Below are positions 1 through 64,000 of a DNA stretch of 64,000 nt, piece by piece. Under the pieces are notes generated by a model. It had not been told where the DNA came from. It did no database searches and was given only the letters and a program-made list of their open reading frames with translations. The position numbers were made by a program, and so were the translations under genes. How positions within the stretch are numbered: the first letter of the stretch is position 1; the number at the start of each line of letters is the position of its first letter. The DNA is from Ilyobacter polytropus DSM 2926. GTDB lineage: Bacteria; Fusobacteriota; Fusobacteriia; Fusobacteriales; Fusobacteriaceae. The stretch covers positions 1,178,001 to 1,242,000 of the forward strand of contig NC_014632.1 of NCBI RefSeq assembly GCF_000165505.1. The letters run 5' to 3'.

Positions 1-118
1 TGCCTGATAATTAGCTACAAATTTACCTGCCTGCGACTTATAAATTTATTAGAAATTATTCTTTATAAAATATCCACATCTATATTTTAACCTTTATCTT
101 AAATTTAGACAATTTATT

Positions 119-928
119 TTAACTATTTTTCCAAACAGAAAACTCGGCCATTATAGCTTCAACAACTGCCCCACCTATACACCTGGCCTTGTCCGATATA
201 GTATAGCAGTTTTTCACTTGATTATTTCTTGGGTCCACATCAGCCATTTTAAGTCCTTTTTTTATAATTATCCCCTCAGGAAGTATCCCTCTCAGCACTC
301 CTGATATCTGGCTCTTTACATTGGTTTCTCCAACTATAGCGATAGTTTCCCCTTTTGAAACTATATCACCGATATTTTTTAGTGTCTTTAACAATCCATC
401 TGCCGGAGAATGGATAACCCTCTCAACAGAATAACCACCTATACTCCCTGGATTTCCAGTATTTGCAAGGGCTTCTCCGCCATATATAAGTCTTCCAAGA
501 TCATGTCCTCTCATGGTTTCAACCACTACATGACAGTCTTTTCCCGCAGTGAATCCTGGTCCTAGAGCTATCACCAGAGGAGCCATATTTATATTTGTAC
601 CTAGATTTTTTTTGGCAATTATTGCATCTACAACTACGTGAGGCTTCAGCTCTTTTATCGATCTTCCATCAGGATCTATCAGTACAGGTATCTTATTGTC
701 TTTTGATTCTTCTATGGCCTCCTTAGAGGATGACACGAGAACTCCTTTTATTCCTTCTACAAGGGATTCTTTCTTATAGACAGCCTCTGAAAACGACACT
801 TTTCTTCTTATGGATGTGGGTTTTTCACTCTCTAAAACCACAACTTCCATCCCACATCTCTTTAATTTGTGGGCCACCCCTGTTGCTATATCTCCGCCAC
901 CTCTAACTATCACCCTGCATCTTTTCAT
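119..928 (-). CDS. yqeB: YqeB-type (EF2563 family) accessory protein of selenium-dependent molybdenum hydroxylases
   Basis: This cytoplasmic protein of about 269 aa belongs to the YqeB/EF2563 family. Genes of this family accompany molybdenum hydroxylases that carry a labile, non-selenocysteine selenium; the exact biochemical step is not established. The N-terminus has a Rossmann-like glycine motif, RGGGDIATG, at about residues 9-17, followed by conserved family blocks such as ALGPGF near the middle. I chose the ATG at 928 because GGAGGAG lies 6-7 bases upstream; an in-frame ATG at 949 lacks such a site. It overlaps the end of the MocA-like gene by 26 bp, so the two are translationally coupled. 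Family assignment is confident; the role in selenium insertion is family knowledge plus context. Confidence 0.85.
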   Translation of the reverse strand: MKRCRVIVRGGGDIATGVAHKLKRCGMEVVVLESEKPTSIRRKVSFSEAVYKKESLVEGIKGVLVSSSKEAIEESKDNKIPVLIDPDGRSIKELKPHVVVDAIIAKKNLGTNINMAPLVIALGPGFTAGKDCHVVVETMRGHDLGRLIYGGEALANTGNPGSIGGYSVERVIHSPADGLLKTLKNIGDIVSKGETIAIVGETNVKSQISGVLRGILPEGIIIKKGLKMADVDPRNNQVKNCYTISDKARCIGGAVVEAIMAEFSVWKNS

Positions 929-1808
929 ATATCTCCTCCAAGTCCTCAAAACTGTCTATATCCTTAAATAAAAGGCTGTCATCAAAGTAAACCTTATTTA
1001 TTTGTGATGATCTTTTTATTATTTCTCTTCCGCCTGTATCTCCTTCTATTTTCAGGAGTTCTGTTTTTTTCTCCTGAGGAAAAAATACAGGGGTACTTTT
1101 TTGCCCGTCAGTTACAGGTAAGGTTATTATGTTTTTTTTATAAAACTCCCACATAAGTCCTAAAACTACCTCTTTAGAAAGCAGAGGCTGGTCAACAGTA
1201 AAGAAAACAATGCTTTCTCCTGTACTATGAGATACTCCGAGTTTTACACTTTCACTCTGACCTAAATTAGAATTATCATTTTGTATATATTTTACCTTGT
1301 ATTTTTCAGCTGATTTTTCAGTTGCTTTATCTTTTCCTACCAATATAATTTCGTGGAATTCAATGCCTGAAATAATTTTCAAAATTCTTTCTAGCATTGT
1401 TTCTCCCTGAAACTTTATAAAAAGTTTATTTTCACCCATACGTTTGGAAAAACCAGAGGCCATAATAACAGCACTGACCTTATTATATCGATAAATTTCC
1501 CCATATTGCAAGTTTCCCATATAGATTTTTTCATCATATCTAGTTTTACAATGCTTTAGCGCCGTTTCAAAGGAATCCAGTTCTTTTATCTTGTCTAGAA
1601 AAATAATTTTTTCATATATCGGACCCTTTTTTTCGATTATATAACTGTTATTTTCATCTCCGACTTTTCCAAAAGCCATTAAAAGAATTTCCCTTATGCT
1701 TATTCTTTCACCTGTAGATTCTTTATTAATTTCAAAAACAAGGCCGGTTTTATCACCAGTGACAGTGATTATATCTTCTTTTTTCATTTCAAAAAATTCC
1801 ACTGCCAT
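903..1808 (-). CDS. MocA/MobA-like nucleotidyltransferase with a degenerate YqeC-like N-terminal domain
   Basis: The C-terminal 190 residues are a MobA-like NTP transferase. The signature AVIMASGFSKRMGENK is at residues 113-128 and a VDQP motif is about 90 residues further on. Such proteins attach CMP (MocA) or GMP to molybdopterin; hydroxylases of the xanthine dehydrogenase family normally use the cytosine dinucleotide cofactor, so MocA activity is inferred. The first 110 residues resemble a shrunken YqeC domain: IITVTGDKTG at residues 13-22 aligns by eye with the YqeC Walker A region, but the glycine-rich loop is incomplete. GGGAGGGG ends directly before the ATG, which is close; a GTG two codons later or the ATG at codon 8 could be the real start. 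It lies upstream of yqeB in a likely two-gene operon. Confidence 0.75.
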   Translation of the reverse strand: MAVEFFEMKKEDIITVTGDKTGLVFEINKESTGERISIREILLMAFGKVGDENNSYIIEKKGPIYEKIIFLDKIKELDSFETALKHCKTRYDEKIYMGNLQYGEIYRYNKVSAVIMASGFSKRMGENKLFIKFQGETMLERILKIISGIEFHEIILVGKDKATEKSAEKYKVKYIQNDNSNLGQSESVKLGVSHSTGESIVFFTVDQPLLSKEVVLGLMWEFYKKNIITLPVTDGQKSTPVFFPQEKKTELLKIEGDTGGREIIKRSSQINKVYFDDSLLFKDIDSFEDLEEIYEKMQGDS

Positions 1809-1871
1809 CCCCTCCCTGTCAAATTATTTATATGAATCAAATTACTACTGAATATCTGAAAGAATTTTTCC

Positions 1872-2388
1872 TAAATTACTGACTTTATTTAAAGTTCCGT
1901 TACTTTTCCTTGATGAAAAGTAACCAAAAATCAAGGCCTGTGAAAAATCAGCTAAATAACCTTGAAAATCCAAGAAAAACTCGAAACTCGCTACGCTCAG
2001 ACAGTCGATTTTTTCTAGAGATTTCTTTCACTCATTCTTAACGCTGATTTTGTCAATGGCCGAAGAGTTTAAAAAATTTAGAATATTGGAAATCTAAATG
2101 TGCTAATGCGCATTCTTTTAATTTGGGCTGATATTATTTTTTATGTCTTTTGAATTTTCAAGTCGCAGGGCTTATACAGGAAAGAACCTGCACTCAGCCG
2201 TCCTACAGAATAAGTTCCGCAGGGAACCGAGGACTGTAGCTTACAAAGGCGATAAAAGAAATATCTACTTCTTAGACATTTGAAAATTCTTGAACTTTTG
2301 GTTATGCCCTGACCGAAGGGAGGAAATGCCCTTGGGGTGCTTTTCTTTCAAGAGAAAAGTAACGAATCCCGATAAATTCAATAATTTA
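1872..2388. repeat. Copy 1 of a dispersed non-coding repeat with terminal inverted repeats
   Basis: This is the 699-base gap between xdhA and the mocA-like gene. The outer ends, TAAATTACTGACTTTAT on the left and GATAAATTCAATAATTTA on the right, are imperfect inverted copies. Just inside each end is a hairpin-forming block (GTTACTTTTC...GAAAAGTAAC on the left, CTTTTC...GAAAAG on the right). The right arm (about 2160-2340) contains a set of GC-richer hairpins, for example TTCCGCAGGGAA, and is nearly identical to parts of the copies at 11.3-11.9 kb and 57.1-57.6 kb. The left arm (about 1921-1976) matches copy 2. No transposase or credible ORF is inside. Boundaries are set by where similarity to the other copies stops; I see no clear target duplication. 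Confidence 0.85.
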
Positions 2389-2478
2389 ATACAAAATAAA
2401 AATAGTAGCCTAAACTGTTTAATAACGTTTTTTAACTTTTTATTAAAAAGAAAATAAACTCTTATTTTTTTAATACAA

Positions 2479-2501
2479 GACCCCTATAAATTATAGGGGT
2501 C
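2479..2501 (-). terminator. Hairpin after xdhA
   Basis: A perfect 10-bp stem (GACCCCTATA / TATAGGGGTC) with a 3-base loop lies 6 bases beyond the xdhA stop codon. The T-tract is stronger on the plus strand (ATTTTTT), while the minus-strand tail is TTGTATTAAAAAA, so termination of the xdh transcript may be incomplete. Confidence 0.65.
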
Positions 2502-2507
2502 AATTTT

Positions 2508-4766
2508 TTACATATTTTCCATCATACCCAAAAGAACTTTTTCAGCTGTTATGGGAAGTTTTCTTATTCTTACTCCTGTGGCATTATATACTGCATCTGC
2601 TATGGCAGGAGCAGGTGTATTTACCACTACTTCTCCTATGGATTTAGCTCCAAATGGACCTGTAGGCTCGTGGGAATAGACAAATTCCACTGCCATATTT
2701 TTTATATCCCTTCTGCAAGGTATCTTGTACTGCATAAGGGTGTCATTTTTTACCCTTCCCTTGCTGTCGTACTGTATGTCTTCATAAAGAGCAAGGCCTA
2801 TTCCCTGGGCTGTTCCACCCTCTACCTGTACTCTTGCCAGATTTGGATTTATAGGCAACCCACAGTCAACCACAGATAAAAAGTCTAGTACTTCTACCTC
2901 TCCAGTCTCTGGGTCTACCTCTACCTCTGTAAATCCTGCTATGAATGGTGGCGGAGAACTTTCTCCCCCCCATGTTCCTGTCACAGTTATCTGATTTTTC
3001 CCTTCAAAGGAAATAAGCCTGTTTGCCAAATCCTCTAAGGAAATTTTCTCACCATTTTCAGTTTCCACATTCTCTCCGTCAAAGATGATCTGGTCATCTG
3101 AGACTTTTAGTATTTCTGAAGCTCCATTTATTATCTCTGTCCTCATTTTATTGGCAGCTATTATAACTGCATTTCCTGTTACATAGGTACCGCTAGATGC
3201 ATATGCACCAGGATCATATGGAGAGACATCAGTATCGGCTGAGTTTAATATTATCTTGTCTATTCCGCATTCTAAAACCTCTGCTGCCATCTGAGTCAGA
3301 ACTGTATCACTACCCTGACCCATATCTGTGACTCCTAGAAACAAAGTATAAGTTCCGTCGTCTCCAAGTTTTATTGTTGCTGAAGCAGTATCTATTCCAG
3401 CTATACCAGAACCCTGCATGGTTACAGCCATTCCAGCAGATCTAATCTTACCGTTTTCAGTGACTCTAGAAGGATATCTTTCATCCCACCCAAAGATTTC
3501 CTTTCCCTTTTCGACACATTTTTTTATGTCACCGCTGACTATATATTTTTCAGGTGCAGGTTCCACCAGGTTTTTTTCTCTTATTACAGTAGGGTCTATA
3601 CCCAGTTTTTTAGCAAGTTCATTTATGGCAGATTCCACTGCAAATGTTCCCTGAGTGGCACCGTATCCTCTAAAGGCTCCTCCAGGCATGGTATTGGTAT
3701 ATACGATTTTGGCATCATATTTCACAGCTGCCTTGTCGTATAGAGGTGAGGTTTTAAATGCCACCAGTTTAGTCACTGTAGGGGCATGTTCTCCATAGGC
3801 TCCTGTATTAGAAAGTATATCTATACTAAACCCCTTTATATTACCCTCTAAATCTGATCCCATCTTTACCTTTAATCTCATTCCATGTCTAGAGGTTGTG
3901 CATGTATGAGTCTCACTTCTGTTATATATCAGTTTAGCAGGTTTACCGGTTTTAAGAGTTACAATAGCTGGAAAAATTTCAGTGGCAGCTGTCTGCTTTC
4001 CTCCGAATCCTCCACCTATTCTTGGCTTTATTACTCTTATTTTGCTTCTCGGGATCTCTAGTGCCCTTGCCAGATGCCTTCTTACGTGGAAGGGTATTTG
4101 CGTAGAACTTATTACACAGAGTCTCCCGTTGGCATCTAAATAAGTTGAGCTTCTATATGTCTCCATCATTGCATGGATTTGGGGCTGAGTATAATATGTT
4201 TCCTCTATTATTACATCACTCTCTGTAAAGGCTTTTTCTAAATCTCCATTTTCTATAACATAACTAGATGCAATGTTTCTCTCTCTCTCCATCCCTATGT
4301 CAAAATTCTGATGAACATCCTCTTTGTGAACCAAGACAGGATTATCCACAGCTTTTTCATAATCAAGCACTGCGTCTAAAACATCATACTGAACTTTTAT
4401 GAGGTTCATAGCCTTAACAGCTGTCTTTTCATCTACAGCTGCTATTATGGCAACCTCATCTCCTACATATCTCACATATTCATCTAATATTCTTCTGTCA
4501 TATGGAGACGGCTCAGGATAAGACTGCCCTGCCAGAGTAAATTTTGTCATAGGCACATCTTCATGTGTTAAGATACATTCTACACCTGGTACTTTTTCAG
4601 CTATACTTTTATCTATATTTATTATTTTAGCCGAAGCATGAGGACTTCTCAGAATTTTTATTATAAGTGGGTTATTATTGATACTTAGATCATCTGTGTA
4701 GACAGGTCTTCCTGTTATGACCCCTATACCGTCTACTTTTTTGATCCCCTGACTTACTATTTTCAT
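2508..4766 (-). CDS. xdhA: Xanthine dehydrogenase-type hydroxylase, molybdopterin-binding catalytic subunit
   Basis: This is the large subunit (752 aa) of a molybdenum hydroxylase that oxidises a purine or related heterocycle with water as oxygen donor. Visible motifs include GGGFGGKQ at 251-258 and GAFRGYG at 363-369 (cofactor and substrate pocket), DMGQG, and GAKSIGE at 706-712 with the catalytic-type glutamate. Length is normal for a separate large subunit. It starts one base after the [2Fe-2S] gene ends and is the last gene of the FAD-FeS-Mo order, read from the riboswitch at 6.1 kb. The adjacent yqeB and mocA-like genes suggest the selenium-dependent branch of the family. Substrate (xanthine, hypoxanthine or another purine) cannot be fixed from sequence; the purine riboswitch and permease favour a purine. 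Confidence 0.92.
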   Translation of the reverse strand: MKIVSQGIKKVDGIGVITGRPVYTDDLSINNNPLIIKILRSPHASAKIINIDKSIAEKVPGVECILTHEDVPMTKFTLAGQSYPEPSPYDRRILDEYVRYVGDEVAIIAAVDEKTAVKAMNLIKVQYDVLDAVLDYEKAVDNPVLVHKEDVHQNFDIGMERERNIASSYVIENGDLEKAFTESDVIIEETYYTQPQIHAMMETYRSSTYLDANGRLCVISSTQIPFHVRRHLARALEIPRSKIRVIKPRIGGGFGGKQTAATEIFPAIVTLKTGKPAKLIYNRSETHTCTTSRHGMRLKVKMGSDLEGNIKGFSIDILSNTGAYGEHAPTVTKLVAFKTSPLYDKAAVKYDAKIVYTNTMPGGAFRGYGATQGTFAVESAINELAKKLGIDPTVIREKNLVEPAPEKYIVSGDIKKCVEKGKEIFGWDERYPSRVTENGKIRSAGMAVTMQGSGIAGIDTASATIKLGDDGTYTLFLGVTDMGQGSDTVLTQMAAEVLECGIDKIILNSADTDVSPYDPGAYASSGTYVTGNAVIIAANKMRTEIINGASEILKVSDDQIIFDGENVETENGEKISLEDLANRLISFEGKNQITVTGTWGGESSPPPFIAGFTEVEVDPETGEVEVLDFLSVVDCGLPINPNLARVQVEGGTAQGIGLALYEDIQYDSKGRVKNDTLMQYKIPCRRDIKNMAVEFVYSHEPTGPFGAKSIGEVVVNTPAPAIADAVYNATGVRIRKLPITAEKVLLGMMENM

Positions 4767-5219
4767 CTAGCTCTCTACCCCCATATATTTTTTTATCGCC
4801 CTCAACTGAGAGACATACCCTGTGCATCTGCATAGGTTACCATTGAGATAATGGACTATATCCTCTTCAGTTGGATTTTCTAGTTCTTTTTTCATTGCAA
4901 GCACAGTCATTGTAAATCCCGGAGCACAAAATCCGCACTGCTCTGCTCCTTCTCCTGCCATAAATTCTGCAAATTCCAAAGCGTCTTTTTGAAGTGCCTC
5001 TATAGTTGTTATATTTTTCCCGGATACTCTCACACTTAGTGTAGAGCAGGAAAGTACCGGCTTTTCCTCTACCCATACTGTGCATAGTCCGCAAGACCCA
5101 GTATCGCAGCCTTTTTTCACACTTAAAAAACCGTATCTTCTCAGGGTATCCACCAGATATTCATCACACTCTATATTAAAATTCATCTTTCTTCCGTTTA
5201 CTGTTACATCTATATTCAT
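4767..5219 (-). CDS. xdhC: Xanthine dehydrogenase-type hydroxylase, [2Fe-2S] subunit
   Basis: This small iron-sulfur subunit (150 aa) carries electrons from the molybdenum centre to FAD. The N-terminal plant-ferredoxin fold has Cys38, Cys43, Cys46 and Cys58 (first cluster). The C-terminal helical domain has CGFC at 95-98 and CRC at 130-132 (second cluster). The start at 5219 is chosen because the upstream stop overlaps it as TAATG and GGAGG lies before it; a longer reading frame to 5333 only adds out-of-phase sequence of the FAD gene. It is translationally coupled to both neighbours. Note that the name xdhC is also used for the unrelated accessory protein family represented at 7266-8090. Confidence 0.93.
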   Translation of the reverse strand: MNIDVTVNGRKMNFNIECDEYLVDTLRRYGFLSVKKGCDTGSCGLCTVWVEEKPVLSCSTLSVRVSGKNITTIEALQKDALEFAEFMAGEGAEQCGFCAPGFTMTVLAMKKELENPTEEDIVHYLNGNLCRCTGYVSQLRAIKKYMGVES

Positions 5220-6007
5220 TACATTACCTCCATTAGAGCTCTTTTCAGCATAACTTTGCAAACAGCCTTTCTGTACTTCCCAGAGGCTCTCATATTGTCT
5301 CCAAAGGTAAGCTCCTCTGAGGCTACCTGACATATATCTTCAATATTGTCTTCTGTTAATCCATCTGTATTTATTTTCTCCATTGCTTTAGCAGCCAAAA
5401 CAGCTTTTCCAGGTCTTGCTCCAACTGCAATTCTTATTCCATCAACTAAGTTAGCTGCTACTACATTTAATACTGCATAGTCACTGTTACTCTTTCTTAT
5501 AGTCTGAAAACTACCCTTGGCAGGCTTGTTTTTAATCAAAATCTTAACCAAAATATCCTGTTTTATATCTGATTCTAAAAATTTATCAAGTGGCATCTCT
5601 CCTGCATTAAAAAGAACTACAGAAGTGTCTAAAGCCAATAATGCAGGGATAAAATCAGAAAACCCGTATTTAGAGAAAACTGTAGCACCAGCAGTTACTA
5701 CATTCCGAAGCTGTACTCCTACTATATCCTCTACAGAACAAGCTACTATCCCACTGAATTTTTTTTTCAAAATATCACTGGTTTCGATATCTCTGAATGT
5801 TGTCATTGCACCGATTTCAATATTTTCCCCCTCCTCTTTTATAAAGGAAAGATCTAACGCTGACAGATCTATAGCCGTAGACAGACGTCTGTTCCCCATC
5901 TTAATGTAAGCGGTACCTCCCAAAATTGCATTGTTCTTGTTTTTTACTAGCATATCATAAGCCTCTTCTAGAGATGAAGCTAAAAGATATTTTGAAAAAG
6001 TAAACAA
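5219..6007 (-). CDS. xdhB: Xanthine dehydrogenase-type hydroxylase, FAD-binding subunit
   Basis: This 262-aa protein of the CoxM/XdhB FAD-binding family is the electron exit subunit, passing electrons to NAD+ or ferredoxin. Recognisable blocks are AILGGTAYIKMGNRR (about residues 27-41, pyrophosphate binding), EIGAMTTFRDIE, and the block LRNVVTAGATVFSKYGFSD around 101-119. It is the first gene of the hydroxylase operon, 31 bases after the riboswitch terminator, with an AGGAGG Shine-Dalgarno. Its TAA overlaps the ATG of the [2Fe-2S] gene. The N-terminus, MFTFSKYLLASSLEEAYDML, is a normal start for the family, so no truncation is apparent. Confidence 0.9.
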   Translation of the reverse strand: MFTFSKYLLASSLEEAYDMLVKNKNNAILGGTAYIKMGNRRLSTAIDLSALDLSFIKEEGENIEIGAMTTFRDIETSDILKKKFSGIVACSVEDIVGVQLRNVVTAGATVFSKYGFSDFIPALLALDTSVVLFNAGEMPLDKFLESDIKQDILVKILIKNKPAKGSFQTIRKSNSDYAVLNVVAANLVDGIRIAVGARPGKAVLAAKAMEKINTDGLTEDNIEDICQVASEELTFGDNMRASGKYRKAVCKVMLKRALMEVM

Positions 6008-6037
6008 TTTAAAACCTCCTACCTAAAACCTTATAAT

Positions 6038-6171
6038 AAAAAACACCTATCTCTTCATTTTTAAGTGAAGAAAATAGGTGCTTATTCCACTATTTTTCTC
6101 TTCACTCATAGTTAAGTCATTTACGGCAACTTTGTAGAGACGCCTATCCATATTATAGGCATATATGAGTG
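6038..6171 (-). promoter_or_regulatory. Guanine-type purine riboswitch with intrinsic terminator, upstream of xdhB
   Basis: The aptamer occupies 6103-6171 on the minus strand. It has P1 arms CACTCATA / TATGAGTG, the loop 2 motif ATATGG, the J2/3 segment TCTCTAC, the loop 3 motif CCGTAAA, and J3/1 reading AACTATG. The C in ACTAT is the base that pairs with guanine or hypoxanthine/xanthine (adenine switches have U). Downstream, 6038-6080 forms a terminator (CACCTAT...ATAGGTG then T6). The 3' side of P1 plus AGAGAAAAATAG can pair with CTATTTTCTTCACT inside the terminator, giving an antiterminator. The expected logic is therefore OFF when ligand binds. No tool was run; the motif match is direct. 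Confidence 0.93.
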
Positions 6172-6185
6172 TAACAATACAAAAC

Positions 6186-6214
6186 ATTATAACACGAAGA
6201 AAGCTTTTTAACAA
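6186..6214 (-). promoter_or_regulatory. Promoter of the xdhBCA operon
   Basis: On the minus strand, TTGTTA and TATAAT are separated by exactly 17 bases, and the predicted transcript starts a few bases before the riboswitch aptamer. It lies between the stop of the MoeA-like gene and the riboswitch, so the hydroxylase genes can be expressed independently of the accessory genes upstream. Confidence 0.75.
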
Positions 6215-6252
6215 CTTCATAGACCCATCTCATACGAAATTTTATTAAAAAT

Positions 6253-7269
6253 TTATTTTCCAAAAGAGCAGTTGGGATATCTGCATTCATCACAATTCTG
6301 ACAGAGACCCCCGCTGCCGTATCTCATTATGTCCTCTTTTTTAATTTTTTCTCCTGCGAGAACTCTAGGAAGTATCAAATCAAATACAGTTCTTTTGCTA
6401 TACATTACGCATCCGGGAAGTCCCATTATTACAGTATTTTCCAGATAAGACAAAAGAAACATCGATCCCGGAAGCACAGGAGAACCATAGCTTACAAGCT
6501 CTCCTCCCATCTCTATAATTGAACCAGGTGTGAGATCGTCAGGATCTACAGACATTCCACCTGTGCATATTATCATATCTACTGAATCTTCTAAGTGGGT
6601 TTTTATAGCATTTTTTATCTTTTCCCTTTCGTCAGGTACGATTATCTGAGACGTTACTTCACAATCATATTCCTTTAGCTTTTCCCTAACTACCGGTCCA
6701 AATTTATCAGATATCCTGTTGTTGTATACTTCACTTCCTGTTGTGACTATCCCAACCCTCATCTTTTGAAACTCTTCTACATTTATTATTTTATCAGTTG
6801 CTAGCTTTTTAGCTGCTTCCATCTTTTTTTTATCTATTACTAGGGGTATGACCCTCGCCCCGCCAATTATATCTCCTTTTTTAACTGGGATATTCTCAGG
6901 TAAGGTGGCAAAGGATATCTCTCCTAGCATATTTATTTCAAATAGTTTCTCCTTATCCACTTTGAGAAGGCCATCTTTTGATGCATAAAAATTTATTTTC
7001 CCCTCTTTTATCTCATCACTTAAATAAACGTTTTTTCCGCAGCCTATTTCACCTAAAATTACTGCAGCATCATTTTCATGAAGTTCGTCTTTTCCAAGTT
7101 CAAATATATATATGTGGTCTTTCCCAAGACTTCTGAGTTTTTCTACATCTTCTTCTCTTATTATATGTCCTTTTTTAAATGCCCTGCCCTTAAACTTGCC
7201 TGGAACGATCTCTGTTATATCGTGGGAAATAATATGCCCTACGGCATCAGTTGTTTTTATCTTTTTCAC
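6253..7269 (-). CDS. MoeA-like molybdopterin-binding protein with a C-terminal cysteine cluster
   Basis: This 338-aa cytoplasmic protein has a MoCF_biosynth (molybdopterin-binding) domain at about residues 165-300. Motifs include GIVTTGSEV, IICTGGMSVDPDD and IMGLPGCVMYS, typical of proteins related to MoeA/MogA that handle molybdopterin and molybdate. The first 160 residues are a divergent MoeA-like N-terminal part. An unusual tail, CQNCDECRYPNC (about residues 323-334), contains four cysteines and could bind metal or a cluster. It starts with GTG overlapping the TGA of the XdhC/CoxI-like gene (GTGA), with AAGGAG 7 bases upstream. Such genes recur beside selenium-dependent hydroxylases. It may be a specialised molybdenum-insertion factor rather than the housekeeping MoeA. 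Confidence 0.82.
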   Translation of the reverse strand: MKKIKTTDAVGHIISHDITEIVPGKFKGRAFKKGHIIREEDVEKLRSLGKDHIYIFELGKDELHENDAAVILGEIGCGKNVYLSDEIKEGKINFYASKDGLLKVDKEKLFEINMLGEISFATLPENIPVKKGDIIGGARVIPLVIDKKKMEAAKKLATDKIINVEEFQKMRVGIVTTGSEVYNNRISDKFGPVVREKLKEYDCEVTSQIIVPDEREKIKNAIKTHLEDSVDMIICTGGMSVDPDDLTPGSIIEMGGELVSYGSPVLPGSMFLLSYLENTVIMGLPGCVMYSKRTVFDLILPRVLAGEKIKKEDIMRYGSGGLCQNCDECRYPNCSFGK

Positions 7270-8090
7270 AAATTTTCTCCTTGTATTTTTACTTTTTTCA
7301 CTTCAAACATATGTTTGCCGCTCTTTTGATTTTTGATTTTCAAAATTTCAGCCATTATTCCCAAGGCTATTTCATTGGGCTCTCCACTTGATATGTCAAG
7401 ACCTATAGGAGAATAAACTTTTTCAAGTTTTTTTATGCTTATTCCTTCATTTATAAGTTCTTTGTATGTATCAGTTATTTTTTTACGACTTCCTATCATA
7501 CCGATATATGCCAATTTTTTTTCTAGGACTGCCTTGAGGGCCACCTTGTCACAGGCGTGTCCCCTGGTAACAATGACAACATAAGATCCGTCATCTAAGG
7601 AATATTTTTCCAATATTTTTCCTATATCCCCCCATAATAGTTCGTCTGCATGGGGAAACCTTTTTCTATCGACATATTCTTCTCTATCATCTATTATGAC
7701 TGTATACATATTTAAAAATTTACCCAGCTTATAAAGCTCATTCCCTAAGTGGCCTCCGCCTACTATTATAAGTTTTTTTCTTTTTTCAAAAACTTTTACA
7801 TATCCTTTTACTCTTCCTCCACATTTCATATGAAGTTCCCCATCTTCTATTAGTTCAAAATCAAATTTTCTGTTTTTACCTTCCTCTATAGCCTCTAGTG
7901 CAGAATTTATAACCTGATACTCCAAATTTCCACCGCCGATTGTTCCCTCTATACTGCCGTCCTCAAATACTCCCATTATAGAACCTGACTTCCCTGGACT
8001 AGATCCCTCTACTTCTATCAAGGTCACAAGAGCAGCTTTTTCACCTTTTTCTATTCTTTTAGCAATTTCCATCATTAATCTGCCTTCCAT
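7266..8090 (-). CDS. XdhC/CoxI-family hydroxylase maturation protein
   Basis: This 274-aa protein has an N-terminal XdhC_CoxI domain (about 5-75) and a C-terminal Rossmann domain with IIVGGGHLGNEL near residues 110-121. In characterised members (Rhodobacter XdhC) the protein binds molybdenum cofactor, promotes its sulfuration and delivers it to the hydroxylase. In the selenium-dependent branch the related proteins are thought to help add selenium. The family cysteine motif is visible as HMKCGGRVKGYV near residue 90. It is first in a two-gene operon with the MoeA-like gene (4-base overlap) and divergent from the kor genes. An AGGGAGAG site precedes the ATG at 8090. Confidence 0.88.
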   Translation of the reverse strand: MEGRLMMEIAKRIEKGEKAALVTLIEVEGSSPGKSGSIMGVFEDGSIEGTIGGGNLEYQVINSALEAIEEGKNRKFDFELIEDGELHMKCGGRVKGYVKVFEKRKKLIIVGGGHLGNELYKLGKFLNMYTVIIDDREEYVDRKRFPHADELLWGDIGKILEKYSLDDGSYVVIVTRGHACDKVALKAVLEKKLAYIGMIGSRKKITDTYKELINEGISIKKLEKVYSPIGLDISSGEPNEIALGIMAEILKIKNQKSGKHMFEVKKVKIQGENL

Positions 8091-8476
8091 ATCTATCTCT
8101 CCCTATTTAAAGATCTTTTTATTATACTTTTACTTTTTTAACATAAACAATTATATCCTAAATCTCCAAAATGGACAAATCTATACTGACTTATATCTCT
8201 AAGATTTAAATCAGATAAACTTCAAATAACAAATCATTCAAAAAAATTACGAACATATGCACTACTATATATTAATTTTTAGGTCATAATATACACCATA
8301 TATACATCGGTGCTTTACTCATATATTATTTGAAAATGGATAACACTAGCATAATTTAGATTTATTGTATATTATGTATATAGTGAATATAAAGTTTAAT
8401 TGCCTATTATATCTACTATTTTTATAAAACAAAAATTAATTTTTAATAGAACAAATAAGATTTTGGAGGGGCATTT
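8091..8476. other. Divergent AT-rich intergenic region between the hydroxylase accessory genes and kor
   Basis: This 386-base stretch is about three quarters A+T and must carry the outward promoters of both flanking operons. I see no RNA-like structure, no extended palindrome and no ORF with a ribosome binding site. A TTGAAA at about 8330 is followed by AT-rich DNA, but no spacing gives a convincing -10, so I do not call a promoter. Confidence 0.5.
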
Positions 8477-8671
8477 ATGGAAGAAAAAGTACTTGTTGTA
8501 AAAAAAGGGTTGTGTAAGGGCTGTGAAATCTGTGTTGAATTCTGTCCAAAGGATGTTTTGGACATGAAAGATGGAAAAGTCAATGTTAAAAATATCAGTG
8601 CATGCATACAGTGTAATATGTGTGGTAAACTATGTCCTGATTATGCTATCGGTATTAGGAGGAATGGATAA
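8477..8671 (+). CDS. korD: 2-oxoacid:ferredoxin oxidoreductase, ferredoxin (delta) subunit
   Basis: This 64-aa dicluster ferredoxin has two classical 4Fe-4S motifs: CKGCEICVEFCP at about residues 13-24 and CIQCNMCGKLCP at about 42-53. It accepts electrons within the oxidoreductase complex. GGAGGGG lies about 8 bases before the ATG. The stop overlaps the ATG of korA (TAATG), and the order D-A-B-C matches 2-oxoglutarate:ferredoxin oxidoreductase operons of anaerobes. Confidence 0.9.
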   Translation: MEEKVLVVKKGLCKGCEICVEFCPKDVLDMKDGKVNVKNISACIQCNMCGKLCPDYAIGIRRNG

Positions 8672-9804
8672 TGAGCAAAATTAAGTTTATGCAAGGAAAC
8701 GAAGCGTGTGTTGAAGGTGCAATCGCTGCTGGAATGAAATTTTTTGCAGGATATCCTATCACACCGTCAACTGAAGTTATGGAAAAATCTGCTGAAATGC
8801 TTCCTAAAGTTGAAGGAAAATTTATTCAGATGGAAGATGAGATTGCCGGTATAGCTGCTGCAATCGGTGGATCAATTGCAGGATCAAAGTCTATGACTGC
8901 AACAAGCGGACCTGGATTCTCACTTAAAATGGAAAACCTAGGATATGCAGTAATCGCCGAGATTCCTTTAGTTGTAGTAAACGTTCAGAGAAACGGGCCA
9001 AGTACAGGTCTTCCTACATCACCATCTCAAGGAGATATGATGCAGGCTAAATGGGGAACTCACGGTGACCATCCTGTAATTGCTCTTTCACCATCTACAG
9101 TGCAAGAGTGCTATTCTCTTACAGCTAGAGCCTTCAACCTTGCTGAAAAATATAGAATGCCTGTTCTTTTCATGCTAGATGAGGTTGTTGGACATATGAG
9201 AGAAAAAGTGGTTTTAGACACGACTCTTATTGAGGAAATAGTAGACAGAGCGAAGCCTGCAAAAGACGATGCTTCTTATCTTCCTTACGGAGTTTCAGGA
9301 GACGAACTTGTTCCTAAAATGTCTTCATTTGGGGAGGGACACAGATACCATATCACAGGTCTTGTGCATGACGAGACAGGTTTCCCTACAAACAGTACAA
9401 AAGTAGCAGATAAGTTAATGACAAGATTAATGGATAAAGTTGAAAAAAATAAAGATGACATTATTCAGTATGAAGAGTACATGATGGAAGATGCTGAATA
9501 TGTTATATTCTCTTATGGAAGTACAGCCAGATCTTCAAAGCAGGCGGTTATGGACCTTAGAGAAAAAGGTATAAAAGTAGGACTATTCAGAGCCATTACA
9601 ATCTGGCCTTTCCCTGAGGATAGAATCAGAGAATTAGCTCAAAAATCAAAAGGAATTCTTGTGGCTGAGATGAACCTTGGACAGATGGTACTTGAGGTTG
9701 AGCGTATTGCCAACGGAAGCTGTCCTGTAAAATTAATGGGTAAAGGTAACGGAGAGTTCATAAGCCCTGCTGAAATAGTTGAAAAATTTGGGGAGGTAAT
9801 GTAA
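8671..9804 (+). CDS. korA: 2-oxoglutarate (2-oxoacid):ferredoxin oxidoreductase, alpha subunit
   Basis: This 377-aa subunit contains the pyrimidine-binding half of the thiamine diphosphate site. Family blocks include GNEACVEGAIAAGMKFFAGYPITPSTE near the start, with the catalytically important EDE triplet in MEDEIAG at about 52-58, and TATSGPGFSLK at about 78-88. The complex oxidatively decarboxylates a 2-oxoacid with CoA to the acyl-CoA, reducing ferredoxin, or runs in reverse for carboxylation. 2-Oxoglutarate is the most likely substrate by similarity. Branched-chain 2-oxoacids (Vor type) are an alternative, because the families share this architecture. Confidence 0.9.
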   Translation: MSKIKFMQGNEACVEGAIAAGMKFFAGYPITPSTEVMEKSAEMLPKVEGKFIQMEDEIAGIAAAIGGSIAGSKSMTATSGPGFSLKMENLGYAVIAEIPLVVVNVQRNGPSTGLPTSPSQGDMMQAKWGTHGDHPVIALSPSTVQECYSLTARAFNLAEKYRMPVLFMLDEVVGHMREKVVLDTTLIEEIVDRAKPAKDDASYLPYGVSGDELVPKMSSFGEGHRYHITGLVHDETGFPTNSTKVADKLMTRLMDKVEKNKDDIIQYEEYMMEDAEYVIFSYGSTARSSKQAVMDLREKGIKVGLFRAITIWPFPEDRIRELAQKSKGILVAEMNLGQMVLEVERIANGSCPVKLMGKGNGEFISPAEIVEKFGEVM

Positions 9805-9806
9805 TA

Positions 9807-10631
9807 ATGGATACTTGCAAAAATAAAAGCTATTATAGAGAAGATAAATTACCTCACATCTGGTGTCCTGGATGTGCTCACGGTATAGTAATGCACGCAC
9901 TGGTTAACGCCATAGAAAATATAGGTCTAAATAAAGACGACGTATGTGTAGTATCTGGGATAGGATGTTCATCTAGAGCTCCTGGATATTTAGACTTCAA
10001 CACTTTACATACTACTCACGGAAGATCTCTTGCATTTGCTACAGGGATAAAGATGGCAAAACCTGGTATGAAAGTAATCGCACTAGGAGGAGACGGTGAC
10101 TTCACTGCAATCGGAGGTAACCACTTAATCCATGCTGCAAGAAGAAACATCGACATCGCAGCAATTATTTTTAACAACAACATCTACGGAATGACAGGAG
10201 GTCAATTCTCTCCTACTACTCCTGTTGGTGATTATGCTACTACGACTCCTACTGGAAATATCGATCCGAACTTTGATATAGTAAAGCTTGTAGACGGTGC
10301 CGGAGCTAGTTATGTTGCAAGAGGTACTGCATATCACTTTGATGCTCTTGTAAAATTATTTGAAAATGCCATCAACCACAAAGGATTCTCTCTTGTAGAG
10401 GCAGTAAGTACTTGTCCTACAAGTTACGGAAGAAAAAACAAAGGATTCAAGGGAAATCCTGCAGCTATGCTTAAGTATATGAGAGACAACACTGTCCCTG
10501 TGGCTGCTGTTGCAAAACTTCCAAAGGAAAAAGTAGAAGGAAAGCTTGTTATCGGAGAATTCAAAAATGAGCAGAGACCTGAGTACACAGAAGAATATCA
10601 AAAAATCATAGATAAAGTAAGAGGGGTGTAA
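9807..10631 (+). CDS. korB: 2-oxoglutarate (2-oxoacid):ferredoxin oxidoreductase, beta subunit
   Basis: This 274-aa subunit carries the diphosphate half of the thiamine diphosphate site. It shows WCPGCAHG at about 19-26, GIGCSSRAPGY at about 51-61, and the thiamine diphosphate motif GDGDFTAIGGNH ending in NNNIYGMTGGQ about 30 residues later. The WCPGC and GCSS cysteines are conserved in the family. It begins 2 bases after korA and is followed 3 bases later by korC, so all four genes form one tight operon. Confidence 0.92.
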   Translation: MDTCKNKSYYREDKLPHIWCPGCAHGIVMHALVNAIENIGLNKDDVCVVSGIGCSSRAPGYLDFNTLHTTHGRSLAFATGIKMAKPGMKVIALGGDGDFTAIGGNHLIHAARRNIDIAAIIFNNNIYGMTGGQFSPTTPVGDYATTTPTGNIDPNFDIVKLVDGAGASYVARGTAYHFDALVKLFENAINHKGFSLVEAVSTCPTSYGRKNKGFKGNPAAMLKYMRDNTVPVAAVAKLPKEKVEGKLVIGEFKNEQRPEYTEEYQKIIDKVRGV

Positions 10632-10634
10632 GAA

Positions 10635-11162
10635 ATGGCAAAGGAAATCAGATTAAGCGGTTCAGGTGGACAGGGTCTTATTTTGGCAGGTATCATCCTT
10701 GCAGAAGCTGCCTTACATCAGGGTAAAGTAGCTGTTCAGTCACAATCTTACGGTCCTGAGGCAAGAGGAGGAGCCAGTAAGTCAGAGGTAATCATAAGCG
10801 ATACTGAGATTCTTTACCCGAAGGTAAATCATGCTGATATATTTCTTTCACTGACTCAGAAATCTTTTGACACATACGGAAGTGGAAACAAAGAAAATTG
10901 TATCATAGTAATCGATTCAAGTGTTAAGACTCCAGAAGGTTTAAATGTAATCAAACTTCCTATTCTTGAAACCGCTAAGGAAAAAGTAGGAAACTCAATA
11001 GTTGCAAATATTGTATCTCTAGGTGCCATACAGGCAGCTACAAATATTGTAGACAGAGATGTTCTAGAAGAGACTATCCTTGGAAGAGTTCCTGCCCATG
11101 TAAAAGAATTAAATAAAAAGGCATTCCAGGCTGGTATTGATTTAGTTAAAAACGCAAAATAA
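10635..11162 (+). CDS. korC: 2-oxoglutarate (2-oxoacid):ferredoxin oxidoreductase, gamma subunit
   Basis: This 175-aa subunit of the POR_N/gamma family opens with IRLSGSGGQGLILAGIILAEA, followed by the hallmark SYGPEARGGASKSEV at about residues 38-52. It binds CoA or closes the active site in the complex. It is the last gene of korDABC and is followed by a strong terminator. Confidence 0.92.
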   Translation: MAKEIRLSGSGGQGLILAGIILAEAALHQGKVAVQSQSYGPEARGGASKSEVIISDTEILYPKVNHADIFLSLTQKSFDTYGSGNKENCIIVIDSSVKTPEGLNVIKLPILETAKEKVGNSIVANIVSLGAIQAATNIVDRDVLEETILGRVPAHVKELNKKAFQAGIDLVKNAK

Positions 11163-11176
11163 TATTTATAAAGTAT

Positions 11177-11205
11177 AGGGGCTCTCACAGAGGGCCCCTT
11201 TTTGA
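11177..11205 (+). terminator. Terminator of korDABC
   Basis: GGGGCTCT / AGAGGGCCCC forms a GC-rich hairpin with one bulged base and is followed by TTTTT, 15 bases after the korC stop. Confidence 0.85.
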
Positions 11206-11276
11206 TACTATTTTTTCATCTCAATATCCAAAATTTAAAAATAATATAACCAGCTTAGGTGTTTACTTTTATTGCA

Positions 11277-11868
11277 AAATAAAGTATTGAATTTATCGGG
11301 ATTCGTTACTTTTCTCTTGAAAGAAAAGTACCCCAAGAGTGTTTCCTCCCTTCGGTCAGGGCATAACCAAAAATCAAGGCCTGTGAAAAATCAGCTAAAT
11401 AACCTTGAAAATCCAAGAAAAGTAATGAGACTCAGAAAACAAGTTTCTGAGAACCAGAAAATATACTCGTATAACTCGTTATTTTATGGTCACTCGCTTC
11501 GCTCAGACAGTTGATTTTTTCTAGAGACTTCTCTCAGTCATTCTTAACGCTTATTTTATCAATGATCAAAAACTTAAAAAAAACTTTTGTGTGAATAAAC
11601 CTTGGTAAACCTTTGCGCTTACTTCTCAAGTGATAACATATGGTTTTAAATTTTTTTGAATTTCAAGTCGCAGGGCTTATACAGGAAAGAGCCCGCACTC
11701 AGCCGTCCTACAGAATAAGTTCCGCAGGGAACTGAGGACTGTAGCTTACAAAGGCGATAAAAGAAATATATACTTCCTAGACATTTGAAAATTCTTGATT
11801 TTCTTTGGTTACTTTCTTTTATCAAGAAAAGAAAGTAACACAGGTTTTCAGATAAATTAAGTAATTTA
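11277..11868. repeat. Copy 2 of the dispersed repeat with terminal inverted repeats
   Basis: This copy fills most of the 808-base gap between korC and the purine permease. Its left end, TATTGAATTTATCGGGATTC followed by GTTACTTTTCTCTTGAAAG, is the exact reverse complement of the right end of copy 1. Its right end, GATAAATTAAGTAATTTA, corresponds to the left end of copy 1. A block with CCTCCCTTCGGTCAGGGC at about 11346-11363 is at the left here but at the right, inverted, in copy 1. The right arm (about 11660-11800) is almost identical to that of copy 1 and includes the TTCCGCAGGGAA hairpin. A small ORF inside (11272-11514) has no ribosome binding site and no resemblance to anything I know. Confidence 0.85.
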
Positions 11869-11928
11869 TAAGAATTGTTCTTGGGTAGTAATTTGAGCTA
11901 ACTGATATTTATGACTGAGTCCAGTAAT

Positions 11929-11960
11929 ATAAAAAACGCGCAACAATGCGCGTTTTTTAT
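11929..11960 (-). terminator. Terminator of the purine permease gene
   Basis: AAAAAACGCGC / GCGCGTTTTTT with a 6-base loop is a symmetrical hairpin with T-runs on both sides, 10 bases beyond the permease stop codon. Confidence 0.88.
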
Positions 11961-11970
11961 ATTAAAATTA

Positions 11971-13302
11971 TTATGCATTTTTCAATTTTGCTTCAGTTTC
12001 CTTTTCCTCAACTTCATCTTGAGGTAAAACAATATTTAGTATCAAAGCAATGGCTCCAGATACCACTATTCCTGATCCACCAAAAATAAGCTGAATCGTC
12101 TTAGGAAAGTGAGCAAGTGCTTCTGGTACACTTCCAAGTCCGAATCCAAGTCCTAATGAAACGGCGATTATAACACTATTTCTACCTTCAAGTTTATCCT
12201 TTGTTATAAGATTGATTCCGCTTATTGATATCATTGCAAATATCATAACCAGACTTCCGCCTATAACACTTGGGGGGATAATTGTGAACAGTGCACCAAT
12301 TTTTGGAATAAAAGCTCCCATAACTAGTAATGACGCTCCCACTGCTACTACGTGTCTGCTCATTATTCCAGTCATAGCAACAAGACCTGTATTTTGGCTA
12401 AAGGATGTTGTAGGAAGAATACTAAATGCAGAAGCTAAAGCACTACCAAAACCGTCTGCCATAATTCCTCCAGAAAGCTCTCTATCTGTTGTTTCTCTTC
12501 CTGCTCCACCCATAGTTACACCTGACATATCTCCTACAGTCTCAACTGCAGAAACTACAAACATGAGAACCATAGCTAGTATTGCATCAATATGAAAAGC
12601 AAATCCGTAAGTAAAAGGCTTTGGAACTATGAAAAAGTTTGCCTGAGATACAGCCCCTAAGTCAACCTTTCCAAAAAGAGCTGCAACAAAAAATCCTACA
12701 ATAGTTCCTATAACAACTGATGCCGTGCTTGTTATTCCCTTAGTAAACTGCTTAAAGAAAATTACAGTAAGGAGAACTATCATTCCTATTGTCATGTTAA
12801 CAGGAGAGCCAAAGTCTGCTGCTCCTACTCCACCTGCAAAATACTTTATTCCTACTGGAAGAAGTGATAAACCTATTGAAAGAACAACCACACCTGTAAC
12901 GATAGGCGGGAAAAATTTTCTTATTTTACCAATAACCGATCCCAGAAGAGCTTCAAATATACCACCTACAAGGGCAGCTCCTAAAACCGCTTCAAATCCG
13001 TATTTAGTCCCGATAGATATGGCCACTGGTACAAAGGCAAAACTGGTACCAACTACAACTGGAAGTTTAGCCCCTATAGGACCTAAACTGTAAGCCTGAA
13101 TCATAGTGTTTAATCCCGCTACTAGCATTGTACACTGAATAAGGAATGTCTTTTGTTCCTGAGGAAGACCTAAAACCCCAGATACAATAATAATCGGTGT
13201 AAGATTACTGACGAACATAGCTAAAATATGCTGAAGTCCCAAAGGAAATGCTACTTTTAACGGTGGTACTCCGTCCAAGTGATAAGGTGACGTGTTTTTC
13301 AT
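11971..13302 (-). CDS. NCS2-family xanthine/uric acid (purine) permease
   Basis: This 443-aa inner-membrane protein has about 12-14 hydrophobic segments. It belongs to the nucleobase:cation symporter 2 family (UraA/XanP/PbuX/UacT). Typical features are the QHILAMFVSNLTPIIIV start of TM1, the QAYSLGPIGAKLPVVVGTSF stretch in the TM3 region, and the signature SFSQNTGLVAMTGI near residue 295. The QNTGL(V/I)..T motif fits the xanthine/uric acid branch. A purine riboswitch in its leader supports a purine rather than uracil as cargo. AGGAGGAG lies 8 bases before the ATG. It is a single-gene transcript that presumably feeds the hydroxylase encoded at 2.5-6 kb. Confidence 0.88.
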   Translation of the reverse strand: MKNTSPYHLDGVPPLKVAFPLGLQHILAMFVSNLTPIIIVSGVLGLPQEQKTFLIQCTMLVAGLNTMIQAYSLGPIGAKLPVVVGTSFAFVPVAISIGTKYGFEAVLGAALVGGIFEALLGSVIGKIRKFFPPIVTGVVVLSIGLSLLPVGIKYFAGGVGAADFGSPVNMTIGMIVLLTVIFFKQFTKGITSTASVVIGTIVGFFVAALFGKVDLGAVSQANFFIVPKPFTYGFAFHIDAILAMVLMFVVSAVETVGDMSGVTMGGAGRETTDRELSGGIMADGFGSALASAFSILPTTSFSQNTGLVAMTGIMSRHVVAVGASLLVMGAFIPKIGALFTIIPPSVIGGSLVMIFAMISISGINLITKDKLEGRNSVIIAVSLGLGFGLGSVPEALAHFPKTIQLIFGGSGIVVSGAIALILNIVLPQDEVEEKETEAKLKNA

Positions 13303-13356
13303 TGATTAACTCCTCCTAAAACCTTAATTTTACTCATATAACGTCACAGAAGAAAA

Positions 13357-13499
13357 TAAAAAAAGTTATTTTCCTCCTATAAGTGAAAGAAAATAACCCA
13401 GTGCACCCTAAACTATGCCTGTTTTATCTTTTCACTCATAGTAGCTAATTTACGGTTAGCTGTAGAGACTCCCGACCATATTTCGGAATTATACGAGTG
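13357..13499 (-). promoter_or_regulatory. Guanine-type purine riboswitch with terminator, upstream of the purine permease
   Basis: The aptamer at 13433-13499 has P1 arms CACTCGTA / TATGAGTG, loop 2 ATATGG, J2/3 TCTCTAC, loop 3 CCGTAAA and J3/1 TACTATG, with the guanine-specifying C. A terminator at 13357-13397 has GTTATTTTC / GAAAATAAC followed by T7. The aptamer 3' strand AGTGAAAAGATAA is partly complementary to the terminator loop and stem (TTATTTTCTTTCACT), so ligand binding should favour termination. The layout copies that of the xdhB leader. Confidence 0.93.
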
Positions 13500-13526
13500 T
13501 TATTTTTTTTTGATTTTACCTAAAAC

Positions 13527-13555
13527 AATATACCACATTAAAGAAAAAAAATCAA
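13527..13555 (-). promoter_or_regulatory. Promoter of the purine permease gene
   Basis: On the minus strand, TTGATT and TATATT are separated by 17 bases and end about 28 bases before the aptamer. Confidence 0.65.
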
Positions 13556-13567
13556 ATAAAGTGAAAA

Positions 13568-13960
13568 TTATAATTTGACCTTATAACACTCCTCAAGGAG
13601 TCCCTCTAAAAGTTTAACTGATCTCTCTACCGTCACCCCTTCTATCAATCCGTCACTTTTATCAATTATTTCATCCTCAGAAAATGCTTCATCATTTTCA
13701 TCTTTTATTCCAACATTTGTAAAACGAAGATCTGGATCAATAAGAGTAAAAATTAAAAACTCTTCTCCAACTTTATAGATACATCTATTTCTAGATAATA
13801 TTATTCTGGCCCCTTTTTGAAGAACTCCATTTAGTCGTTCCATTATCTCTTTTCTTTCCATATCGTAAAAATACTCTTTTTTAGGAAGAAAGTATATCTC
13901 GTTTTCCATCTCCATGGCTTCTAATATTTTATCAAACATCCTGACCACCTCTATATACAT
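13568..13960 (-). CDS. Hypothetical protein, about 130 aa, unknown family
   Basis: I do not recognise this protein. It has no signal peptide or membrane segment, is acidic toward the C-terminus, and mixes predicted helices with a beta-rich centre (ARIILSRNRCIYKVGEEFLI, then FTLIDPDLRF). That pattern would suit a small cytoplasmic alpha/beta domain. The frame is open to a TTG at 13990, but the ATG at 13960 with AAAGG just upstream is a better start. It stands alone between the permease promoter and pdxR, on the same strand as pdxR and 77 bases beyond its stop (which lies at 14038), so the two may be co-transcribed. Confidence 0.6.
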   Translation of the reverse strand: MYIEVVRMFDKILEAMEMENEIYFLPKKEYFYDMERKEIMERLNGVLQKGARIILSRNRCIYKVGEEFLIFTLIDPDLRFTNVGIKDENDEAFSEDEIIDKSDGLIEGVTVERSVKLLEGLLEECYKVKL

Positions 13961-14037
13961 TTTACCTTTTACACGAATTTGTTCCTTCAAAAAATTAAAA
14001 ACTTAAAGATAAATCTCCAAATTTTAATTTATATTTA

Positions 14038-15471
14038 TTACACCAGAGGCAGTCTGGCTTTTCTTTTCCCTAGATACTCTTCAAAGGCTTCCCTGAAATA
14101 TCTCATACCAATCTTTATCTCATTCTCATCTACTCCTGCGAAACTAATTCTAAGATAGGGACTCAGATCATTCTTCTGATAAAATACCCTTCCTGGTAAA
14201 AAAGACACACCTTTTTTAAGGGCGAGATTATAGAATTTTTCACTATCCATCCACTCTGGTATTTTTAGCCAGAAGAAAAGTCCGCCTTCAGCCTCATAAA
14301 CAATTTTAAGCTGAGGTATCTTTTGAATTTCTTCTTTCATATAAATATATCTTTGGGCAAAAATTTTTCTGATTGAATCAAGATGACTATAAATACATCC
14401 TTCTTTCATATAGTGATGAAAAGCCCTCTGATTCAGACCTGAGCTGGATATATCCGCCATATATTTAACAGAAACTGCTGTTTCTATGAGTTCTTTTGGA
14501 AGTGCCATAAATGCAAGTCTTAGACCTGGCATGAAAATTTTTGAAAAACTCTTTATGTAAATCACTTTTTCTTTTTCATCTATACTTTTTAGACTCAAAG
14601 GATTATTTTCTCCGTAATATATTTCAGACATACAGTCATCTTCTACAATAAAAATATTATCTTTTGACGCTATTTTCAAAAGTTTTTCTTTTTTTATTTG
14701 ACTCCAGCATATACCTGTGGGATTGTGATAATTCATCATAGTATAGATAAATTTTACATCCCTTTCTTTTTCAAGAGTGGATTTTAACTTCTTCATATCC
14801 ATACCATCTTTTTCTAATGGTATTGTTATTATATGTGCTCCTGCCTTTTTAAAAGAAGAAACCGCACCTGCATAAGTTGGTCCTTCAACTATAATCTTGT
14901 CTCCAGGTTTCAAGAGCATTTTACCAATTATATCTATGGCCTGCTGAGAACCAGATACTATCTGTATATTATCGGTCTTTATTTCTTTTTTATTTAAGTA
15001 TCTTGATATCTCTTCCCGAAGAGGTCCGTAACCCTTTGGATCCTGATATGAAAACACCTCTCCCCCGTCTCTTTCTAAGACAAAATTTATGGCGTCTTTA
15101 AAATCCTTCAAAGGAAAAAGTTCCGAGGACGGAGTCGCACTCGCAAAATTTATAACTTTCCCTAAATCTAGCTGACTGTAATTTATCCCTTGGTCTCCCT
15201 CTTCCTCAAAATGAAATTTTTCAGGAAGTTTTTCTGATGTTACATAGCATCCACTCCCTACTATTTTATACAGATACCCCTCTTTTTCTAACATATCGTA
15301 GGCCTTTACAATTGTAGAGGAATTGACTGAAAGAGCTAAAGATGCCGCCCTTATGGTTAGAAGCTTATGATCTCTTTCAAATTTACCCTCTTGAATCATC
15401 TTTTTTATTCCATCAAAAACCTGTATATATAGTTTATCTCCTGTTTTTTTTTCAACTTTAAAATCAAACAA
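14038..15471 (-). CDS. pdxR: MocR/GntR-family regulator with aminotransferase domain, PdxR-like
   Basis: This 477-aa protein joins a GntR winged helix-turn-helix (about residues 10-75) to a class I aminotransferase fold (about 110-470). The aminotransferase part includes YHNPTGICWS and a PLP-lysine segment, IKSFSKIFMPGLR, near residue 300. PdxR proteins sense pyridoxal 5'-phosphate through this domain and control vitamin B6 synthesis. Its divergent orientation to pdxS-pdxT with a shared 155-base region carrying palindromes makes PdxR the natural assignment. The C-terminus (residues 465-477) is basic and ends at a normal position. Confidence 0.9.
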   Translation of the reverse strand: MFDFKVEKKTGDKLYIQVFDGIKKMIQEGKFERDHKLLTIRAASLALSVNSSTIVKAYDMLEKEGYLYKIVGSGCYVTSEKLPEKFHFEEEGDQGINYSQLDLGKVINFASATPSSELFPLKDFKDAINFVLERDGGEVFSYQDPKGYGPLREEISRYLNKKEIKTDNIQIVSGSQQAIDIIGKMLLKPGDKIIVEGPTYAGAVSSFKKAGAHIITIPLEKDGMDMKKLKSTLEKERDVKFIYTMMNYHNPTGICWSQIKKEKLLKIASKDNIFIVEDDCMSEIYYGENNPLSLKSIDEKEKVIYIKSFSKIFMPGLRLAFMALPKELIETAVSVKYMADISSSGLNQRAFHHYMKEGCIYSHLDSIRKIFAQRYIYMKEEIQKIPQLKIVYEAEGGLFFWLKIPEWMDSEKFYNLALKKGVSFLPGRVFYQKNDLSPYLRISFAGVDENEIKIGMRYFREAFEEYLGKRKARLPLV

Positions 15472-15489
15472 TAGTCTTCTCCCTTGTAC

Positions 15490-15505
15490 ATTGTATCGTT
15501 ACAAT
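15490..15505. promoter_or_regulatory. Likely PdxR operator, pdxR-proximal
   Basis: The 16-base palindrome ATTGTA-TCGT-TACAAT contains the half-site TTGTATCGT that recurs in the operator at 15580-15607. It lies 18 bases upstream of the pdxR start codon, which fits autoregulation. Confidence 0.65.
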
Positions 15506-15520
15506 TCATTTTTTATTACG

Positions 15521-15549
15521 TTGACAGTGCCTTTATAATATTAGATAAT
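15521..15549 (+). promoter_or_regulatory. Candidate pdxST promoter
   Basis: TTGACA at 15521-15526 and GATAAT at 15544-15549 are separated by 17 bases. The promoter is flanked by the two PdxR-like operator sites; transcription would start near 15556, upstream of the second operator. Confidence 0.6.
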
Positions 15550-15579
15550 CAACCTGTATCAAGCAAAAATATATTTGCT

Positions 15580-15607
15580 ACGATACAATTATAACATTTT
15601 GTATCGT
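15580..15607. promoter_or_regulatory. Likely PdxR operator, pdxS-proximal inverted repeat
   Basis: ACGATACAA, 10 bases, TTGTATCGT: a perfect 9-bp inverted repeat directly before pdxS. Its half-site is also present at 15491-15499. Such spaced repeats are usual for MocR regulators. Confidence 0.78.
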
Positions 15608-15626
15608 TTTATAAAAGGGGGAAGTC

Positions 15627-16508
15627 ATGGAAAACAATAGGTATGAATTAAACAAAAATCTTGCTCAGATGTTAAAGGGTGGAGTAATTATGGATGTCAT
15701 AAATGCTGAGCAGGCTAAAATTGCAGAAGACGCAGGAGCATGTGCAGTTATGGCTCTTGAAAGAGTGCCGGCAGATATAAGGGCGGCTGGGGGAGTGTCA
15801 CGAATGTCAGATCCTAAAATGGTAAAAGAGATACAGGCTGCAGTTTCTATCCCTGTCATGGCAAAGGTTAGGATAGGACACTTTGTAGAAGCACAAATTT
15901 TAGAGGCTATAGAGGTTGATTATATAGATGAGAGTGAGGTATTGACTCCTGCAGATGATAGGCTGCACATAGACAAGTCAAAATTTAAGGTTCCCTTTGT
16001 CTGCGGAGCAAAAAATCTAGGAGAAGCTCTCAGAAGAATTGCAGAAGGAGCATCAATGATAAGAACAAAAGGTGAACCAGGTACAGGAGATGTAGTAGAG
16101 GCAGTGAAACATATGAGGTCAATGAACTCTGAAATAGCAAGAATAAGCTCTATGACCAGCGATGAGATATATAATGTCGCCAAAGAACTAGGAGCTCCTT
16201 TAGACATTGTTAGAAATGTTCATGAAACTGGAAAGCTTCCTGTGGTGAATTTTGCCGCTGGAGGAGTAGCAACTCCTGCAGATGCCGCACTTATGATGCA
16301 GCTTGGTTGTGACGGAGTTTTTGTGGGATCAGGGATATTTAAATCTGGAGATCCTAAAAAAAGAGCTGCTGCAATTGTAAAAGCTGTGACAAATTACAAT
16401 GATCCGAAAATACTGGCAGAAATCTCTGAAGATATTGGGGAAGCCATGGTTGGTATAGGTATACATTCTTTGGGAGAAGAGGAAAAAATGTCAGAAAGAG
16501 GGTGGTAG
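15627..16508 (+). CDS. pdxS: Pyridoxal 5'-phosphate synthase, synthase subunit
   Basis: This 293-aa TIM barrel makes PLP from ribose 5-phosphate, glyceraldehyde 3-phosphate and ammonia delivered by PdxT. The sequence is highly typical: [40 protein letters not shown], and [16 protein letters not shown] with the first catalytic lysine, followed by the [13 protein letters not shown] phosphate-binding block near residue 230. Length matches the family. AAGGGGG lies about 7 bases before the ATG. It is followed after 1 base by pdxT. Confidence 0.98.
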
Positions 16509-16509
16509 T

Positions 16510-17085
16510 ATGAAGATCGGAGTTCTAGCATTACAGGGAGCTTTTAAAGAGCATATAGAAATATTAAATAAACTTGGTGTAAAAGGAGTAGAAGTCCGAA
16601 AAAAAGAGGACCTTAAAAGTATACAAGGTATCATTCTTCCAGGTGGAGAAAGCACTGCAATGGGAAAACTTCTAGTTGACCTGGATATTATGAGCACCTT
16701 AAAAGATATGATAAAAAATGGCTTTCCTGTCTATGGTACCTGTGCAGGTATGATTCTTCTTGCAAAATCTCTGTCTAATGATAAGAAGGTTCACTTGGGG
16801 GTTATGGATATTGTTGTAAAAAGAAATGCCTATGGAAGACAGTTGGGAAGCTTCGCATGTAAGGCACCGGTGGTAGGTGTCGGAAAGGACGTTGAGATGG
16901 TCTTTATACGTGCCCCGTATATAAAGACTTGCGGTGAGGGTATAGAGGTTTTGGCAGAGATAGATAAAAATATAGTCGCTGCAAGACAAGAAAATATCCT
17001 AGTAAGTTCATTCCATCCCGAGCTTACTTCTGATTATAGAATGCATCAGTTTTTTATCGATCATCTAGTAAAAAAATATAGCTAG
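16510..17085 (+). CDS. pdxT: Pyridoxal 5'-phosphate synthase, glutaminase subunit
   Basis: This 191-aa class I glutamine amidotransferase releases ammonia from glutamine for PdxS. Motifs: LPGGESTAMGK (about 47-57), GTCAGM with the nucleophile Cys near 79, and SFHPELTSD with the catalytic His-Glu near 168-170. The gene overlaps its own terminator: the last codons and the TAG lie in the hairpin at 17080-17098. Confidence 0.97.
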   Translation: MKIGVLALQGAFKEHIEILNKLGVKGVEVRKKEDLKSIQGIILPGGESTAMGKLLVDLDIMSTLKDMIKNGFPVYGTCAGMILLAKSLSNDKKVHLGVMDIVVKRNAYGRQLGSFACKAPVVGVGKDVEMVFIRAPYIKTCGEGIEVLAEIDKNIVAARQENILVSSFHPELTSDYRMHQFFIDHLVKKYS

Positions 17086-17103
17086 CCTAAAGGCTAGCTT
17101 TTT
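17080..17103 (+). terminator. Terminator of pdxST, containing the pdxT stop codon
   Basis: AGCTAGCC / GGCTAGCT with a TAAA loop and TTTTT. The pdxT TAG is inside the 5' arm. Confidence 0.88.
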
Positions 17104-17112
17104 GATTTATTT

Positions 17113-17763
17113 TTAGAGACCTAAAAAATCAGACGGATTTAGAGGCTGTTCCTCATATCTTACCTCATAATGGAGATGCGGCCCAGTACTTCTCCCTGTA
17201 TTTCCTGTTTTTGCTATGATACTTCCTTTGTCTACAAAATCATTTTCTTTTACATTATAACTGCTAAGATGCCCAAATCTTGTGGAATAACCATCTCCGT
17301 GATCTATTATAACTGTTTTTCCATATCCCCTGATCCATCTAGCAGTCCTAACTATACCACTAGCTGGTGCATAAACTCTTGTTCCTATAGAGGCCGCAAG
17401 ATCTATTCCGTTATGTTTAGAGGTTTTAGTTCCTATAATTGGGTCTACTCTACCACCCCAGTTACTGGTCACTGCGATTTTTCTCAAAGGCCACATAAAA
17501 TTAATATCCTGAGGCTTCCTATAGTAAGAATTGAAAATCTCTCTCTTTTCTAAGATTACCTCTCGTACTTTATGGTTTGTGTCCCTTACTTCCATAGAAA
17601 AGTCTCGTACCCCTGCAGAATTGATTCTGACAGACTTATTATCCTTTTGATCGATTACATTAATCTCTCCTTTGGTGTTTTCCTCTAAAGAAAGCGGATC
17701 TATTTCTCCATAACCTTTTATGGTCATAAAAAATATCACCCCTAAAATTATGATCATTCTCAA
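17113..17763 (-). CDS. Exported M23-family peptidoglycan endopeptidase
   Basis: This 216-aa protein begins with a short hydrophobic export segment (MRMIIILGVIFFMTIKGYG). It ends in an M23/LytM zinc peptidase domain (about 95-215) with the metal ligands visible: HNGIDLA (HxxxD) and HLHYEV (HxH). The RVDPIIG...KHNGIDLAA and PASGIVRTA blocks are standard, so the site looks active. It probably trims or remodels peptidoglycan in the periplasm. The start is TTG at 17763 with AGGTGG 6 bases upstream; an ATG two codons later is possible. It is convergent with pdxST. Confidence 0.88.
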   Translation of the reverse strand: MRMIIILGVIFFMTIKGYGEIDPLSLEENTKGEINVIDQKDNKSVRINSAGVRDFSMEVRDTNHKVREVILEKREIFNSYYRKPQDINFMWPLRKIAVTSNWGGRVDPIIGTKTSKHNGIDLAASIGTRVYAPASGIVRTARWIRGYGKTVIIDHGDGYSTRFGHLSSYNVKENDFVDKGSIIAKTGNTGRSTGPHLHYEVRYEEQPLNPSDFLGL

Positions 17764-17871
17764 TCAATACCACCTCTAATCCAAAATTTATCTGCTGTCA
17801 ATAAAAGAAATACCATATTTTCTAAATATTCCTTCTATAATTTTTATTTGCTCTACCGCCTTTCTAGTATG

Positions 17872-17896
17872 AAAAAACACCCTGAATAATCAGGGC
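17872..17896 (-). terminator. Terminator of the ZIP transporter gene
   Basis: On the minus strand, GCCCTGA / TCAGGGT with a 4-base loop is followed by GTTTTTT, a few bases after the ZIP stop codon. Confidence 0.85.
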
Positions 17897-17901
17897 ATAT
17901 T

Positions 17902-18714
17902 TTATCCTAGAGCTACATCAAGACTCATCATCACAGCAAAACCTAACATGGCTCCTGCTGTGGAAAGGTCTGTTTTCTTATCTATCTGAGATTCAGGTAT
18001 AAGCTCCTCTACCACAACAAATATCATGGCTCCTGCCGCAAAAGAAAGTGCATAGGGTAGAAGACTCCTCATAGTAAGTACAGCGTATGCACCTATAACC
18101 CCAGCTATTGGCTCTACTACACCTGACAACTGGCCATACCAGAAACTTTTAAGTCGTGATACTCCTTCCCGTCTAAGTGGCACAGAAACTGCCGCCCCTT
18201 CAGGAAAATTCTGAATTCCTATACCTATTGCAAGAGCCACTGCCCCAGCGATATTTGCAGAAGGAATACCACTTGCCACTGCCCCAAAGGCAACTCCCAC
18301 TGCGAGCCCCTCTGGAATGTTATGAAGAGTTACTGCTAAAACCAGTAGTACACTCCTTTGCCAGTGTGTTTTTATCCCTTCTGCCTCTGAAGTCTTAAGG
18401 CCCTGATGAAGGTGTGGTAATATTTTATCTATAATCCATAAGAATAAACCTCCAGAAAGGAAGCCTATTACCGCAGGTACCCATCCTCTGTTTCCCATCT
18501 CCTCCGCCATCTCTATAGCAGGAGCAAGAAGAGACCAGAAACTGGCTGCAATCATTACTCCAGCTGCAAATCCCAACATTCCATCTAACATTTCTCTTTT
18601 TATCTCTTTGAAGAAAAATACCATGGCTGCTCCTAATGCAGTAACAAACCAGGTAAATCCAGTGGCTATTAGTGCCTGCTGAACAGGTGTATAATTTCCT
18701 ATCCATTCTATCAT
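17902..18714 (-). CDS. ZIP-family divalent metal transporter
   Basis: This 270-aa inner-membrane protein has eight predicted hydrophobic segments and the ZIP metal-binding helices: [14 protein letters not shown] in TM4 and [12 protein letters not shown] in TM5 (H/N-x-x-E-G). It resembles bacterial ZupT/GufA-type importers for zinc, iron or manganese. The substrate cannot be told. AGGAGG precedes the ATG by about 8 bases. It is a monocistronic unit ending in a terminator. Confidence 0.9.
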
Positions 18715-18814
18715 ATAAATTCCTCCTAAATTTTATTTCATCTAAAAGAGATTCTCCATTTTTAAAATTTTCCTGTTTTCACCCTAATTTTTTTATAAGG
18801 ATTTAAAAAAAATA

Positions 18815-18845
18815 TTAAAAAAAGTGGTAGAAAAACTACCACTTT
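18815..18845 (-). terminator. Terminator at the end of the lpxC-to-rdgB operon
   Basis: AAAAGTGGTAG / CTACCACTTTT with an A5 loop, followed on the minus strand by TTTTTTT. It starts within the rdgB stop codon. Confidence 0.88.
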
Positions 18846-19426
18846 TACATTATTTTTTTAAAATTTTCTTTGAATTTTTCCAAAGCCTTAGCCCTGTGAC
18901 TTATTTTATTTTTTATCTCTGGAATCTCAGCTAAAGTGCTCTCATATTCCTTTACATAGAAATAAGGGTCATATCCGAATCCGTCTTTTCCTCTAGGCTC
19001 ATCTATAATCTCTCCTTCTATTTCACCACGAAAGGAATAAGTTTCCCCTGTGGGTTTAGCAAAGGTAATAACAGAAACAAACTTTGCCTTTCTATTTTCT
19101 ATTCCATAAAGTTCTCTGACAAGCTTCTTGTTGTTTGTCTCATCAGTTGCATTTTCCCCTGAGTATCTAGCAGAGTATACTCCAGGGGCTCCCTTAAGGG
19201 CATCTACGCAAAGACCTGAATCATCAGCAATAGAAGGCATATTTAAATATTCTGCTATTTCTAGAGCTTTCTTAACAGAATTTACTTCAAAAGTGTCCCC
19301 ATCCTCTATAACCTCAGGAATTTCAATCCCGTCCCTTATAGACAGTATCTCAACGTCAAAATCTTCAAGTATTTTTTCAATCTCTTTTATTTTTTTCTCA
19401 TTGCCTGTAGCCAAGAAAATCTTCAT
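18845..19426 (-). CDS. rdgB: XTP/dITP diphosphatase (non-canonical purine NTP pyrophosphatase)
   Basis: This 193-aa Ham1/RdgB family enzyme hydrolyses XTP, dITP and ITP to keep deaminated purines out of nucleic acid. Motifs: LATGNEKKIKEIEKIL at the start, ADDSGLCVDAL, GVYSARYSG, GKDGFGYDPYFYV and the C-terminal SHRAKALEKF. Its ATG overlaps the rph stop as TAATG. The rph-rdgB pairing is common in many bacteria. Confidence 0.96.
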   Translation of the reverse strand: MKIFLATGNEKKIKEIEKILEDFDVEILSIRDGIEIPEVIEDGDTFEVNSVKKALEIAEYLNMPSIADDSGLCVDALKGAPGVYSARYSGENATDETNNKKLVRELYGIENRKAKFVSVITFAKPTGETYSFRGEIEGEIIDEPRGKDGFGYDPYFYVKEYESTLAEIPEIKNKISHRAKALEKFKENFKKIM

Positions 19427-20163
19427 TATACCTCAGTCTCTTCCACTATTTTATTCTGAAGTTCCACTAGTTCCATTATACCCTTTTCAGCAAGGTCTAA
19501 CATCTCATTAAGCTCTCTTCTAGTATAGGTAGCTTCTTCACCTGTTCCCTGCACCTCTACAAATTCACCTTTAGAATTCATTATCACATTCATATCCACT
19601 TCTGCAGTTGAATCTTCAGTATATTTAAGGTCAAGCATAGGCTGCCCACCGACAATCCCTGCACTTATTGCGGCAACATTTGCAATAAGTGGATTTTCTT
19701 TTAATTTATCTTTTTTAAGGAGTTTCTTCACAGCTAATGCAAGTGCCATGTAGCCACCTGTTATAGAAGCTGTTCTTGTACCACCGTCTGCCTGGATGAC
19801 ATCACAGTCTACAGTTATAGTTTTTTCCCCTATTTTTTCAAGGTCTATACAGGCTCTTAATGATCTTCCTATAAGTCTTTGTATCTCCATAGTTCTTCCT
19901 GAAAGCTTTCCCTTTACAGCTTCTCTCATATTTCTGTCTTCAGTGGCTCTAGGGAGCATAGAGTATTCTGCTGTAAGCCACCCTCTACCTTGATTTCTAA
20001 GGAAGGGAGGTACCCTGTCACTTATTGACGCAGTACATATTACCTTTGTATTTCCCATCTCTATAAGAACCGAACCTTCAGCATAAATCGTAAAATTAGG
20101 TTTAATTTTTATATCTCTGATTTGATCTAGTTTTCTGTTGTCATCTCTCAATTGTTCACTCAT
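19426..20163 (-). CDS. rph: Ribonuclease PH
   Basis: This 245-aa phosphorolytic 3'-5' exoribonuclease matures tRNA 3' ends. Family blocks: [11 protein letters not shown], the [16 protein letters not shown] region near residue 60, the phosphate-site [34 protein letters not shown] at about 117-134, and [11 protein letters not shown]. Length is standard. It is coupled to rdgB and follows the msbA-like gene by 9 bases. Confidence 0.97.
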
Positions 20164-20172
20164 TATATCCTC

Positions 20173-21927
20173 CTAAGCTGTTTCTCCAAATTGTGTTTCG
20201 TAAAGTTTTTTGTATATTCCGCCCTGCTCTAATAGTTCATTGTGACATCCTATTTCTTTTATTTCTCCTTTTTCCATTACAACTATTTTATCTGCATTTA
20301 TAATGGTAGAAAGTCTATGGGCAATTACAAAGGTGGTTCTTCCCTCCATCAGTTTATCGAGAGCATCCTGTACCAATCTTTCTGACTCTGTATCAAGGGC
20401 AGATGTCGCCTCATCTAATATCATTATCTCAGGATCCTGTATAAGAGCTCTAGCTATTGCTATTCTCTGCTTCTGTCCTCCAGATATCATAGCTCCTCTT
20501 TCTCCTACCTCAGTATCAAAGCCTTTTTCAAACTCCATTATAAAATCATAGGCATTGGCCATTTTTGCAGCTTCTACTATCTCCTCCATGGTTGATTTTT
20601 CTCTACCATAGGCTATATTTGATGCAATAGTCCCGCTAAAAAGAAAAGTTTCTTGGGGAACTATTCCTATATTTTTCCTGTATTCTTTCAGAGAATAATT
20701 TTTTATGTCAATCCCATTTACTTTTATCGTTCCTTCTGAAGTCTCATAAAATCTAGGAATCAAATTTACAAGAGTAGTCTTTCCACTTCCACTTTTCCCG
20801 ACCAAGGCTACAACCTCTCCTGGTTTTACAAATAGATTAAAGTCTTTAACTGCAGCTTCACTTTTATCATCATAATAAAATTTTACATGTTCAAATTTTA
20901 CTTCTGATATGTTTCCACTCATCTCTTCTTTTATCCCGTGATGATCTATTTCTGTATCTGCATCTAGTATCTCGAGAACCCTATCTGCAGAAGGAAGCAT
21001 TTCCTGAAGCTCATTATTTCTTTTAATCATATTTTTGATAGGACTCTGCAAGAGTCCCAAAGCTGTTACAAATGAGATCAGATCCCCGGGACTCATGGTG
21101 TTTTTTACAACTACAAGATAGCATCCGTAACCTGCGACAAGTGATACCATTAGAGTTGTTATAACCTCATTTATAGGAGAGACTTTAGCTCTTATTTTTT
21201 TAGATCTCATAGAGGCATCAAACTCTTTCATATTAAGGGTGTTATAATTTTTTATTGCCTTTTCCTCTGCGCTAAAAGCTTTTACTATATTTATTCCAGA
21301 AAGACCTTCCTGAGTATATGCAATAAGTTCCCCTGCTATATCCTGTCTTTTTCTACCGGCTTTCCTGATTTTTTTAGTATATTTTTTAATGAGATTCATT
21401 ACTGCCGGAAGAGCAGTAAGAGATATTATACTCAACAACCAATTAACTTGAAATAATCTAACTAAAAGTACTATTGCAGTTGTTACCTCTTTTAGAACAT
21501 CAAAAATAAGAAATCCTATCTTTCCCAAACTAGAGGCATCTCCAGAAAGTCTGGCCATTATATCTCCTAATTTATTCTTTTTATAGTAGGAAATTGGGAG
21601 GTTTTGAAGGTGTTTAAACACATCTATTTTTATTTCTCGCTTTATTGTCTCAGTTACAAAGGCTGACTTCACATCTGTAAAATAAGAAGCAACACCCTTT
21701 AAAATTGTTGATACTATGAGTCCAGATATTACTATCACAAGCATTTTTACATTTTTACTGATAAGCACATCATCTACCAGGTACTTTATTAACCATGCCG
21801 GCAATGCACTTAGTCCAGAAGCCAGAAAAGACAAAAGAACAGTTGTAATAAGAAGTGTTTTATGTCTTATACTGTACTTCAAGAAAGTATTTAATGATCT
21901 ATTTTTTAACAGCCTACCTTTAATCAT
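20173..21927 (-). CDS. msbA: ABC exporter, MsbA-like lipid A/lipid flippase
   Basis: This protein of about 584 aa is a half-transporter with six transmembrane segments in its first 320 residues and a C-terminal ATPase. The ATPase shows Walker A VALVGKSGSGKTTL, signature MISGGQKQRIAIARA, Walker B MILDEATSALD and the switch histidine in VIAHRLST. It is the last membrane gene in the lipid A operon, directly after lpxB, so flipping of lipid A core is the likely role, although general multidrug export is possible. ATG at 21927 or GTG at 21936 could be used; GGGAG is upstream. It overlaps the lpxB end by 8-17 bases. Confidence 0.88.
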   Translation of the reverse strand: MIKGRLLKNRSLNTFLKYSIRHKTLLITTVLLSFLASGLSALPAWLIKYLVDDVLISKNVKMLVIVISGLIVSTILKGVASYFTDVKSAFVTETIKREIKIDVFKHLQNLPISYYKKNKLGDIMARLSGDASSLGKIGFLIFDVLKEVTTAIVLLVRLFQVNWLLSIISLTALPAVMNLIKKYTKKIRKAGRKRQDIAGELIAYTQEGLSGINIVKAFSAEEKAIKNYNTLNMKEFDASMRSKKIRAKVSPINEVITTLMVSLVAGYGCYLVVVKNTMSPGDLISFVTALGLLQSPIKNMIKRNNELQEMLPSADRVLEILDADTEIDHHGIKEEMSGNISEVKFEHVKFYYDDKSEAAVKDFNLFVKPGEVVALVGKSGSGKTTLVNLIPRFYETSEGTIKVNGIDIKNYSLKEYRKNIGIVPQETFLFSGTIASNIAYGREKSTMEEIVEAAKMANAYDFIMEFEKGFDTEVGERGAMISGGQKQRIAIARALIQDPEIMILDEATSALDTESERLVQDALDKLMEGRTTFVIAHRLSTIINADKIVVMEKGEIKEIGCHNELLEQGGIYKKLYETQFGETA

Positions 21928-23005
21928 CTCTTGCACTACTCCCTTTTAAAACGTATTGAGCATAACTCTTGATAATCTCATCACCAGAGAGTTTTTTTCT
22001 TATTTTTTTTATCTTGGTATCCATTTTATCTATATTTTTTAGTATTTCATCTATTTCACTGGAAATTTTCACTGAATTACACTCTCTTTGAAGGAGCTCA
22101 GGATACACTTCCTCATTTAAAGTTAGATTTGGAAGAGACACAAAGCCTAATTTCAGTATATGTCTTGCAATAAACTCATTTATTATATTGGTTTTATAAA
22201 GAACTATTCCCGGAATTCCCATGAGGGCAAGTTCTAGTATCACCGTTCCCGAAGCTGCTAAGGCAATCTTACTTCTTTTGATGGCATCTACCAACGTTAT
22301 TTCACTTTGTACTTTTAGGTTATCATATTTTTTCAGATCGGATTCTATCCATCCCAAGTGATCTTCAGAAGCAAGTTTCAGAAGAAATTTTTCATCTTTT
22401 CTTTTTTTTACAACTTCTAGCATAACCGGAACTAATTTTTTTACTTCCTGCTTTCTGCTTCCTGGAAGAAGAAGTATTTCATTTCCCCTGTTTTTTACCA
22501 CTTGATATTTTTCAATAAATGGATTTCCAAAATAAACTGCTTTTACTCCGTGTTTTTTGTAAAATTCAACTTCCCATGGGAAAATTACCATTATATGGTC
22601 TGCAAGTTTTAATGATTTGATTCTTTTTTCTCCCCAAACCCATAATTTAGGCGGAATATAATAATAAATCTCTATATTAGTTCTTCTTTCCTTTAGAAGT
22701 TCTAAAAACTTAAGATTGAAGCCTCCATAGTCTACAAGAATTACTTTATCTATATTGTTAGCCTCGATAAAATCTAAATACTCATAAGCTTTTTTCTTTA
22801 AAAATCTATACTTCATGACTGCCTGAGTAAATCCCATTACTGCCAGCTCTTTTATATCCTGAATTATATTCACTCCAGCACTTTCAGAGTGTTCTCCGGC
22901 AACACCATAAAAAACCGATTGATTATTTTCTTTGAGAATCTCTTTTACAAGATAGGATAGGTGAAGATCTCCTGACATTTCCCCTGTTGAAACAAAAAAT
23001 TTCAT
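21920..23005 (-). CDS. lpxB: Lipid-A-disaccharide synthase
   Basis: This 361-aa GT19 glycosyltransferase joins UDP-2,3-diacylglucosamine and 2,3-diacylglucosamine-1-phosphate. Family blocks: FVSTGEMSGDLHLSYL at the start, YYIPPKLWVWGEKRIKSL near 125, LLLPGSRKQEVKKLVP near 175, and ASGTVILELALMGIPGIVLYK near 270. It is a membrane-associated cytoplasmic enzyme. Direct proof that the organism makes lipid A. Confidence 0.96.
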   Translation of the reverse strand: MKFFVSTGEMSGDLHLSYLVKEILKENNQSVFYGVAGEHSESAGVNIIQDIKELAVMGFTQAVMKYRFLKKKAYEYLDFIEANNIDKVILVDYGGFNLKFLELLKERRTNIEIYYYIPPKLWVWGEKRIKSLKLADHIMVIFPWEVEFYKKHGVKAVYFGNPFIEKYQVVKNRGNEILLLPGSRKQEVKKLVPVMLEVVKKRKDEKFLLKLASEDHLGWIESDLKKYDNLKVQSEITLVDAIKRSKIALAASGTVILELALMGIPGIVLYKTNIINEFIARHILKLGFVSLPNLTLNEEVYPELLQRECNSVKISSEIDEILKNIDKMDTKIKKIRKKLSGDEIIKSYAQYVLKGSSARDD

Positions 23006-23020
23006 CTTTACCCTCCTTCT

Positions 23021-23824
23021 CTAAAGCTTTATGCCCATTATAAAAAGTTTATTTTCATCGGCAAGTTTTATAGCTTCTTCTTGATCTAAAAAGAGCATCT
23101 TTCCAGCTTCTCCAACTATACCTTTCGCTTTTATCTCTATGGCTCTTTTTATTGTGTCTAATCCCACTGCTGGGATATCCACTCTCATGTCTTGCTGAGG
23201 TCTTGCCATTTTTATTATTATACAGTTATCTCCGGCGTAGTTTCCTGCCCTCAAAATGGTTTGATCTGTACCCTCTATTCCCTCTAAAGCTACAACTGAA
23301 GAGTCCTTACATACAACTGTCTGACCTGCGTCAAGCTCACTTAGAGCCTTGGCGGCCTCTGTACCCATTTTTATAGTTAGACTGTCATTTTTTTCAGGAC
23401 TTGAGTTTGTATAGACTTTATTTTCAAACATGAAATTTCCAAGTAGATGATTTTGTGGTAAAACTTTTATCCCACAGAGTTTTAACAGGGATATAATACC
23501 AAAAAGAAGAGTTTCATCTTTGTTGTCAGGAAGTTTTTTCAAAAGCTTTTTACCATGGTCGTCAAACTCTATTTCATTGAAAAGAATACTTTTTTCAACT
23601 TTCCCAAGCATCACAAGCTTTACTATATTATTGCCAAGTAAATGTTTTATAATCTCCCCTATACGCCCTACATTCATCATTCTGAAATTTTCATGTTGTT
23701 TTATTTCCTCTTCAATTGTATCAAAGAGGCCGATGGGAAACACCTCGTATCCCTTTGCTCCGGCCTCTTTTAAGAAATAAAGGGGCAATTTTCCATTGCC
23801 CACTATTATCCCGATTTTTTCCAT
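23021..23824 (-). CDS. lpxI: UDP-2,3-diacylglucosamine diphosphatase, LpxI type
   Basis: This 267-aa member of the LpxI (DUF1009) family hydrolyses UDP-2,3-diacylglucosamine to lipid X; it replaces LpxH in bacteria that lack it. Features: IGIIVGNGKLPLYFLKEA at the N-terminus, the MLGKVEKSI block near residue 75, and the C-terminal DIPAVGLDTIKRA. It lies between lpxA and lpxB, which confirms the role by context. Its ATG overlaps the lpxA stop (TAATG). Confidence 0.95.
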   Translation of the reverse strand: MEKIGIIVGNGKLPLYFLKEAGAKGYEVFPIGLFDTIEEEIKQHENFRMMNVGRIGEIIKHLLGNNIVKLVMLGKVEKSILFNEIEFDDHGKKLLKKLPDNKDETLLFGIISLLKLCGIKVLPQNHLLGNFMFENKVYTNSSPEKNDSLTIKMGTEAAKALSELDAGQTVVCKDSSVVALEGIEGTDQTILRAGNYAGDNCIIIKMARPQQDMRVDIPAVGLDTIKRAIEIKAKGIVGEAGKMLFLDQEEAIKLADENKLFIMGIKL

Positions 23825-24597
23825 TATCTGGCGATCCCCCTGTCACTTTTTTCAATAAAATCTACAAGGTACATTACATTTTTATCCTCACCATAAGTTG
23901 CCTTTAACTCTTCTACTGCTTCTTTTAAAGGCATACCAGATCTAAATATCAATTTATAAGCTTTTTTTAGATTACTTATTTCTTCATTGCTAAAACCTCT
24001 TCTTCTCAGACCAACTGAATTTAGGCCTCTTACTTTGGCCTTGTTTCCTTCGGCAAGAACAAAAGGACATATATCCTGATTTATTGCACTGGCTCCGCCT
24101 GTCATAGAGTACGATCCTATACGACAGAACTGGTGTACAGGTGTCAGCCCTCCAACAAGAGCATTGCTGTCTACTGTCACATGTCCAGCAAGAGTTGCAT
24201 TATTTGAGAAAATACAGTTGTCTCCTACAATAACATCATGAGCTATATGAACATAGGCCATGATAAGGTTGTTGTCTCCTACCCTAGTTTCCCATCTGTC
24301 AGTGGTCCCTCTGTGGATAGTTACAAATTCTCTTATTTTATTGTTATTTCCTATGATGGTTTTTGTAGGTTCACCTTTATATTTGAGGTCTTGAGAATCC
24401 TTTCCTATTGAGGCAAAGGAGTGTATCTTATTTCCCTCTCCTATTTCCGTAATACCTTCTATCACCACATGAGATTCGAGGAGAGTATTTTTCCCTATTT
24501 TAACATCTTTCCCTATTACACAATAAGGTCCGATTTTTACTCCGTCCTCAAGTACAGCCCCTTCTGCTATAATTGCTGTCTCGTGTATCTCAACCAA
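23824..24597 (-). CDS. lpxA: UDP-N-acetylglucosamine O-acyltransferase
   Basis: This 257-aa left-handed beta-helix enzyme performs the first acylation of lipid A synthesis. Hexapeptide repeats run through residues 1-190; the catalytic histidine is in YVHIAHDVIVGDNC near residue 115-128, and GGLTPVHQFCRIG is typical. The C-terminal helical domain is intact. The start codon is TTG, supported by AGGAGG 7 bases upstream and by the conserved N-terminus (VEIHETAIIAEGAVL). Confidence 0.96.
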   Translation of the reverse strand: MVEIHETAIIAEGAVLEDGVKIGPYCVIGKDVKIGKNTLLESHVVIEGITEIGEGNKIHSFASIGKDSQDLKYKGEPTKTIIGNNNKIREFVTIHRGTTDRWETRVGDNNLIMAYVHIAHDVIVGDNCIFSNNATLAGHVTVDSNALVGGLTPVHQFCRIGSYSMTGGASAINQDICPFVLAEGNKAKVRGLNSVGLRRRGFSNEEISNLKKAYKLIFRSGMPLKEAVEELKATYGEDKNVMYLVDFIEKSDRGIAR

Positions 24598-24608
24598 TTT
24601 ATTTCCTC

Positions 24609-25034
24609 CTATTTGTCCATGATAGTGAAGGTAAATGATGCCTCTGTGACAACTTTTCCATCAACCTTTGCCACTGCATGTGCTTTTACTATGTTTCTTC
24701 TCAGTTTATTTACGTTACACTCATACACGATCTGGTCTCCAGGTCTTACAGGAGCTTTAAATTTTACATTTTCAATAGCTGCGAAATAAGGCACCTGGCT
24801 TCCATTTGGCTCCATTACAAGTACACCTAGACACTGTGCCATTCCTTCTACAATAAGTACTCCCGGCATAATAGGATGCCCAGGAAAATGTCCGTTAAAA
24901 AAATCTTCATTTATAGTTACATTTTTAATTCCTACTATTTTAAGTTCCTCTTTATCTAGCTCTACTATTTTGTCCACAAGAAGAAAGGGATATCTATGTG
25001 GTATTCTCTCCATAATTTCCATAACATTTAACAT
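24609..25034 (-). CDS. fabZ: 3-hydroxyacyl-ACP dehydratase
   Basis: This 141-aa hot-dog fold enzyme dehydrates 3-hydroxyacyl-ACP, competing with LpxA/LpxD for the same substrate. Motifs: [13 protein letters not shown] with the active histidine, [20 protein letters not shown], and [10 protein letters not shown] with the catalytic glutamate. The ATG at 25034 has AAGGAG 8 bases upstream and is preferred to a GTG at 25043 that abuts the ribosome site. Confidence 0.96.
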
Positions 25035-25067
25035 TCTTTTCACTCCTTTTTTATCTTATATATATTT

Positions 25068-25904
25068 TTATAGGTTATTCGACAACATTTTTTTTGCAAA
25101 TTCTATATCAAGGGCATGTCCAGCTTTTACAGCTATTATGTGGCCTTTTATAGGTCTGTTTAAGACTTTTAGGTCCCCTATAATATCTAGCATCTTATGT
25201 CTTACAAATTCATCCTCAAATCTAAGTCCCCCAGGATTTAGCACACCGTCTTTTTTGACAACAATGGCATTTTCCAAGGTCCCTCCAAGGGCAAGATTGT
25301 TTTTCTTTAAATATTCGATCTCATAATCAAAACCAAATGTTCTAGCTGGAGCTACCTCTGTTTTATAAGTCTCTATATCTATCTCTTTTTCCAAAAGCTG
25401 GGATTTCAAGAAAGTATGTTCAAACTTTATAGAGTAAGTTATCTTGTATCCCTCATAGGGAAGGGCAATTATATGCTTGTCTCCCTGGCTTATGTATAGG
25501 GGTTCTTTTATGACTATTTCCTCTATATCAGACTCTAGCTCTTTTATTCCGTTTTTTTCCAATAATTCCACAAAGGGCTTTGCACTACCGTCTCCTATAG
25601 GAAGTTCATTTCCATCTAGCTCTACAAATAAATCTGTTATGCCATATACATAGAGAGCCGATAAAAAATGCTCTATGGTGTGTACACTTGCACCAAATTC
25701 ATTTTTGAGATTAGTTCCCCTTGTGAGGTCAAAAGTATTATTTATATCCAATGTTATCTCGTTTTCTCCATCTTTTAGATCCACTCTCTTAAAAATTATC
25801 CCTGTATTTTCTACAGCCGGGATAAGCTTGAGTTTTATATTTTCACCTTTATGAAGTCCTATACCATTATAAACTATCTCATTTTGGATTGTTTTTCTCT
25901 TCAA
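25068..25904 (-). CDS. lpxC: UDP-3-O-acyl-N-acetylglucosamine deacetylase
   Basis: This 278-aa zinc deacetylase is the committed step of lipid A synthesis. Motifs: [16 protein letters not shown] with zinc-ligand histidine (about 75-90), [25 protein letters not shown] with the second His and Asp ligands, and the C-terminal [14 protein letters not shown] with the catalytic His. The start is TTG with AGGAG 6 bases upstream. It begins the lipid A operon, which runs down to rdgB. lpxD and lpxK are not in this window. Confidence 0.95.
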
Positions 25905-25987
25905 GTCAATCTCCTCTCATTGTAGCAGTCTCTTAAACTTTCTTAATTAGAATTAAATTATAAATTTAAAAATATTTTTAAAAGCAG

Positions 25988-28165
25988 TTATACTTTATTT
26001 ATGAATTTATCTGCAGCCATAGTCAGGAATTTCTTTTTCCCTATACTAAATTCTACCTCTATTGTTTTGTCATTTATACTTCTCACGATTCCCAAACCAA
26101 ATTTTTTATGAGTAACCTTTTCACCTATAGAATAAGGCAGGTTACTGCTGGATGCTTTTGATTTCCCGTCTCTAATAGGATTAAAATTCTCAATAGAAGA
26201 TTTTACAGAAGATTTCTTTTCTGGAGTTTTTTCTATTTTCTTAACGTTCATTAGCTCTACAAGGTGTCCAGGTATCTCATCCAAAAATCTAGACTGTGTC
26301 CTAAACTGCATCTGTCCATATACAAATCTTTGCTTTGCATAATACATATAAAGTTTTTCTTCGGCTCTTGTTATCGCCACATAGCAGAGTCTTCTCTCTT
26401 CTTCTAGCTGTGTCGGATCATATTCAACCTTTGATCCTGGGAAAACTTCATCTTCAACTCCCACAACAAAAACCACAGGGAATTCAAGACCTTTAGAGTT
26501 ATGTATCGTCATAAGTTTGACATAATCCTGTTCCTCTTCTAGTTTATCTGTAGCACTTATAAGGGCGGTGCTTTCAAGGTATTCACCCAAAGTCAAGTTT
26601 TCCTGATTTTTTTCCATCTCACTTATAGAGTTTCTTAATTCCTCTATATTTTCTATTCGAGACTCTGCTTCCTCACCCAAACTTTCCAAATATGAGAAAT
26701 ACCCTATTGAATTTACAACTCCGTCAAAAATCTCAGAAACCGGCATATACTGGCTTTCTTCTATGAAATTTAAGAGCATCGAATGAAATTCGGACAAGAC
26801 TATCTTTAGATTTTTACTCAGGCCTTCTATCTCTTCTGATCTTCCTAGTGCCTCAAAAATACTTACACCCTTATTTTCAGCAAATTCAGCTATCTTTTCT
26901 ACACTTTTTACACCTATTTTTCTTTTGGGAACATTTAATATTCTCAGTAAGTTTAGAGAATCAAGAGAATTATTTATGACATTCAAGTAAGCCATTATAT
27001 CCTTTATCTCCATCCTCTGATAAAACTGCATACCTCCGAAAACTTTGTATGGAATATTAAATTTTATGAAAAGTTCTTCAAATGCTCTAGACTGGGCATT
27101 TGTTCGGTAAAGTATAGTAAAATCTTTATAATTTCTGTTACTGTTTTTTAGTCTGTTTATCTCCTGAAGAACCAGATAAGCCTCGTGTCGGGCATCATCT
27201 GATTCAAATATTCTTATCAATTCACCTTTATTTTTTTCAGTCCAAAGATTTTTTCCTTTGGAACTCTCGTTGTTTTTTATTATAGAGTTGGCAGCTTCTA
27301 GTATATGGGCAGTGGATCTGTAATTTTGTTCAAGTTTTATTACAAAAGCTTCAGGATAATCCTTTTCAAAATCCAGGATATTCTGTATATTCGCCCCTCT
27401 AAACCCGTAAATACTCTGATCCTCATCTCCTACAACACATATATTTTTATATTTTTCAGCAATTTTATTTATAATCTGATACTGAATATTATTTGTGTCT
27501 TGATATTCATCTACCATTACATACTGATATCTATCCTGAACTTTCTCTCTTATTTTCTGAATGTCCATAAGCCTGTTGGTATTTACTATTATATCAGCAA
27601 AATCCATGGCATTGTTATTCTTAAGTCCAGAATTATATTTCTTGTATACAGAAGAGACCGTCTTATAGCTCTCTAAAAAACCTCTGGAATCTTTTTCATA
27701 CTCTTCAGGAGTAATACCGTCTTCTTTTAGTCTTGATATTATAGAGGCTATCCTTGCAGGAGTTATGCTCTTGTCTGTTATAACCAGTTCCTTCATTATA
27801 TTCTTTATGAGTCTTTTCTGATCGTCTCCGTCATAAATATTAAAGTTTGAATTATAGCCTAGTTCAACTCCATACATTCTGAGAAGTCTTACTCCAAAGG
27901 CGTGAAATGTAGAAACCATAACCCTTTTAGAATCTTCCCCTATAAGAGTTTCAACCCTTTCCCTCATCTCTCTCGCAGCCTTGTTTGTAAAGGTCACAGC
28001 AAGAATTTTATAAGGTGAGATCTCTTTTTCTTTTACCATGTGGGCTATTCTATAGGTGACTGTCCTTGTTTTTCCGCTCCCTGCTCCAGCAAGTATAAGT
28101 ACAGGCCCCTCTACCTTTGAGGCAGCTTTTTTCTGTTCGCTATTCAAATTATCTAATATACTCAT
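25988..28165 (-). CDS. pcrA: UvrD/PcrA-type superfamily 1 DNA helicase
   Basis: This 725-aa ATP-dependent 3'-5' helicase acts in repair and in clearing proteins from DNA. All motifs are visible: Walker A LAGAGSGKTRT, TFTNKAAREM, the motif II region VMVDEYQDTNNIQYQI, GDEDQSIYGFRGA, QNYRST, TIHNSKGLEFPVVF and AITRAEEKLYMYYA. The C-terminal 60 residues hold the usual IGEKVTHKKFGLGIV Tudor-like module found in PcrA. It is separate from the lpx operon by 83 bases. Confidence 0.94.
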   Translation of the reverse strand: MSILDNLNSEQKKAASKVEGPVLILAGAGSGKTRTVTYRIAHMVKEKEISPYKILAVTFTNKAAREMRERVETLIGEDSKRVMVSTFHAFGVRLLRMYGVELGYNSNFNIYDGDDQKRLIKNIMKELVITDKSITPARIASIISRLKEDGITPEEYEKDSRGFLESYKTVSSVYKKYNSGLKNNNAMDFADIIVNTNRLMDIQKIREKVQDRYQYVMVDEYQDTNNIQYQIINKIAEKYKNICVVGDEDQSIYGFRGANIQNILDFEKDYPEAFVIKLEQNYRSTAHILEAANSIIKNNESSKGKNLWTEKNKGELIRIFESDDARHEAYLVLQEINRLKNSNRNYKDFTILYRTNAQSRAFEELFIKFNIPYKVFGGMQFYQRMEIKDIMAYLNVINNSLDSLNLLRILNVPKRKIGVKSVEKIAEFAENKGVSIFEALGRSEEIEGLSKNLKIVLSEFHSMLLNFIEESQYMPVSEIFDGVVNSIGYFSYLESLGEEAESRIENIEELRNSISEMEKNQENLTLGEYLESTALISATDKLEEEQDYVKLMTIHNSKGLEFPVVFVVGVEDEVFPGSKVEYDPTQLEEERRLCYVAITRAEEKLYMYYAKQRFVYGQMQFRTQSRFLDEIPGHLVELMNVKKIEKTPEKKSSVKSSIENFNPIRDGKSKASSSNLPYSIGEKVTHKKFGLGIVRSINDKTIEVEFSIGKKKFLTMAADKFINKV

Positions 28166-28206
28166 TTCTTAATTTCTCCTTAGGCATTATATCATAATAA
28201 ATAGTA

Positions 28207-29436
28207 CTAATCAATTATATAGTCTATGTGAATAATCACGTCTCGAAGCTCATCAAAATCTGAAAGAAGTGAGTATTTCAGGTCATCTGCCAGGGTATGA
28301 GCCTCATAAACTGTCATATCTTTAGGAACTCTTATATGAAAAGAGAGAAATATCTTATGCCCTGATACCCTCATCAATATATCGTGGATATTTTTGATTT
28401 CGGTGTTGTTGTAGACATATTCCTCTATTTTATCAAGAAACTCCTTGTCCTGTTTGTCCAGGATATTGTTAGAAGTTTCCATAATAATGTGAATCCCTTC
28501 TTTACCTATAAATAAGGATACCAAAATACTCATAAGAGTGTCAAATACGGGATTGACATATATTGACAGCATAAGACCAATGACTACACCCATAGATGAT
28601 ACTGCATCACTTCTATGCTCCCTAGCGTCTGCAAGTACAGCATCACTTTTGGTTCGTAGACCTATTCGTTTTTTATATAGATACATATAATATTTTACAA
28701 CAACTGAGAAAAGGGCAACATAAATTGTTATTTTGAGAGGTTTAACAAAATCTACCCCTTTTATCAGTGACAATACACTATCTCTTACCAGCTCAAAGGC
28801 AGTAATAACAAGTAAAACCCCAACAATATTTCCCGCTATACTCTCTATTTTTTCATGTCCGTATGGATGGTCTTCATCTTCTGGTATATTTCCAAAGTAT
28901 ACACTAAGAAGTATAACTATAGATCCTACTACATCTGAAATTGAATGAAAACCGTCAGCAACAAGGGCCCTACTTTTTCCAAATATACCTACTATGATTT
29001 TAAAAACCGATAAAAGTACATTTACAAATATCGATATCCAAGTCCCTTTTACACTATCTTTCAGTCTTTCATTTTTTTTCTGTATTCCGTGATATATCAT
29101 CTTATTTTTTACTATAGAAAATCCCTTTTTTTCAAAATAGCTTTCTTCGATGATATCCTCGATTATCAGAGAATCTACGCCATGTTTCAGAGCATAGTTA
29201 ATTACATGATCAAGAAGTTTTGTTCCCAGAGACTGATATCTTTTTTCTTTTTTTACAAGTATTCTTTTTAGGATATAACCCTCTGAAGTTTCAAGTATAA
29301 AAGCATAGGCAGATATATCTTTTTTATCTGTCAAAAGAAAATATTTTCCTTTTTCTTCATAAATAAACTCAGTATCCATCTCCCTCAATGTCGACAGATT
29401 GTCTGCTAGTTCTCGTCCGCTCAAAACTCTATACAC
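28207..29436 (-). CDS. Cation diffusion facilitator fused to an N-terminal GNAT acetyltransferase-like domain
   Basis: This is a 409-aa two-part protein. Residues 1-125 look like a GNAT domain: a strand-rich start, then LKRILVKKEKRYQSLGTKLLDHVI with the R/Q-x-x-G-x-G/S-type CoA loop, and ESYFEKKGF near the end. Residues 128-409 are a CDF transporter with six hydrophobic segments, metal site VADGFHSISDVV (DxxHxxxD), HPYGHEKIE, AREHRSDAVSS (HxxxD), and a cytoplasmic C-terminal dimer domain. It probably exports Zn, Fe or Mn. The fusion is in one unbroken frame. It stands alone between pcrA and the SRP RNA. Confidence 0.87.
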   Translation of the reverse strand: MYRVLSGRELADNLSTLREMDTEFIYEEKGKYFLLTDKKDISAYAFILETSEGYILKRILVKKEKRYQSLGTKLLDHVINYALKHGVDSLIIEDIIEESYFEKKGFSIVKNKMIYHGIQKKNERLKDSVKGTWISIFVNVLLSVFKIIVGIFGKSRALVADGFHSISDVVGSIVILLSVYFGNIPEDEDHPYGHEKIESIAGNIVGVLLVITAFELVRDSVLSLIKGVDFVKPLKITIYVALFSVVVKYYMYLYKKRIGLRTKSDAVLADAREHRSDAVSSMGVVIGLMLSIYVNPVFDTLMSILVSLFIGKEGIHIIMETSNNILDKQDKEFLDKIEEYVYNNTEIKNIHDILMRVSGHKIFLSFHIRVPKDMTVYEAHTLADDLKYSLLSDFDELRDVIIHIDYIID

Positions 29437-29519
29437 AGTCTACCTCCCTTTATTTATAAAAATAGAGAAGAATATTTATTATTCTTCTCCCTCCAAAATT
29501 ATTTATATACAAAAAATAA

Positions 29520-29715
29520 AAAAAAAGTGTCGTGAAACGACCTTCGAAAAGAGCCGATCCGCAACACCCGAAGTAACAGGCTTAGTGCTGCTTCCTTCCA
29601 GATCTGACACGGTTCACCGGCACTTCGCCGTGCGGGACTCTTTTCTCCAATCGGGTTCACCTCTACAAAGCTGTAGATTATGAGGTAACGCTTATCTACC
29701 TCGGCTATCACGACA
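29520..29715 (-). ncRNA. ffs: Signal recognition particle RNA (extended form)
   Basis: On the minus strand, 29608-29590 reads GTCAGATCTGGAAGGAAGC, the hallmark of SRP RNA domain IV, with CAGCACTAAG following. The flanking arms pair as CCGCA / TGCGG and AAGAG / CTCTT, giving a core hairpin of about 105 bases. Beyond the core, GTCGTGA at the 5' end pairs with TCACGAC near the 3' end, and the 5' arm holds a GAGGTAGATAAGCGTTACCTC hairpin resembling an Alu-like region. A run of nine T residues ends the gene. This indicates a long SRP RNA of about 190 bases rather than the 100-base 4.5S form. Confidence 0.9.
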
Positions 29716-29772
29716 GGTATAAATATATCATAATTTTAAAGATGAGTCAATAACTTTTTATTCCTATACCCT

Positions 29773-31140
29773 CTAATAAATGAATATTTTAGCCATCCCC
29801 AGAAAAATGAAAAATCCTAAAGCATCTGTTATCATTGTCAAAAGTATAGAACTTCCAACAGCAGGGTCTGTGTTCATTTTTTTCAGAAAAAGAGGAATCA
29901 TTGTTCCGCAAAGTCCGGCTATAGCAAAGTTAACAAGAATGGCTATTCCCATTATTATTGAAATTTTGAAATTTTTAAACCACATATAAGATCCACTAGC
30001 AACCAGAACTGCAAAGATAAATCCATTCATAACTGCAACAAGTATTTCCTTTACAAGACTCTGTAACCAGTTACTGTTGTCAACATCTCCAACTGCAAGC
30101 TGTCTGACCATTACGGTAAGGGCCTGATTTCCAGTATTTCCTCCCATAGAAGCCACGATAGGCATGAGAACGGCCAGAGCAGGCAGACCCTCTATAGTCC
30201 CCTGAAATCTCCCGATTACCGAAGCTGCAAAAAATGCAGTACACATATTTAGAAACTGCCACTTTCCTCTGTTTCTAGATACGTTCAAGACTATCTTTCC
30301 AGTTTCTACATCTTCGTCTACACCGGCAAAGTTATATATCTGTTCTGTAGCAATTTCCTGTACTATATCATATATATCATCCATAGTAATTCTACCTAAT
30401 AGATATCCATGGTCATCTACTACTGGAATTGCTGAGAGGTCATATTCTCTAAATAATTTTGCCACATCTTCTATATCATCTACATCTCGTACATATCTCG
30501 GTTTATATTTTTCAGGAGATTTTATTATGAGTTCCTTGAAACTATTATTTAGATCAAAAAGTATAATATCTTCCAATGATATGGTGGCCACAAGATTCTT
30601 ATAATCTCCAGTTATGAAAACACTAGAAACATTTTCTAGTTCTCCGTTTACTTTTAAAATTCTAAATCTTTCTATTGTCTCCTTAACTGTTTCAGAGTCA
30701 CTTGCTACAAATACCTCAGTCTGCATGTATGCCCCGGCCTGGTCTTCTTCATAACTTTTTAGAAGTTGTATCTCTTCTTGCTCCTTGTAATCTAGACCTT
30801 CTAGTATCTCTGCAGCCAGTTCTTCATCGATATCTTCTATATCTTGGAGGAGGTCTGTAGCATCATCTGACTCTAGTCTTTTGATTGTACTTACAAGTTT
30901 TTTTACTGACAGAGCTTCTAAAGCTTCTTCTAAAACATTTTCACTGAGACTAAGCAGTATGTCTCCTAGATCCTTACTCGGCATTCTTTTTATATATTCT
31001 AAAAATTTTTCCTTATCTAATTTTCTAAGCCTGATAAATATTTTTGAAAGTTCAGAATAGTGAAGTCGTTTCTCTCTCTGATTTCTTAAAAAAGCTTCAA
31101 GCATATCTACTAACTGGTTTAAATCTCTTCCTATACGCAT
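29773..31140 (-). CDS. mgtE: MgtE-family magnesium transporter
   Basis: This 455-aa protein has an N-terminal superhelical MgtE_N domain (about 20-130), paired CBS domains (about 135-265; VDDHGYLLGRITMDDI is visible) and five transmembrane helices at the C-terminus. Signature residues include PIVASMGGNTGNQALTVMVR in the pore region. Such transporters import Mg2+ down its gradient and are gated by Mg2+ binding to the cytoplasmic domains. No Mg riboswitch is apparent in its 210-base leader. Confidence 0.95.
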   Translation of the reverse strand: MRIGRDLNQLVDMLEAFLRNQREKRLHYSELSKIFIRLRKLDKEKFLEYIKRMPSKDLGDILLSLSENVLEEALEALSVKKLVSTIKRLESDDATDLLQDIEDIDEELAAEILEGLDYKEQEEIQLLKSYEEDQAGAYMQTEVFVASDSETVKETIERFRILKVNGELENVSSVFITGDYKNLVATISLEDIILFDLNNSFKELIIKSPEKYKPRYVRDVDDIEDVAKLFREYDLSAIPVVDDHGYLLGRITMDDIYDIVQEIATEQIYNFAGVDEDVETGKIVLNVSRNRGKWQFLNMCTAFFAASVIGRFQGTIEGLPALAVLMPIVASMGGNTGNQALTVMVRQLAVGDVDNSNWLQSLVKEILVAVMNGFIFAVLVASGSYMWFKNFKISIIMGIAILVNFAIAGLCGTMIPLFLKKMNTDPAVGSSILLTMITDALGFFIFLGMAKIFIY

Positions 31141-31317
31141 ACTTCCACCTGCCTTCCTGTGAGATAATTATGACTAGTTTTTTATGTTAGAATTAAAACG
31201 GGCGCATTAAATTATAAACTCAAATCCTTATTTTAACAAGGGGAAATTATATTTTAATTAATTTCTTATCATTACCTTATCTTATAAAATATTTTTTTAC
31301 TTTTCCATTTGATATAT

Positions 31318-31345
31318 CAAAAAACCTGCCTTTATCAGGCAGGTT
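31318..31345 (-). terminator. Terminator after the 568-aa membrane protein gene
   Basis: AACCTGCC / GGCAGGTT with a 7-base loop and a minus-strand run of six T, five bases beyond the stop codon. Confidence 0.88.
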
Positions 31346-31350
31346 AAACT

Positions 31351-33057
31351 TTAAAATGTTTTTTTTATTAAATTCTCAGCATCAAGTCCGGTATTTTTTT
31401 TAATTTCAGCTAGTATAGTCTTTACTTCTTGGGAATTTTCATTTAATTTTTCCTCTATACTTTCCCCAAAGCCATTACTCTCCTCTTTTATCTGATCAAA
31501 ATACTCTTGACCTTTTTCTCCATATTTCTCTTGAAGAGTACTAGCAACCAGTTCACCGTTTGATTCAAAAGAGTTTTTAAGTGAGGCTGCCAATTTTTCA
31601 GGTAGGTTACTGTTGATTTTTAGCCTTTTATTGATGTTATCATACTGATAATTTGCTTTTATATCTTTCAGATTATTTATAGCTTCTGAGAAAATAATAT
31701 CTATAATTTCCTGTCCACTGACTTTTACACTCTCGTTAGAGCTAAAGTCCAATATTTCTAACTCTCCTGTCAAAACAGGGGTATTCCCCTTTATACTTAG
31801 CTTTTGGTCTAGGTTAAATACAGCATCACCAAAAGAAATATCTTTTAAAAATTCTGAAAGCCTTAAATTTACCAGTTTTAGATTCAGCTGCTGTTCATTT
31901 GAAATCAGATCTACAAAGCCATCAATATCAACCTTAGAATCACCAGTAATCCCATTGATATTAAAATCAATTGGCCCTCTGCTTTTGGCAGGATCGCTCG
32001 GTATATTTGTAGCCTGACCCTCTATAGATACTCCGGCTATATTCATAGTCATTCTCGCCTTTTCTACAAAGACATCCACAGGGGGCTTTTCTTTTTCCCC
32101 TTCGCTGCTTTTTATTTTTTCACTTATTCCGTTAAAATCATTGGCCACTTTATAGATACTATCTCCTAATTCCTGACCCAGAATACGATTAATAAGATCT
32201 TCCAGCCCCTTTGAATCCATTTTAATTAGGTTAGAAATCTGATTTTTATCCATAAGCGTTAGTTCTTTATATTTTTCAGGAAGCGCCCTTAGTTCGTCCA
32301 AGTCTTTTTCAAACTCTTTTTTATCTGCTTCCATACTTTTGTATAATTTATCTGCCTCAGAATATATTTCTTTTAATTCCTTTTCTTTCCCAATTATTTC
32401 AAAGGGATTTTTTGTTGATTTTATATCTTCTACTAATTTTTCAGCTTTTACTTTCAAATCTTCAATTTTATTTTTATTTTCATTTGTTTTGAGTTTGTTT
32501 TCCCAGTACTCTTTTTTCTTAGATATTTTCTCACTGTCTTGCTGGTATTCTGCAGAAAGCTGGCTGTCAAAGTTGTTTATTACCCTGTCTAGTTCATTTC
32601 TTATAAGTTCCTGAGGAGATAATTTTTCAATCTCACTTTTCTTAAGATTTCCCATAAGTTCTTCATAAGACGAACTCTCTTTTGATATATCAGGGGTAAG
32701 CCCTGCTACTTTACCATCTTTTTCTCTGTCAGTTCCAAATTTTATTCCCTTTAGAAAAATGTCTTTTACAATGACACTTTCTTCTAATATATCTCCAAGA
32801 TCCACATCTACAGACAAGCCTTCAGCCTCTAAAAGGTTTTTACTGGTATCTCTCACATCTGATACCTGTATTCTCCCTGTTGTAAGTTCATTACCAAAAA
32901 CTCCATAATTTAGTTTATCAACTTCAACCAGAGCTTTATTAACCTTAGTAGCTTCTTTTTCTACTATCCTAGTTATTATTATGTTTCTTATAAAATATGC
33001 TGCTACTATGACAATTAAAAAAATAATTAATATTTTTCCAGTTAGTTTTTTAAGCAC
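31351..33057 (-). CDS. TIGR03545/AsmA-like envelope protein with coiled coils
   Basis: This 568-aa protein has a single N-terminal membrane anchor (ILIIFLIVIVAAYFI, about 10-24). Next is an AsmA-like beta region in which the short phrase ELTTGRIQVSDV begins the repeat-type domain. A lysine/glutamate-rich coiled-coil stretch covers about residues 120-290, and a C-terminal beta-rich part resembles AsmA/DUF748 segments. By overall plan I place it near TIGR03545, a rare family limited to bacteria with an outer membrane. AsmA-like proteins may move lipids between membranes, but no function is proven here. GTG start with AGGAG 8 bases upstream. Confidence 0.65.
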   Translation of the reverse strand: MLKKLTGKILIIFLIVIVAAYFIRNIIITRIVEKEATKVNKALVEVDKLNYGVFGNELTTGRIQVSDVRDTSKNLLEAEGLSVDVDLGDILEESVIVKDIFLKGIKFGTDREKDGKVAGLTPDISKESSSYEELMGNLKKSEIEKLSPQELIRNELDRVINNFDSQLSAEYQQDSEKISKKKEYWENKLKTNENKNKIEDLKVKAEKLVEDIKSTKNPFEIIGKEKELKEIYSEADKLYKSMEADKKEFEKDLDELRALPEKYKELTLMDKNQISNLIKMDSKGLEDLINRILGQELGDSIYKVANDFNGISEKIKSSEGEKEKPPVDVFVEKARMTMNIAGVSIEGQATNIPSDPAKSRGPIDFNINGITGDSKVDIDGFVDLISNEQQLNLKLVNLRLSEFLKDISFGDAVFNLDQKLSIKGNTPVLTGELEILDFSSNESVKVSGQEIIDIIFSEAINNLKDIKANYQYDNINKRLKINSNLPEKLAASLKNSFESNGELVASTLQEKYGEKGQEYFDQIKEESNGFGESIEEKLNENSQEVKTILAEIKKNTGLDAENLIKKTF

Positions 33058-33180
33058 GTCTTCATCTCCTTATTGTTTATATTTTTCACTTCAAAACTAT
33101 TAGTCGTTTAACTAAGGTTTTTTGTCTAAATTTAAATACTTCACTTAGACAATCTCGGTTAAGCTTTTTAATTTAAGTTT

Positions 33181-33957
33181 TTACTTATATTTTTTCAAAA
33201 CAACTCTTTGCTTACCTTTCTTACTGACTCCAGTCACTTTTTCAAAGATAAATTTACCTTTTCTCCTAACTGTAATTATATCACCGTCTTTTATAGATGC
33301 ATCTTTTTCACGTCTCACAGAATAATTCAAACTGACAGTCCCTTCTCTTATCAATTCTGTAGCCTGAGATCTCGATTTTTCAGTAATAGCTGCAACTATA
33401 CTGTCTAAACGAAGGGAAGAGACCAGATATGTTATTTCTTCAAATTCCATTTCAGGTATATTTTTTTCCTCTGTCTCAGACACTTCTACCTTTATTTTAC
33501 CTATAACTTTTAAATTGTTTTCTAAAAAATTAAATAAATCTCTGAAAATAACTCCGTAGCACACTCCTTCCTTGACTATCAGGTCGCCTAGCATCTCTCT
33601 CTTTATTCCTAGCCCCATTATAGCCGCCAGAAAGTGTCTGTGCTCCAACTCTTTAAATTTTGATCCTCCTCTTATTTCAAAATAAGCAAAAGGATAATCT
33701 TCGAAGTATTCTCCGTAAGCTAATGGCTTTATCAGAATAACTCTTTTTTCAGACTCCTGTTTCACTCCCTTACTCTCCACCTCTATACCCAGTGAATTTT
33801 TCATATTTTCAAGAGTACTCCACACCTCAGGTGGAAAAAATATTTTTGTATGTATAGGATATTGTATTTTTTTACACAGTTCTATATCTTCATAGAGTGA
33901 TGCAAGTGCACCTGTATCATCTAATGTAAAATTATTTAAAAAATTTTTTTTATCCAA
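33181..33957 (-). CDS. YlmH-like RNA-binding protein with S4 domain
   Basis: This 258-aa protein resembles YlmH, a protein near the division cluster of Gram-positives that is linked to ribosome-associated quality control and cell division. The C-terminal S4 domain (about 180-240) contains LRLDSIVAAITEKSRSQAT and KDGDIITVRRKGKF. The middle contains HRHFLAAIMGLGIKREMLGD, the YlmH hallmark. The start appears to be TTG at 33957, with AAGGCGG upstream. It is divergent from pssA. Confidence 0.85.
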   Translation of the reverse strand: MDKKNFLNNFTLDDTGALASLYEDIELCKKIQYPIHTKIFFPPEVWSTLENMKNSLGIEVESKGVKQESEKRVILIKPLAYGEYFEDYPFAYFEIRGGSKFKELEHRHFLAAIMGLGIKREMLGDLIVKEGVCYGVIFRDLFNFLENNLKVIGKIKVEVSETEEKNIPEMEFEEITYLVSSLRLDSIVAAITEKSRSQATELIREGTVSLNYSVRREKDASIKDGDIITVRRKGKFIFEKVTGVSKKGKQRVVLKKYK

Positions 33958-34032
33958 AATTTACCGCCTTATAAATTTATTTTAATTTAGACTCAAGCCC
34001 CATTTCACGGTTTTTAAAGAGGAGTCATTATA

Positions 34033-34061
34033 TTGATTTTATCTTATTTGTATGTTAAAAT
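34033..34061 (+). promoter_or_regulatory. Promoter of pssA
   Basis: TTGATT and TAAAAT are separated by 17 bases, 40 bases before the pssA ATG. Confidence 0.7.
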
Positions 34062-34100
34062 CAAATCACTTTATAAGCACAGGAAAGGTGATAAAAAAAA

Positions 34101-34802
34101 ATGAACAGAATAGAAAGAAAATATCTGGCACCAAATGCTATAACAGCTGCTAACATGCTCTTAGGATATATAAGCATTACCATGTCCATTAAAGGCAATT
34201 TTACACAAGCTGCATGGTTTATTGTACTTGCAATGGTCTGTGACGGATTAGACGGACAGACAGCTAGAAGACTAGAAGCATATAGTGAATTTGGAAAGGA
34301 GTTCGATTCTTTTTGTGACGCCATTTCTTTTGGACTGGCACCTAGTATACTGGCTTACTCACTTTTAAACATTTATTCAACTATAACTCATATAATCATA
34401 CCAATTTCTTTTATATACGCTTTATGTGGAGTTATGAGACTAGTAAAATTCAATATTGTTACAACTGCATCAGATGAAAAAGATGATTTTAGCGGTATGC
34501 CTATTCCTACGGGGGCTGCCATAGTTTGTTCTTATTATCTTTTCAGTCATTATTTATTTGGAAAGCTTATGTATATAGAAATTTTTCAGATTGTTACAAT
34601 TATATCTGCAATATTAATGGTAAGCACTATACCATTTAAAACTCCCGATAAAACTTTTAAGTTTATTCCAAAAAAACTTAGAATACCTTGCTTTATCGGT
34701 GTTATTATTACTATAAAATATGCCCTCTTTGTTGTTACTTTTACTTATGTTATGATAAATTTATTTAATCATATGCAGAGCATAAATTCCGCTGAAAATT
34801 AA
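34101..34802 (+). CDS. pssA: CDP-diacylglycerol--serine O-phosphatidyltransferase
   Basis: This 233-aa integral membrane enzyme makes phosphatidylserine from CDP-diacylglycerol and serine. The CDP-alcohol phosphotransferase motif DGLDGQTARR...GKEFDSFCD is complete (residues about 50-76). Five or six further hydrophobic segments follow. PssA rather than PgsA is favoured by NAITAANMLLGYISI at the N-terminus and the FSGMPIPTGAA block near 132. No decarboxylase gene is beside it. AGGAAAGG lies 10 bases before the ATG. Confidence 0.93.
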   Translation: MNRIERKYLAPNAITAANMLLGYISITMSIKGNFTQAAWFIVLAMVCDGLDGQTARRLEAYSEFGKEFDSFCDAISFGLAPSILAYSLLNIYSTITHIIIPISFIYALCGVMRLVKFNIVTTASDEKDDFSGMPIPTGAAIVCSYYLFSHYLFGKLMYIEIFQIVTIISAILMVSTIPFKTPDKTFKFIPKKLRIPCFIGVIITIKYALFVVTFTYVMINLFNHMQSINSAEN

Positions 34803-34804
34803 AT

Positions 34805-34824
34805 AAGAGCCGAGAGGCTCTTTT
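34805..34824 (+). terminator. Terminator of pssA
   Basis: AAGAGCC / GGCTCTT with a GAGA loop and a short T-run, directly after the stop codon. Confidence 0.85.
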
Positions 34825-34894
34825 AATTTGATTCAGCTAAAATTATAAGTTGTTTTTCATTCATTTATTTTAATATCCATAATATTTTTCATTC

Positions 34895-34923
34895 TTGATA
34901 CAGTTTATTCTTTATGTTATAAT
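34895..34923 (+). promoter_or_regulatory. Promoter of the ClC channel gene
   Basis: TTGATA and a perfect TATAAT are separated by 17 bases. A predicted start near 34930 leaves room for the ribosome site before the ATG at 34969 but not for an ATG at 34942. Confidence 0.8.
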
Positions 34924-34968
34924 CTAGCAAACACTGTAAAGTTGAATTTCACAAGGAGTGGACAAATT

Positions 34969-36537
34969 ATGCCAAATAGTAACATCAGCGACATTATGAA
35001 AAATTTGCGTCACAAAAAACTAGAGCTTTATTTTTTCGGGGCTCTTGTTGGGCTGTTTACGGGCATGGTTGTAGTATTTTATCGTTTAGCCTTAAATTAT
35101 GCAAGTGAACTCCACGAAATTTCTTTTAACGCCTTGAGTGAAAACCTTTCACCGGGAAACATTTTTATCACCATATTATTACTGATTCTTTTCTCACTGA
35201 TCTTAGGCTATATAAACACCTATGTCCCAATGGCCAAGGGAAGTGGAATACCGCAGGTAAAAGGGGTTCTGGTAAGACAACTAAGCTTTGACTGGTTGAA
35301 GGAACTTATTGCAAAGTTCTTTGGAGGAGTTGTAGCCATAGGAACCGGGATGTCCTTAGGAAGAGAGGGACCATCAGTACATTTAGGGGCAGAGATAGGA
35401 AAAGGTTTTTTCAAAGTTTTCAAAAGAGAGGATCCAGAAAGAAAATATCTTGTATCATGCGGTGCCAGTGCAGGACTTGCTGCGGCATTTAACGCTCCCT
35501 TAGCTGGGGCTATATTTTCAATAGAAGAGCTTCACAAATTTATGTCTCCTCTTCTTATTACATGCGTACTTATATCGTCAGTTGTAAGTGATTTTGTATC
35601 AAAGTATTTTTTTGGTTTAGAACCCTCCTTTACAATAAAGGTAGAAAGTGGTTTTGGACTTCACGACTATCATCTTATTATCATTTTTGCACTGATAGTA
35701 ACAATAATTGGAAAATTATTTGGTGACTGGTTAGTAAAATTTCAGGAGATATTTGCCAAAATTCCTCTGCCACCAATTATTAAACCAATAGTAATAATTT
35801 TTATAGTATTTATGGTCGGAATTTTCTTTAGAGACGTTACAGGAGGGGGGCACCATTTAGCAGAAGAAATTATAAATCACCCTTTTTCCTATAAAACACT
35901 TTTTTTACTTTTAGCACTCAAGTTTTTATTTACTCTTATATGTTACTCTTCAGGAGCTCCTGGCGGTATATTTCTTCCCATACTGGTTATAGGGGCTATA
36001 AGTGGTAAAATATATGGAATGCTCATGGTGGATTATTTCGGTTATCAGGAAAGTTATGTGATTTATTTTATAATTTTAGGAATGGCTTCTTTACTCACAG
36101 CTGTTGTAAAAGCTCCTATTACAGGAACAATACTTATACTTGAAATGACTGGTTCATTCGAACACTTTTTTCCACTGATAACAGTTACAATGGTTACATT
36201 CTTAATAACAGAAATTCTGGAAATGATTCCGATATATGATACTCTCCTTGAACGGATGCTTGAAAATCATGAGATTGAAGAGGGAGATATCCATAATAAA
36301 CTCACCATACGAATACCTGTAGGTCCAGATTCATATTTTGAAAACAAAAAAATATGTGAAGTCACCTGGCCCAACGACTGCCTTATTGTCGGTATTAAAA
36401 GAGGAGAAAAAGAGATTATCCCAAAAGGAAAGCATAGTATTATGAGCGGAGATGTGCTTATAATTCTTACCAACGAATCTACAGCTAAGGTTATAAAATT
36501 AGATCTTTTGAAAAAAGCACAAGAAGTTATATTATAA
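34969..36537 (+). CDS. ClC-family chloride channel/transporter with C-terminal RCK_C domain
   Basis: This inner-membrane protein of about 522 aa has the ClC pore motifs: GSGIPQV, GREGPSVHLGAEIG (GxFxP-equivalent region) and GAPGGIFLP. The usual gating glutamate is in GREGP. The last 75 residues form a TrkA_C/RCK_C-like domain that may regulate transport by ligand binding. The start at 34969 (MPNSNISD) is chosen because AAGGAG lies 10 bases before it and because of the promoter position. Confidence 0.92.
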   Translation: MPNSNISDIMKNLRHKKLELYFFGALVGLFTGMVVVFYRLALNYASELHEISFNALSENLSPGNIFITILLLILFSLILGYINTYVPMAKGSGIPQVKGVLVRQLSFDWLKELIAKFFGGVVAIGTGMSLGREGPSVHLGAEIGKGFFKVFKREDPERKYLVSCGASAGLAAAFNAPLAGAIFSIEELHKFMSPLLITCVLISSVVSDFVSKYFFGLEPSFTIKVESGFGLHDYHLIIIFALIVTIIGKLFGDWLVKFQEIFAKIPLPPIIKPIVIIFIVFMVGIFFRDVTGGGHHLAEEIINHPFSYKTLFLLLALKFLFTLICYSSGAPGGIFLPILVIGAISGKIYGMLMVDYFGYQESYVIYFIILGMASLLTAVVKAPITGTILILEMTGSFEHFFPLITVTMVTFLITEILEMIPIYDTLLERMLENHEIEEGDIHNKLTIRIPVGPDSYFENKKICEVTWPNDCLIVGIKRGEKEIIPKGKHSIMSGDVLIILTNESTAKVIKLDLLKKAQEVIL

Positions 36538-36568
36538 AAACAGGCTGAAAAAATCAGCCTGTTTTTTT
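36536..36568. terminator. Bidirectional terminator between the ClC gene and the YibE/F gene
   Basis: CAGGCTGA / TCAGCCTG with an A5 loop, flanked by A5 on the left and T7 on the right, in a convergent intergenic region. Confidence 0.9.
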
Positions 36569-36580
36569 CTATTCCTATAT

Positions 36581-37666
36581 TTAAATTCTTCTCATTTCAC
36601 CCCTAAAAGAGCTCAGATAAGAGGTAAGAGGAACTGCAACAAGTATTCCGATACTACCAGATAGGGATCTTAAGACTTCTACAGCCATAAATTCAAAATT
36701 TAATATTCTTATAATAGGATACTCTGTTCTTTGCATAACAATGAGCATTACCGTAAATAAGGAGCTGCCTATATAAGCCAATATCAGAGTGTTCACCATA
36801 GTTCCGATTATATCGCTTCCTATATTCATTCCCGACTTAAATATCTCCATTGGATGAAGATCAGGATTTTTTTGTTTTATCTCATCTAGTGCAGAAGAGA
36901 TAGACACTGCCACATCCATAACCGCTCCCATACTTCCCAAAATAACTCCAGCAGAGACCAGCTCTCTGACCTTTATTCCTACTAACATTGGAGCATAATT
37001 TAAAGCATCAATATCACTATAACCGGTAATCCCCATTTTGATGCTGAATATATAGGATAAAATACCTGCAAAGGCCACTCCCCCTATACTCCCTGCCATA
37101 GCCACCTTTCCTTTATGATTAAATCCAGATATAAGGAATATGGTGACAAGAGATGCAAAAAATGCCATTATTACAGATAATAAAATCGGAGAATATCCAT
37201 ATATCACCCCTGGAAGAAAGAACTTAAATATTCCTGCAACTGTAATTCCTAGAGCCAAAATTGCTTTTAGACCTTTGAACCTAGACAAGATAAAAGTAAG
37301 TACTATAAACAGACCACCCAATAAAAGCATGTTGTTACGTTTATCAATATCAGAGATATAATAGACATTTTTCCCGTCATCGGCTATCTCTGTGTAAAGA
37401 ACCACATCCATCCCCTCTTTTAACGGAATATTAAATGCAGATTCACGGTAAATTGGAAAATCCACCTCTATAACCTTCCCAGAATCTATCCCATCCTCTA
37501 TGATAACATTATACACGTCAACCTTTACAACCTCGTCTTCAAACTCCTGAGGCTCATAGGATCGAACCTTTTGGGTAACTCTTCCCTTGATATAGTTATC
37601 TTTCTGATCTGAAAAAGAGATGGCAGAAAGTACAAAGATAAAAAGTAGAACAAAAATCTTTTTCAT
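36581..37666 (-). CDS. YibE/F-family membrane protein
   Basis: This 361-aa protein begins with a signal sequence (KKIFVLLFIFVLSAISFS), followed by an exported beta-rich domain of about 100 residues. The YibE/F-like membrane part (about 125-355) has seven or eight hydrophobic segments. The block SAGVILGSMGAVMDVAVSISSAL near residue 240 is characteristic. The role of YibE/F proteins is not known; transport is presumed from topology. Confidence 0.85.
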   Translation of the reverse strand: MKKIFVLLFIFVLSAISFSDQKDNYIKGRVTQKVRSYEPQEFEDEVVKVDVYNVIIEDGIDSGKVIEVDFPIYRESAFNIPLKEGMDVVLYTEIADDGKNVYYISDIDKRNNMLLLGGLFIVLTFILSRFKGLKAILALGITVAGIFKFFLPGVIYGYSPILLSVIMAFFASLVTIFLISGFNHKGKVAMAGSIGGVAFAGILSYIFSIKMGITGYSDIDALNYAPMLVGIKVRELVSAGVILGSMGAVMDVAVSISSALDEIKQKNPDLHPMEIFKSGMNIGSDIIGTMVNTLILAYIGSSLFTVMLIVMQRTEYPIIRILNFEFMAVEVLRSLSGSIGILVAVPLTSYLSSFRGEMRRI

Positions 37667-37727
37667 ATAACCCCCCCTGTATTTTTTCCCCTAATTTTAA
37701 CACAAACACCTTTTGGTTACAAACAGT

Positions 37728-37750
37728 AAAAAAAGGGGAGTTATCCCCTT
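37728..37750 (-). terminator. Terminator of the transketolase operon
   Basis: AAGGGG / CCCCTT with a 6-base loop and a minus-strand T7 run. The last three codons and the stop of the C-terminal transketolase gene form one arm. Confidence 0.85.
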
Positions 37751-38670
37751 ATAAAAGCTTTTGCTTTTTCAACTATACTCTTACTGTCTAGTTTGTATTC
37801 CTCTAGCAGTTCATCTGCTTTTCCAGACTGCCCGAATCTGTTTTCCACACCTATTATTTTAACCGGGACTGGATACTCTGCGGATAAAACTTCACATACA
37901 GCTCCCCCTAATCCACCTATAACCTGATGCTCCTCAAGGGTCATTATCTTCCCGGTTTCTTTAGCACATTTTATCAGCAGGTCTCTATCTATAGGTTTTA
38001 TACTTGACATGTTGACCACCCTAGCCTCTATACCATCAGATGCCAAAACTTCCGCAGCCTCTAAGGCCTTAGATACCATTAGACCAGTACCTACCAAGGT
38101 GACGTCATTTCCCTCTCGCAGTATTTCACCTTTTCCTATCTCAAAAGTTTTCTCTGGATCTGTTATAACTGGGTATTTTGCCCTGGCAAGCCTCAAATAA
38201 ACAGGGCCATTATAATCAGCTATCTTCTCTACCATCTTCTTGGTTTCCACTGCATCAGCAGGGCAAAGCACCACCATGTTTGGCAAGGCCCTCATAATAG
38301 CTATATCTTCAAGCATCTGGGCACTTCCTCCGTCTTCTCCCACAGTAACTCCTGTATGAGTAGCCACTATCTTTATATTTAGATTATTATAGCATGCTAG
38401 CATCCTTATCATATCAAAGGGTCTGGTGGTAAGAAAAGATGCAAAGGAAGATACATATGGGATAAATCCCTCTAAAGCATACCCTGCCCCTATACCCACG
38501 AGATCCTGTTCAGCTATCCCTACATTTACAAATCTATCTGAAAACTCCTTCTGAAAAAGTATTGCTTTTGTTGAATCCTGAAGGTCTGCAGAAAGTGCGA
38601 CTATTTTATTGTTTTTCTTTCCCAGCTCTAAAAGAGTTTCTCCGAAAGCATCTCTTGTAGCTTTTTCCAT
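37741..38670 (-). CDS. Transketolase, C-terminal subunit
   Basis: This 309-aa protein contains the pyrimidine-binding domain (about 5-170) and the C-terminal transketolase domain (about 180-305). Motifs: FVNVGIAEQDLVGIGAGYAL with the catalytic glutamate, and THTGVTVGEDGGSAQMLEDIAI near 105. With its partner it transfers two-carbon units in the non-oxidative pentose phosphate pathway. The split form is common in Fusobacteria, Clostridia and Archaea. It follows the N-terminal subunit gene after 15 bases. Confidence 0.93.
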   Translation of the reverse strand: MEKATRDAFGETLLELGKKNNKIVALSADLQDSTKAILFQKEFSDRFVNVGIAEQDLVGIGAGYALEGFIPYVSSFASFLTTRPFDMIRMLACYNNLNIKIVATHTGVTVGEDGGSAQMLEDIAIMRALPNMVVLCPADAVETKKMVEKIADYNGPVYLRLARAKYPVITDPEKTFEIGKGEILREGNDVTLVGTGLMVSKALEAAEVLASDGIEARVVNMSSIKPIDRDLLIKCAKETGKIMTLEEHQVIGGLGGAVCEVLSAEYPVPVKIIGVENRFGQSGKADELLEEYKLDSKSIVEKAKAFIRG

Positions 38671-38685
38671 ATATTTATCAACTCC

Positions 38686-39504
38686 TTAATCTTTAGAATT
38701 ATCAAGCTGCAGCAGTGCCTCTAGATACTGGTCTGTATTAGGTGCTTTTCCATGCCAGTTGTTGTCATATTCCATAAAGTCTATTCCTTTTCCCTTGACA
38801 GTATTTGCAATTATCACAGTAGGCCTTCCCTTCTCCACCATGAAATCATCTAGAGCCCTGAATATGTCATCAAAATCATGACCGTCTATCTCAATTACAT
38901 TCCAGTTGAAGCTCTTCCACCTTTCTCCTAGAGGTTCTAGGTTTTTTATTTCATTTACAAAACCGTTTTCCTGAACCTTGTTATAATCGATAATTGCACA
39001 TAAATTTGAAAGTTTATGATGACCTGCACTCATAGCAGCTTCCCATACACTTCCCTCTTGTATCTCTCCGTCACCCATAAGCACAAATACATTATAGCTG
39101 CTTTTTTTTAGATTTGATGCCAGAGCCATTCCAACTCCCACAGAAAGACCCATTCCCAGTGATCCTGTAGAAAGCTCAACTCCCGGTATGTTTCTGTAAG
39201 CATGTCCCTGAAGCATCTTACCAAATTTTCTAAATCCAGATAGTTCTTCCTTTGGAAAAAAACCTGCATCTGACAAAACTGTATAGAGAACAGGAGTGGC
39301 ATGCCCTTTAGACATTATAAATCTATCTCGTTCCTCCCATTTTGGATTTTTAGGATCATATTTCATCCTCTCTTTATAAAGGGCTAAGAGTATTTCCACT
39401 GCAGACAGAGATCCACCTGGATGACCCGATTGTGCCTCATATATAACTTTTAATATATCTTTCCTTATTTCCACTGATTTACGTTGAAGTTCTTTTATAT
39501 CCAT
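38686..39504 (-). CDS. Transketolase, N-terminal (thiamine diphosphate) subunit
   Basis: This protein of about 272 aa carries the diphosphate-binding domain: SGHPGGSLSAVEIL near residues 26-39, KGHATPVLY, and the thiamine diphosphate motif GDGEIQEGSVWEAAM...IIDYNKVQENG near 135-170. I place the start at ATG 39504 (MDIKELQRK) because GGGGAGG is 7 bases upstream; an in-frame codon at 39573 has no ribosome site. Confidence 0.93.
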   Translation of the reverse strand: MDIKELQRKSVEIRKDILKVIYEAQSGHPGGSLSAVEILLALYKERMKYDPKNPKWEERDRFIMSKGHATPVLYTVLSDAGFFPKEELSGFRKFGKMLQGHAYRNIPGVELSTGSLGMGLSVGVGMALASNLKKSSYNVFVLMGDGEIQEGSVWEAAMSAGHHKLSNLCAIIDYNKVQENGFVNEIKNLEPLGERWKSFNWNVIEIDGHDFDDIFRALDDFMVEKGRPTVIIANTVKGKGIDFMEYDNNWHGKAPNTDQYLEALLQLDNSKD

Positions 39505-39573
39505 TAAAACACCTCCCCTATAGATATTCAAAGGAGGCAAAGGTTTCCTTCTTTCATTTTTTATATCCTTCAA

Positions 39574-39597
39574 TAAAAAAACCTGCCTTTCGGCAGG
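39574..39597 (-). terminator. Terminator of recQ
   Basis: On the minus strand, CCTGCC-GAAA-GGCAGG followed by TTTTTTT, 16 bases after the recQ stop. Confidence 0.9.
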
Positions 39598-39612
39598 AAT
39601 ATAACTTATATT

Positions 39613-41535
39613 TTAAAACTTTGTGAAAAGATTTTTTATAAGGGATTCCTTAAACTGATCATGGGAAATTTTAAGGCCCAACTCTTTTCTAAGGTTCTCT
39701 ATTTTTTCAAAACTCAAGTATTTTTCATCAATTGTACTTTCAAGCCTTATCTCCTCTAAGTCCTCCTCAGAAAATTCATTTATAGCATTTAAAAATATCT
39801 CACCGTAATTTTTAAACTTTTGATTCCCAACACCTCTGACCTTTAACATCTCCCATCTATTTTTAGGTTTTTTCTCTCCCATCTCAATAAGAGTAGCATC
39901 TGAAAACACAATATAAGGGGCGATATCCTCCTTCTGGGCTATTTTTTTTCTCAGATCATTAAGTTTTTCAAATAAAGGATCTTCATAATAATCAAAACTG
40001 ATAACTTCATTTTTCTTTCTTAAGATTCCGTCTTCTCCCTTTAGCACAGAAAAAGATTTTTCATTTAATCGAAGCACTGGATAACTTCCAGCACTCTGAT
40101 CTAAATACCCTTCAGAAGTAAGATAATTTATAAACTCTTCTAGTTCATCTTTTTTATAGTGTCTCAGAAGTCCGAAGGTAGATAGCTTGTCTAAATCCTT
40201 CCTCTCAATCTTTTTATCCTTCTCACCCATCAAAATTTTTGTAATGGTAAAGCCCCCTAGGCTTCCCTTTACCCTTCCTATACAGGACAGTATCTTCTGG
40301 GCATCTACAGTTAGATCCACAACATCTGTTGCCACATGGCAGTTTTGACAACTCCCACAATAATTTTTTATCCTTTTATCACCAAAATATTTCAATATAT
40401 ATTCTCTCAGACAGGTATTTATCGATGCGTAGTTTACCATGGCGTCGAGTTTTTTCATCCTCTCTTTTTTCATCTTAGTTTCTAGTTCTTCATTCATATC
40501 TATAAAATACTCTTGAGTTCCCACATCTTCCTCATTATACAGAAGAATACACTCTCCTGGAGCTCCGTCACGTCCTGCACGCCCTGCCTCTTGATAATAA
40601 CTCTCAAGATCTCTTGGAATATTTCTGTGAATGACAAACCTTACATTGGACTTATCTATTCCCATACCAAAGGCATTGGTAGCTATCATTACCCTTATTT
40701 CATCTTTCAGAAACTTTTCCTGAAAATCCTTTCTTTCGCTTTCTGACAAACCTGCATGATATTTCCCTACACTAAATGATTTTATTCTGAGATAGCTGTA
40801 TAGATGGTCTACCTCTTTTCTTGTAGAAGCGTATATTATTCCGGGTTTTCTTCTGTTTCTTTCCAGGTAATCTATTATATATTTTTCAGGATCTTCACCC
40901 TTTTCCACATAAAATGAGAGATTTCCCCTGTCAAAACCGTCTACATAAGCTAGGGGATTTTTTAAATTTAACTTGTCTACTATATCTTCTCTGACTTTTG
41001 GGGTTGCAGTGGCTGTAAAAGCTGCTACCTGAATATTTCTCTCTAGAGCCTCTATAAATTTGGGTATCTCAAGATAACTTTTTCTAAAGTCGTGTCCCCA
41101 TTGGGAGATACAATGGGCTTCATCTACGGCTATAAAAGATATATCGACACTCTTCATAAGATTAATAAACTTTGGACTTAATAGCCTTTCGGGAGCTAAA
41201 TAAAGAATCTTTGTCCTTCCGACCCTTATATTCCTCATAGTCTTTATAAATTCCTCTTTCGAAAGAGAAGAGTTTACAAATGCTGCTGATATCCCAAGGT
41301 TATTAAGGGTATCTACCTGATCTTTCATTAACGATATAAGCGGAGATACCACTAAAGTTATGCCTTTAAACATAAGTCCAGGTATCTGATAACATATAGA
41401 CTTTCCTCCTCCAGTTGGCATTACAGCAAGAATATCCCTTTTCATAAGAACACCCTTTACAACCTTCTCCTGACCGTATCTAAAGGAGTCGTATCCATAT
41501 GTATTTTTTAAAATTCTCCTCGCTTTTCCCAGCAT
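39613..41535 (-). CDS. recQ: ATP-dependent DNA helicase RecQ
   Basis: This 640-aa protein is a normal-length RecQ. Helicase core: MPTGGGKSICYQIP (Walker A), AVDEAHCISQWGHDFR (motif II), FTATATPKVR, and QEAGRAGRDGAPGECILLY (motif VI). The zinc-binding region has CLREYILKYFGD and CGSCQNC near residues 365-395. RQC is followed by an HRDC domain (about 525-600). It acts in recombination and fork repair. Confidence 0.95.
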   Translation of the reverse strand: MLGKARRILKNTYGYDSFRYGQEKVVKGVLMKRDILAVMPTGGGKSICYQIPGLMFKGITLVVSPLISLMKDQVDTLNNLGISAAFVNSSLSKEEFIKTMRNIRVGRTKILYLAPERLLSPKFINLMKSVDISFIAVDEAHCISQWGHDFRKSYLEIPKFIEALERNIQVAAFTATATPKVREDIVDKLNLKNPLAYVDGFDRGNLSFYVEKGEDPEKYIIDYLERNRRKPGIIYASTRKEVDHLYSYLRIKSFSVGKYHAGLSESERKDFQEKFLKDEIRVMIATNAFGMGIDKSNVRFVIHRNIPRDLESYYQEAGRAGRDGAPGECILLYNEEDVGTQEYFIDMNEELETKMKKERMKKLDAMVNYASINTCLREYILKYFGDKRIKNYCGSCQNCHVATDVVDLTVDAQKILSCIGRVKGSLGGFTITKILMGEKDKKIERKDLDKLSTFGLLRHYKKDELEEFINYLTSEGYLDQSAGSYPVLRLNEKSFSVLKGEDGILRKKNEVISFDYYEDPLFEKLNDLRKKIAQKEDIAPYIVFSDATLIEMGEKKPKNRWEMLKVRGVGNQKFKNYGEIFLNAINEFSEEDLEEIRLESTIDEKYLSFEKIENLRKELGLKISHDQFKESLIKNLFTKF

Positions 41536-41861
41536 TTTATACCTCTTTTTTTTTCTTTATACTAAAATTATAACAAATATGCTGATAATTTAACAATTAA
41601 AAATTATATCAGAGTCCTATAAATGATTTTATAGTTTTCTGATTTTGGCATAAACAGTTAAAATCATCCTAAGTCGCACTTATAATATAATATTTTATAT
41701 TTTGAAGATATATACATTTTTCAATTACAAACCAAACGAATAAATAAAAAATAGATAAAAAACTGAATTTATTTTAGTTTTATTTTTTTTACAAAAATAG
41801 TATACTTTATCTTTAGAGAAATTTTAAATAAACCGATTAAAGGACAGGGTGCACTTATAAA
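41536..41861. other. AT-rich divergent intergenic region between recQ and the radical SAM gene
   Basis: Over 80% A+T. I see one possible promoter for the plus-strand gene, TATACT at about 41801 with only a weak TTTTAT 17 bases upstream. GCACTTATAATATAATATTT near 41685 may be the recQ side or chance. No RNA-like structure or small gene is visible. Confidence 0.45.
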
Positions 41862-42725
41862 ATGAAAAAATTTAAAAAAATATATGTAGAAATAACAAAT
41901 ATATGTAATTTAAGCTGTCATTTCTGCCCTAAGAGTAAAAGAAAACTCGAATACATGAAACTTGATTCTTTTGGGAAAATTCTTCGTGAGATAAAACCTT
42001 TTACAGATTATATCTATCTTCATGTAAAGGGAGAACCTCTCTTACACCCTCAGTTAGAGGAGTTTCTAGACCTAGCTTATGTCTATGGATTCAAGGTTAA
42101 TATCACGACTAACGGGTCATTTATAAAGGGTACAGGGGATAAATTATTAACAAAACCAGCACTTCGTCAGATAAATTTTTCTCTACACAGTTTTGGTGAG
42201 AATCCAGAAAATATTCATAAAAATAATTATCTCCGAGACATTTTATTTTTTTCCAAAAAAACTCTGGAAAAAACTGATATCATAATATCTCTAAGACTAT
42301 GGAACTTCAATAAAAAGATTAAGGATGAAACTCAAAAGGGAAATAATGAAATCCTTCAAATATTAGAAAAAGAATTCAAACTAGACTATAAGATCTCTGA
42401 TATCCTAAATCCTGGAAGAGGTGTTAAAATTTCTGATAAACTCTACCTGAATTCAGACTACCAATTCAAGTGGCCAGATAAAGATGATATCTATGAAGAT
42501 GCAACAGGCTTCTGTTATGGTATGAGAACACATACCGCTATATTAGTTGACGGTACTGTTGTTCCCTGCTGTCTTGATGGTGAAGGAAGTATAAATCTCG
42601 GGAATATATTTAATGATAGTTTTAACAATATAATTAACAGCAACAGATCCAAGGCTATTTACAGTGGTTTTTCAGAAAAAACAGCTGTAGAGAAACTCTG
42701 TAAAAAATGTCAGTTCAAAATCTGA
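41862..42725 (+). CDS. Radical SAM protein with SPASM-like C-terminus
   Basis: This 287-aa protein has the radical SAM cluster motif CNLSCHFC (CxxxCxxC, residues about 15-22), GEPLLHPQLEEFLDLA near 57, TTNGSFI near 80, and a C-terminal set of cysteines (CYGM, PCCLDG, LCKKCQF) as in SPASM proteins. These carry extra iron-sulfur clusters and often modify peptides or oxidise carbohydrates or alcohols. No precursor peptide gene or other partner is nearby, so the substrate is unknown. It is monocistronic and has a rather weak ribosome site (AGGACAGGGTG). Confidence 0.85.
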   Translation: MKKFKKIYVEITNICNLSCHFCPKSKRKLEYMKLDSFGKILREIKPFTDYIYLHVKGEPLLHPQLEEFLDLAYVYGFKVNITTNGSFIKGTGDKLLTKPALRQINFSLHSFGENPENIHKNNYLRDILFFSKKTLEKTDIIISLRLWNFNKKIKDETQKGNNEILQILEKEFKLDYKISDILNPGRGVKISDKLYLNSDYQFKWPDKDDIYEDATGFCYGMRTHTAILVDGTVVPCCLDGEGSINLGNIFNDSFNNIINSNRSKAIYSGFSEKTAVEKLCKKCQFKI

Positions 42726-42751
42726 TCTTCATAGAAAATTAAGATAGAAAA

Positions 42752-42784
42752 ATCAGGCAGTGTATCAAAGATACACTGCCTGAT
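42752..42784 (-). terminator. Terminator of the RND efflux operon
   Basis: A perfect 15-bp stem, ATCAGGCAGTGTATC and its complement, with an AAA loop; on the minus strand it is followed by TTTTT. It may also stop the radical SAM transcript, but the plus-strand tail lacks T. Confidence 0.88.
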
Positions 42785-42802
42785 ATGTTATGTTATAAAC
42801 TT

Positions 42803-45800
42803 CTATACAATATCTTCCTCAGATTTTTTAACCTTTTCAGATTTTTTAAATCTATTTTTTAGTTTTTCACTAGCTCCCATAATTATTATATAAAATACCG
42901 GAACAAAGAATATTAGTAGTAGTGTTGCAGAAAGCATCCCTCCTGCAGTGGCAGTACCTAGCGACCGACGACTTTCCGCTCCTGCTCCTGTTGCATAGGT
43001 CAGAGGTAAAACTCCCAATATAAATGTAAATGCTGTCATCAGTATAGGTCTGAACCTCAAACGGGAAGCTTCAAGGGCTGACTCAACGATAGACATTCCA
43101 GAATTGCTTTCCTCTTTTGCAAACTCAGATATCAAAATGGCAGTCTTACATGTCATGGCTATGAGAAGCACGATACCCAACTGGGTATATACATTGACAT
43201 CCATCTGTCTTACTGACAAGGCAACAACTGTCCCTAAAACAGCTAAGGGAACAGTTAAAACAATGGTGAGAGGAAGAGTCCAGCTCTCATACTGAGCACA
43301 TAGTACAAGATAGACAAACAGCACTGCCAAACCAAAAATAAACACTATATTTCCTTCGGCGGCCTTTTCCTGATATGACATCCCTGTCCATTCAAATCCC
43401 ATGGAAGAAGGCAGATTTTCCTTAGCAAGTTCTTCCATAATCTGCATCGCTTCTCCTGAACTTGTGAAACCGGCACCTTGTCCGCTTATACTTGCTGAAG
43501 GATACATATTATACCTCGTGATAATCTGAGGACCTACAGCCTCTTCTACAGAAAGAACTGTTCCCATGGGTACCATCTCGCCTTTCTCATTACGCACTTC
43601 TAGTTTTTTTATATCTTCAGCTGTTGCTCTGTAGTCAGCACTGGCTTGGGCTCTAACTTGGTAATTACGCCCAAACTGGTTAAAGTCATTGACATATGTA
43701 GAACCCAAATTCCCCTGTAGAGTATTAAATATATTAGACAGAGGTATTTTCAAAGTTTTAGCCTGTGTTCTGTCTAAAACGGTTAATAGTTGTGGTACGT
43801 TAGCTCTGTAAGTACTATAAACCCTTGTGAGTTTAGATTGTGAATTTGCATTCATAACTATATTCTGAACTGCTTTTTCCAAGTTTGCAGATCCGGCACT
43901 GGATCTGTCTTGTACTTGCATCTGGAAACCTCCGGCATTTCCCAGGCCTCTTATTGGTGGAGGTGTAAATACCAGAATTCTGGCTTCTTGAATATCACTT
44001 ATACTTTTAGATACTTCACCCATAATTTTATCCATGCTGAGTCCAGCCTTTTTACGCTCTTCCCAAGGTTTAAAAACTAACCAGAAAGCAGCATTGTTTG
44101 AAGCTGCTGCTCCGTCCATAATAGAATATCCTGAAATGGCTATTCTGTTTTCAAGACCTTCTACCTTTTCTAGACGTTTGGTAATTATATCTACAACAGC
44201 CTTGGTTCTAGTAAGAGACGCAGCATCTGGAAGCTGTACATTTATCATGGCGTATCCTAAATCCTCTTTTGGGACGAATCCCTTTGGAAGAGAGTCATAT
44301 CTCCAAAATACTCCCAATGTTAGAATTATAAAAGCTAGTATCATAATTGCTCCACGTCTTACGACAGAGGTTAGAATTCTTGCATAACCCTTCTGAGTTT
44401 TGGAAAAGGCTGAATTAAATGCTCTTGTGAATATATTATGTTTTCTGTTAGGATTCTTTGGTCTTAAAAATATTGCACACAAGGCCGGACTCAAAGTAAG
44501 CGCATTTATAGAACTAAATATTGTTGCAGTGGCTATAGTAAGTGCAAACTGTCTGTAAAGTTGTCCTGTTATTCCCCCTAGAAATGCTGTGGGAATAAAA
44601 ACTGACAGTAAAACAAGAGTTGTAGCAATTACCGGACCGGTTATTTCTTCCATGGCTTTTATAGCAGCATCACGAGGTTCAAGATTATTCTCATCTATAT
44701 TCCTTACAGCGTTCTCTACAACTATTATCGCATCGTCTACTACTATACCTATCGCCAAAACCAATCCGAAGAGTGATAATGTATTTATACTTACCCCTAA
44801 GGCAGCCATTACTGCAAATGTACCTATAAGTGATACAGGAATAGCAATTGTTGGTATCAGAGTAGCCCTCCAGTCTTCAAGAAATAAAAGAATAGTCAGA
44901 AAAACTAAGATTACTGATATAAAAAGTGTTTCAATTACTTCATTTATTGAAGACTTTACAAATGTCGTTGTATCAAATGGGATATTAGCTTTCATTCCCT
45001 GAGGGAACTTTTGACTTAATTCATCAAGTTTTGCTTTTACACCTTCTGCTACCTTTAAGGCATTGGCTTCTGGCTGCAGAAATACTGCTATGGCTGCTGA
45101 AGGTTGGCCATTGAGTTGGTTAGATATATTGTAACTCTGTGATCCAAGTTCAACTCTTGCTATATCTCTGACTCTTATCATTCCTCCGTCAGGTGTTGTT
45201 TTAACTATAATATTCTCAAATTCTTCTGTACTGTTTAATTTACCTCTCATATTTACAGTAAACTGAAAATCCTGATCCACAGGTGACGGTTCCTGACCGA
45301 TCTGACCTGCTGCTACCTGGGTATTTTGTTCTCTGACAGCATTTACAACATCAGTACTAGTAAGTCCTCTCGCTTTCAGCTTGTCAGGATATAGCCATAT
45401 TCTCATACTGTAGTCCCCGGCACCAAAGACAGTTATACCACCTACACCTTTTATTCTAGACAGCTCATCTTTTATATTAAGAGTAGCATAGTTACTCAGA
45501 AAAAGATCGTCATGCATAGAATTTTCTGATGTGAGGCTGGCAAAAAGTAGTATATTTGAAGATCTTTTTTCTGTAGTTACTCCCTGACGCTGAACCTCTT
45601 CAGGTAAGGAAGACAAGGCTTGAGATACTCGATTTTGAACTAGGTTTTGGGCCACGTCCATATCTGTCCCAACCTCAAAGGTAACACTCAGTGAATACTG
45701 TCCACTGTTAGAACTGTTACTAGACATATAAATCATGTTTTCAACTCCGTTGACCTCTCCCTCTATAGGCTGAGCCACGGTACGTGATATAGTCTCTGCA

Positions 45801-45961
45801 TTGGCCCCTGGATAAACTGCCGATACCTGTATTGTTGGGGGAGCAATTTCCGGATACTGCGCTACTGGAAGAGATTTCATCGTCACAAGTCCAGCAATAA
45901 CTATTACAATTGATATAACTCCTGCAAAAATAGGACGCTTTATAAAGAATTTACTAAACAT
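42803..45961 (-). CDS. RND multidrug efflux transporter, HAE1/AcrB family
   Basis: This 1052-aa inner-membrane pump has twelve transmembrane segments and two large periplasmic loops. Motifs: FIKRPIFAGVISIVIVIAGL at the N-terminus, the proton relay GIVVDDAIIVVENA with paired Asp near 407-408, and GFVPKEDLGYAMI near 562. It pumps hydrophobic drugs or toxic compounds out via the adaptor and channel encoded upstream. Order on the transcript is marR, OMF, MFP, RND. Confidence 0.95.
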   Translation of the reverse strand: MFSKFFIKRPIFAGVISIVIVIAGLVTMKSLPVAQYPEIAPPTIQVSAVYPGANAETISRTVAQPIEGEVNGVENMIYMSSNSSNSGQYSLSVTFEVGTDMDVAQNLVQNRVSQALSSLPEEVQRQGVTTEKRSSNILLFASLTSENSMHDDLFLSNYATLNIKDELSRIKGVGGITVFGAGDYSMRIWLYPDKLKARGLTSTDVVNAVREQNTQVAAGQIGQEPSPVDQDFQFTVNMRGKLNSTEEFENIIVKTTPDGGMIRVRDIARVELGSQSYNISNQLNGQPSAAIAVFLQPEANALKVAEGVKAKLDELSQKFPQGMKANIPFDTTTFVKSSINEVIETLFISVILVFLTILLFLEDWRATLIPTIAIPVSLIGTFAVMAALGVSINTLSLFGLVLAIGIVVDDAIIVVENAVRNIDENNLEPRDAAIKAMEEITGPVIATTLVLLSVFIPTAFLGGITGQLYRQFALTIATATIFSSINALTLSPALCAIFLRPKNPNRKHNIFTRAFNSAFSKTQKGYARILTSVVRRGAIMILAFIILTLGVFWRYDSLPKGFVPKEDLGYAMINVQLPDAASLTRTKAVVDIITKRLEKVEGLENRIAISGYSIMDGAAASNNAAFWLVFKPWEERKKAGLSMDKIMGEVSKSISDIQEARILVFTPPPIRGLGNAGGFQMQVQDRSSAGSANLEKAVQNIVMNANSQSKLTRVYSTYRANVPQLLTVLDRTQAKTLKIPLSNIFNTLQGNLGSTYVNDFNQFGRNYQVRAQASADYRATAEDIKKLEVRNEKGEMVPMGTVLSVEEAVGPQIITRYNMYPSASISGQGAGFTSSGEAMQIMEELAKENLPSSMGFEWTGMSYQEKAAEGNIVFIFGLAVLFVYLVLCAQYESWTLPLTIVLTVPLAVLGTVVALSVRQMDVNVYTQLGIVLLIAMTCKTAILISEFAKEESNSGMSIVESALEASRLRFRPILMTAFTFILGVLPLTYATGAGAESRRSLGTATAGGMLSATLLLIFFVPVFYIIIMGASEKLKNRFKKSEKVKKSEEDIV

Positions 45962-45973
45962 TATTTATTCCTC

Positions 45974-47128
45974 CTAAATAGATTGATTTTCCGTTTTAGG
46001 ACTTTTATTTTCTGAGTTTTCTTCATCTATAGGAGAAACTTCACGTCCTGGATAAGCCATCTGAATTCCTTTTACTATTATCCTATCATTTGGCTTTATT
46101 CCTGATTTTATTACCCTCATTCCGTCTATGAGATCTCCGATCTCAATGTGCCTGTACTCGACAATATTTTCACTGTTTACAGCTAGAAGATAATACCCTT
46201 GCTGGTCTCTTCCGACTATTTGATCTGGTACAAGAAGAGCATTTTTTATGGTTTTTTCGGGTATTTTAATATTGGCAAACATTCCAGGCAAAATACTATT
46301 TTTACTGTTTTCAAAGACCCCTCTTACCTGTATATTACCTGTTTCCGGGTTTACTCTGTTATTTATGTAGTCTATTTTCCCTTTGTGAGAAAAATCTTTA
46401 TTTAATAAGCCTAAGTATATATCAGAAGAATCAGTTTCACCATTTAACAGATCAGAATCTATAATATCTCTTTCATTTACATTGAAATACACGTAGATAG
46501 ACTCATCTTTTATAATAGTTGCAAGGAGAGTATTTTCTCCTGACCCTATTAGATTTCCTGCATCTACAAGATTTCTGTCGATACGTCCGCTTATAGGTGC
46601 ATGTATTGTAGTATAAGACAGATCAAGCTCTGCAGTTTGCACTGCAGCTTTTGCAGATTTTATGGCAGCCTTTGCCACCTCAACATCAGCCCTTGCCTGG
46701 ATAACACTTACTTCACTTACTGCACGCTCTTTATAAGCCATTTCCATTCTCTGAAAAGTTGCTTCAGCAGCATTAAGTTTTGATATTTCTATTGCCAATT
46801 GTGCTTTTGCTTCTCCAAGTTTCGCCTTATAAGGACGCTGATCTATAACAAATAGCAGATCCCCTTTCTTTACAAACGAACCGGGCTTAAACATTACTTT
46901 TTCTAAGTATCCCTCTACTCGTGGTCTTATTTCTACTGAATCCATTGCCTCAGTAATTCCAGTAAATTCCAAATAATTTGTAACATTTTTCTGTATAGGT
47001 TTATTTACTGTCACCTTAGCAGGAGGCGGCGGAGAATAAGTATTTTCTTTTTTACATCCGGTAAAAAGTGTCCCCATAATGAGAAGTGTAAAAATCAGGG
47101 TATAAATTTTTCTGTTTTTAGAATCCAT
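45974..47128 (-). CDS. RND efflux periplasmic adaptor (membrane fusion protein)
   Basis: This 384-aa lipoprotein has lipobox LFTGC at about 21-25 followed by a proline-rich linker. It has the usual adaptor plan: beta-barrel, lipoyl halves (RVEGYLEKVMFKPGSFVKKGDLLF near 70), a helical hairpin (about 105-165), and DLSYTTIHAPISGRID near 168. It ties the inner-membrane pump to the outer-membrane channel. It starts 40 bases after the channel gene and ends 12 bases before the pump gene. Confidence 0.94.
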   Translation of the reverse strand: MDSKNRKIYTLIFTLLIMGTLFTGCKKENTYSPPPPAKVTVNKPIQKNVTNYLEFTGITEAMDSVEIRPRVEGYLEKVMFKPGSFVKKGDLLFVIDQRPYKAKLGEAKAQLAIEISKLNAAEATFQRMEMAYKERAVSEVSVIQARADVEVAKAAIKSAKAAVQTAELDLSYTTIHAPISGRIDRNLVDAGNLIGSGENTLLATIIKDESIYVYFNVNERDIIDSDLLNGETDSSDIYLGLLNKDFSHKGKIDYINNRVNPETGNIQVRGVFENSKNSILPGMFANIKIPEKTIKNALLVPDQIVGRDQQGYYLLAVNSENIVEYRHIEIGDLIDGMRVIKSGIKPNDRIIVKGIQMAYPGREVSPIDEENSENKSPKTENQSI

Positions 47129-47168
47129 ATAAATGCTCCTTTTAAATTGTATTTTTAATATTTAGAAT

Positions 47169-48626
47169 CTATTTTTGATTTTTTACAATAGAATCAGGAT
47201 TCCATCCTCCACCTAGGGCTGCATAAAGACGTACAAAGTCTTCTGCACTGTCTCCTCTAGCTTGGGCTAACCTGTCTTCAGAAGTAAACTGACTTAATTG
47301 TGAATTTAAAACATTTTCAAAATCTACAAGCCCCTGTTTATAGAGGTTAAGAGAAAGCTTTACTGTTTTTTTAGATGCTTCCACTGTCTTTTCTAAATGT
47401 TTTAGACGCATACTGTCTTCTGTATATGCTGTCATTGTATTCTCCGCTTCATTTAGTGCATTAAGTACTATGCTCTCATACTGAAGAGCTTTTTGACGTA
47501 CAATTGCATCCTGCACGTCGATTTGATTCAATATACTTCCCCCGGAAAATATATTCCATCTCAAAGAAGGCCCTATTGAAAAATAATTTCCTCCTGAACT
47601 AAATAAATTTCCACTTGATACTGATTGATATCCAAACGACCCAGAAAGAGAAAACTGCGGATAAAGGTCTGCCTTGGCAATACCTACACGAGCTGTTTCT
47701 ACTGCTAATTGACGCTCTGCACTTCTGATGTCAGGACGTTGTCTCAGAATGTCTGCAGGGACCCCTATAGCCGCATCTGCAGGAGGCACAGGTATTGATT
47801 TTTTTTCAGACATCAACTGGTTTAGTTCTCCAGGATTTCGTCCTAGTAAAACAGCCATGGTGTTTATAGCTTCTGACAACTGTATTCTAAGAGGTGGCAC
47901 AGTAGCTTCAGAACTGGCGAGAGCCTGTTCCGCCTGAGCTACTTCTAGAGCTGTGGCCAACCCATACTTAAATCTTGATTCTGTTATCCTCAAAACTTCT
48001 CTCTGAAGCTCTATATTTGAATTTGAAGCCTCTAGCCTAGCCTGATAAGTTCTTATTTTTATATAGTTAAGGGCTATTCTGGAGTTAATTGATATCCTCA
48101 CATCATTTCTATCTTCCTGAACCACTTCATAATTGGCTTTGGCAGCCTCTATACTCCGCCTCACACGGCCAAAAAGATCTATCTCCCATCCAGCCTCTAA
48201 GCCCAGTGCTTTATAGGTATTTGTAGTTCCTGTATATCCAGCATTTTCACTGGTTTTTTGTCTAAGAAGGTCTCCTTCTACACCTATTGAAGGGTATCTT
48301 TCACCTGTTACCACACCCAACCTAGACCGGTATTCATCTACACGTGCCATAGCTTCTTTTAAGTCTAGGTTACTGACTGATGCTTCTTTTATGAGTTCAT
48401 CTAACATGGGATCATCAAATAATTCCCACCACTGTTCAGACAACCTATTTTCATTATTAAAATTTACTGACTTTTCTCCGTTCCATTTTTCCGGTACTTT
48501 TACCTTTGGCGAGACATAGTCAGGTCCCACAGCAGTACATCCAGTAAAAACCAGTACAGCTGACAAGGTCAAGGCTGCAGGTAATTTTTTTAATCTCAGC
48601 TTTTCTTTTCCCCTCATTCTTTTCAA
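47169..48626 (-). CDS. Outer-membrane efflux channel lipoprotein (NodT/OprM family)
   Basis: This 485-aa TolC-like channel has a lipobox (LVFTGC near residue 25-30) followed by GPDYVSPKVKVPEKW, the usual NodT start. Two OEP domains follow; IGVPADILRQRPDIRSAERQL near 290 is diagnostic. It forms the outer-membrane exit of the pump. Finding the channel gene first in the operon is less usual than the adaptor-first order. Confidence 0.93.
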   Translation of the reverse strand: MKRMRGKEKLRLKKLPAALTLSAVLVFTGCTAVGPDYVSPKVKVPEKWNGEKSVNFNNENRLSEQWWELFDDPMLDELIKEASVSNLDLKEAMARVDEYRSRLGVVTGERYPSIGVEGDLLRQKTSENAGYTGTTNTYKALGLEAGWEIDLFGRVRRSIEAAKANYEVVQEDRNDVRISINSRIALNYIKIRTYQARLEASNSNIELQREVLRITESRFKYGLATALEVAQAEQALASSEATVPPLRIQLSEAINTMAVLLGRNPGELNQLMSEKKSIPVPPADAAIGVPADILRQRPDIRSAERQLAVETARVGIAKADLYPQFSLSGSFGYQSVSSGNLFSSGGNYFSIGPSLRWNIFSGGSILNQIDVQDAIVRQKALQYESIVLNALNEAENTMTAYTEDSMRLKHLEKTVEASKKTVKLSLNLYKQGLVDFENVLNSQLSQFTSEDRLAQARGDSAEDFVRLYAALGGGWNPDSIVKNQK

Positions 48627-48667
48627 CTCCGATATTTTAATTTTTTATCTATTCAAAATTTTTTGAA

Positions 48668-48694
48668 AACTAAATTTAGTTAATTTTTAACTAA
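48668..48694. promoter_or_regulatory. Overlapping palindromes upstream of the efflux operon (probable MarR sites)
   Basis: AACTAAATTTAGTT (48668-48681) is a perfect 14-base palindrome, and TTAGTTA-5-TAACTAA (48676-48694) overlaps it. Both share the TTAGTT/AACTAA half-site with the palindrome upstream of marR at 49156-49170, so the same regulator probably binds both. Confidence 0.65.
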
Positions 48695-48712
48695 CTATTT
48701 TTATAAAAAAAA

Positions 48713-49132
48713 TCAACCAAATAGTTTTATAAATAGTTTTATAAAACTATTCACTTCTTCATCTGTTAGAGAATCAAGTCTTTCCTCTGCAAATTTTTCT
48801 GCTGCCAGTTCTTTTAACTTCACTATTTTTTTGCCTTTTTCAGTAAGCTTTATGTAAAAAACTCTTTTATCTAATTCACTCTGACCCCTGTAAACACATC
48901 CAAGCGTTGTTAGTTTATTGATAATTTCAGTGACTGAAGGCTTTGTTATGTTTAATATTTCTGACAGTTCACTAGATGTCATGTTTGGAGTTTTATCAAT
49001 CAAGGTCAGATAGTGAAATTGTTTTATCTGCATATCATATGAACCTAGTTCTTTAGAAGTTTCTATACTGCACTTAGACAACTCATTATAAAATTTTATT
49101 ATTAGATTTGTTAACTCTTCTTTTTTATACAT
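48713..49132 (-). CDS. MarR-family transcriptional regulator of the efflux operon
   Basis: This protein of about 139 aa has a winged helix-turn-helix (about 40-105). LSEILNITKPSVTEIINKLTTLG is the recognition region and DKRVFYIKLTEKGKKI is the wing. I choose the ATG at 49132 (MYKKEELTN) because AGAGG lies 5-6 bases upstream; an earlier codon at 49189 lies near the predicted transcription start. Such repressors release DNA on binding toxic aromatics. It directly precedes the channel gene on the same strand. Confidence 0.88.
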   Translation of the reverse strand: MYKKEELTNLIIKFYNELSKCSIETSKELGSYDMQIKQFHYLTLIDKTPNMTSSELSEILNITKPSVTEIINKLTTLGCVYRGQSELDKRVFYIKLTEKGKKIVKLKELAAEKFAEERLDSLTDEEVNSFIKLFIKLFG

Positions 49133-49155
49133 AAAAACCTCTTTTGAAAATTTTG

Positions 49156-49208
49156 TTAGTTTCAAACTAAATAAATTAAAGATTATCACTTTTAATTTAG
49201 CATGTCAA
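49156..49208 (-). promoter_or_regulatory. marR promoter and operator
   Basis: On the minus strand, TTGACA (49208-49203) is followed after 17 bases by TAATCT (49185-49180). The palindrome TTAGTTT-C-AAACTAA (49156-49170) covers the first transcribed bases, a position that would block transcription. A repressor encoded by the first gene could thereby control itself and the pump. Confidence 0.7.
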
Positions 49209-49217
49209 ACTTTTTAT

Positions 49218-49258
49218 AAAAAAGGTCCGTAACCTGCCAAACACAGGAAACGAACCCT
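49218..49258 (-). terminator. Probable terminator of ptsG
   Basis: GGTCCGTAACCTG can pair, with three mismatches, with CAGGAAACGAACC, and a minus-strand T6 run follows. It is 23 bases after the ptsG stop. Confidence 0.6.
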
Positions 49259-49280
49259 TAATAATTAATCTTATAAAATT

Positions 49281-50738
49281 TTATTCAACCATTTTCTTTA
49301 TGTCATTTGCAATAAACTGGGCTTTTGCTCCAAATATCGCCTGAACTCCGTTTTTACCAACCTTTAATACTCCAGCTGCCCCTAACTTCTTGAGTTCTTC
49401 TTCATTTACTGTAGCGGTATCTTTCACTTCCACTCTGAGTCTTGTGATACAAGCGTCTGTAGAGACTATATTCTCTTTTCCACCTAGAGCTGATATTACA
49501 AGAACGGCAACTTCATTTTCAGATAATTTTATCTCACTGGCTGCCTCTTCTTCCTCTTCTCTTCCTGGTGTCTTCAAGTTAAACTTCTTGATGAAGAATG
49601 TAAACAGCATATAATAAACTACAAAGTATACTGCCCCTACTACGATAACTAAATACCAAGGTGTTTTATTTGGAAGAACTCCGAAGGAGATAAAGTCGAT
49701 TAACCCTCCTGAGAATGTCATTCCTATTCTTACATTTAACATGTTCATTAGCATAAATGAAGTAGCTGCTAACACACAATGCACTCCGTACAATACCGGT
49801 GCAACAAATAAAAATAAGAACTCAATAGGTTCTGTGATTCCTGTAAGGAAAGATGTAAGTGCTGCAGATAGCAGTATTCCTCCTGCTATTTTTTTCTTAG
49901 ATGGCTTTGCCTGTTTGTACATTGCAAGAGCCGCTCCAGGAAGTCCAAACATCATAAATGCAAACTTTCCTGTCATATATGCTCCTGTGCTTCCAAAACT
50001 AGCCACATTGTCTTGAAGTTTCGCAAAGAATATAACCTGGTCTCCTCTGAATACCTGACCTAAAGAGTTTGTCCACTCTCCAAATTCAAACCAAAACGGA
50101 GAATAGAATATGTGATGAAGACCAAAGGGTATAAGTGCTCTTTCAATTAGTCCAAATACAAATGTTGAGAAGGCTGTTGGATTCTCTCCGATTACTGCAA
50201 GTGAGGCCAATCCAAGTTGAATTGGTTTCCACACATATGGAAATACCAGTCCCACAAAGAAAGATAAAAATGCGGTAGCTATAGGTACAAATCTTTTTCC
50301 AGAGAAAAACCCTAGGTAAGCTGGAAGTTCTATTTTATTAAATCTTTTATAGATCATGGCTCCGATTACCCCTGCAAGGATACCACCAAAGACTCCAGTC
50401 TGAAGTGTCGGTATCCCCATAACCTGTGCAAACGCCTTATTTCCTAGCTCTATCTCTGCTGCCGCACCTGTGGTTACACCCATAACTGTATTCATAATTA
50501 GTAGTGATACTATAGCTGCAAGCCCTGCTACACCATCTCCACCTGCTAGTCCGATAGCAGACCCTACTGCAAAGAGTAATGGTAAATTAGCAAATATTAC
50601 TCCACCTGCAGCTGCCATCAAGGTAGAATTTAATACATTCGGTTGTCCAAAAGCAAGTAATAATCCTGCTGCAGGCAGTATGGCAACCGGTGTCATCAAA
50701 GCTTTACCTATCTTTTGTAGTTGTGCAAATCCTTTCAT
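49281..50738 (-). CDS. ptsG: PTS glucose-type permease, IICB component
   Basis: This 485-aa membrane protein has about ten hydrophobic segments in the IIC part (1-385; the [16 protein letters not shown] signature near 305) and a short IIB domain (about 410-485). The IIB phosphocysteine is in [13 protein letters not shown] near residue 428-440. It takes up and phosphorylates glucose or a close relative such as N-acetylglucosamine. The IIA partner is encoded 9 bases upstream. N-acetylglucosamine or maltose specificity cannot be excluded. Confidence 0.9.
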
Positions 50739-50747
50739 CTTTACCTC

Positions 50748-51248
50748 CTATTTATTTTTCAACTTAACTTTCATTAACAAATCCCCGACTTTTACATCTC
50801 CAGAAGCCACAATTTTTAAGTCTTCTACTTCATCCATTGAATTTATTACTACAGGTGTTATCACAGACTTAGCATTTTCTTTTATAAATTCTAAGTCATA
50901 TTTTACAAGCTCATCTCCCGGTTGAACCTTGGCTCCCGTTTTCCCTACTCTTTGAAAACCTTCTCCACCTAGTTTCACAGTGTCTATCCCAAAATGCACT
51001 ATGAGCTCTAAGCCTTTTTCTGTTTCAAAACTAACAGCATGATTTGTGTCAAATATATCAACTTCTCCTGCGACTGGTGAGTAAACCGATCCTTCACTAG
51101 GATCTATGGCACATCCGTCACCTATCATCTTTTGTGCAAAGGCCTCATCAGGAACCATTGAAATGTCCAAAACCTTACCGTTTAGTGGAGAATAGATCTC
51201 TATCCATTCTTCCTCTTTTTTCTTTTTAAAAAAATCAAATAAACCCAT
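50748..51248 (-). CDS. crr: PTS glucose-type IIA component (first copy)
   Basis: This 166-aa soluble phosphocarrier accepts phosphate from HPr on the histidine of VHFGIDTVKLGG (near residue 90) and passes it to IIB. The second conserved histidine is in TNHAVSFE near 75. Length and fold match IIA-Glc. It shares long identical blocks with the IIA at 52810, such as KMIGDGCAIDPSEGSV. GGAGAG lies about 7 bases before the ATG. It heads the crr-ptsG pair. Confidence 0.93.
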   Translation of the reverse strand: MGLFDFFKKKKEEEWIEIYSPLNGKVLDISMVPDEAFAQKMIGDGCAIDPSEGSVYSPVAGEVDIFDTNHAVSFETEKGLELIVHFGIDTVKLGGEGFQRVGKTGAKVQPGDELVKYDLEFIKENAKSVITPVVINSMDEVEDLKIVASGDVKVGDLLMKVKLKNK

Positions 51249-51636
51249 ATTGACTCTCCTTTCTTCGTTTTTAAATTTATTTTCAAAAATATTATCTACA
51301 ACTTATGTTCTATACAATATTAAGTATTCATTCAAATAAAATAAAAATATTTTTCTAAAAATTTGATCTAGTTTTTTGAGCCATTTTTTTGTTCCTGTTT
51401 TGAAGTTTGTTTTATATTTGCTTTATATGTTTCATTTTGATCTTTATTATCCTTATTTCGTTATACTAACATAATATCCCCCAAAAGATTTTTTGTCAAT
51501 ATTTTTTTCAAAAAAAATGAGCCTTTTTTCAAAATTTTGATTTATTAAAAATAATAATACTATATTCGTATATTTGACTTTTTTTAATAAAAATAGTAGT
51601 ATCATAGTAAGTTTTATAAAGGAAAGGGGTATAGTT
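51249..51636. other. Divergent AT-rich region between crr-ptsG and the DDE-like gene
   Basis: This 388-base region is very AT-rich. It holds the plus-strand promoter at 51574-51602 and, near 51404-51430, two imperfect tandem units (TTGTTTTATAT, TTGCTTTATATG). I see no antiterminator-type RNA hairpin and no recognisable control site for the PTS genes. Several small frames on either strand lack ribosome sites. Confidence 0.5.
51574..51602 (+). promoter_or_regulatory. Promoter of the DDE transposase-like gene
   Basis: TTGACT and TAGTAT are separated by 17 bases, 34 bases before the TTG start with its AAGGGG site. Confidence 0.6.
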
Positions 51637-52777
51637 TTGGGAACTAAAAAGGGACTTTCTAAAGAAAGATATAAGATCATAGAGCCTTTTTTTAAAAAAA
51701 GAAAAAAAGCTCAAAGATATTGAAAATGAAAAAAATATATCCTATGCCACGTTGAAAAGATGGGTAAAAGCATACAAAGAGAACGGTATAGAAGGGCTCA
51801 TAAAAAAAGAAAGAAAAGATAAGAATCAGTATAGAAGCCTTGATGAAAAAACCTATGAGTTTATTAAAGAATCTTATGAAAAAAATCCAGATATTAAAAT
51901 AAGCAGCCTTTATGAGAAATGCTGTAAATTTATAAAAACTTTTAGTGATAACACCATAAGTTACCATACTGTTTACAGAGCTGTAAACAATCTAGATGAT
52001 TTTGTAAAAAATCACGCCTCCATAAACATAGAAAAAATAAAAAAGAAACACCAGGCCTATAGAATTGTTCAGACACCTTTAAACATAAATATAAGAGATT
52101 TTCGACAAAATTCCATAAAAAAACCTTATCTTTATCTGATTTATGATATATCTACTAATGATATCTTAAATTATTACCTCAGTTTTACCAAATTAGATCT
52201 CAAAAAATCCGCCGCCTTTTTAAGAGACACAATCATAAAAAATTATAAGCCCAATGAAAATTTCTTTATAAAGCCTCAAAATCTTTTGATCGACTCTTTT
52301 GAAATAAAAAACAAAAGAAAGATAGAACAGATAAAAGAAATATTGGATATAAAAATAGAAAATTATTATGAACCAAATAAAGATATGGAAAAATTTATCA
52401 ATTTTCTCAAATCAGATTTAAAAAATCTTTTGAAAGAAACTCATTTTACAAACTCTTTACATGATTTAGATAAGATTTTGTACTCTTATATTTTTATGAA
52501 TAATATCAAAAATTTGAATGATGAAAGCCCCTTTTCTTCTTCAGGAATATTAAAAGATATTGATAAATTAGATATTTTGTTGGGAAGTGCTAAAAGAAAA
52601 GTTCAGGAATACGGGATAAGATTCAGAAATGGAATATATCGAAATCCAGATTTAAAACAACATACGGGAAATATTCTGGATATAAAATACAATGTCAACG
52701 ACCTAAAAGAAATAAAGGTTTATTTTAAGGGATTTTTTTTATGTATGGCGTATCTTTCTGCTAATGAAAATTTCTAA
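51637..52777 (+). CDS. Transposase-like protein with HTH and DDE core, reading frame disrupted near its start
   Basis: Translation from the TTG at 51637 (AAGGGG 7 bases upstream) gives GTKKGLSKERYKIIEPFF and then stops at 51721. One base further on, in the +1 frame, it continues as KKLKDIENEKNISYATLKRWVKA and runs 341 aa from 51752 to the stop at 52777. Together they make a helix-turn-helix followed by an integrase-like core. Candidate acidic residues are in LIYDISTND, LLIDSFEIK and DMEKFINFLKSDL, in DDE order. The break lies in a T7-A7-G-A7 tract (51687-51708). No terminal inverted repeats are visible around it. It may be a decayed insertion-sequence gene or a domesticated protein made by slippage. 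Confidence 0.65.
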
Positions 52778-52783
52778 TAACAG

Positions 52784-52811
52784 AAAAAGGTCGCTCATGC
52801 GACCTTTTTTT
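52784..52811. terminator. Bidirectional terminator between the DDE-like gene and the second crr
   Basis: AAAAAGGTCGC-TCAT-GCGACCTTTTTT, a symmetrical hairpin in a convergent gap; its 3' end touches the stop of the second crr. Confidence 0.9.
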
Positions 52812-53331
52812 ATTGACTTTCTTTGACATTGTTTTTTTTCATTTTTATCTTCATAAGAAGGTCTCCTGCCTTTATCTCTCCCCTTGCTAAAACCTCTATA
52901 CTCTCCACATCATCCATAGAGGTTATTATTATAGGGCTTATGGCTGACTTGGCATTCTCCCTTATGAAATCTAAGTCGTACTTTACAAGTTCATCTCCTA
53001 TGTGAACAAGACTCCCAGGTTCTCCCAACCTTTCAAATCCCTCGCCGCCAAGATCCACCGTATCTATCCCTAGATGTACTATGATCTCTAAGCCGTTTTC
53101 CATCTCAAAGGTCACTGCATGATTAGTGTCAAAAATATCCACCTCTCCCTCTACAGGTGCAAAGACAGAGCCTTCAGAAGGATCTATGGCACATCCGTCT
53201 CCTATCATCTTTTTTGAAAAAGCTTCATCTGGAACATCTTCTAGATCCATAACTTTCCCACTTATAGGAGAATATATTTTTACATATTCACAATTTTTCC
53301 TGTTCTTTTTTAATAGTCCAAATAATCCCAT
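52810..53331 (-). CDS. crr: PTS glucose-type IIA component (second copy)
   Basis: This protein of about 173 aa is clearly paralogous to the IIA at 50748. Its phosphorylatable histidine is in VHLGIDTVDLGG and the second histidine in TNHAVTFE. There is no permease gene next to it, so it may serve other IIBC proteins or act as a signalling phosphocarrier. ATG 53331 (MGLFGLLKK) is aligned with the start of the first copy and is preferred to the GTG at 53340. The two copies flank the DDE-like gene but are not arranged as exact duplications. Confidence 0.92.
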   Translation of the reverse strand: MGLFGLLKKNRKNCEYVKIYSPISGKVMDLEDVPDEAFSKKMIGDGCAIDPSEGSVFAPVEGEVDIFDTNHAVTFEMENGLEIIVHLGIDTVDLGGEGFERLGEPGSLVHIGDELVKYDLDFIRENAKSAISPIIITSMDDVESIEVLARGEIKAGDLLMKIKMKKNNVKESQ

Positions 53332-53420
53332 CAAATTCACCCCATCTGTCCTCTATTGTTATTATATTAACCCAAGCTCACAATAAAAACAACCTTACAA
53401 AGCCTTTTTATTTATCCATT

Positions 53421-53450
53421 AAAATACCGGGATGCACTAGCACCCCGGTA
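53421..53450 (-). terminator. Terminator of nrdJ
   Basis: TACCGGG / CCCGGTA stem with inner GCA/TGC pairs and a minus-strand TTTT tail, 8 bases beyond the nrdJ stop. Confidence 0.8.
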
Positions 53451-53458
53451 TTTATAAT

Positions 53459-55711
53459 CTATTCACACTTTGAGTACCCACAGCTTCTGCAAGAATAGCA
53501 TCCTCCTGATATCTCAAGTTCTTCCCCGCATTCTGGGCATTTCACCTTGTTCATATCTGTATAACCCTTTTCTCTCTCTATCTCTTGTTTTTCCCTTTTG
53601 GCCTTTCTTTCCTGGGCTTTTTCATAATCGTTTAAGCCCATCTCTTTTTCAAATTCCTTTAAAAGATAAAGTATCGCAAGCGGGCATGTATTCCCCTTTG
53701 TTAACTCCTCTCCTCTTCCTTTTGCAAGGGCAAAGGACGGACATCCACTTATACCCTCTATAGACCTTTCCATCATAAAGAGGTTTCCACCTAATCTCAA
53801 CATTGCAGACATATATATTGCCACCGCCTGGATATTCTTCTCGCATCCACCCTGACCGCTTCTTATAACGTATATATCTTGGATAGACTTTGCACTAGGA
53901 GAATAACCTATCATTACTTTCAATTTCCCACAACCTATTTTTAGAGCTTTAGGATAGTATATCGTATCCTCCTCTATAGGTTTCATCTCTCCTCTTGGAA
54001 GTTCAAGAGTCTTAGGCTCACTTTTTACAGAAAGAATACCCTCTCTTGCACATCCAGCCCTGTAAATTGTCATTCCCTTTAAGCCTTGTTTCCAGGCTTC
54101 AATATAGAGATCTTCCACCTCTTCTATAGAGGTCTTATGGACTAGATTTATGGTAGAAGATATACTGGCATCTATCCTTCTCTGCCAGATTCCCTGCATC
54201 TTTATCCTGTCAAAAGGATTTAGATTTTGAGCTGTGACAAAATAATCAGGAAGGTCGTTTTCATCCTCTATACCATTTTCATCCATGTAATCCTTGGCTA
54301 TAGGGGTGAACACCTTGTAAAATACATCCTCTCCGTGAAGACTCTCGGTTTTTCTGGTATAAAAAAATGCAAAATTTGGCTCTATTCCCGTACTTGTTCT
54401 AAGCATTGTTCCTATTGACCCTGTAGGGGCTATGGTAAGAAGCTGGGAATTTCTAAGACCGTATTTTTCTATAAGTTCTATTGTTTCATCACTTGCATTA
54501 TCCTTTAGAAAAGGTGAGGCAAGAACCTTGTCCTTTTTGTATTTCGGAAAACTTCCCTGTTCTTTTGCCAATAGTGCACTGGCTCTCAAAGCATTGTCCA
54601 CGATTGTTTTAGAAACTTTGTCACAAAACTCAAGGGATTCAGGGGAACCATATTTTAACTTCATATTTATAAGAAGATCCCCTAGTCCTAGTATCCCCAA
54701 ACCTATCTGTCTCCAGTCTCTTACAGAGTCTCTCTGCTCCTCTAGCGGATGTAGAGGAAGTCCTTCATCAAGTACATCATTTAAAGCCTTTACTCCGTCT
54801 CTCACCCTCTCGGCAAGTCTTTCAAAATTAAAAACTTCTCCCTCTATAAAACTTGGCAGAACGATGGATCCTAGTAGACAGCTTCCACCTGGAGGAAGTG
54901 GTTCTTCTGCACATGGATTGGTTCCTGCATATTCAAACTCCTCATCCTCACTCAGAAGATTCCAGTTTGATATTGTATCCCAAAACAAAACTCCCGGTTC
55001 TGCGAAATTCCAGTTTTGTCTGGCAAGTTCTTTAAATAAAAGCCTTGCGTTGACTTTTTTGGTTATTGTCTCTCCTGTATCCCCTACAATAAATTCAGTC
55101 TTAAACATATCGCCTTTTTCCACAGCCTTCATAAACTCATCATTTATTCTCACTGATATATTGGCTTTTTGAATTTTATTTAGGTCCGACTTCACTTTTA
55201 TAAAATCTTCCACGTCAGGATGATTTACATCTATAGAAAGCATAAGGGCTCCTCTTCTTCCCTTCTGCCCTATTATATCTGTGGTAAGGTTGTAGAGGTC
55301 CATAAAAGAAACGGCTCCTGTAGTATGTTTAGCTGAGTTGTTTACCTCAGATCCCTTTGGCCGTAGATTTGAGATATCCACTCCACAGCCTCCACCATAT
55401 GAAAAGGTCCTTGCAAGTTTTTTTGCAGTTTCAAATATAGACTCGATGTTGTCATCAGGAGGTGTTATCACATAACAATTAGAATAAGTTATCTTTTTAC
55501 CCACCTTATGAAGGCCCCTGTTAGAAAGAATCCTTCCAGCAAATATAAACTCTTTCTTCCATATCATCTCTTTGACTTTAGGGTCTCCTCCAGCCACTCT
55601 GTCTAACCACTGGACAAAAGTTTCTCCGTCAAATTTATATTTTTTCTCCCATATATCTATTCCCAGGGTATTGTCCTCTCCTAACCACTCTTTTATGTTT
55701 AAAACATCCAT
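53459..55711 (-). CDS. nrdJ: Adenosylcobalamin-dependent (class II) ribonucleotide reductase
   Basis: This 750-aa protein reduces ribonucleotides with a cobalamin-generated thiyl radical and needs no oxygen. Typical class II blocks: SNCYVITPPDD with a redox cysteine, RTFSYGGGCGVDISNLRP, GQKGRRGALMLSIDV, the active-site NPCAEEPLPPGGSC near 270-283, and APTGSIG near 455. The C-terminus has a zinc-ribbon-like CPECG...CYSCRSCGYSKCE (residues 720-750), which probably includes the pair that re-reduces the active site. No cobalamin riboswitch is recognisable in the 260-base leader. Confidence 0.94.
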   Translation of the reverse strand: MDVLNIKEWLGEDNTLGIDIWEKKYKFDGETFVQWLDRVAGGDPKVKEMIWKKEFIFAGRILSNRGLHKVGKKITYSNCYVITPPDDNIESIFETAKKLARTFSYGGGCGVDISNLRPKGSEVNNSAKHTTGAVSFMDLYNLTTDIIGQKGRRGALMLSIDVNHPDVEDFIKVKSDLNKIQKANISVRINDEFMKAVEKGDMFKTEFIVGDTGETITKKVNARLLFKELARQNWNFAEPGVLFWDTISNWNLLSEDEEFEYAGTNPCAEEPLPPGGSCLLGSIVLPSFIEGEVFNFERLAERVRDGVKALNDVLDEGLPLHPLEEQRDSVRDWRQIGLGILGLGDLLINMKLKYGSPESLEFCDKVSKTIVDNALRASALLAKEQGSFPKYKKDKVLASPFLKDNASDETIELIEKYGLRNSQLLTIAPTGSIGTMLRTSTGIEPNFAFFYTRKTESLHGEDVFYKVFTPIAKDYMDENGIEDENDLPDYFVTAQNLNPFDRIKMQGIWQRRIDASISSTINLVHKTSIEEVEDLYIEAWKQGLKGMTIYRAGCAREGILSVKSEPKTLELPRGEMKPIEEDTIYYPKALKIGCGKLKVMIGYSPSAKSIQDIYVIRSGQGGCEKNIQAVAIYMSAMLRLGGNLFMMERSIEGISGCPSFALAKGRGEELTKGNTCPLAILYLLKEFEKEMGLNDYEKAQERKAKREKQEIEREKGYTDMNKVKCPECGEELEISGGCYSCRSCGYSKCE

Positions 55712-55971
55712 AATTTCTTCATCACCCCATATTGTATTTTTTTAATTTGATCACACTATATATTGTACCTTACAAATAATTTTACCTTACTTTTTGTTTT
55801 TTTCAAGTTAATTTTTTTCATTCACTTTTCAACAAGCCATTTTACTCTGTTCATTAAAAAATATTTTTATATAAATATTATAATATCTTTTAATAATTTA
55901 TTTTTTCTCTTTACTCATTTACTGCTTTAGGTTAATATATATACAACTATTTATATTTTTCGGAGGTATCA

Positions 55972-57000
55972 ATGCGTCAGGTTAGCTACAAAGAAATACT
56001 CAAAGAAAAAAATTATATTCTAATTGATGTCCGTACTCCAAAAGAGTATGCTGCAGAAACAATTCCAGGATCGGTTAATATCCCTGTCTTACTAGATAAT
56101 GAAAGGGTAGAAGTAGGGACAGCATATAAACAGGTGTCAAAAGAGAAGGCAAAAGAACTAGGAATAGAATTTATATCCAAACGACTCCCTGAAGTTTTTC
56201 AAGAGATAAATAATCTGGATAAAAAGCACAAGAAACTGATATTTTTATGTGCCAGAGGAGGTATGAGAAGTAGCAGCATGACTGCATTATTCTCCTCACT
56301 TGGTTACAAATGCTCCAAACTTACAGACGGATACAAAGGATACAGAAAATTTATATCTGAAGATCTAGAGCGTGTGAACTCGGGTATAAAATATATTGTC
56401 CTTCACGGCAGAACTGGAGTAGGAAAAACTAAAATACTACAGCAGTTAGAAAATAAGGGTTACAGTGTTCTAGATCTTGAAAAATATGCTGACCATAAAG
56501 GATCAATTTTTGGTGCCATAGGTGAAAAAAGAAAACAGAGCCAAAAAAGATTTGAATCACTTATCTATGAACATCTCAGAGAAAACCACCATAACTATGT
56601 CTTGGTAGAAAGTGAAAGCAAAAGAATTGGTGATGTGTATCTTCCTGACACTATCTCAGAATCAATGAAAAGCGGTCTTCATCTTTTTTTAGACACTTCA
56701 TTAGATCACAGGGTAAAAATCCTTATGGAAGATTATGCCGATGCTTCAGAAGAAGCCATCTTAAATTGTATTGATTTCCTTAAAAAATATATAGGAAAAG
56801 AAAAAACCGAAAGTTATTCTGAGCTGACTAAGAGCAATAATTACGCCCAGTTAGCCGGTGAACTTGTAGTAGATTATTATGATCCTTTATATGAAAAAAG
56901 TATTAAAAAATGGGAGTTTGAAAGTATCGTAAATTATGAAAATGTTGATGAAGGAGTTCAAGGAATAATAAACTTCCTTGATACTAAGGACTTTTCATAG
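55972..57000 (+). CDS. mnmH: tRNA 2-selenouridine synthase
   Basis: This 342-aa protein joins a rhodanese domain (1-125, catalytic Cys93 in FLCARGGMRSS) to a P-loop domain (145-153, HGRTGVGKT). It replaces sulfur with selenium at the wobble position (mnm5s2U34) of some tRNAs, using selenophosphate, through a geranylated intermediate. It is the standard MnmH/SelU plan at normal length. It implies that the cell makes selenophosphate (SelD, not in this window) and supports the selenium reading of the hydroxylase locus. CGGAGG is about 7 bases before the ATG. No co-transcribed neighbour. Confidence 0.95.
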   Translation: MRQVSYKEILKEKNYILIDVRTPKEYAAETIPGSVNIPVLLDNERVEVGTAYKQVSKEKAKELGIEFISKRLPEVFQEINNLDKKHKKLIFLCARGGMRSSSMTALFSSLGYKCSKLTDGYKGYRKFISEDLERVNSGIKYIVLHGRTGVGKTKILQQLENKGYSVLDLEKYADHKGSIFGAIGEKRKQSQKRFESLIYEHLRENHHNYVLVESESKRIGDVYLPDTISESMKSGLHLFLDTSLDHRVKILMEDYADASEEAILNCIDFLKKYIGKEKTESYSELTKSNNYAQLAGELVVDYYDPLYEKSIKKWEFESIVNYENVDEGVQGIINFLDTKDFS

Positions 57001-57101
57001 TCCCTCCATTTCCTAGATCATCAAAAATATTTAATAAGTTCGAAAAAAGGGCTCTGTTCAAGAAATTTTTGAAAGGCTCTTTTTTTAATAAGCTTTGAAT
57101 T

Positions 57102-57598
57102 AAATTATTGAGTTTATCGGGATTCGTTACTTTTCTCTTGAAAGAAAAGTAACCAAAAGTTCAAGAATTTTCAAATGTCTAAAAAGTAGATATTTATTTT
57201 ATCGCCTTTGTAAGCTACAGTCCTCGGTTCCCTGCGGAACTTATTCTGTAGGACGGCTGAGTGCAGGTTCTTTCCTGTATAAGCCCTGCGACTTGAAAAT
57301 TCAAAAACATAAGAACAACGTAATCCTAAATAAAAAGCATGCGCAGAGTTATTCCTTAATTTTTGACTATTCTTAACTCTGATTTTGTCAATGGCAATGG
57401 AAAAAGGATAAAAAATATCTCTCGCAAAAGAAATCGTATATAGTTTTCGTTTTAACTCTGTGAAGCTCTCTCTTTTTCTCTGTGGTCTCTGTGGCCAAAA
57501 TCTTTTGTCCTTATTCGTGTTAATTTTTTTTCCTTAAATTGATTTTCATTCGTGACGAAATCTTTTGATTCTAATATTCTTATAAAGTCAGTAATTTA
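57102..57598. repeat. Copy 3 of the dispersed repeat, inverted and with a foreign middle
   Basis: The left end, TAAATTATTGAGTTTATCGG followed by GATTCGTTACTTTTCTC, equals the inverted right end of copy 1. Positions 57155-57300 are the reverse complement of the right arm of copies 1 and 2. The right end, TATAAAGTCAGTAATTTA, equals the inverted left end of copy 1. Between them, at about 57370-57400, a short piece (ATTCTTAACTCTGATTTTGTCAATGGC, seen also in copies 1 and 2) lies in direct rather than inverted orientation. A further insertion with CTCTGTGG repeats follows. It fills most of the 819 bases between mnmH and panF. Confidence 0.8.
57455..57525. repeat. CTCTGTGG-rich stretch within repeat copy 3
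   Basis: ACTCTGTGAAGCTCTCTC, then TTTTTCTCTGTGGTCTCTGTGG, followed by a TTATTCGTGTTAATT piece. The CACAGAG/CTCTGTG words in near-tandem resemble short non-coding repeats I have seen in intergenic DNA of unrelated bacteria. It is absent from copies 1 and 2, so it was probably added to copy 3. Confidence 0.55.
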
Positions 57599-57606
57599 TT
57601 CAGACA

Positions 57607-57639
57607 TAAAAAAAGAAAGACTCCCTAAAGAATCTTTCT
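57607..57639 (-). terminator. Probable terminator downstream of panF
   Basis: AGAAAGACTC / GAATCTTTCT (one mismatch) with a 6-base loop and a minus-strand T7 run. It is about 180 bases from the panF stop and just outside repeat copy 3. Confidence 0.5.
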
Positions 57640-57699
57640 AAATTTAAATATTTTTATTCATACTTTATATTTTAATCTAAATTTTTGAATTTTCGCAAG

Positions 57700-57727
57700 G
57701 TTAAGGAGAACTTCTCTTTTCCTTAAC
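57700..57727. other. Hairpin between repeat copy 3 and panF
   Basis: GTTAAGGA / TCCTTAAC, an 8-bp perfect stem with an inner GAGAA/TTCTC pairing. It lacks a T-run on either side, so its role is unclear; it may protect the panF transcript end. Confidence 0.4.
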
Positions 57728-57819
57728 ACAAACAATCGAAACACTTGTCAAAAAGAAAGCCCCTCCGATAAAAAAATTACCTTCCTGTCCAACAACTATA
57801 GATACAAATCACTACTATA

Positions 57820-59271
57820 TTAAAAAAATATATCAAGCACTTTTTCTTCTGGCTTTTTACCTACAAGTGAGCCCAAAATAAATGCAGTTAAAGATATTAA
57901 TATAACAGGAACTATTTGATGCATGCCCATAGGTTTTATCTTACTGATGGTAAAGTAAAAATATGATCCCACTCCTGTAAGCATAGAAGCTATTGCTCCT
58001 GTTGAGTTTGCCTTTTTCCAATAAAGTCCTAGTACTATAGGGCATAAAAATGCTGCTTCAAGGCCTCCGAAGGCAAAAAGGTTTATCCATACCAAAAGTT
58101 TCGGTGGATTCATAGAAAGTAGAAAAACTATAATTCCCACTGTAAGAGATGTAAAAAGTGTGAGTTTCTTTATTTTTTTGTCATCGGCATCTTTATTTAT
58201 ATAGTGGATGTACAAATCCTTTACAATGGCCGCTGAGGACAGGATGAGCATAGAGTCAACTGTGGACATTGTAGCTGCTAGAGGACCTCCTATAAATATT
58301 CCGGCCAGTATAGGGGGCATATTTCTCAAGGCAAGTGTCGGTATTATTTTATCTCCCACATCTATTCCAGGAGCTACTGCTGCTCCCATAACTCCTATAA
58401 GGTGCATTCCTATCATCAAAAATCCTACCACAAAGGTTCCAACTATCATAGCCCTATGCATAGATTTTGAATCTCTGAATCCCATACATCTTATTGTAGT
58501 CTGCGGGAGTCCTAGTACTGCCACACCTACTAGCATCCAAAATGATAAAATAAAAGGTTTTGCTATGGCTCCCCCAGAAGTGGGAGTCAGGAGATCTGGA
58601 TTTGTTTTCATCAGTCCCTGCATTATATTTTCCATGCCTCCGCCGTTTTTCAATATTGCAAAGAATAGAAAAGTAGTAGCAACCATCATCATTATTCCCT
58701 GAATTGCGTCAGTTAGAGCTACAGCCCTAAAACCTCCTAAAGTCGTGTATATTATAACCACTACACCAAAAAGCAAAAGGCCGGTGTGGTATGAAAGGCC
58801 GGTTACAGTTTCAAAAAGTCTGGCACCTCCGATAAACTGAGCTATTATAGAGGCTGCGAAAAATACAAGTATGGCTATAGAGGATAGTATAACCACAGTA
58901 TCGCTTTTGTACCTAGCTCTGAGATAATCTGTTATGGTTACTGCTCCTATTTTCCTGGATATTATAGCAAATTTTTTCCCCAATATTCCCAATGTGAGAA
59001 AGGCCGTAGGAGTCTGTATGCAGGCTAACAGCACCCATCCCAAACCTAATTTATAAGCCACACCAGGTCCTCCTACAAAAGAACTGGCACTGGCATAAGT
59101 TGCAATTAAAGTCATAGCGAGGACAAAGCCTCCCATATTTCTGCTTCCTATAAAATACTCCTCTATAAAGTTGACTTCTCCTGAGTGTTTTATTTCGTTT
59201 GTTTTATATGCTATAAACAGCATTACTGCAAGATAAATTACTAAAGGTATCAGTATCATTATGTTATTCAT
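57820..59271 (-). CDS. panF: Sodium/pantothenate symporter
   Basis: This 483-aa sodium:solute symporter has about 13 transmembrane segments. It is placed with PanF by the YFIGSRNMGGFVLAMTLIATYASASSF block near 40-66, the GGFRAVALTDAIQG sodium-site region near 182, and the match of its partner, a YhdT-like protein, to E. coli yhdT-panF. The adjacent pantothenate synthesis genes support the substrate. It is the last gene after the MarR regulator and the YhdT-like gene. Confidence 0.92.
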   Translation of the reverse strand: MNNIMILIPLVIYLAVMLFIAYKTNEIKHSGEVNFIEEYFIGSRNMGGFVLAMTLIATYASASSFVGGPGVAYKLGLGWVLLACIQTPTAFLTLGILGKKFAIISRKIGAVTITDYLRARYKSDTVVILSSIAILVFFAASIIAQFIGGARLFETVTGLSYHTGLLLFGVVVIIYTTLGGFRAVALTDAIQGIMMMVATTFLFFAILKNGGGMENIMQGLMKTNPDLLTPTSGGAIAKPFILSFWMLVGVAVLGLPQTTIRCMGFRDSKSMHRAMIVGTFVVGFLMIGMHLIGVMGAAVAPGIDVGDKIIPTLALRNMPPILAGIFIGGPLAATMSTVDSMLILSSAAIVKDLYIHYINKDADDKKIKKLTLFTSLTVGIIVFLLSMNPPKLLVWINLFAFGGLEAAFLCPIVLGLYWKKANSTGAIASMLTGVGSYFYFTISKIKPMGMHQIVPVILISLTAFILGSLVGKKPEEKVLDIFF

Positions 59272-59279
59272 TATTCCTC

Positions 59280-59522
59280 CTAGTCAAAGTCAACTTCTTT
59301 AAAAAATATCTTAATTGCAAAGTATACAAGGGTGCATATTACAAAAAATCCCACTATACACGAATAAAAAAACCATTCTGGAAGTCCCATTATGAATTTG
59401 TATTCCATAGGATTTTTATCCCCCATACCATAGGCAAAAAAATACCACCATGCAAAATAAACCAAATAAAGGATTACTGTTACCGTAGCTTCTTTTCTTA
59501 TCTGTTTGTTCCTCTCTCTCAT
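59280..59522 (-). CDS. yhdT: YhdT-like (DUF997) small membrane protein
   Basis: This 80-aa protein has two hydrophobic helices separated by a polar loop (YFFAYGMGDKNPMEYKFIMG), the DUF997/YhdT plan. YhdT genes regularly precede panF, and the protein may be a partner of the symporter. It begins 76 bases after the MarR gene and ends 8 bases before panF. Confidence 0.85.
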   Translation of the reverse strand: MRERNKQIRKEATVTVILYLVYFAWWYFFAYGMGDKNPMEYKFIMGLPEWFFYSCIVGFFVICTLVYFAIKIFFKEVDFD

Positions 59523-59598
59523 CTGTCCTCCCTACAAATATTATCTGGATTTACGAATAAAAATATCGACAAATTAATTTTAACAAAGAAAAATTGAG

Positions 59599-60039
59599 CT
59601 ATCCTTTTCCGAGTTTTTTAAGAAGCTCAATCATTATCATCTGTTCCGCTTCTGTGAGCACACCAAAGGCTTTTTTTAAGTTTTCCAAATGCTTATCAAA
59701 AACTTCCTCCATAAGTGCAGTACCTTTTGGGCTTATTTTAATAATAAAAACTCTTCTGTCTTTATCGTCTCTTTTTTTAATTATAAGGCCCTCTTTTTCT
59801 AGATTATTTATTATCACGGTCATAGTCCCACCGCTAGAAAAAGTCTTTTCTATGACCTCTTTTATTGTAAACTCCCCTCTATGATATAAAAGCTCTAGTA
59901 CTGAAAACTGTGCCTCTGTTACTCCCTGTTTTTTCATATCAGGGTATATCCTTCTGTTTACCGAGGCATAACATCTTGAAAAAGTCACTAAAAGTTTAAG
60001 ATTTCTCCATTCGTCTCTATCATATTCTTTATTCATCAT
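59599..60039 (-). CDS. MarR-family regulator, candidate pantothenate regulator
   Basis: This protein of about 146 aa is a winged-helix protein. The recognition region is FTIKEVIEKTFSSGGTMTVIINNLEKEG (residues about 55-82) and the wing is DDKDRRVFIIKISPKGTAL. I choose ATG 60039 or 60036 because the predicted promoter at 60047-60075 would start transcription at about 60040; a longer frame to 60075 lies over the promoter itself. That makes the message nearly leaderless. The gene lies between the panD end and yhdT-panF on the same strand. A palindrome shared by its promoter and the pan promoter points to autoregulation and control of the pan genes. The effector is unknown; CoA, pantothenate or acyl chains are candidates. 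Confidence 0.82.
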   Translation of the reverse strand: MMNKEYDRDEWRNLKLLVTFSRCYASVNRRIYPDMKKQGVTEAQFSVLELLYHRGEFTIKEVIEKTFSSGGTMTVIINNLEKEGLIIKKRDDKDRRVFIIKISPKGTALMEEVFDKHLENLKKAFGVLTEAEQMIMIELLKKLGKG

Positions 60040-60046
60040 AGAAAAA

Positions 60047-60075
60047 ATTATACTACTAATTAGTTTATTTTTCAA
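60047..60075 (-). promoter_or_regulatory. Promoter of the MarR-yhdT-panF unit with internal operator
   Basis: On the minus strand TTGAAA (60075-60070) and a perfect TATAAT (60052-60047) are 17 bases apart. The palindrome ACTAATTAGT (60055-60064) lies inside the spacer, as ACTAACTAGT does in the pan operon promoter. Confidence 0.82.
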
Positions 60076-60200
60076 TAATAAAATAGCTTATTTTTGTATA
60101 AAATTTCCTTCTCAATAGTTATAAATTATTACCATGATAAAAACTTTAAAAAAAACTATAATTCTTACATTAATTTTAAATATTTATTATTCTCCAATAT

Positions 60201-60223
60201 AAAAAGAGGCCTAGGCCTCTTTC
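60201..60223 (-). terminator. Terminator of the pan biosynthesis operon
   Basis: The palindrome AAAGAGGCCTAGGCCTCTTT forms a hairpin followed on the minus strand by T-rich sequence, 16 bases after the panD stop. Confidence 0.8.
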
Positions 60224-60238
60224 TAATTTTCTATAAAC

Positions 60239-60622
60239 TTATATTAATTTACCGTGCTTTTCATAACTAGATATTTTTTCTACTTCATTGTGTTCTCCCA
60301 TAAGAACCACTTTAGGCTGATGAGTATGTGCCTCCTTCTCGTCTACCATACAGTAAGCCATTATGATAATCTTATCATTCTTTTGAACCATTCTCGCTGC
60401 TGCACCATTTAAGCATACGATTCCCTTTTCATCTTCTGCAGCTATTACATAAGTTTCAAACCTAGCTCCATTGTTAATATTCACAATATGAACAAGCTCA
60501 TATTCTCTTATACCTGCTGCCTCCATTATTGTCTTGTCAAGTGTGATACTACCTACATAATCAAGTTCTGCCTGAGTTACTGTGGCTCTGTGAATTTTCC
60601 CTTTTAAAAGTTGGATTTGCAT
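60239..60622 (-). CDS. panD: Aspartate 1-decarboxylase proenzyme
   Basis: This 127-aa pyruvoyl enzyme makes beta-alanine from aspartate. With the ATG at 60622 the self-cleavage site is exactly Gly24-Ser25 (YVGSITLD), the family position, and AGGAG is 7 bases upstream; a GTG at 60628 overlaps the panC stop but has poor spacing. The block [19 protein letters not shown] is standard (NGAAA(R)-type). It is the last gene in the operon. Confidence 0.96.
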
Positions 60623-60624
60623 TT

Positions 60625-61470
60625 TCACTCTCCTATTATCATATTATCTATAAGTCTTGTCTTCCCTATAAAAACCGCTGTTGCCGCAAGTGCTTTTTCT
60701 TTTACTACATCTATTTTTTCTAAGGTATCAGGATCTACTATTTCAAAATAGTCAATCTTTGCAATATCCATTGTAGATATTTTTCTAGATGCTTCTTTCT
60801 TAAGTTCCTCTACATCACTAGTTCCCTGATACACCATCTCTTTAATTATATTTAGAGCCTCTATAATAATAAGTGCCTTTCTTCTTTCCTCTTCAGAAAG
60901 TTTTGCGTTACGGGAACTCATTGCAAGCCCGTCTTCCTCTCTAACAATTGGACACCCTATGATTTCTACAGGAATATTTAGGTCCTTGGTAAATCTTTTT
61001 ATTATAGCTAACTGCTGAAAATCTTTTTCTCCGAAGTAAGCTCTGTCTGGTGTAACTATCAAAAATAGCTTTGTAACTACAGTACAAACACCTCTAAAAT
61101 GACCTGGCCTTGTAGCTCCACATAATTCTTTATCAAGACCCTCTATATCCACTAGAGTAGCAAATCCATCAGGATACATCTCCGCAGCAGTAGGAGCAAA
61201 TATAATATCCCCTCCTGCACCTGCAATTAGTGCTTTATCCCCTTGAAGATTACTCGGATATGTTTCCAAGTCATTTTCGTTGTCAAACTGCTTGGGGTTG
61301 ACGAATACACTCACAACAACCCTGTCATTTTCTGACGACGCCTTTTCTATTAGACTCTTATGTCCAGCGTGAAGATAGCCCATGGTAGGTACAAATCCCA
61401 CAGAAAGTCCGTTACTTTTCCATTCATTAACTTTTTCCTTGATTTCACTGATGCTTCTTAGAACTTCCAT
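60625..61470 (-). CDS. panC: Pantothenate synthetase
   Basis: This 281-aa enzyme joins pantoate and beta-alanine using ATP. The HIGH-type motif is in [17 protein letters not shown] near 29-45, the second conserved region is [12 protein letters not shown], and the KMSKS-like site is [11 protein letters not shown] near 185. It starts 10 bases after panB and overlaps the panD region by the last base or codon. Confidence 0.97.
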
Positions 61471-61479
61471 TCTATCCTC

Positions 61480-62307
61480 CTAGTAAAGCTTTTCAAGAAC
61501 TTCATCTTTTATTCCGAAAGTGTGCTCCTTTGCAGGAAAGGTTCCATCTCTCACTTCTCTAACGTAAGCTTCTAGACCTTCCCTCATTACTTTCCCTACA
61601 TCTGCAAAGGTCTTTACAAATTTTGGCTTAAAATCCCCGTACATGTTGAGCATATCCTGGATCACAAGAACCTGTCCGTCACAGACATTTCCAGAGCCTA
61701 TTCCTATAGTAGGAACAGAGACACTTTCACTTACAATCTTGGCTAGTTTTTCCGGCACACATTCTAAGACTATTGCAAAGACACCTGCTTCTTCAAGTGC
61801 TTTTGCATCTTTTATCATCTGTTTGGCTTCTTCTTCACTCTTGCCTTGTACCTTGAATCCTCCAAACACATTTACTGACTGAGGGGTAAGCCCTAGGTGA
61901 CCCATAACTGGAATTTGTGCTTTTACTATGGCCTTTATTTTTTCCACCATATCAACTCCACCCTCTAGCTTCACAGCATGGGCTCCTGTTTCCTTTATCA
62001 ATCTACCTGCATTTGCCACTGCTTCTGGTGTGGTATTGTGGTATGACATAAAGGGCATATCCAAAATAACTAAGGTGTTGTCCACTCCTCTCATCACAGC
62101 CTTCCCGTGATGAATGATATCTTCTAAGGTAACAGAAAGAGTCGAATCATATCCTAGACACACCATTCCGAGGGAATCTCCCACAAGAATGGCTTCTACT
62201 TCTGTTTCATCTATGATCCTTGCTGTCGTATAATCATATCCGGTGACTACCGAAAGCTTCTTTCCCTTTTCCTTTGAATTTCTGAAGCTTACTACTGTGT
62301 TTTTCAT
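61480..62307 (-). CDS. panB: 3-methyl-2-oxobutanoate hydroxymethyltransferase
   Basis: This 275-aa TIM-barrel enzyme makes ketopantoate from 2-oxoisovalerate and methylenetetrahydrofolate. Motifs: [35 protein letters not shown] with the metal-binding Asp, [20 protein letters not shown] and [11 protein letters not shown]. Its ATG overlaps the stop of the ketopantoate reductase candidate by 4 bases. Confidence 0.97.
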
Positions 62308-63131
62308 TCTTCCTCCTCTAAGAGTTTTTTTATTTCGCTGTAATCTCTGTCGTTGTCTTTCAATATTTCTAAAAGCTCCAGGGATGCTGCCTTATAAAGT
62401 TTCTTTTCAACTCCATGCTGCACTTCAAGGTGCTTCAAAATAGTGTCAATGTCTCCCCTCTCAAGAGGTCCTGTTATAGACCTAGAGGTGCCTTTTTCTT
62501 TTATATTTTCAATGGTCTTCTCTATTATAGGAAATATTATCTCTTTTCCAGCTTCAAGACCCGATTTTTCTATATTTTCTATTGCTCTATGGATTACAGA
62601 TATTAAAAGATTTGATGCAAATACTCCTGCAAGATGATAGTTTACTTTTTTATCCGGAGAAATAGCAAACTTATTATTGGGAAGTTTTTCTAAAAAATAT
62701 TTAAACTTTTCTAAATCCCCCTCTATAGTTAGGGGCATTTTCTCCATTTTTTCTATCTCTGTGTCTCCTCCTGCAAAAGTCATCATAGGATGGATTGACA
62801 TGACCTTGCAATTCCTCTCCCTAGCTCCTGAAAAGACTTGACTAGAAAGTGCTCCACTGGTATGAACAACCAGCTTATCTTTTATTTTATAAGTTAAAAG
62901 GTTTTCCCAGACGGAATTTATAACTCCATCAGGTACAGTTACAAATATAATGTCACTTTGGTCAATTATCTCTCTATAATTTTGAAAAACAATAGTTTCA
63001 GTTTCTGCTGCTGCTTTATCTGCTAAAGATTTTGATATATCAAAATAACCGACAACTTTTAAATTTTTATTCACAAAATATCTTCCAAGAGATAAACCTA
63101 TTTTTCCAGCCCCTATAAAAGAGATTTTCAC
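62304..63131 (-). CDS. DUF2520/Rossmann oxidoreductase, probable ketopantoate reductase
   Basis: This 275-aa protein has an N-terminal NAD(P)-binding fold ([17 protein letters not shown], about 3-19; FVTVPDGVI near 65) and a helical DUF2520 C-terminus (about 130-260) with [11 protein letters not shown] near 165. The HPMMTFAG motif near 115 is typical. It is not classic PanE, but it sits where panE is expected, at the start of a panBCD operon. A non-PanE ketopantoate reductase (PanG) is known in Francisella and clostridia, and this is a likely relative. NADPH-dependent reduction of ketopantoate to pantoate is therefore inferred from position. Confidence 0.78.
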
Positions 63132-63163
63132 TCTATTCCTCCCAACATTTTTACTGAGATATA

Positions 63164-63222
63164 ATACTAGCTAGTATAATATCCTTATACAGATGATAAT
63201 ACTAACTAGTATATTGTGTCAA
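63164..63222 (-). promoter_or_regulatory. Promoter of the pan biosynthesis operon with two operators
   Basis: On the minus strand TTGACA (63222-63217) and TATCAT (63198-63193) are 18 bases apart. The first operator, ATACTAACTAGTAT (63199-63212), fills the spacer. The second, a perfect palindrome ATACTAGCTAGTAT (63164-63177), lies just downstream of the expected start. The same core occurs in the MarR promoter at 60055-60064. Confidence 0.85.
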
Positions 63223-63342
63223 CAAAATTTTATTTATAAAGTATATATTCTGTTTAAAAGTTGTATATATTTTGTTTATATATTCTTTTAAAAGCTCAAT
63301 TTTTCAAGGACAATAACTGATAAGATTAATTATATTTTTTTC

Positions 63343-64000
63343 TCACTGGGTAATTTTTTTAAATATTTGTAAAAAATTTGATGCCGCCTCAGATAAACGT
63401 CGATCTCTGACCCAGACTATAGATGTGCCTGTTTCTAAGGAAAATTCTTCTATCTCTTTGTATTCTAAATTCATGAGATTTACAAACTCTTTAGAAGATT
63501 TTGGGACTACTCCCACACCCATTCCTATATCTACCCAGGACAATATCGTCCTAGTGTCCTCACTTTCACATAGTATTTTTGGACTGTATCCCTTCTGCTG
63601 GCAGGTTTTTATTATCATTTTTTCAAATCTTCTGTCTAGTATAAGTGGGAGGTCCTTTAGGTCATCTGCATTTAATTTTTTCTTATCCCAAATGAAAACT
63701 CCCTTAGGTTTTGTAACTGCGATCATTGGCTCGTTTGGAAGTTGTATAGAATCAAAATTTTCAGAATTAAAGGGAGTCCTCACTATTCCAAGCTCTATTA
63801 CTCCATTTTTGAGAAATTCCAATATTCTATTGGTATTCCCCTCTCTTATGTCAAAACTTGTATCTGGGTAGGCCTCGTGATACTCTTGGATAAATTTAGG
63901 GTATATGATTCCCATAGATGATGCAACTACCCCCATAGAAAGAGTTCCTGTAAACCCCTCTCTGAAATTCTTTATATCTTTTACAGTTTTATCAAAGAGT
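63343..64000 (-). CDS. LysR-type transcriptional regulator, partial (5' end beyond the window)
   Basis: The visible C-terminal part (about 219 codons, open to the window edge) is the LysR substrate-binding domain: GTLSMGVVASSMGIIYPKFI, ELGIVRTPFNSENF, GMGVGVVPKSSKEF near the end. The N-terminal helix-turn-helix is missing because the gene is cut at 64000, not because it is broken. It reads toward the pan operon on the same strand, but a separate promoter lies between them. Its target is unknown. Confidence 0.88.
   Translation of the reverse strand, partial: LFDKTVKDIKNFREGFTGTLSMGVVASSMGIIYPKFIQEYHEAYPDTSFDIREGNTNRILEFLKNGVIELGIVRTPFNSENFDSIQLPNEPMIAVTKPKGVFIWDKKKLNADDLKDLPLILDRRFEKMIIKTCQQKGYSPKILCESEDTRTILSWVDIGMGVGVVPKSSKEFVNLMNLEYKEIEEFSLETGTSIVWVRDRRLSEAASNFLQIFKKITQ

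Follow-up and report, generated by a model that had tools for sequence, protein, structure and literature searches.

The xdhBCA operon of Ilyobacter polytropus DSM 2926 is headed by a canonical guanine-type (guanine-I) purine riboswitch, a class that is already known. We consider it probable that this element is an OFF switch and that the operon serves purine salvage, in which a purine base is converted through xanthine and XMP to GMP by a unit that is split in Ilyobacter. The ligand, the OFF direction, the substrate of the enzyme and the salvage flux of the XdhBCA system are what we infer. The window analysed, 64,000 nucleotides, covers positions 1178001-1242000 of chromosome I in a genome of 3,132,314 bases, and coordinates below are those of the window unless stated otherwise.

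A scan of the window with Rfam gave an RF00167 match at 6188-6089 (minus strand) with 77.0 bits (gathering threshold 37, E 5.6e-12), and its three-way junction core spans approximately 6171-6103. U22, U47, U51 and C74 are all standard in the aligned columns. The covariance search and the pocket bases thus bear out the initial annotation, which had placed a C74-type purine riboswitch before xdhBCA. The four residues are kept in 41 out of 41 aligned aptamers from homologous loci, the xdhBCA aptamer included. Junction variation among the 41 is limited to position 48 (freely), position 53 (two exceptions) and position 73, and no junction insertion was found. Covariation in P1, P2 and P3 of the homologous aptamers reached 0.604, compared to 0.223 in shuffled and 0.08-0.19 in slid versions. 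A covariance model of the homologous aptamers was built on the Rfam structure (R2) in place of an uninformative one on the RNAalifold structure (R1, 5 pairs). Xanthine-II type is ruled out by U51 (not U51G) and the standard-length junctions, adenine type by C rather than U at position 74, and the 2'-dG type by the pocket bases. Judged from its pocket, the xdhBCA switch would have guanine as its ligand. Guanine riboswitches accept hypoxanthine and xanthine as well, with lower affinity. A different genus of the family carries, at 1501-1600 of loci L027 and L036 (also L034), an aptamer with U74 (adenine type) 5' of an adenosine deaminase-like gene, which resembles the known add adenine riboswitch.

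The expression platform is on the minus strand as well. An intrinsic terminator with its T tract occupies 6038-6081; the hairpin (6081-6042) has a folding energy of -16.8 kcal/mol and the T's run on to 6038. A predicted antiterminator (6062-6108) pairs the AGUGAAG of the P1 3' strand with the complementary CUUCACU in the terminator 5' arm, and this duplex is worth -15.4 kcal/mol. When the leader was folded at growing lengths, the aptamer with P1 was present up to 114 nt, the antiterminator breaking P1 appeared at 120-138 nt, and P1 together with the terminator formed at 144 nt. Because a ligand holding P1 would favor termination, the modeled folds point to an OFF switch. A putative promoter at 6186-6214 (minus strand) consists of TTGTTA (6214-6209), a 17-nt spacer and TATAAT (6191-6186), with TG immediately 5' of the -10 hexamer. 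Matches to TTGTTA-17-TATAAT are common by chance (3 found vs. 1.9 in shuffles); the hexamers at xdhBCA are unchanged in two congeners (L067, L068). The terminator, the antiterminator and the operon's own promoter had all been proposed in the initial annotation, and the folding and conservation results agree with it on each. Most related leaders have the same layout, with a terminator arm containing a UUUCACUU-like element, and a strong terminator was found in 28 of 35. In the other seven (L080, L081, L082 and L107-L110), inspection by eye showed segments of CUCCUAA, the complement of UUAGGAG at the ribosome site. These terminator-poor leaders may represent a translational form of the same switch logic.

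The three genes of the operon follow on the minus strand. xdhB (5219-6007; PF00941, PF03450) encodes the FAD subunit, starts with TTG and is preceded by AGGAGG at 6020-6015. xdhC (4767-5219; PF00111, PF01799) encodes the 2Fe-2S subunit; its likely start is 5219, with a longer reading frame from 5333. xdhA (2508-4766) encodes the molybdopterin subunit. The FAD, 2Fe-2S and Mo domains are thus spread by Pfam over three proteins, as in three-part xanthine dehydrogenases. The best NCBIfam model for XdhA is the XdhA equivalog NF043082, with 659.5 bits against a cut-off of 780, and all three subunits score under their equivalog cut-offs. The score with the selenium-dependent XDH model TIGR03311, a family in which the 2Fe-2S and Mo parts are fused in one protein, is 299.7 bits, also under its cut-off of 830. 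XdhA has 37% identity with its E. coli counterpart, and the two have in common the Gln of GGGFG[GN]KQ, which is Glu in the Se-dependent XDH of I. polytropus. A PDB search supported only the hydroxylase superfamily, the top match being 4-hydroxybenzoyl-CoA reductase. The model score, the identity and the shared Gln make an E. coli-type xanthine dehydrogenase the most likely identity of XdhBCA, with xanthine and hypoxanthine as its likely substrate pair.

A hairpin at 2479-2501 (minus strand) likely ends the xdhBCA transcript. The neighboring genes lie on the same strand. Upstream are a MoeA-like molybdopterin-binding protein (6253-7269) and an XdhC-family maturation factor (7266-8090). Downstream are a MocA-like nucleotidyltransferase (903-1808), probably on a separate transcript in Ilyobacter, and YqeB, a selenium-dependent molybdenum hydroxylase maturation protein (119-949; TIGR03309, 369.7 bits, cut-off 220). 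A single transcript from the riboswitch through mocA and yqeB is unlikely, given the hairpin and 0.7 kb between xdhA and mocA. The MocA-like protein has about 110 additional N-terminal residues without a family match in front of its nucleotidyltransferase domain. A non-coding repeat flanks the region in opposite orientations, at about 1850-2460 (minus) and about 11270-11510 (plus). Its 24-base segment CCTCCCTTCGGTCAGGGCATAACC matches exactly between 2300-2323 (minus) and 11345-11368 (plus), where none would be expected by chance.

The pairing of riboswitch and enzyme is conserved among relatives. We searched 98 Fusobacteriota genomes, 37 of which have an XdhA of at least 59% identity, and 35 of these loci had readable upstream DNA and could be tested. 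In all 35 Fusobacteriaceae loci a purine riboswitch heads the xdh unit, directly before xdhB in five and before pbuX-xdhBCA in 30; given the relatedness of the genomes, these are not independent events. xpt lies downstream in the same-strand gene run in 21 of the 35, often behind a mocA-like gene. Four relatives whose XdhA is more distant (about 51%) showed no riboswitch. Of the 391 clostridial genomes searched, 31 encode an XdhA with E below 1e-200. Within the best 20 of these loci, two have a riboswitch directly 5' of xdhB and 18 gave no riboswitch. A separate XdhA search of genome contigs returned four clostridial loci, and RF00167 was not found in those genomes. Two Agathobaculum loci have xpt 5' of xdhBCA and no riboswitch, so the link between xpt and xdh is independent of the switch.

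The genome carries seven RF00167 sites, upstream of xdhBCA, pbuX, a second purine permease, purL, fhs, guaA and guaB (the last four and the second permease were named by reading their translations). The genes behind all seven belong to purine or GMP supply. The pbuX site lies in the same window at 13516-13419 (minus strand, 77.2 bits, guanine type) and is missing from the initial annotation. It precedes a pbuX-type NCS2 xanthine permease at 11971-13302 (minus strand; TIGR03173, 429.3 bits, cut-off 414.15). This PbuX is 67-79% identical to the permease found immediately 5' of xdhB in most riboswitch-carrying relatives. The pbuX aptamer is up to 83% identical to the pbuX-xdh aptamers of relatives vs. 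68% to the xdhBCA aptamer of the window, and for that reason it looks like the older of the two copies. xpt is found at C2:7754-8314 (TIGR01744, 235.7 bits, cut-off 164.45), divergent to the riboswitch-guaA unit. The genome also contains two tandem hpt genes, and its best score for guanine deaminase (TIGR02967) is 158.5 bits against a cut-off of 375.

A second xanthine dehydrogenase in the same genome provides a control. The purine-degradation cluster on C1, at about 127-139 kb, encodes an NCS2 permease, the diaminopropionate ammonia-lyase YgeX, YgeY, SsnA, a dihydropyrimidinase, a PreA-like protein and the Se-dependent XDH, which is the true TIGR03311 member of the genome (C1:127014-129563). 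No purine riboswitch was found at any of 22 Se-dependent XDH degradation loci, namely the I. polytropus cluster and 21 further loci. The switch goes with the pbuX-xdhBCA-xpt enzyme and not with the degradative XDH. Two other molybdenum hydroxylases are encoded on chromosome I. One, at about 139.7-143.1 kb (L098 3675-7132, minus strand), has three parts and lies beside ABC permease genes and the degradation cluster; a purine riboswitch was not found there. The other, at about 115-125 kb (L097 9275-12920 and L091 2187-6728), has a split Mo subunit (421 and 326 aa) beside reductase-like and amidohydrolase-like genes. A Mo subunit split in this way is also that of nicotinate dehydrogenase, and the genes may form a nicotinate fermentation cluster.

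In the mechanism that we propose, guanine, when plentiful, would bind the aptamer (as would xanthine or hypoxanthine, less strongly) and lock P1, freeing the terminator 5' arm so that transcription ends near 6038. With guanine in short supply, the P1 3' strand would pair with the terminator arm and xdhBCA would be read. XdhBCA would then convert a purine base at hand, most probably hypoxanthine, to xanthine, which Xpt would convert to XMP and GuaA to GMP. The enzyme would thereby open a second salvage path to XMP beside GuaB, under shared control with guaB, guaA and pbuX. Most relatives have pbuX-xdhBCA, often with xpt, in one run of genes behind a riboswitch. In Ilyobacter the unit is split, pbuX and xdhBCA carry a switch each, and xpt lies beside the riboswitch-guaA unit. 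Repression of XdhBCA by guanine makes sense because the gene neighborhood indicates xanthine for GMP rather than purine breakdown. The initial annotation had offered this role as one explanation, and it is strongly supported by xpt downstream of the unit in relatives, the guaA and guaB riboswitches and the separate, unswitched Se-XDH cluster. Several observations run counter to it. The Ilyobacter xpt lies outside the xdh transcript, the three Xdh subunits score under their equivalog cut-offs, and the four relatives with a distant XdhA and 18 of 20 clostridial loci lack the riboswitch. The chief weakness is that the two hpt genes could take hypoxanthine to IMP, and from there to guaB, without XdhBCA, so that the detour via xanthine needs a reason.

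XdhBCA might instead degrade purines, with a xanthine- or guanine-sensing switch that stops the build-up of oxidised purines as product feedback. NMT1 xanthine riboswitches are indeed OFF switches on genes that make oxidised purines (PMC7373994), and a C74-type switch of C. difficile reportedly responds specifically to xanthine (PMC11477304). However, the dedicated degradation cluster of this genome has its own Se-dependent XDH without a purine riboswitch, the operon partners of xdh in relatives are pbuX and xpt rather than degradation genes, and the pocket is not of the xanthine-II type. We therefore regard catabolic feedback as unlikely. The same regulon could also contain a reductive enzyme, if urate (or 8-oxopurines) imported by PbuX were reduced to xanthine and Xpt and GuaA completed GMP salvage. 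Xanthine dehydrogenases of purinolytic clostridia are able to act on urate. The host is strictly anaerobic, NCS2 cluster II carriers transport xanthine and uric acid (PMC13328217), and the gene order is equally compatible with this direction, but urate as a substrate of XdhBCA is purely conjectural in I. polytropus and we think the reductive version very unlikely.

The ligand itself could have drifted to xanthine or 2'-deoxyguanosine in an otherwise real aptamer, and the link to xdh genes would then reflect the new ligand. In Paenibacillus, xanthine-II riboswitches go with xanthine dehydrogenase genes (PMC9295807), but the conservation of all four pocket bases in every aligned aptamer and the uninterrupted junctions leave such drift the least likely of these alternatives. 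The initial annotation had raised another purine ligand as its second explanation; the canonical guanine pocket, free of U51G and insertions, weakens that part. What speaks for it is the C74-type switch of C. difficile that answers mainly or specifically to xanthine, which makes xanthine conceivable as a physiological co-ligand (PMC11477304).

The closest known system is the xpt-pbuX operon of B. subtilis (guanine-I, RF00167), which has the same aptamer class and pocket as the xdhBCA switch. There, guanine exerts OFF control by termination on an operon for a xanthine permease and xanthine phosphoribosyltransferase (cited in PMC11477304). The switched unit of Fusobacteriaceae adds xdhBCA, the xanthine-making step, and in Ilyobacter the unit is split with xpt elsewhere. 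In C. difficile, purine riboswitches control guaA, xpt and two permeases, all as OFF switches (PMC11477304). This regulon is like that of I. polytropus in its guaA and permease targets, but xanthine dehydrogenase is not among the reported C. difficile targets. Xanthine-II of Paenibacillus, with U51G, insertions in J2-3 and J3-1 and xanthine as ligand, controls xanthine dehydrogenase and degradation genes (PMC9295807). It shares the guanine-riboswitch scaffold before xanthine dehydrogenase genes, although its U51G and insertions are absent from the xdhBCA switch. Xanthine-I (NMT1) senses xanthine and urate and comprises OFF switches with translational control on purine-oxidation and transport genes (PMC7373994); its fold is unrelated to the xdhBCA aptamer and its logic on these genes is alike. 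On the enzyme side, the nearest named family is E. coli XdhABC, whose genes adjoin ygeVWXY and ssnA and are not reported to carry a riboswitch. E. coli XDH reportedly has a role in purine salvage, as the title of Xi et al. 2000 is said to claim (listed in PMC13328217). Beyond xanthine-II, we found no earlier report pairing a purine riboswitch with xanthine dehydrogenase in the searchable literature, which includes few subscription papers. As far as that literature shows, a conserved xanthine dehydrogenase target of the guanine riboswitch has not been described previously.

More tentatively, and with rather less confidence than even chances would imply, a molybdenum hydroxylase may serve biosynthesis throughout the family by going around IMP dehydrogenase, under repression by guanine, from a purine base or urate through xanthine to XMP. 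The two XDHs of a cell would then be separated by regulation, the salvage enzyme with a guanine riboswitch and the degradative Se-dependent enzyme without one. The gene context resolves the apparent paradox of guanine repressing purine oxidation. Presence of the riboswitch offers a regulatory means to separate salvage from degradative xanthine dehydrogenases, two kinds that annotation by sequence confuses. The guanine riboswitch regulon of Fusobacteriaceae, among them anaerobes of the gut and mouth that deal with purines from the host, gains a conserved molybdoenzyme target.
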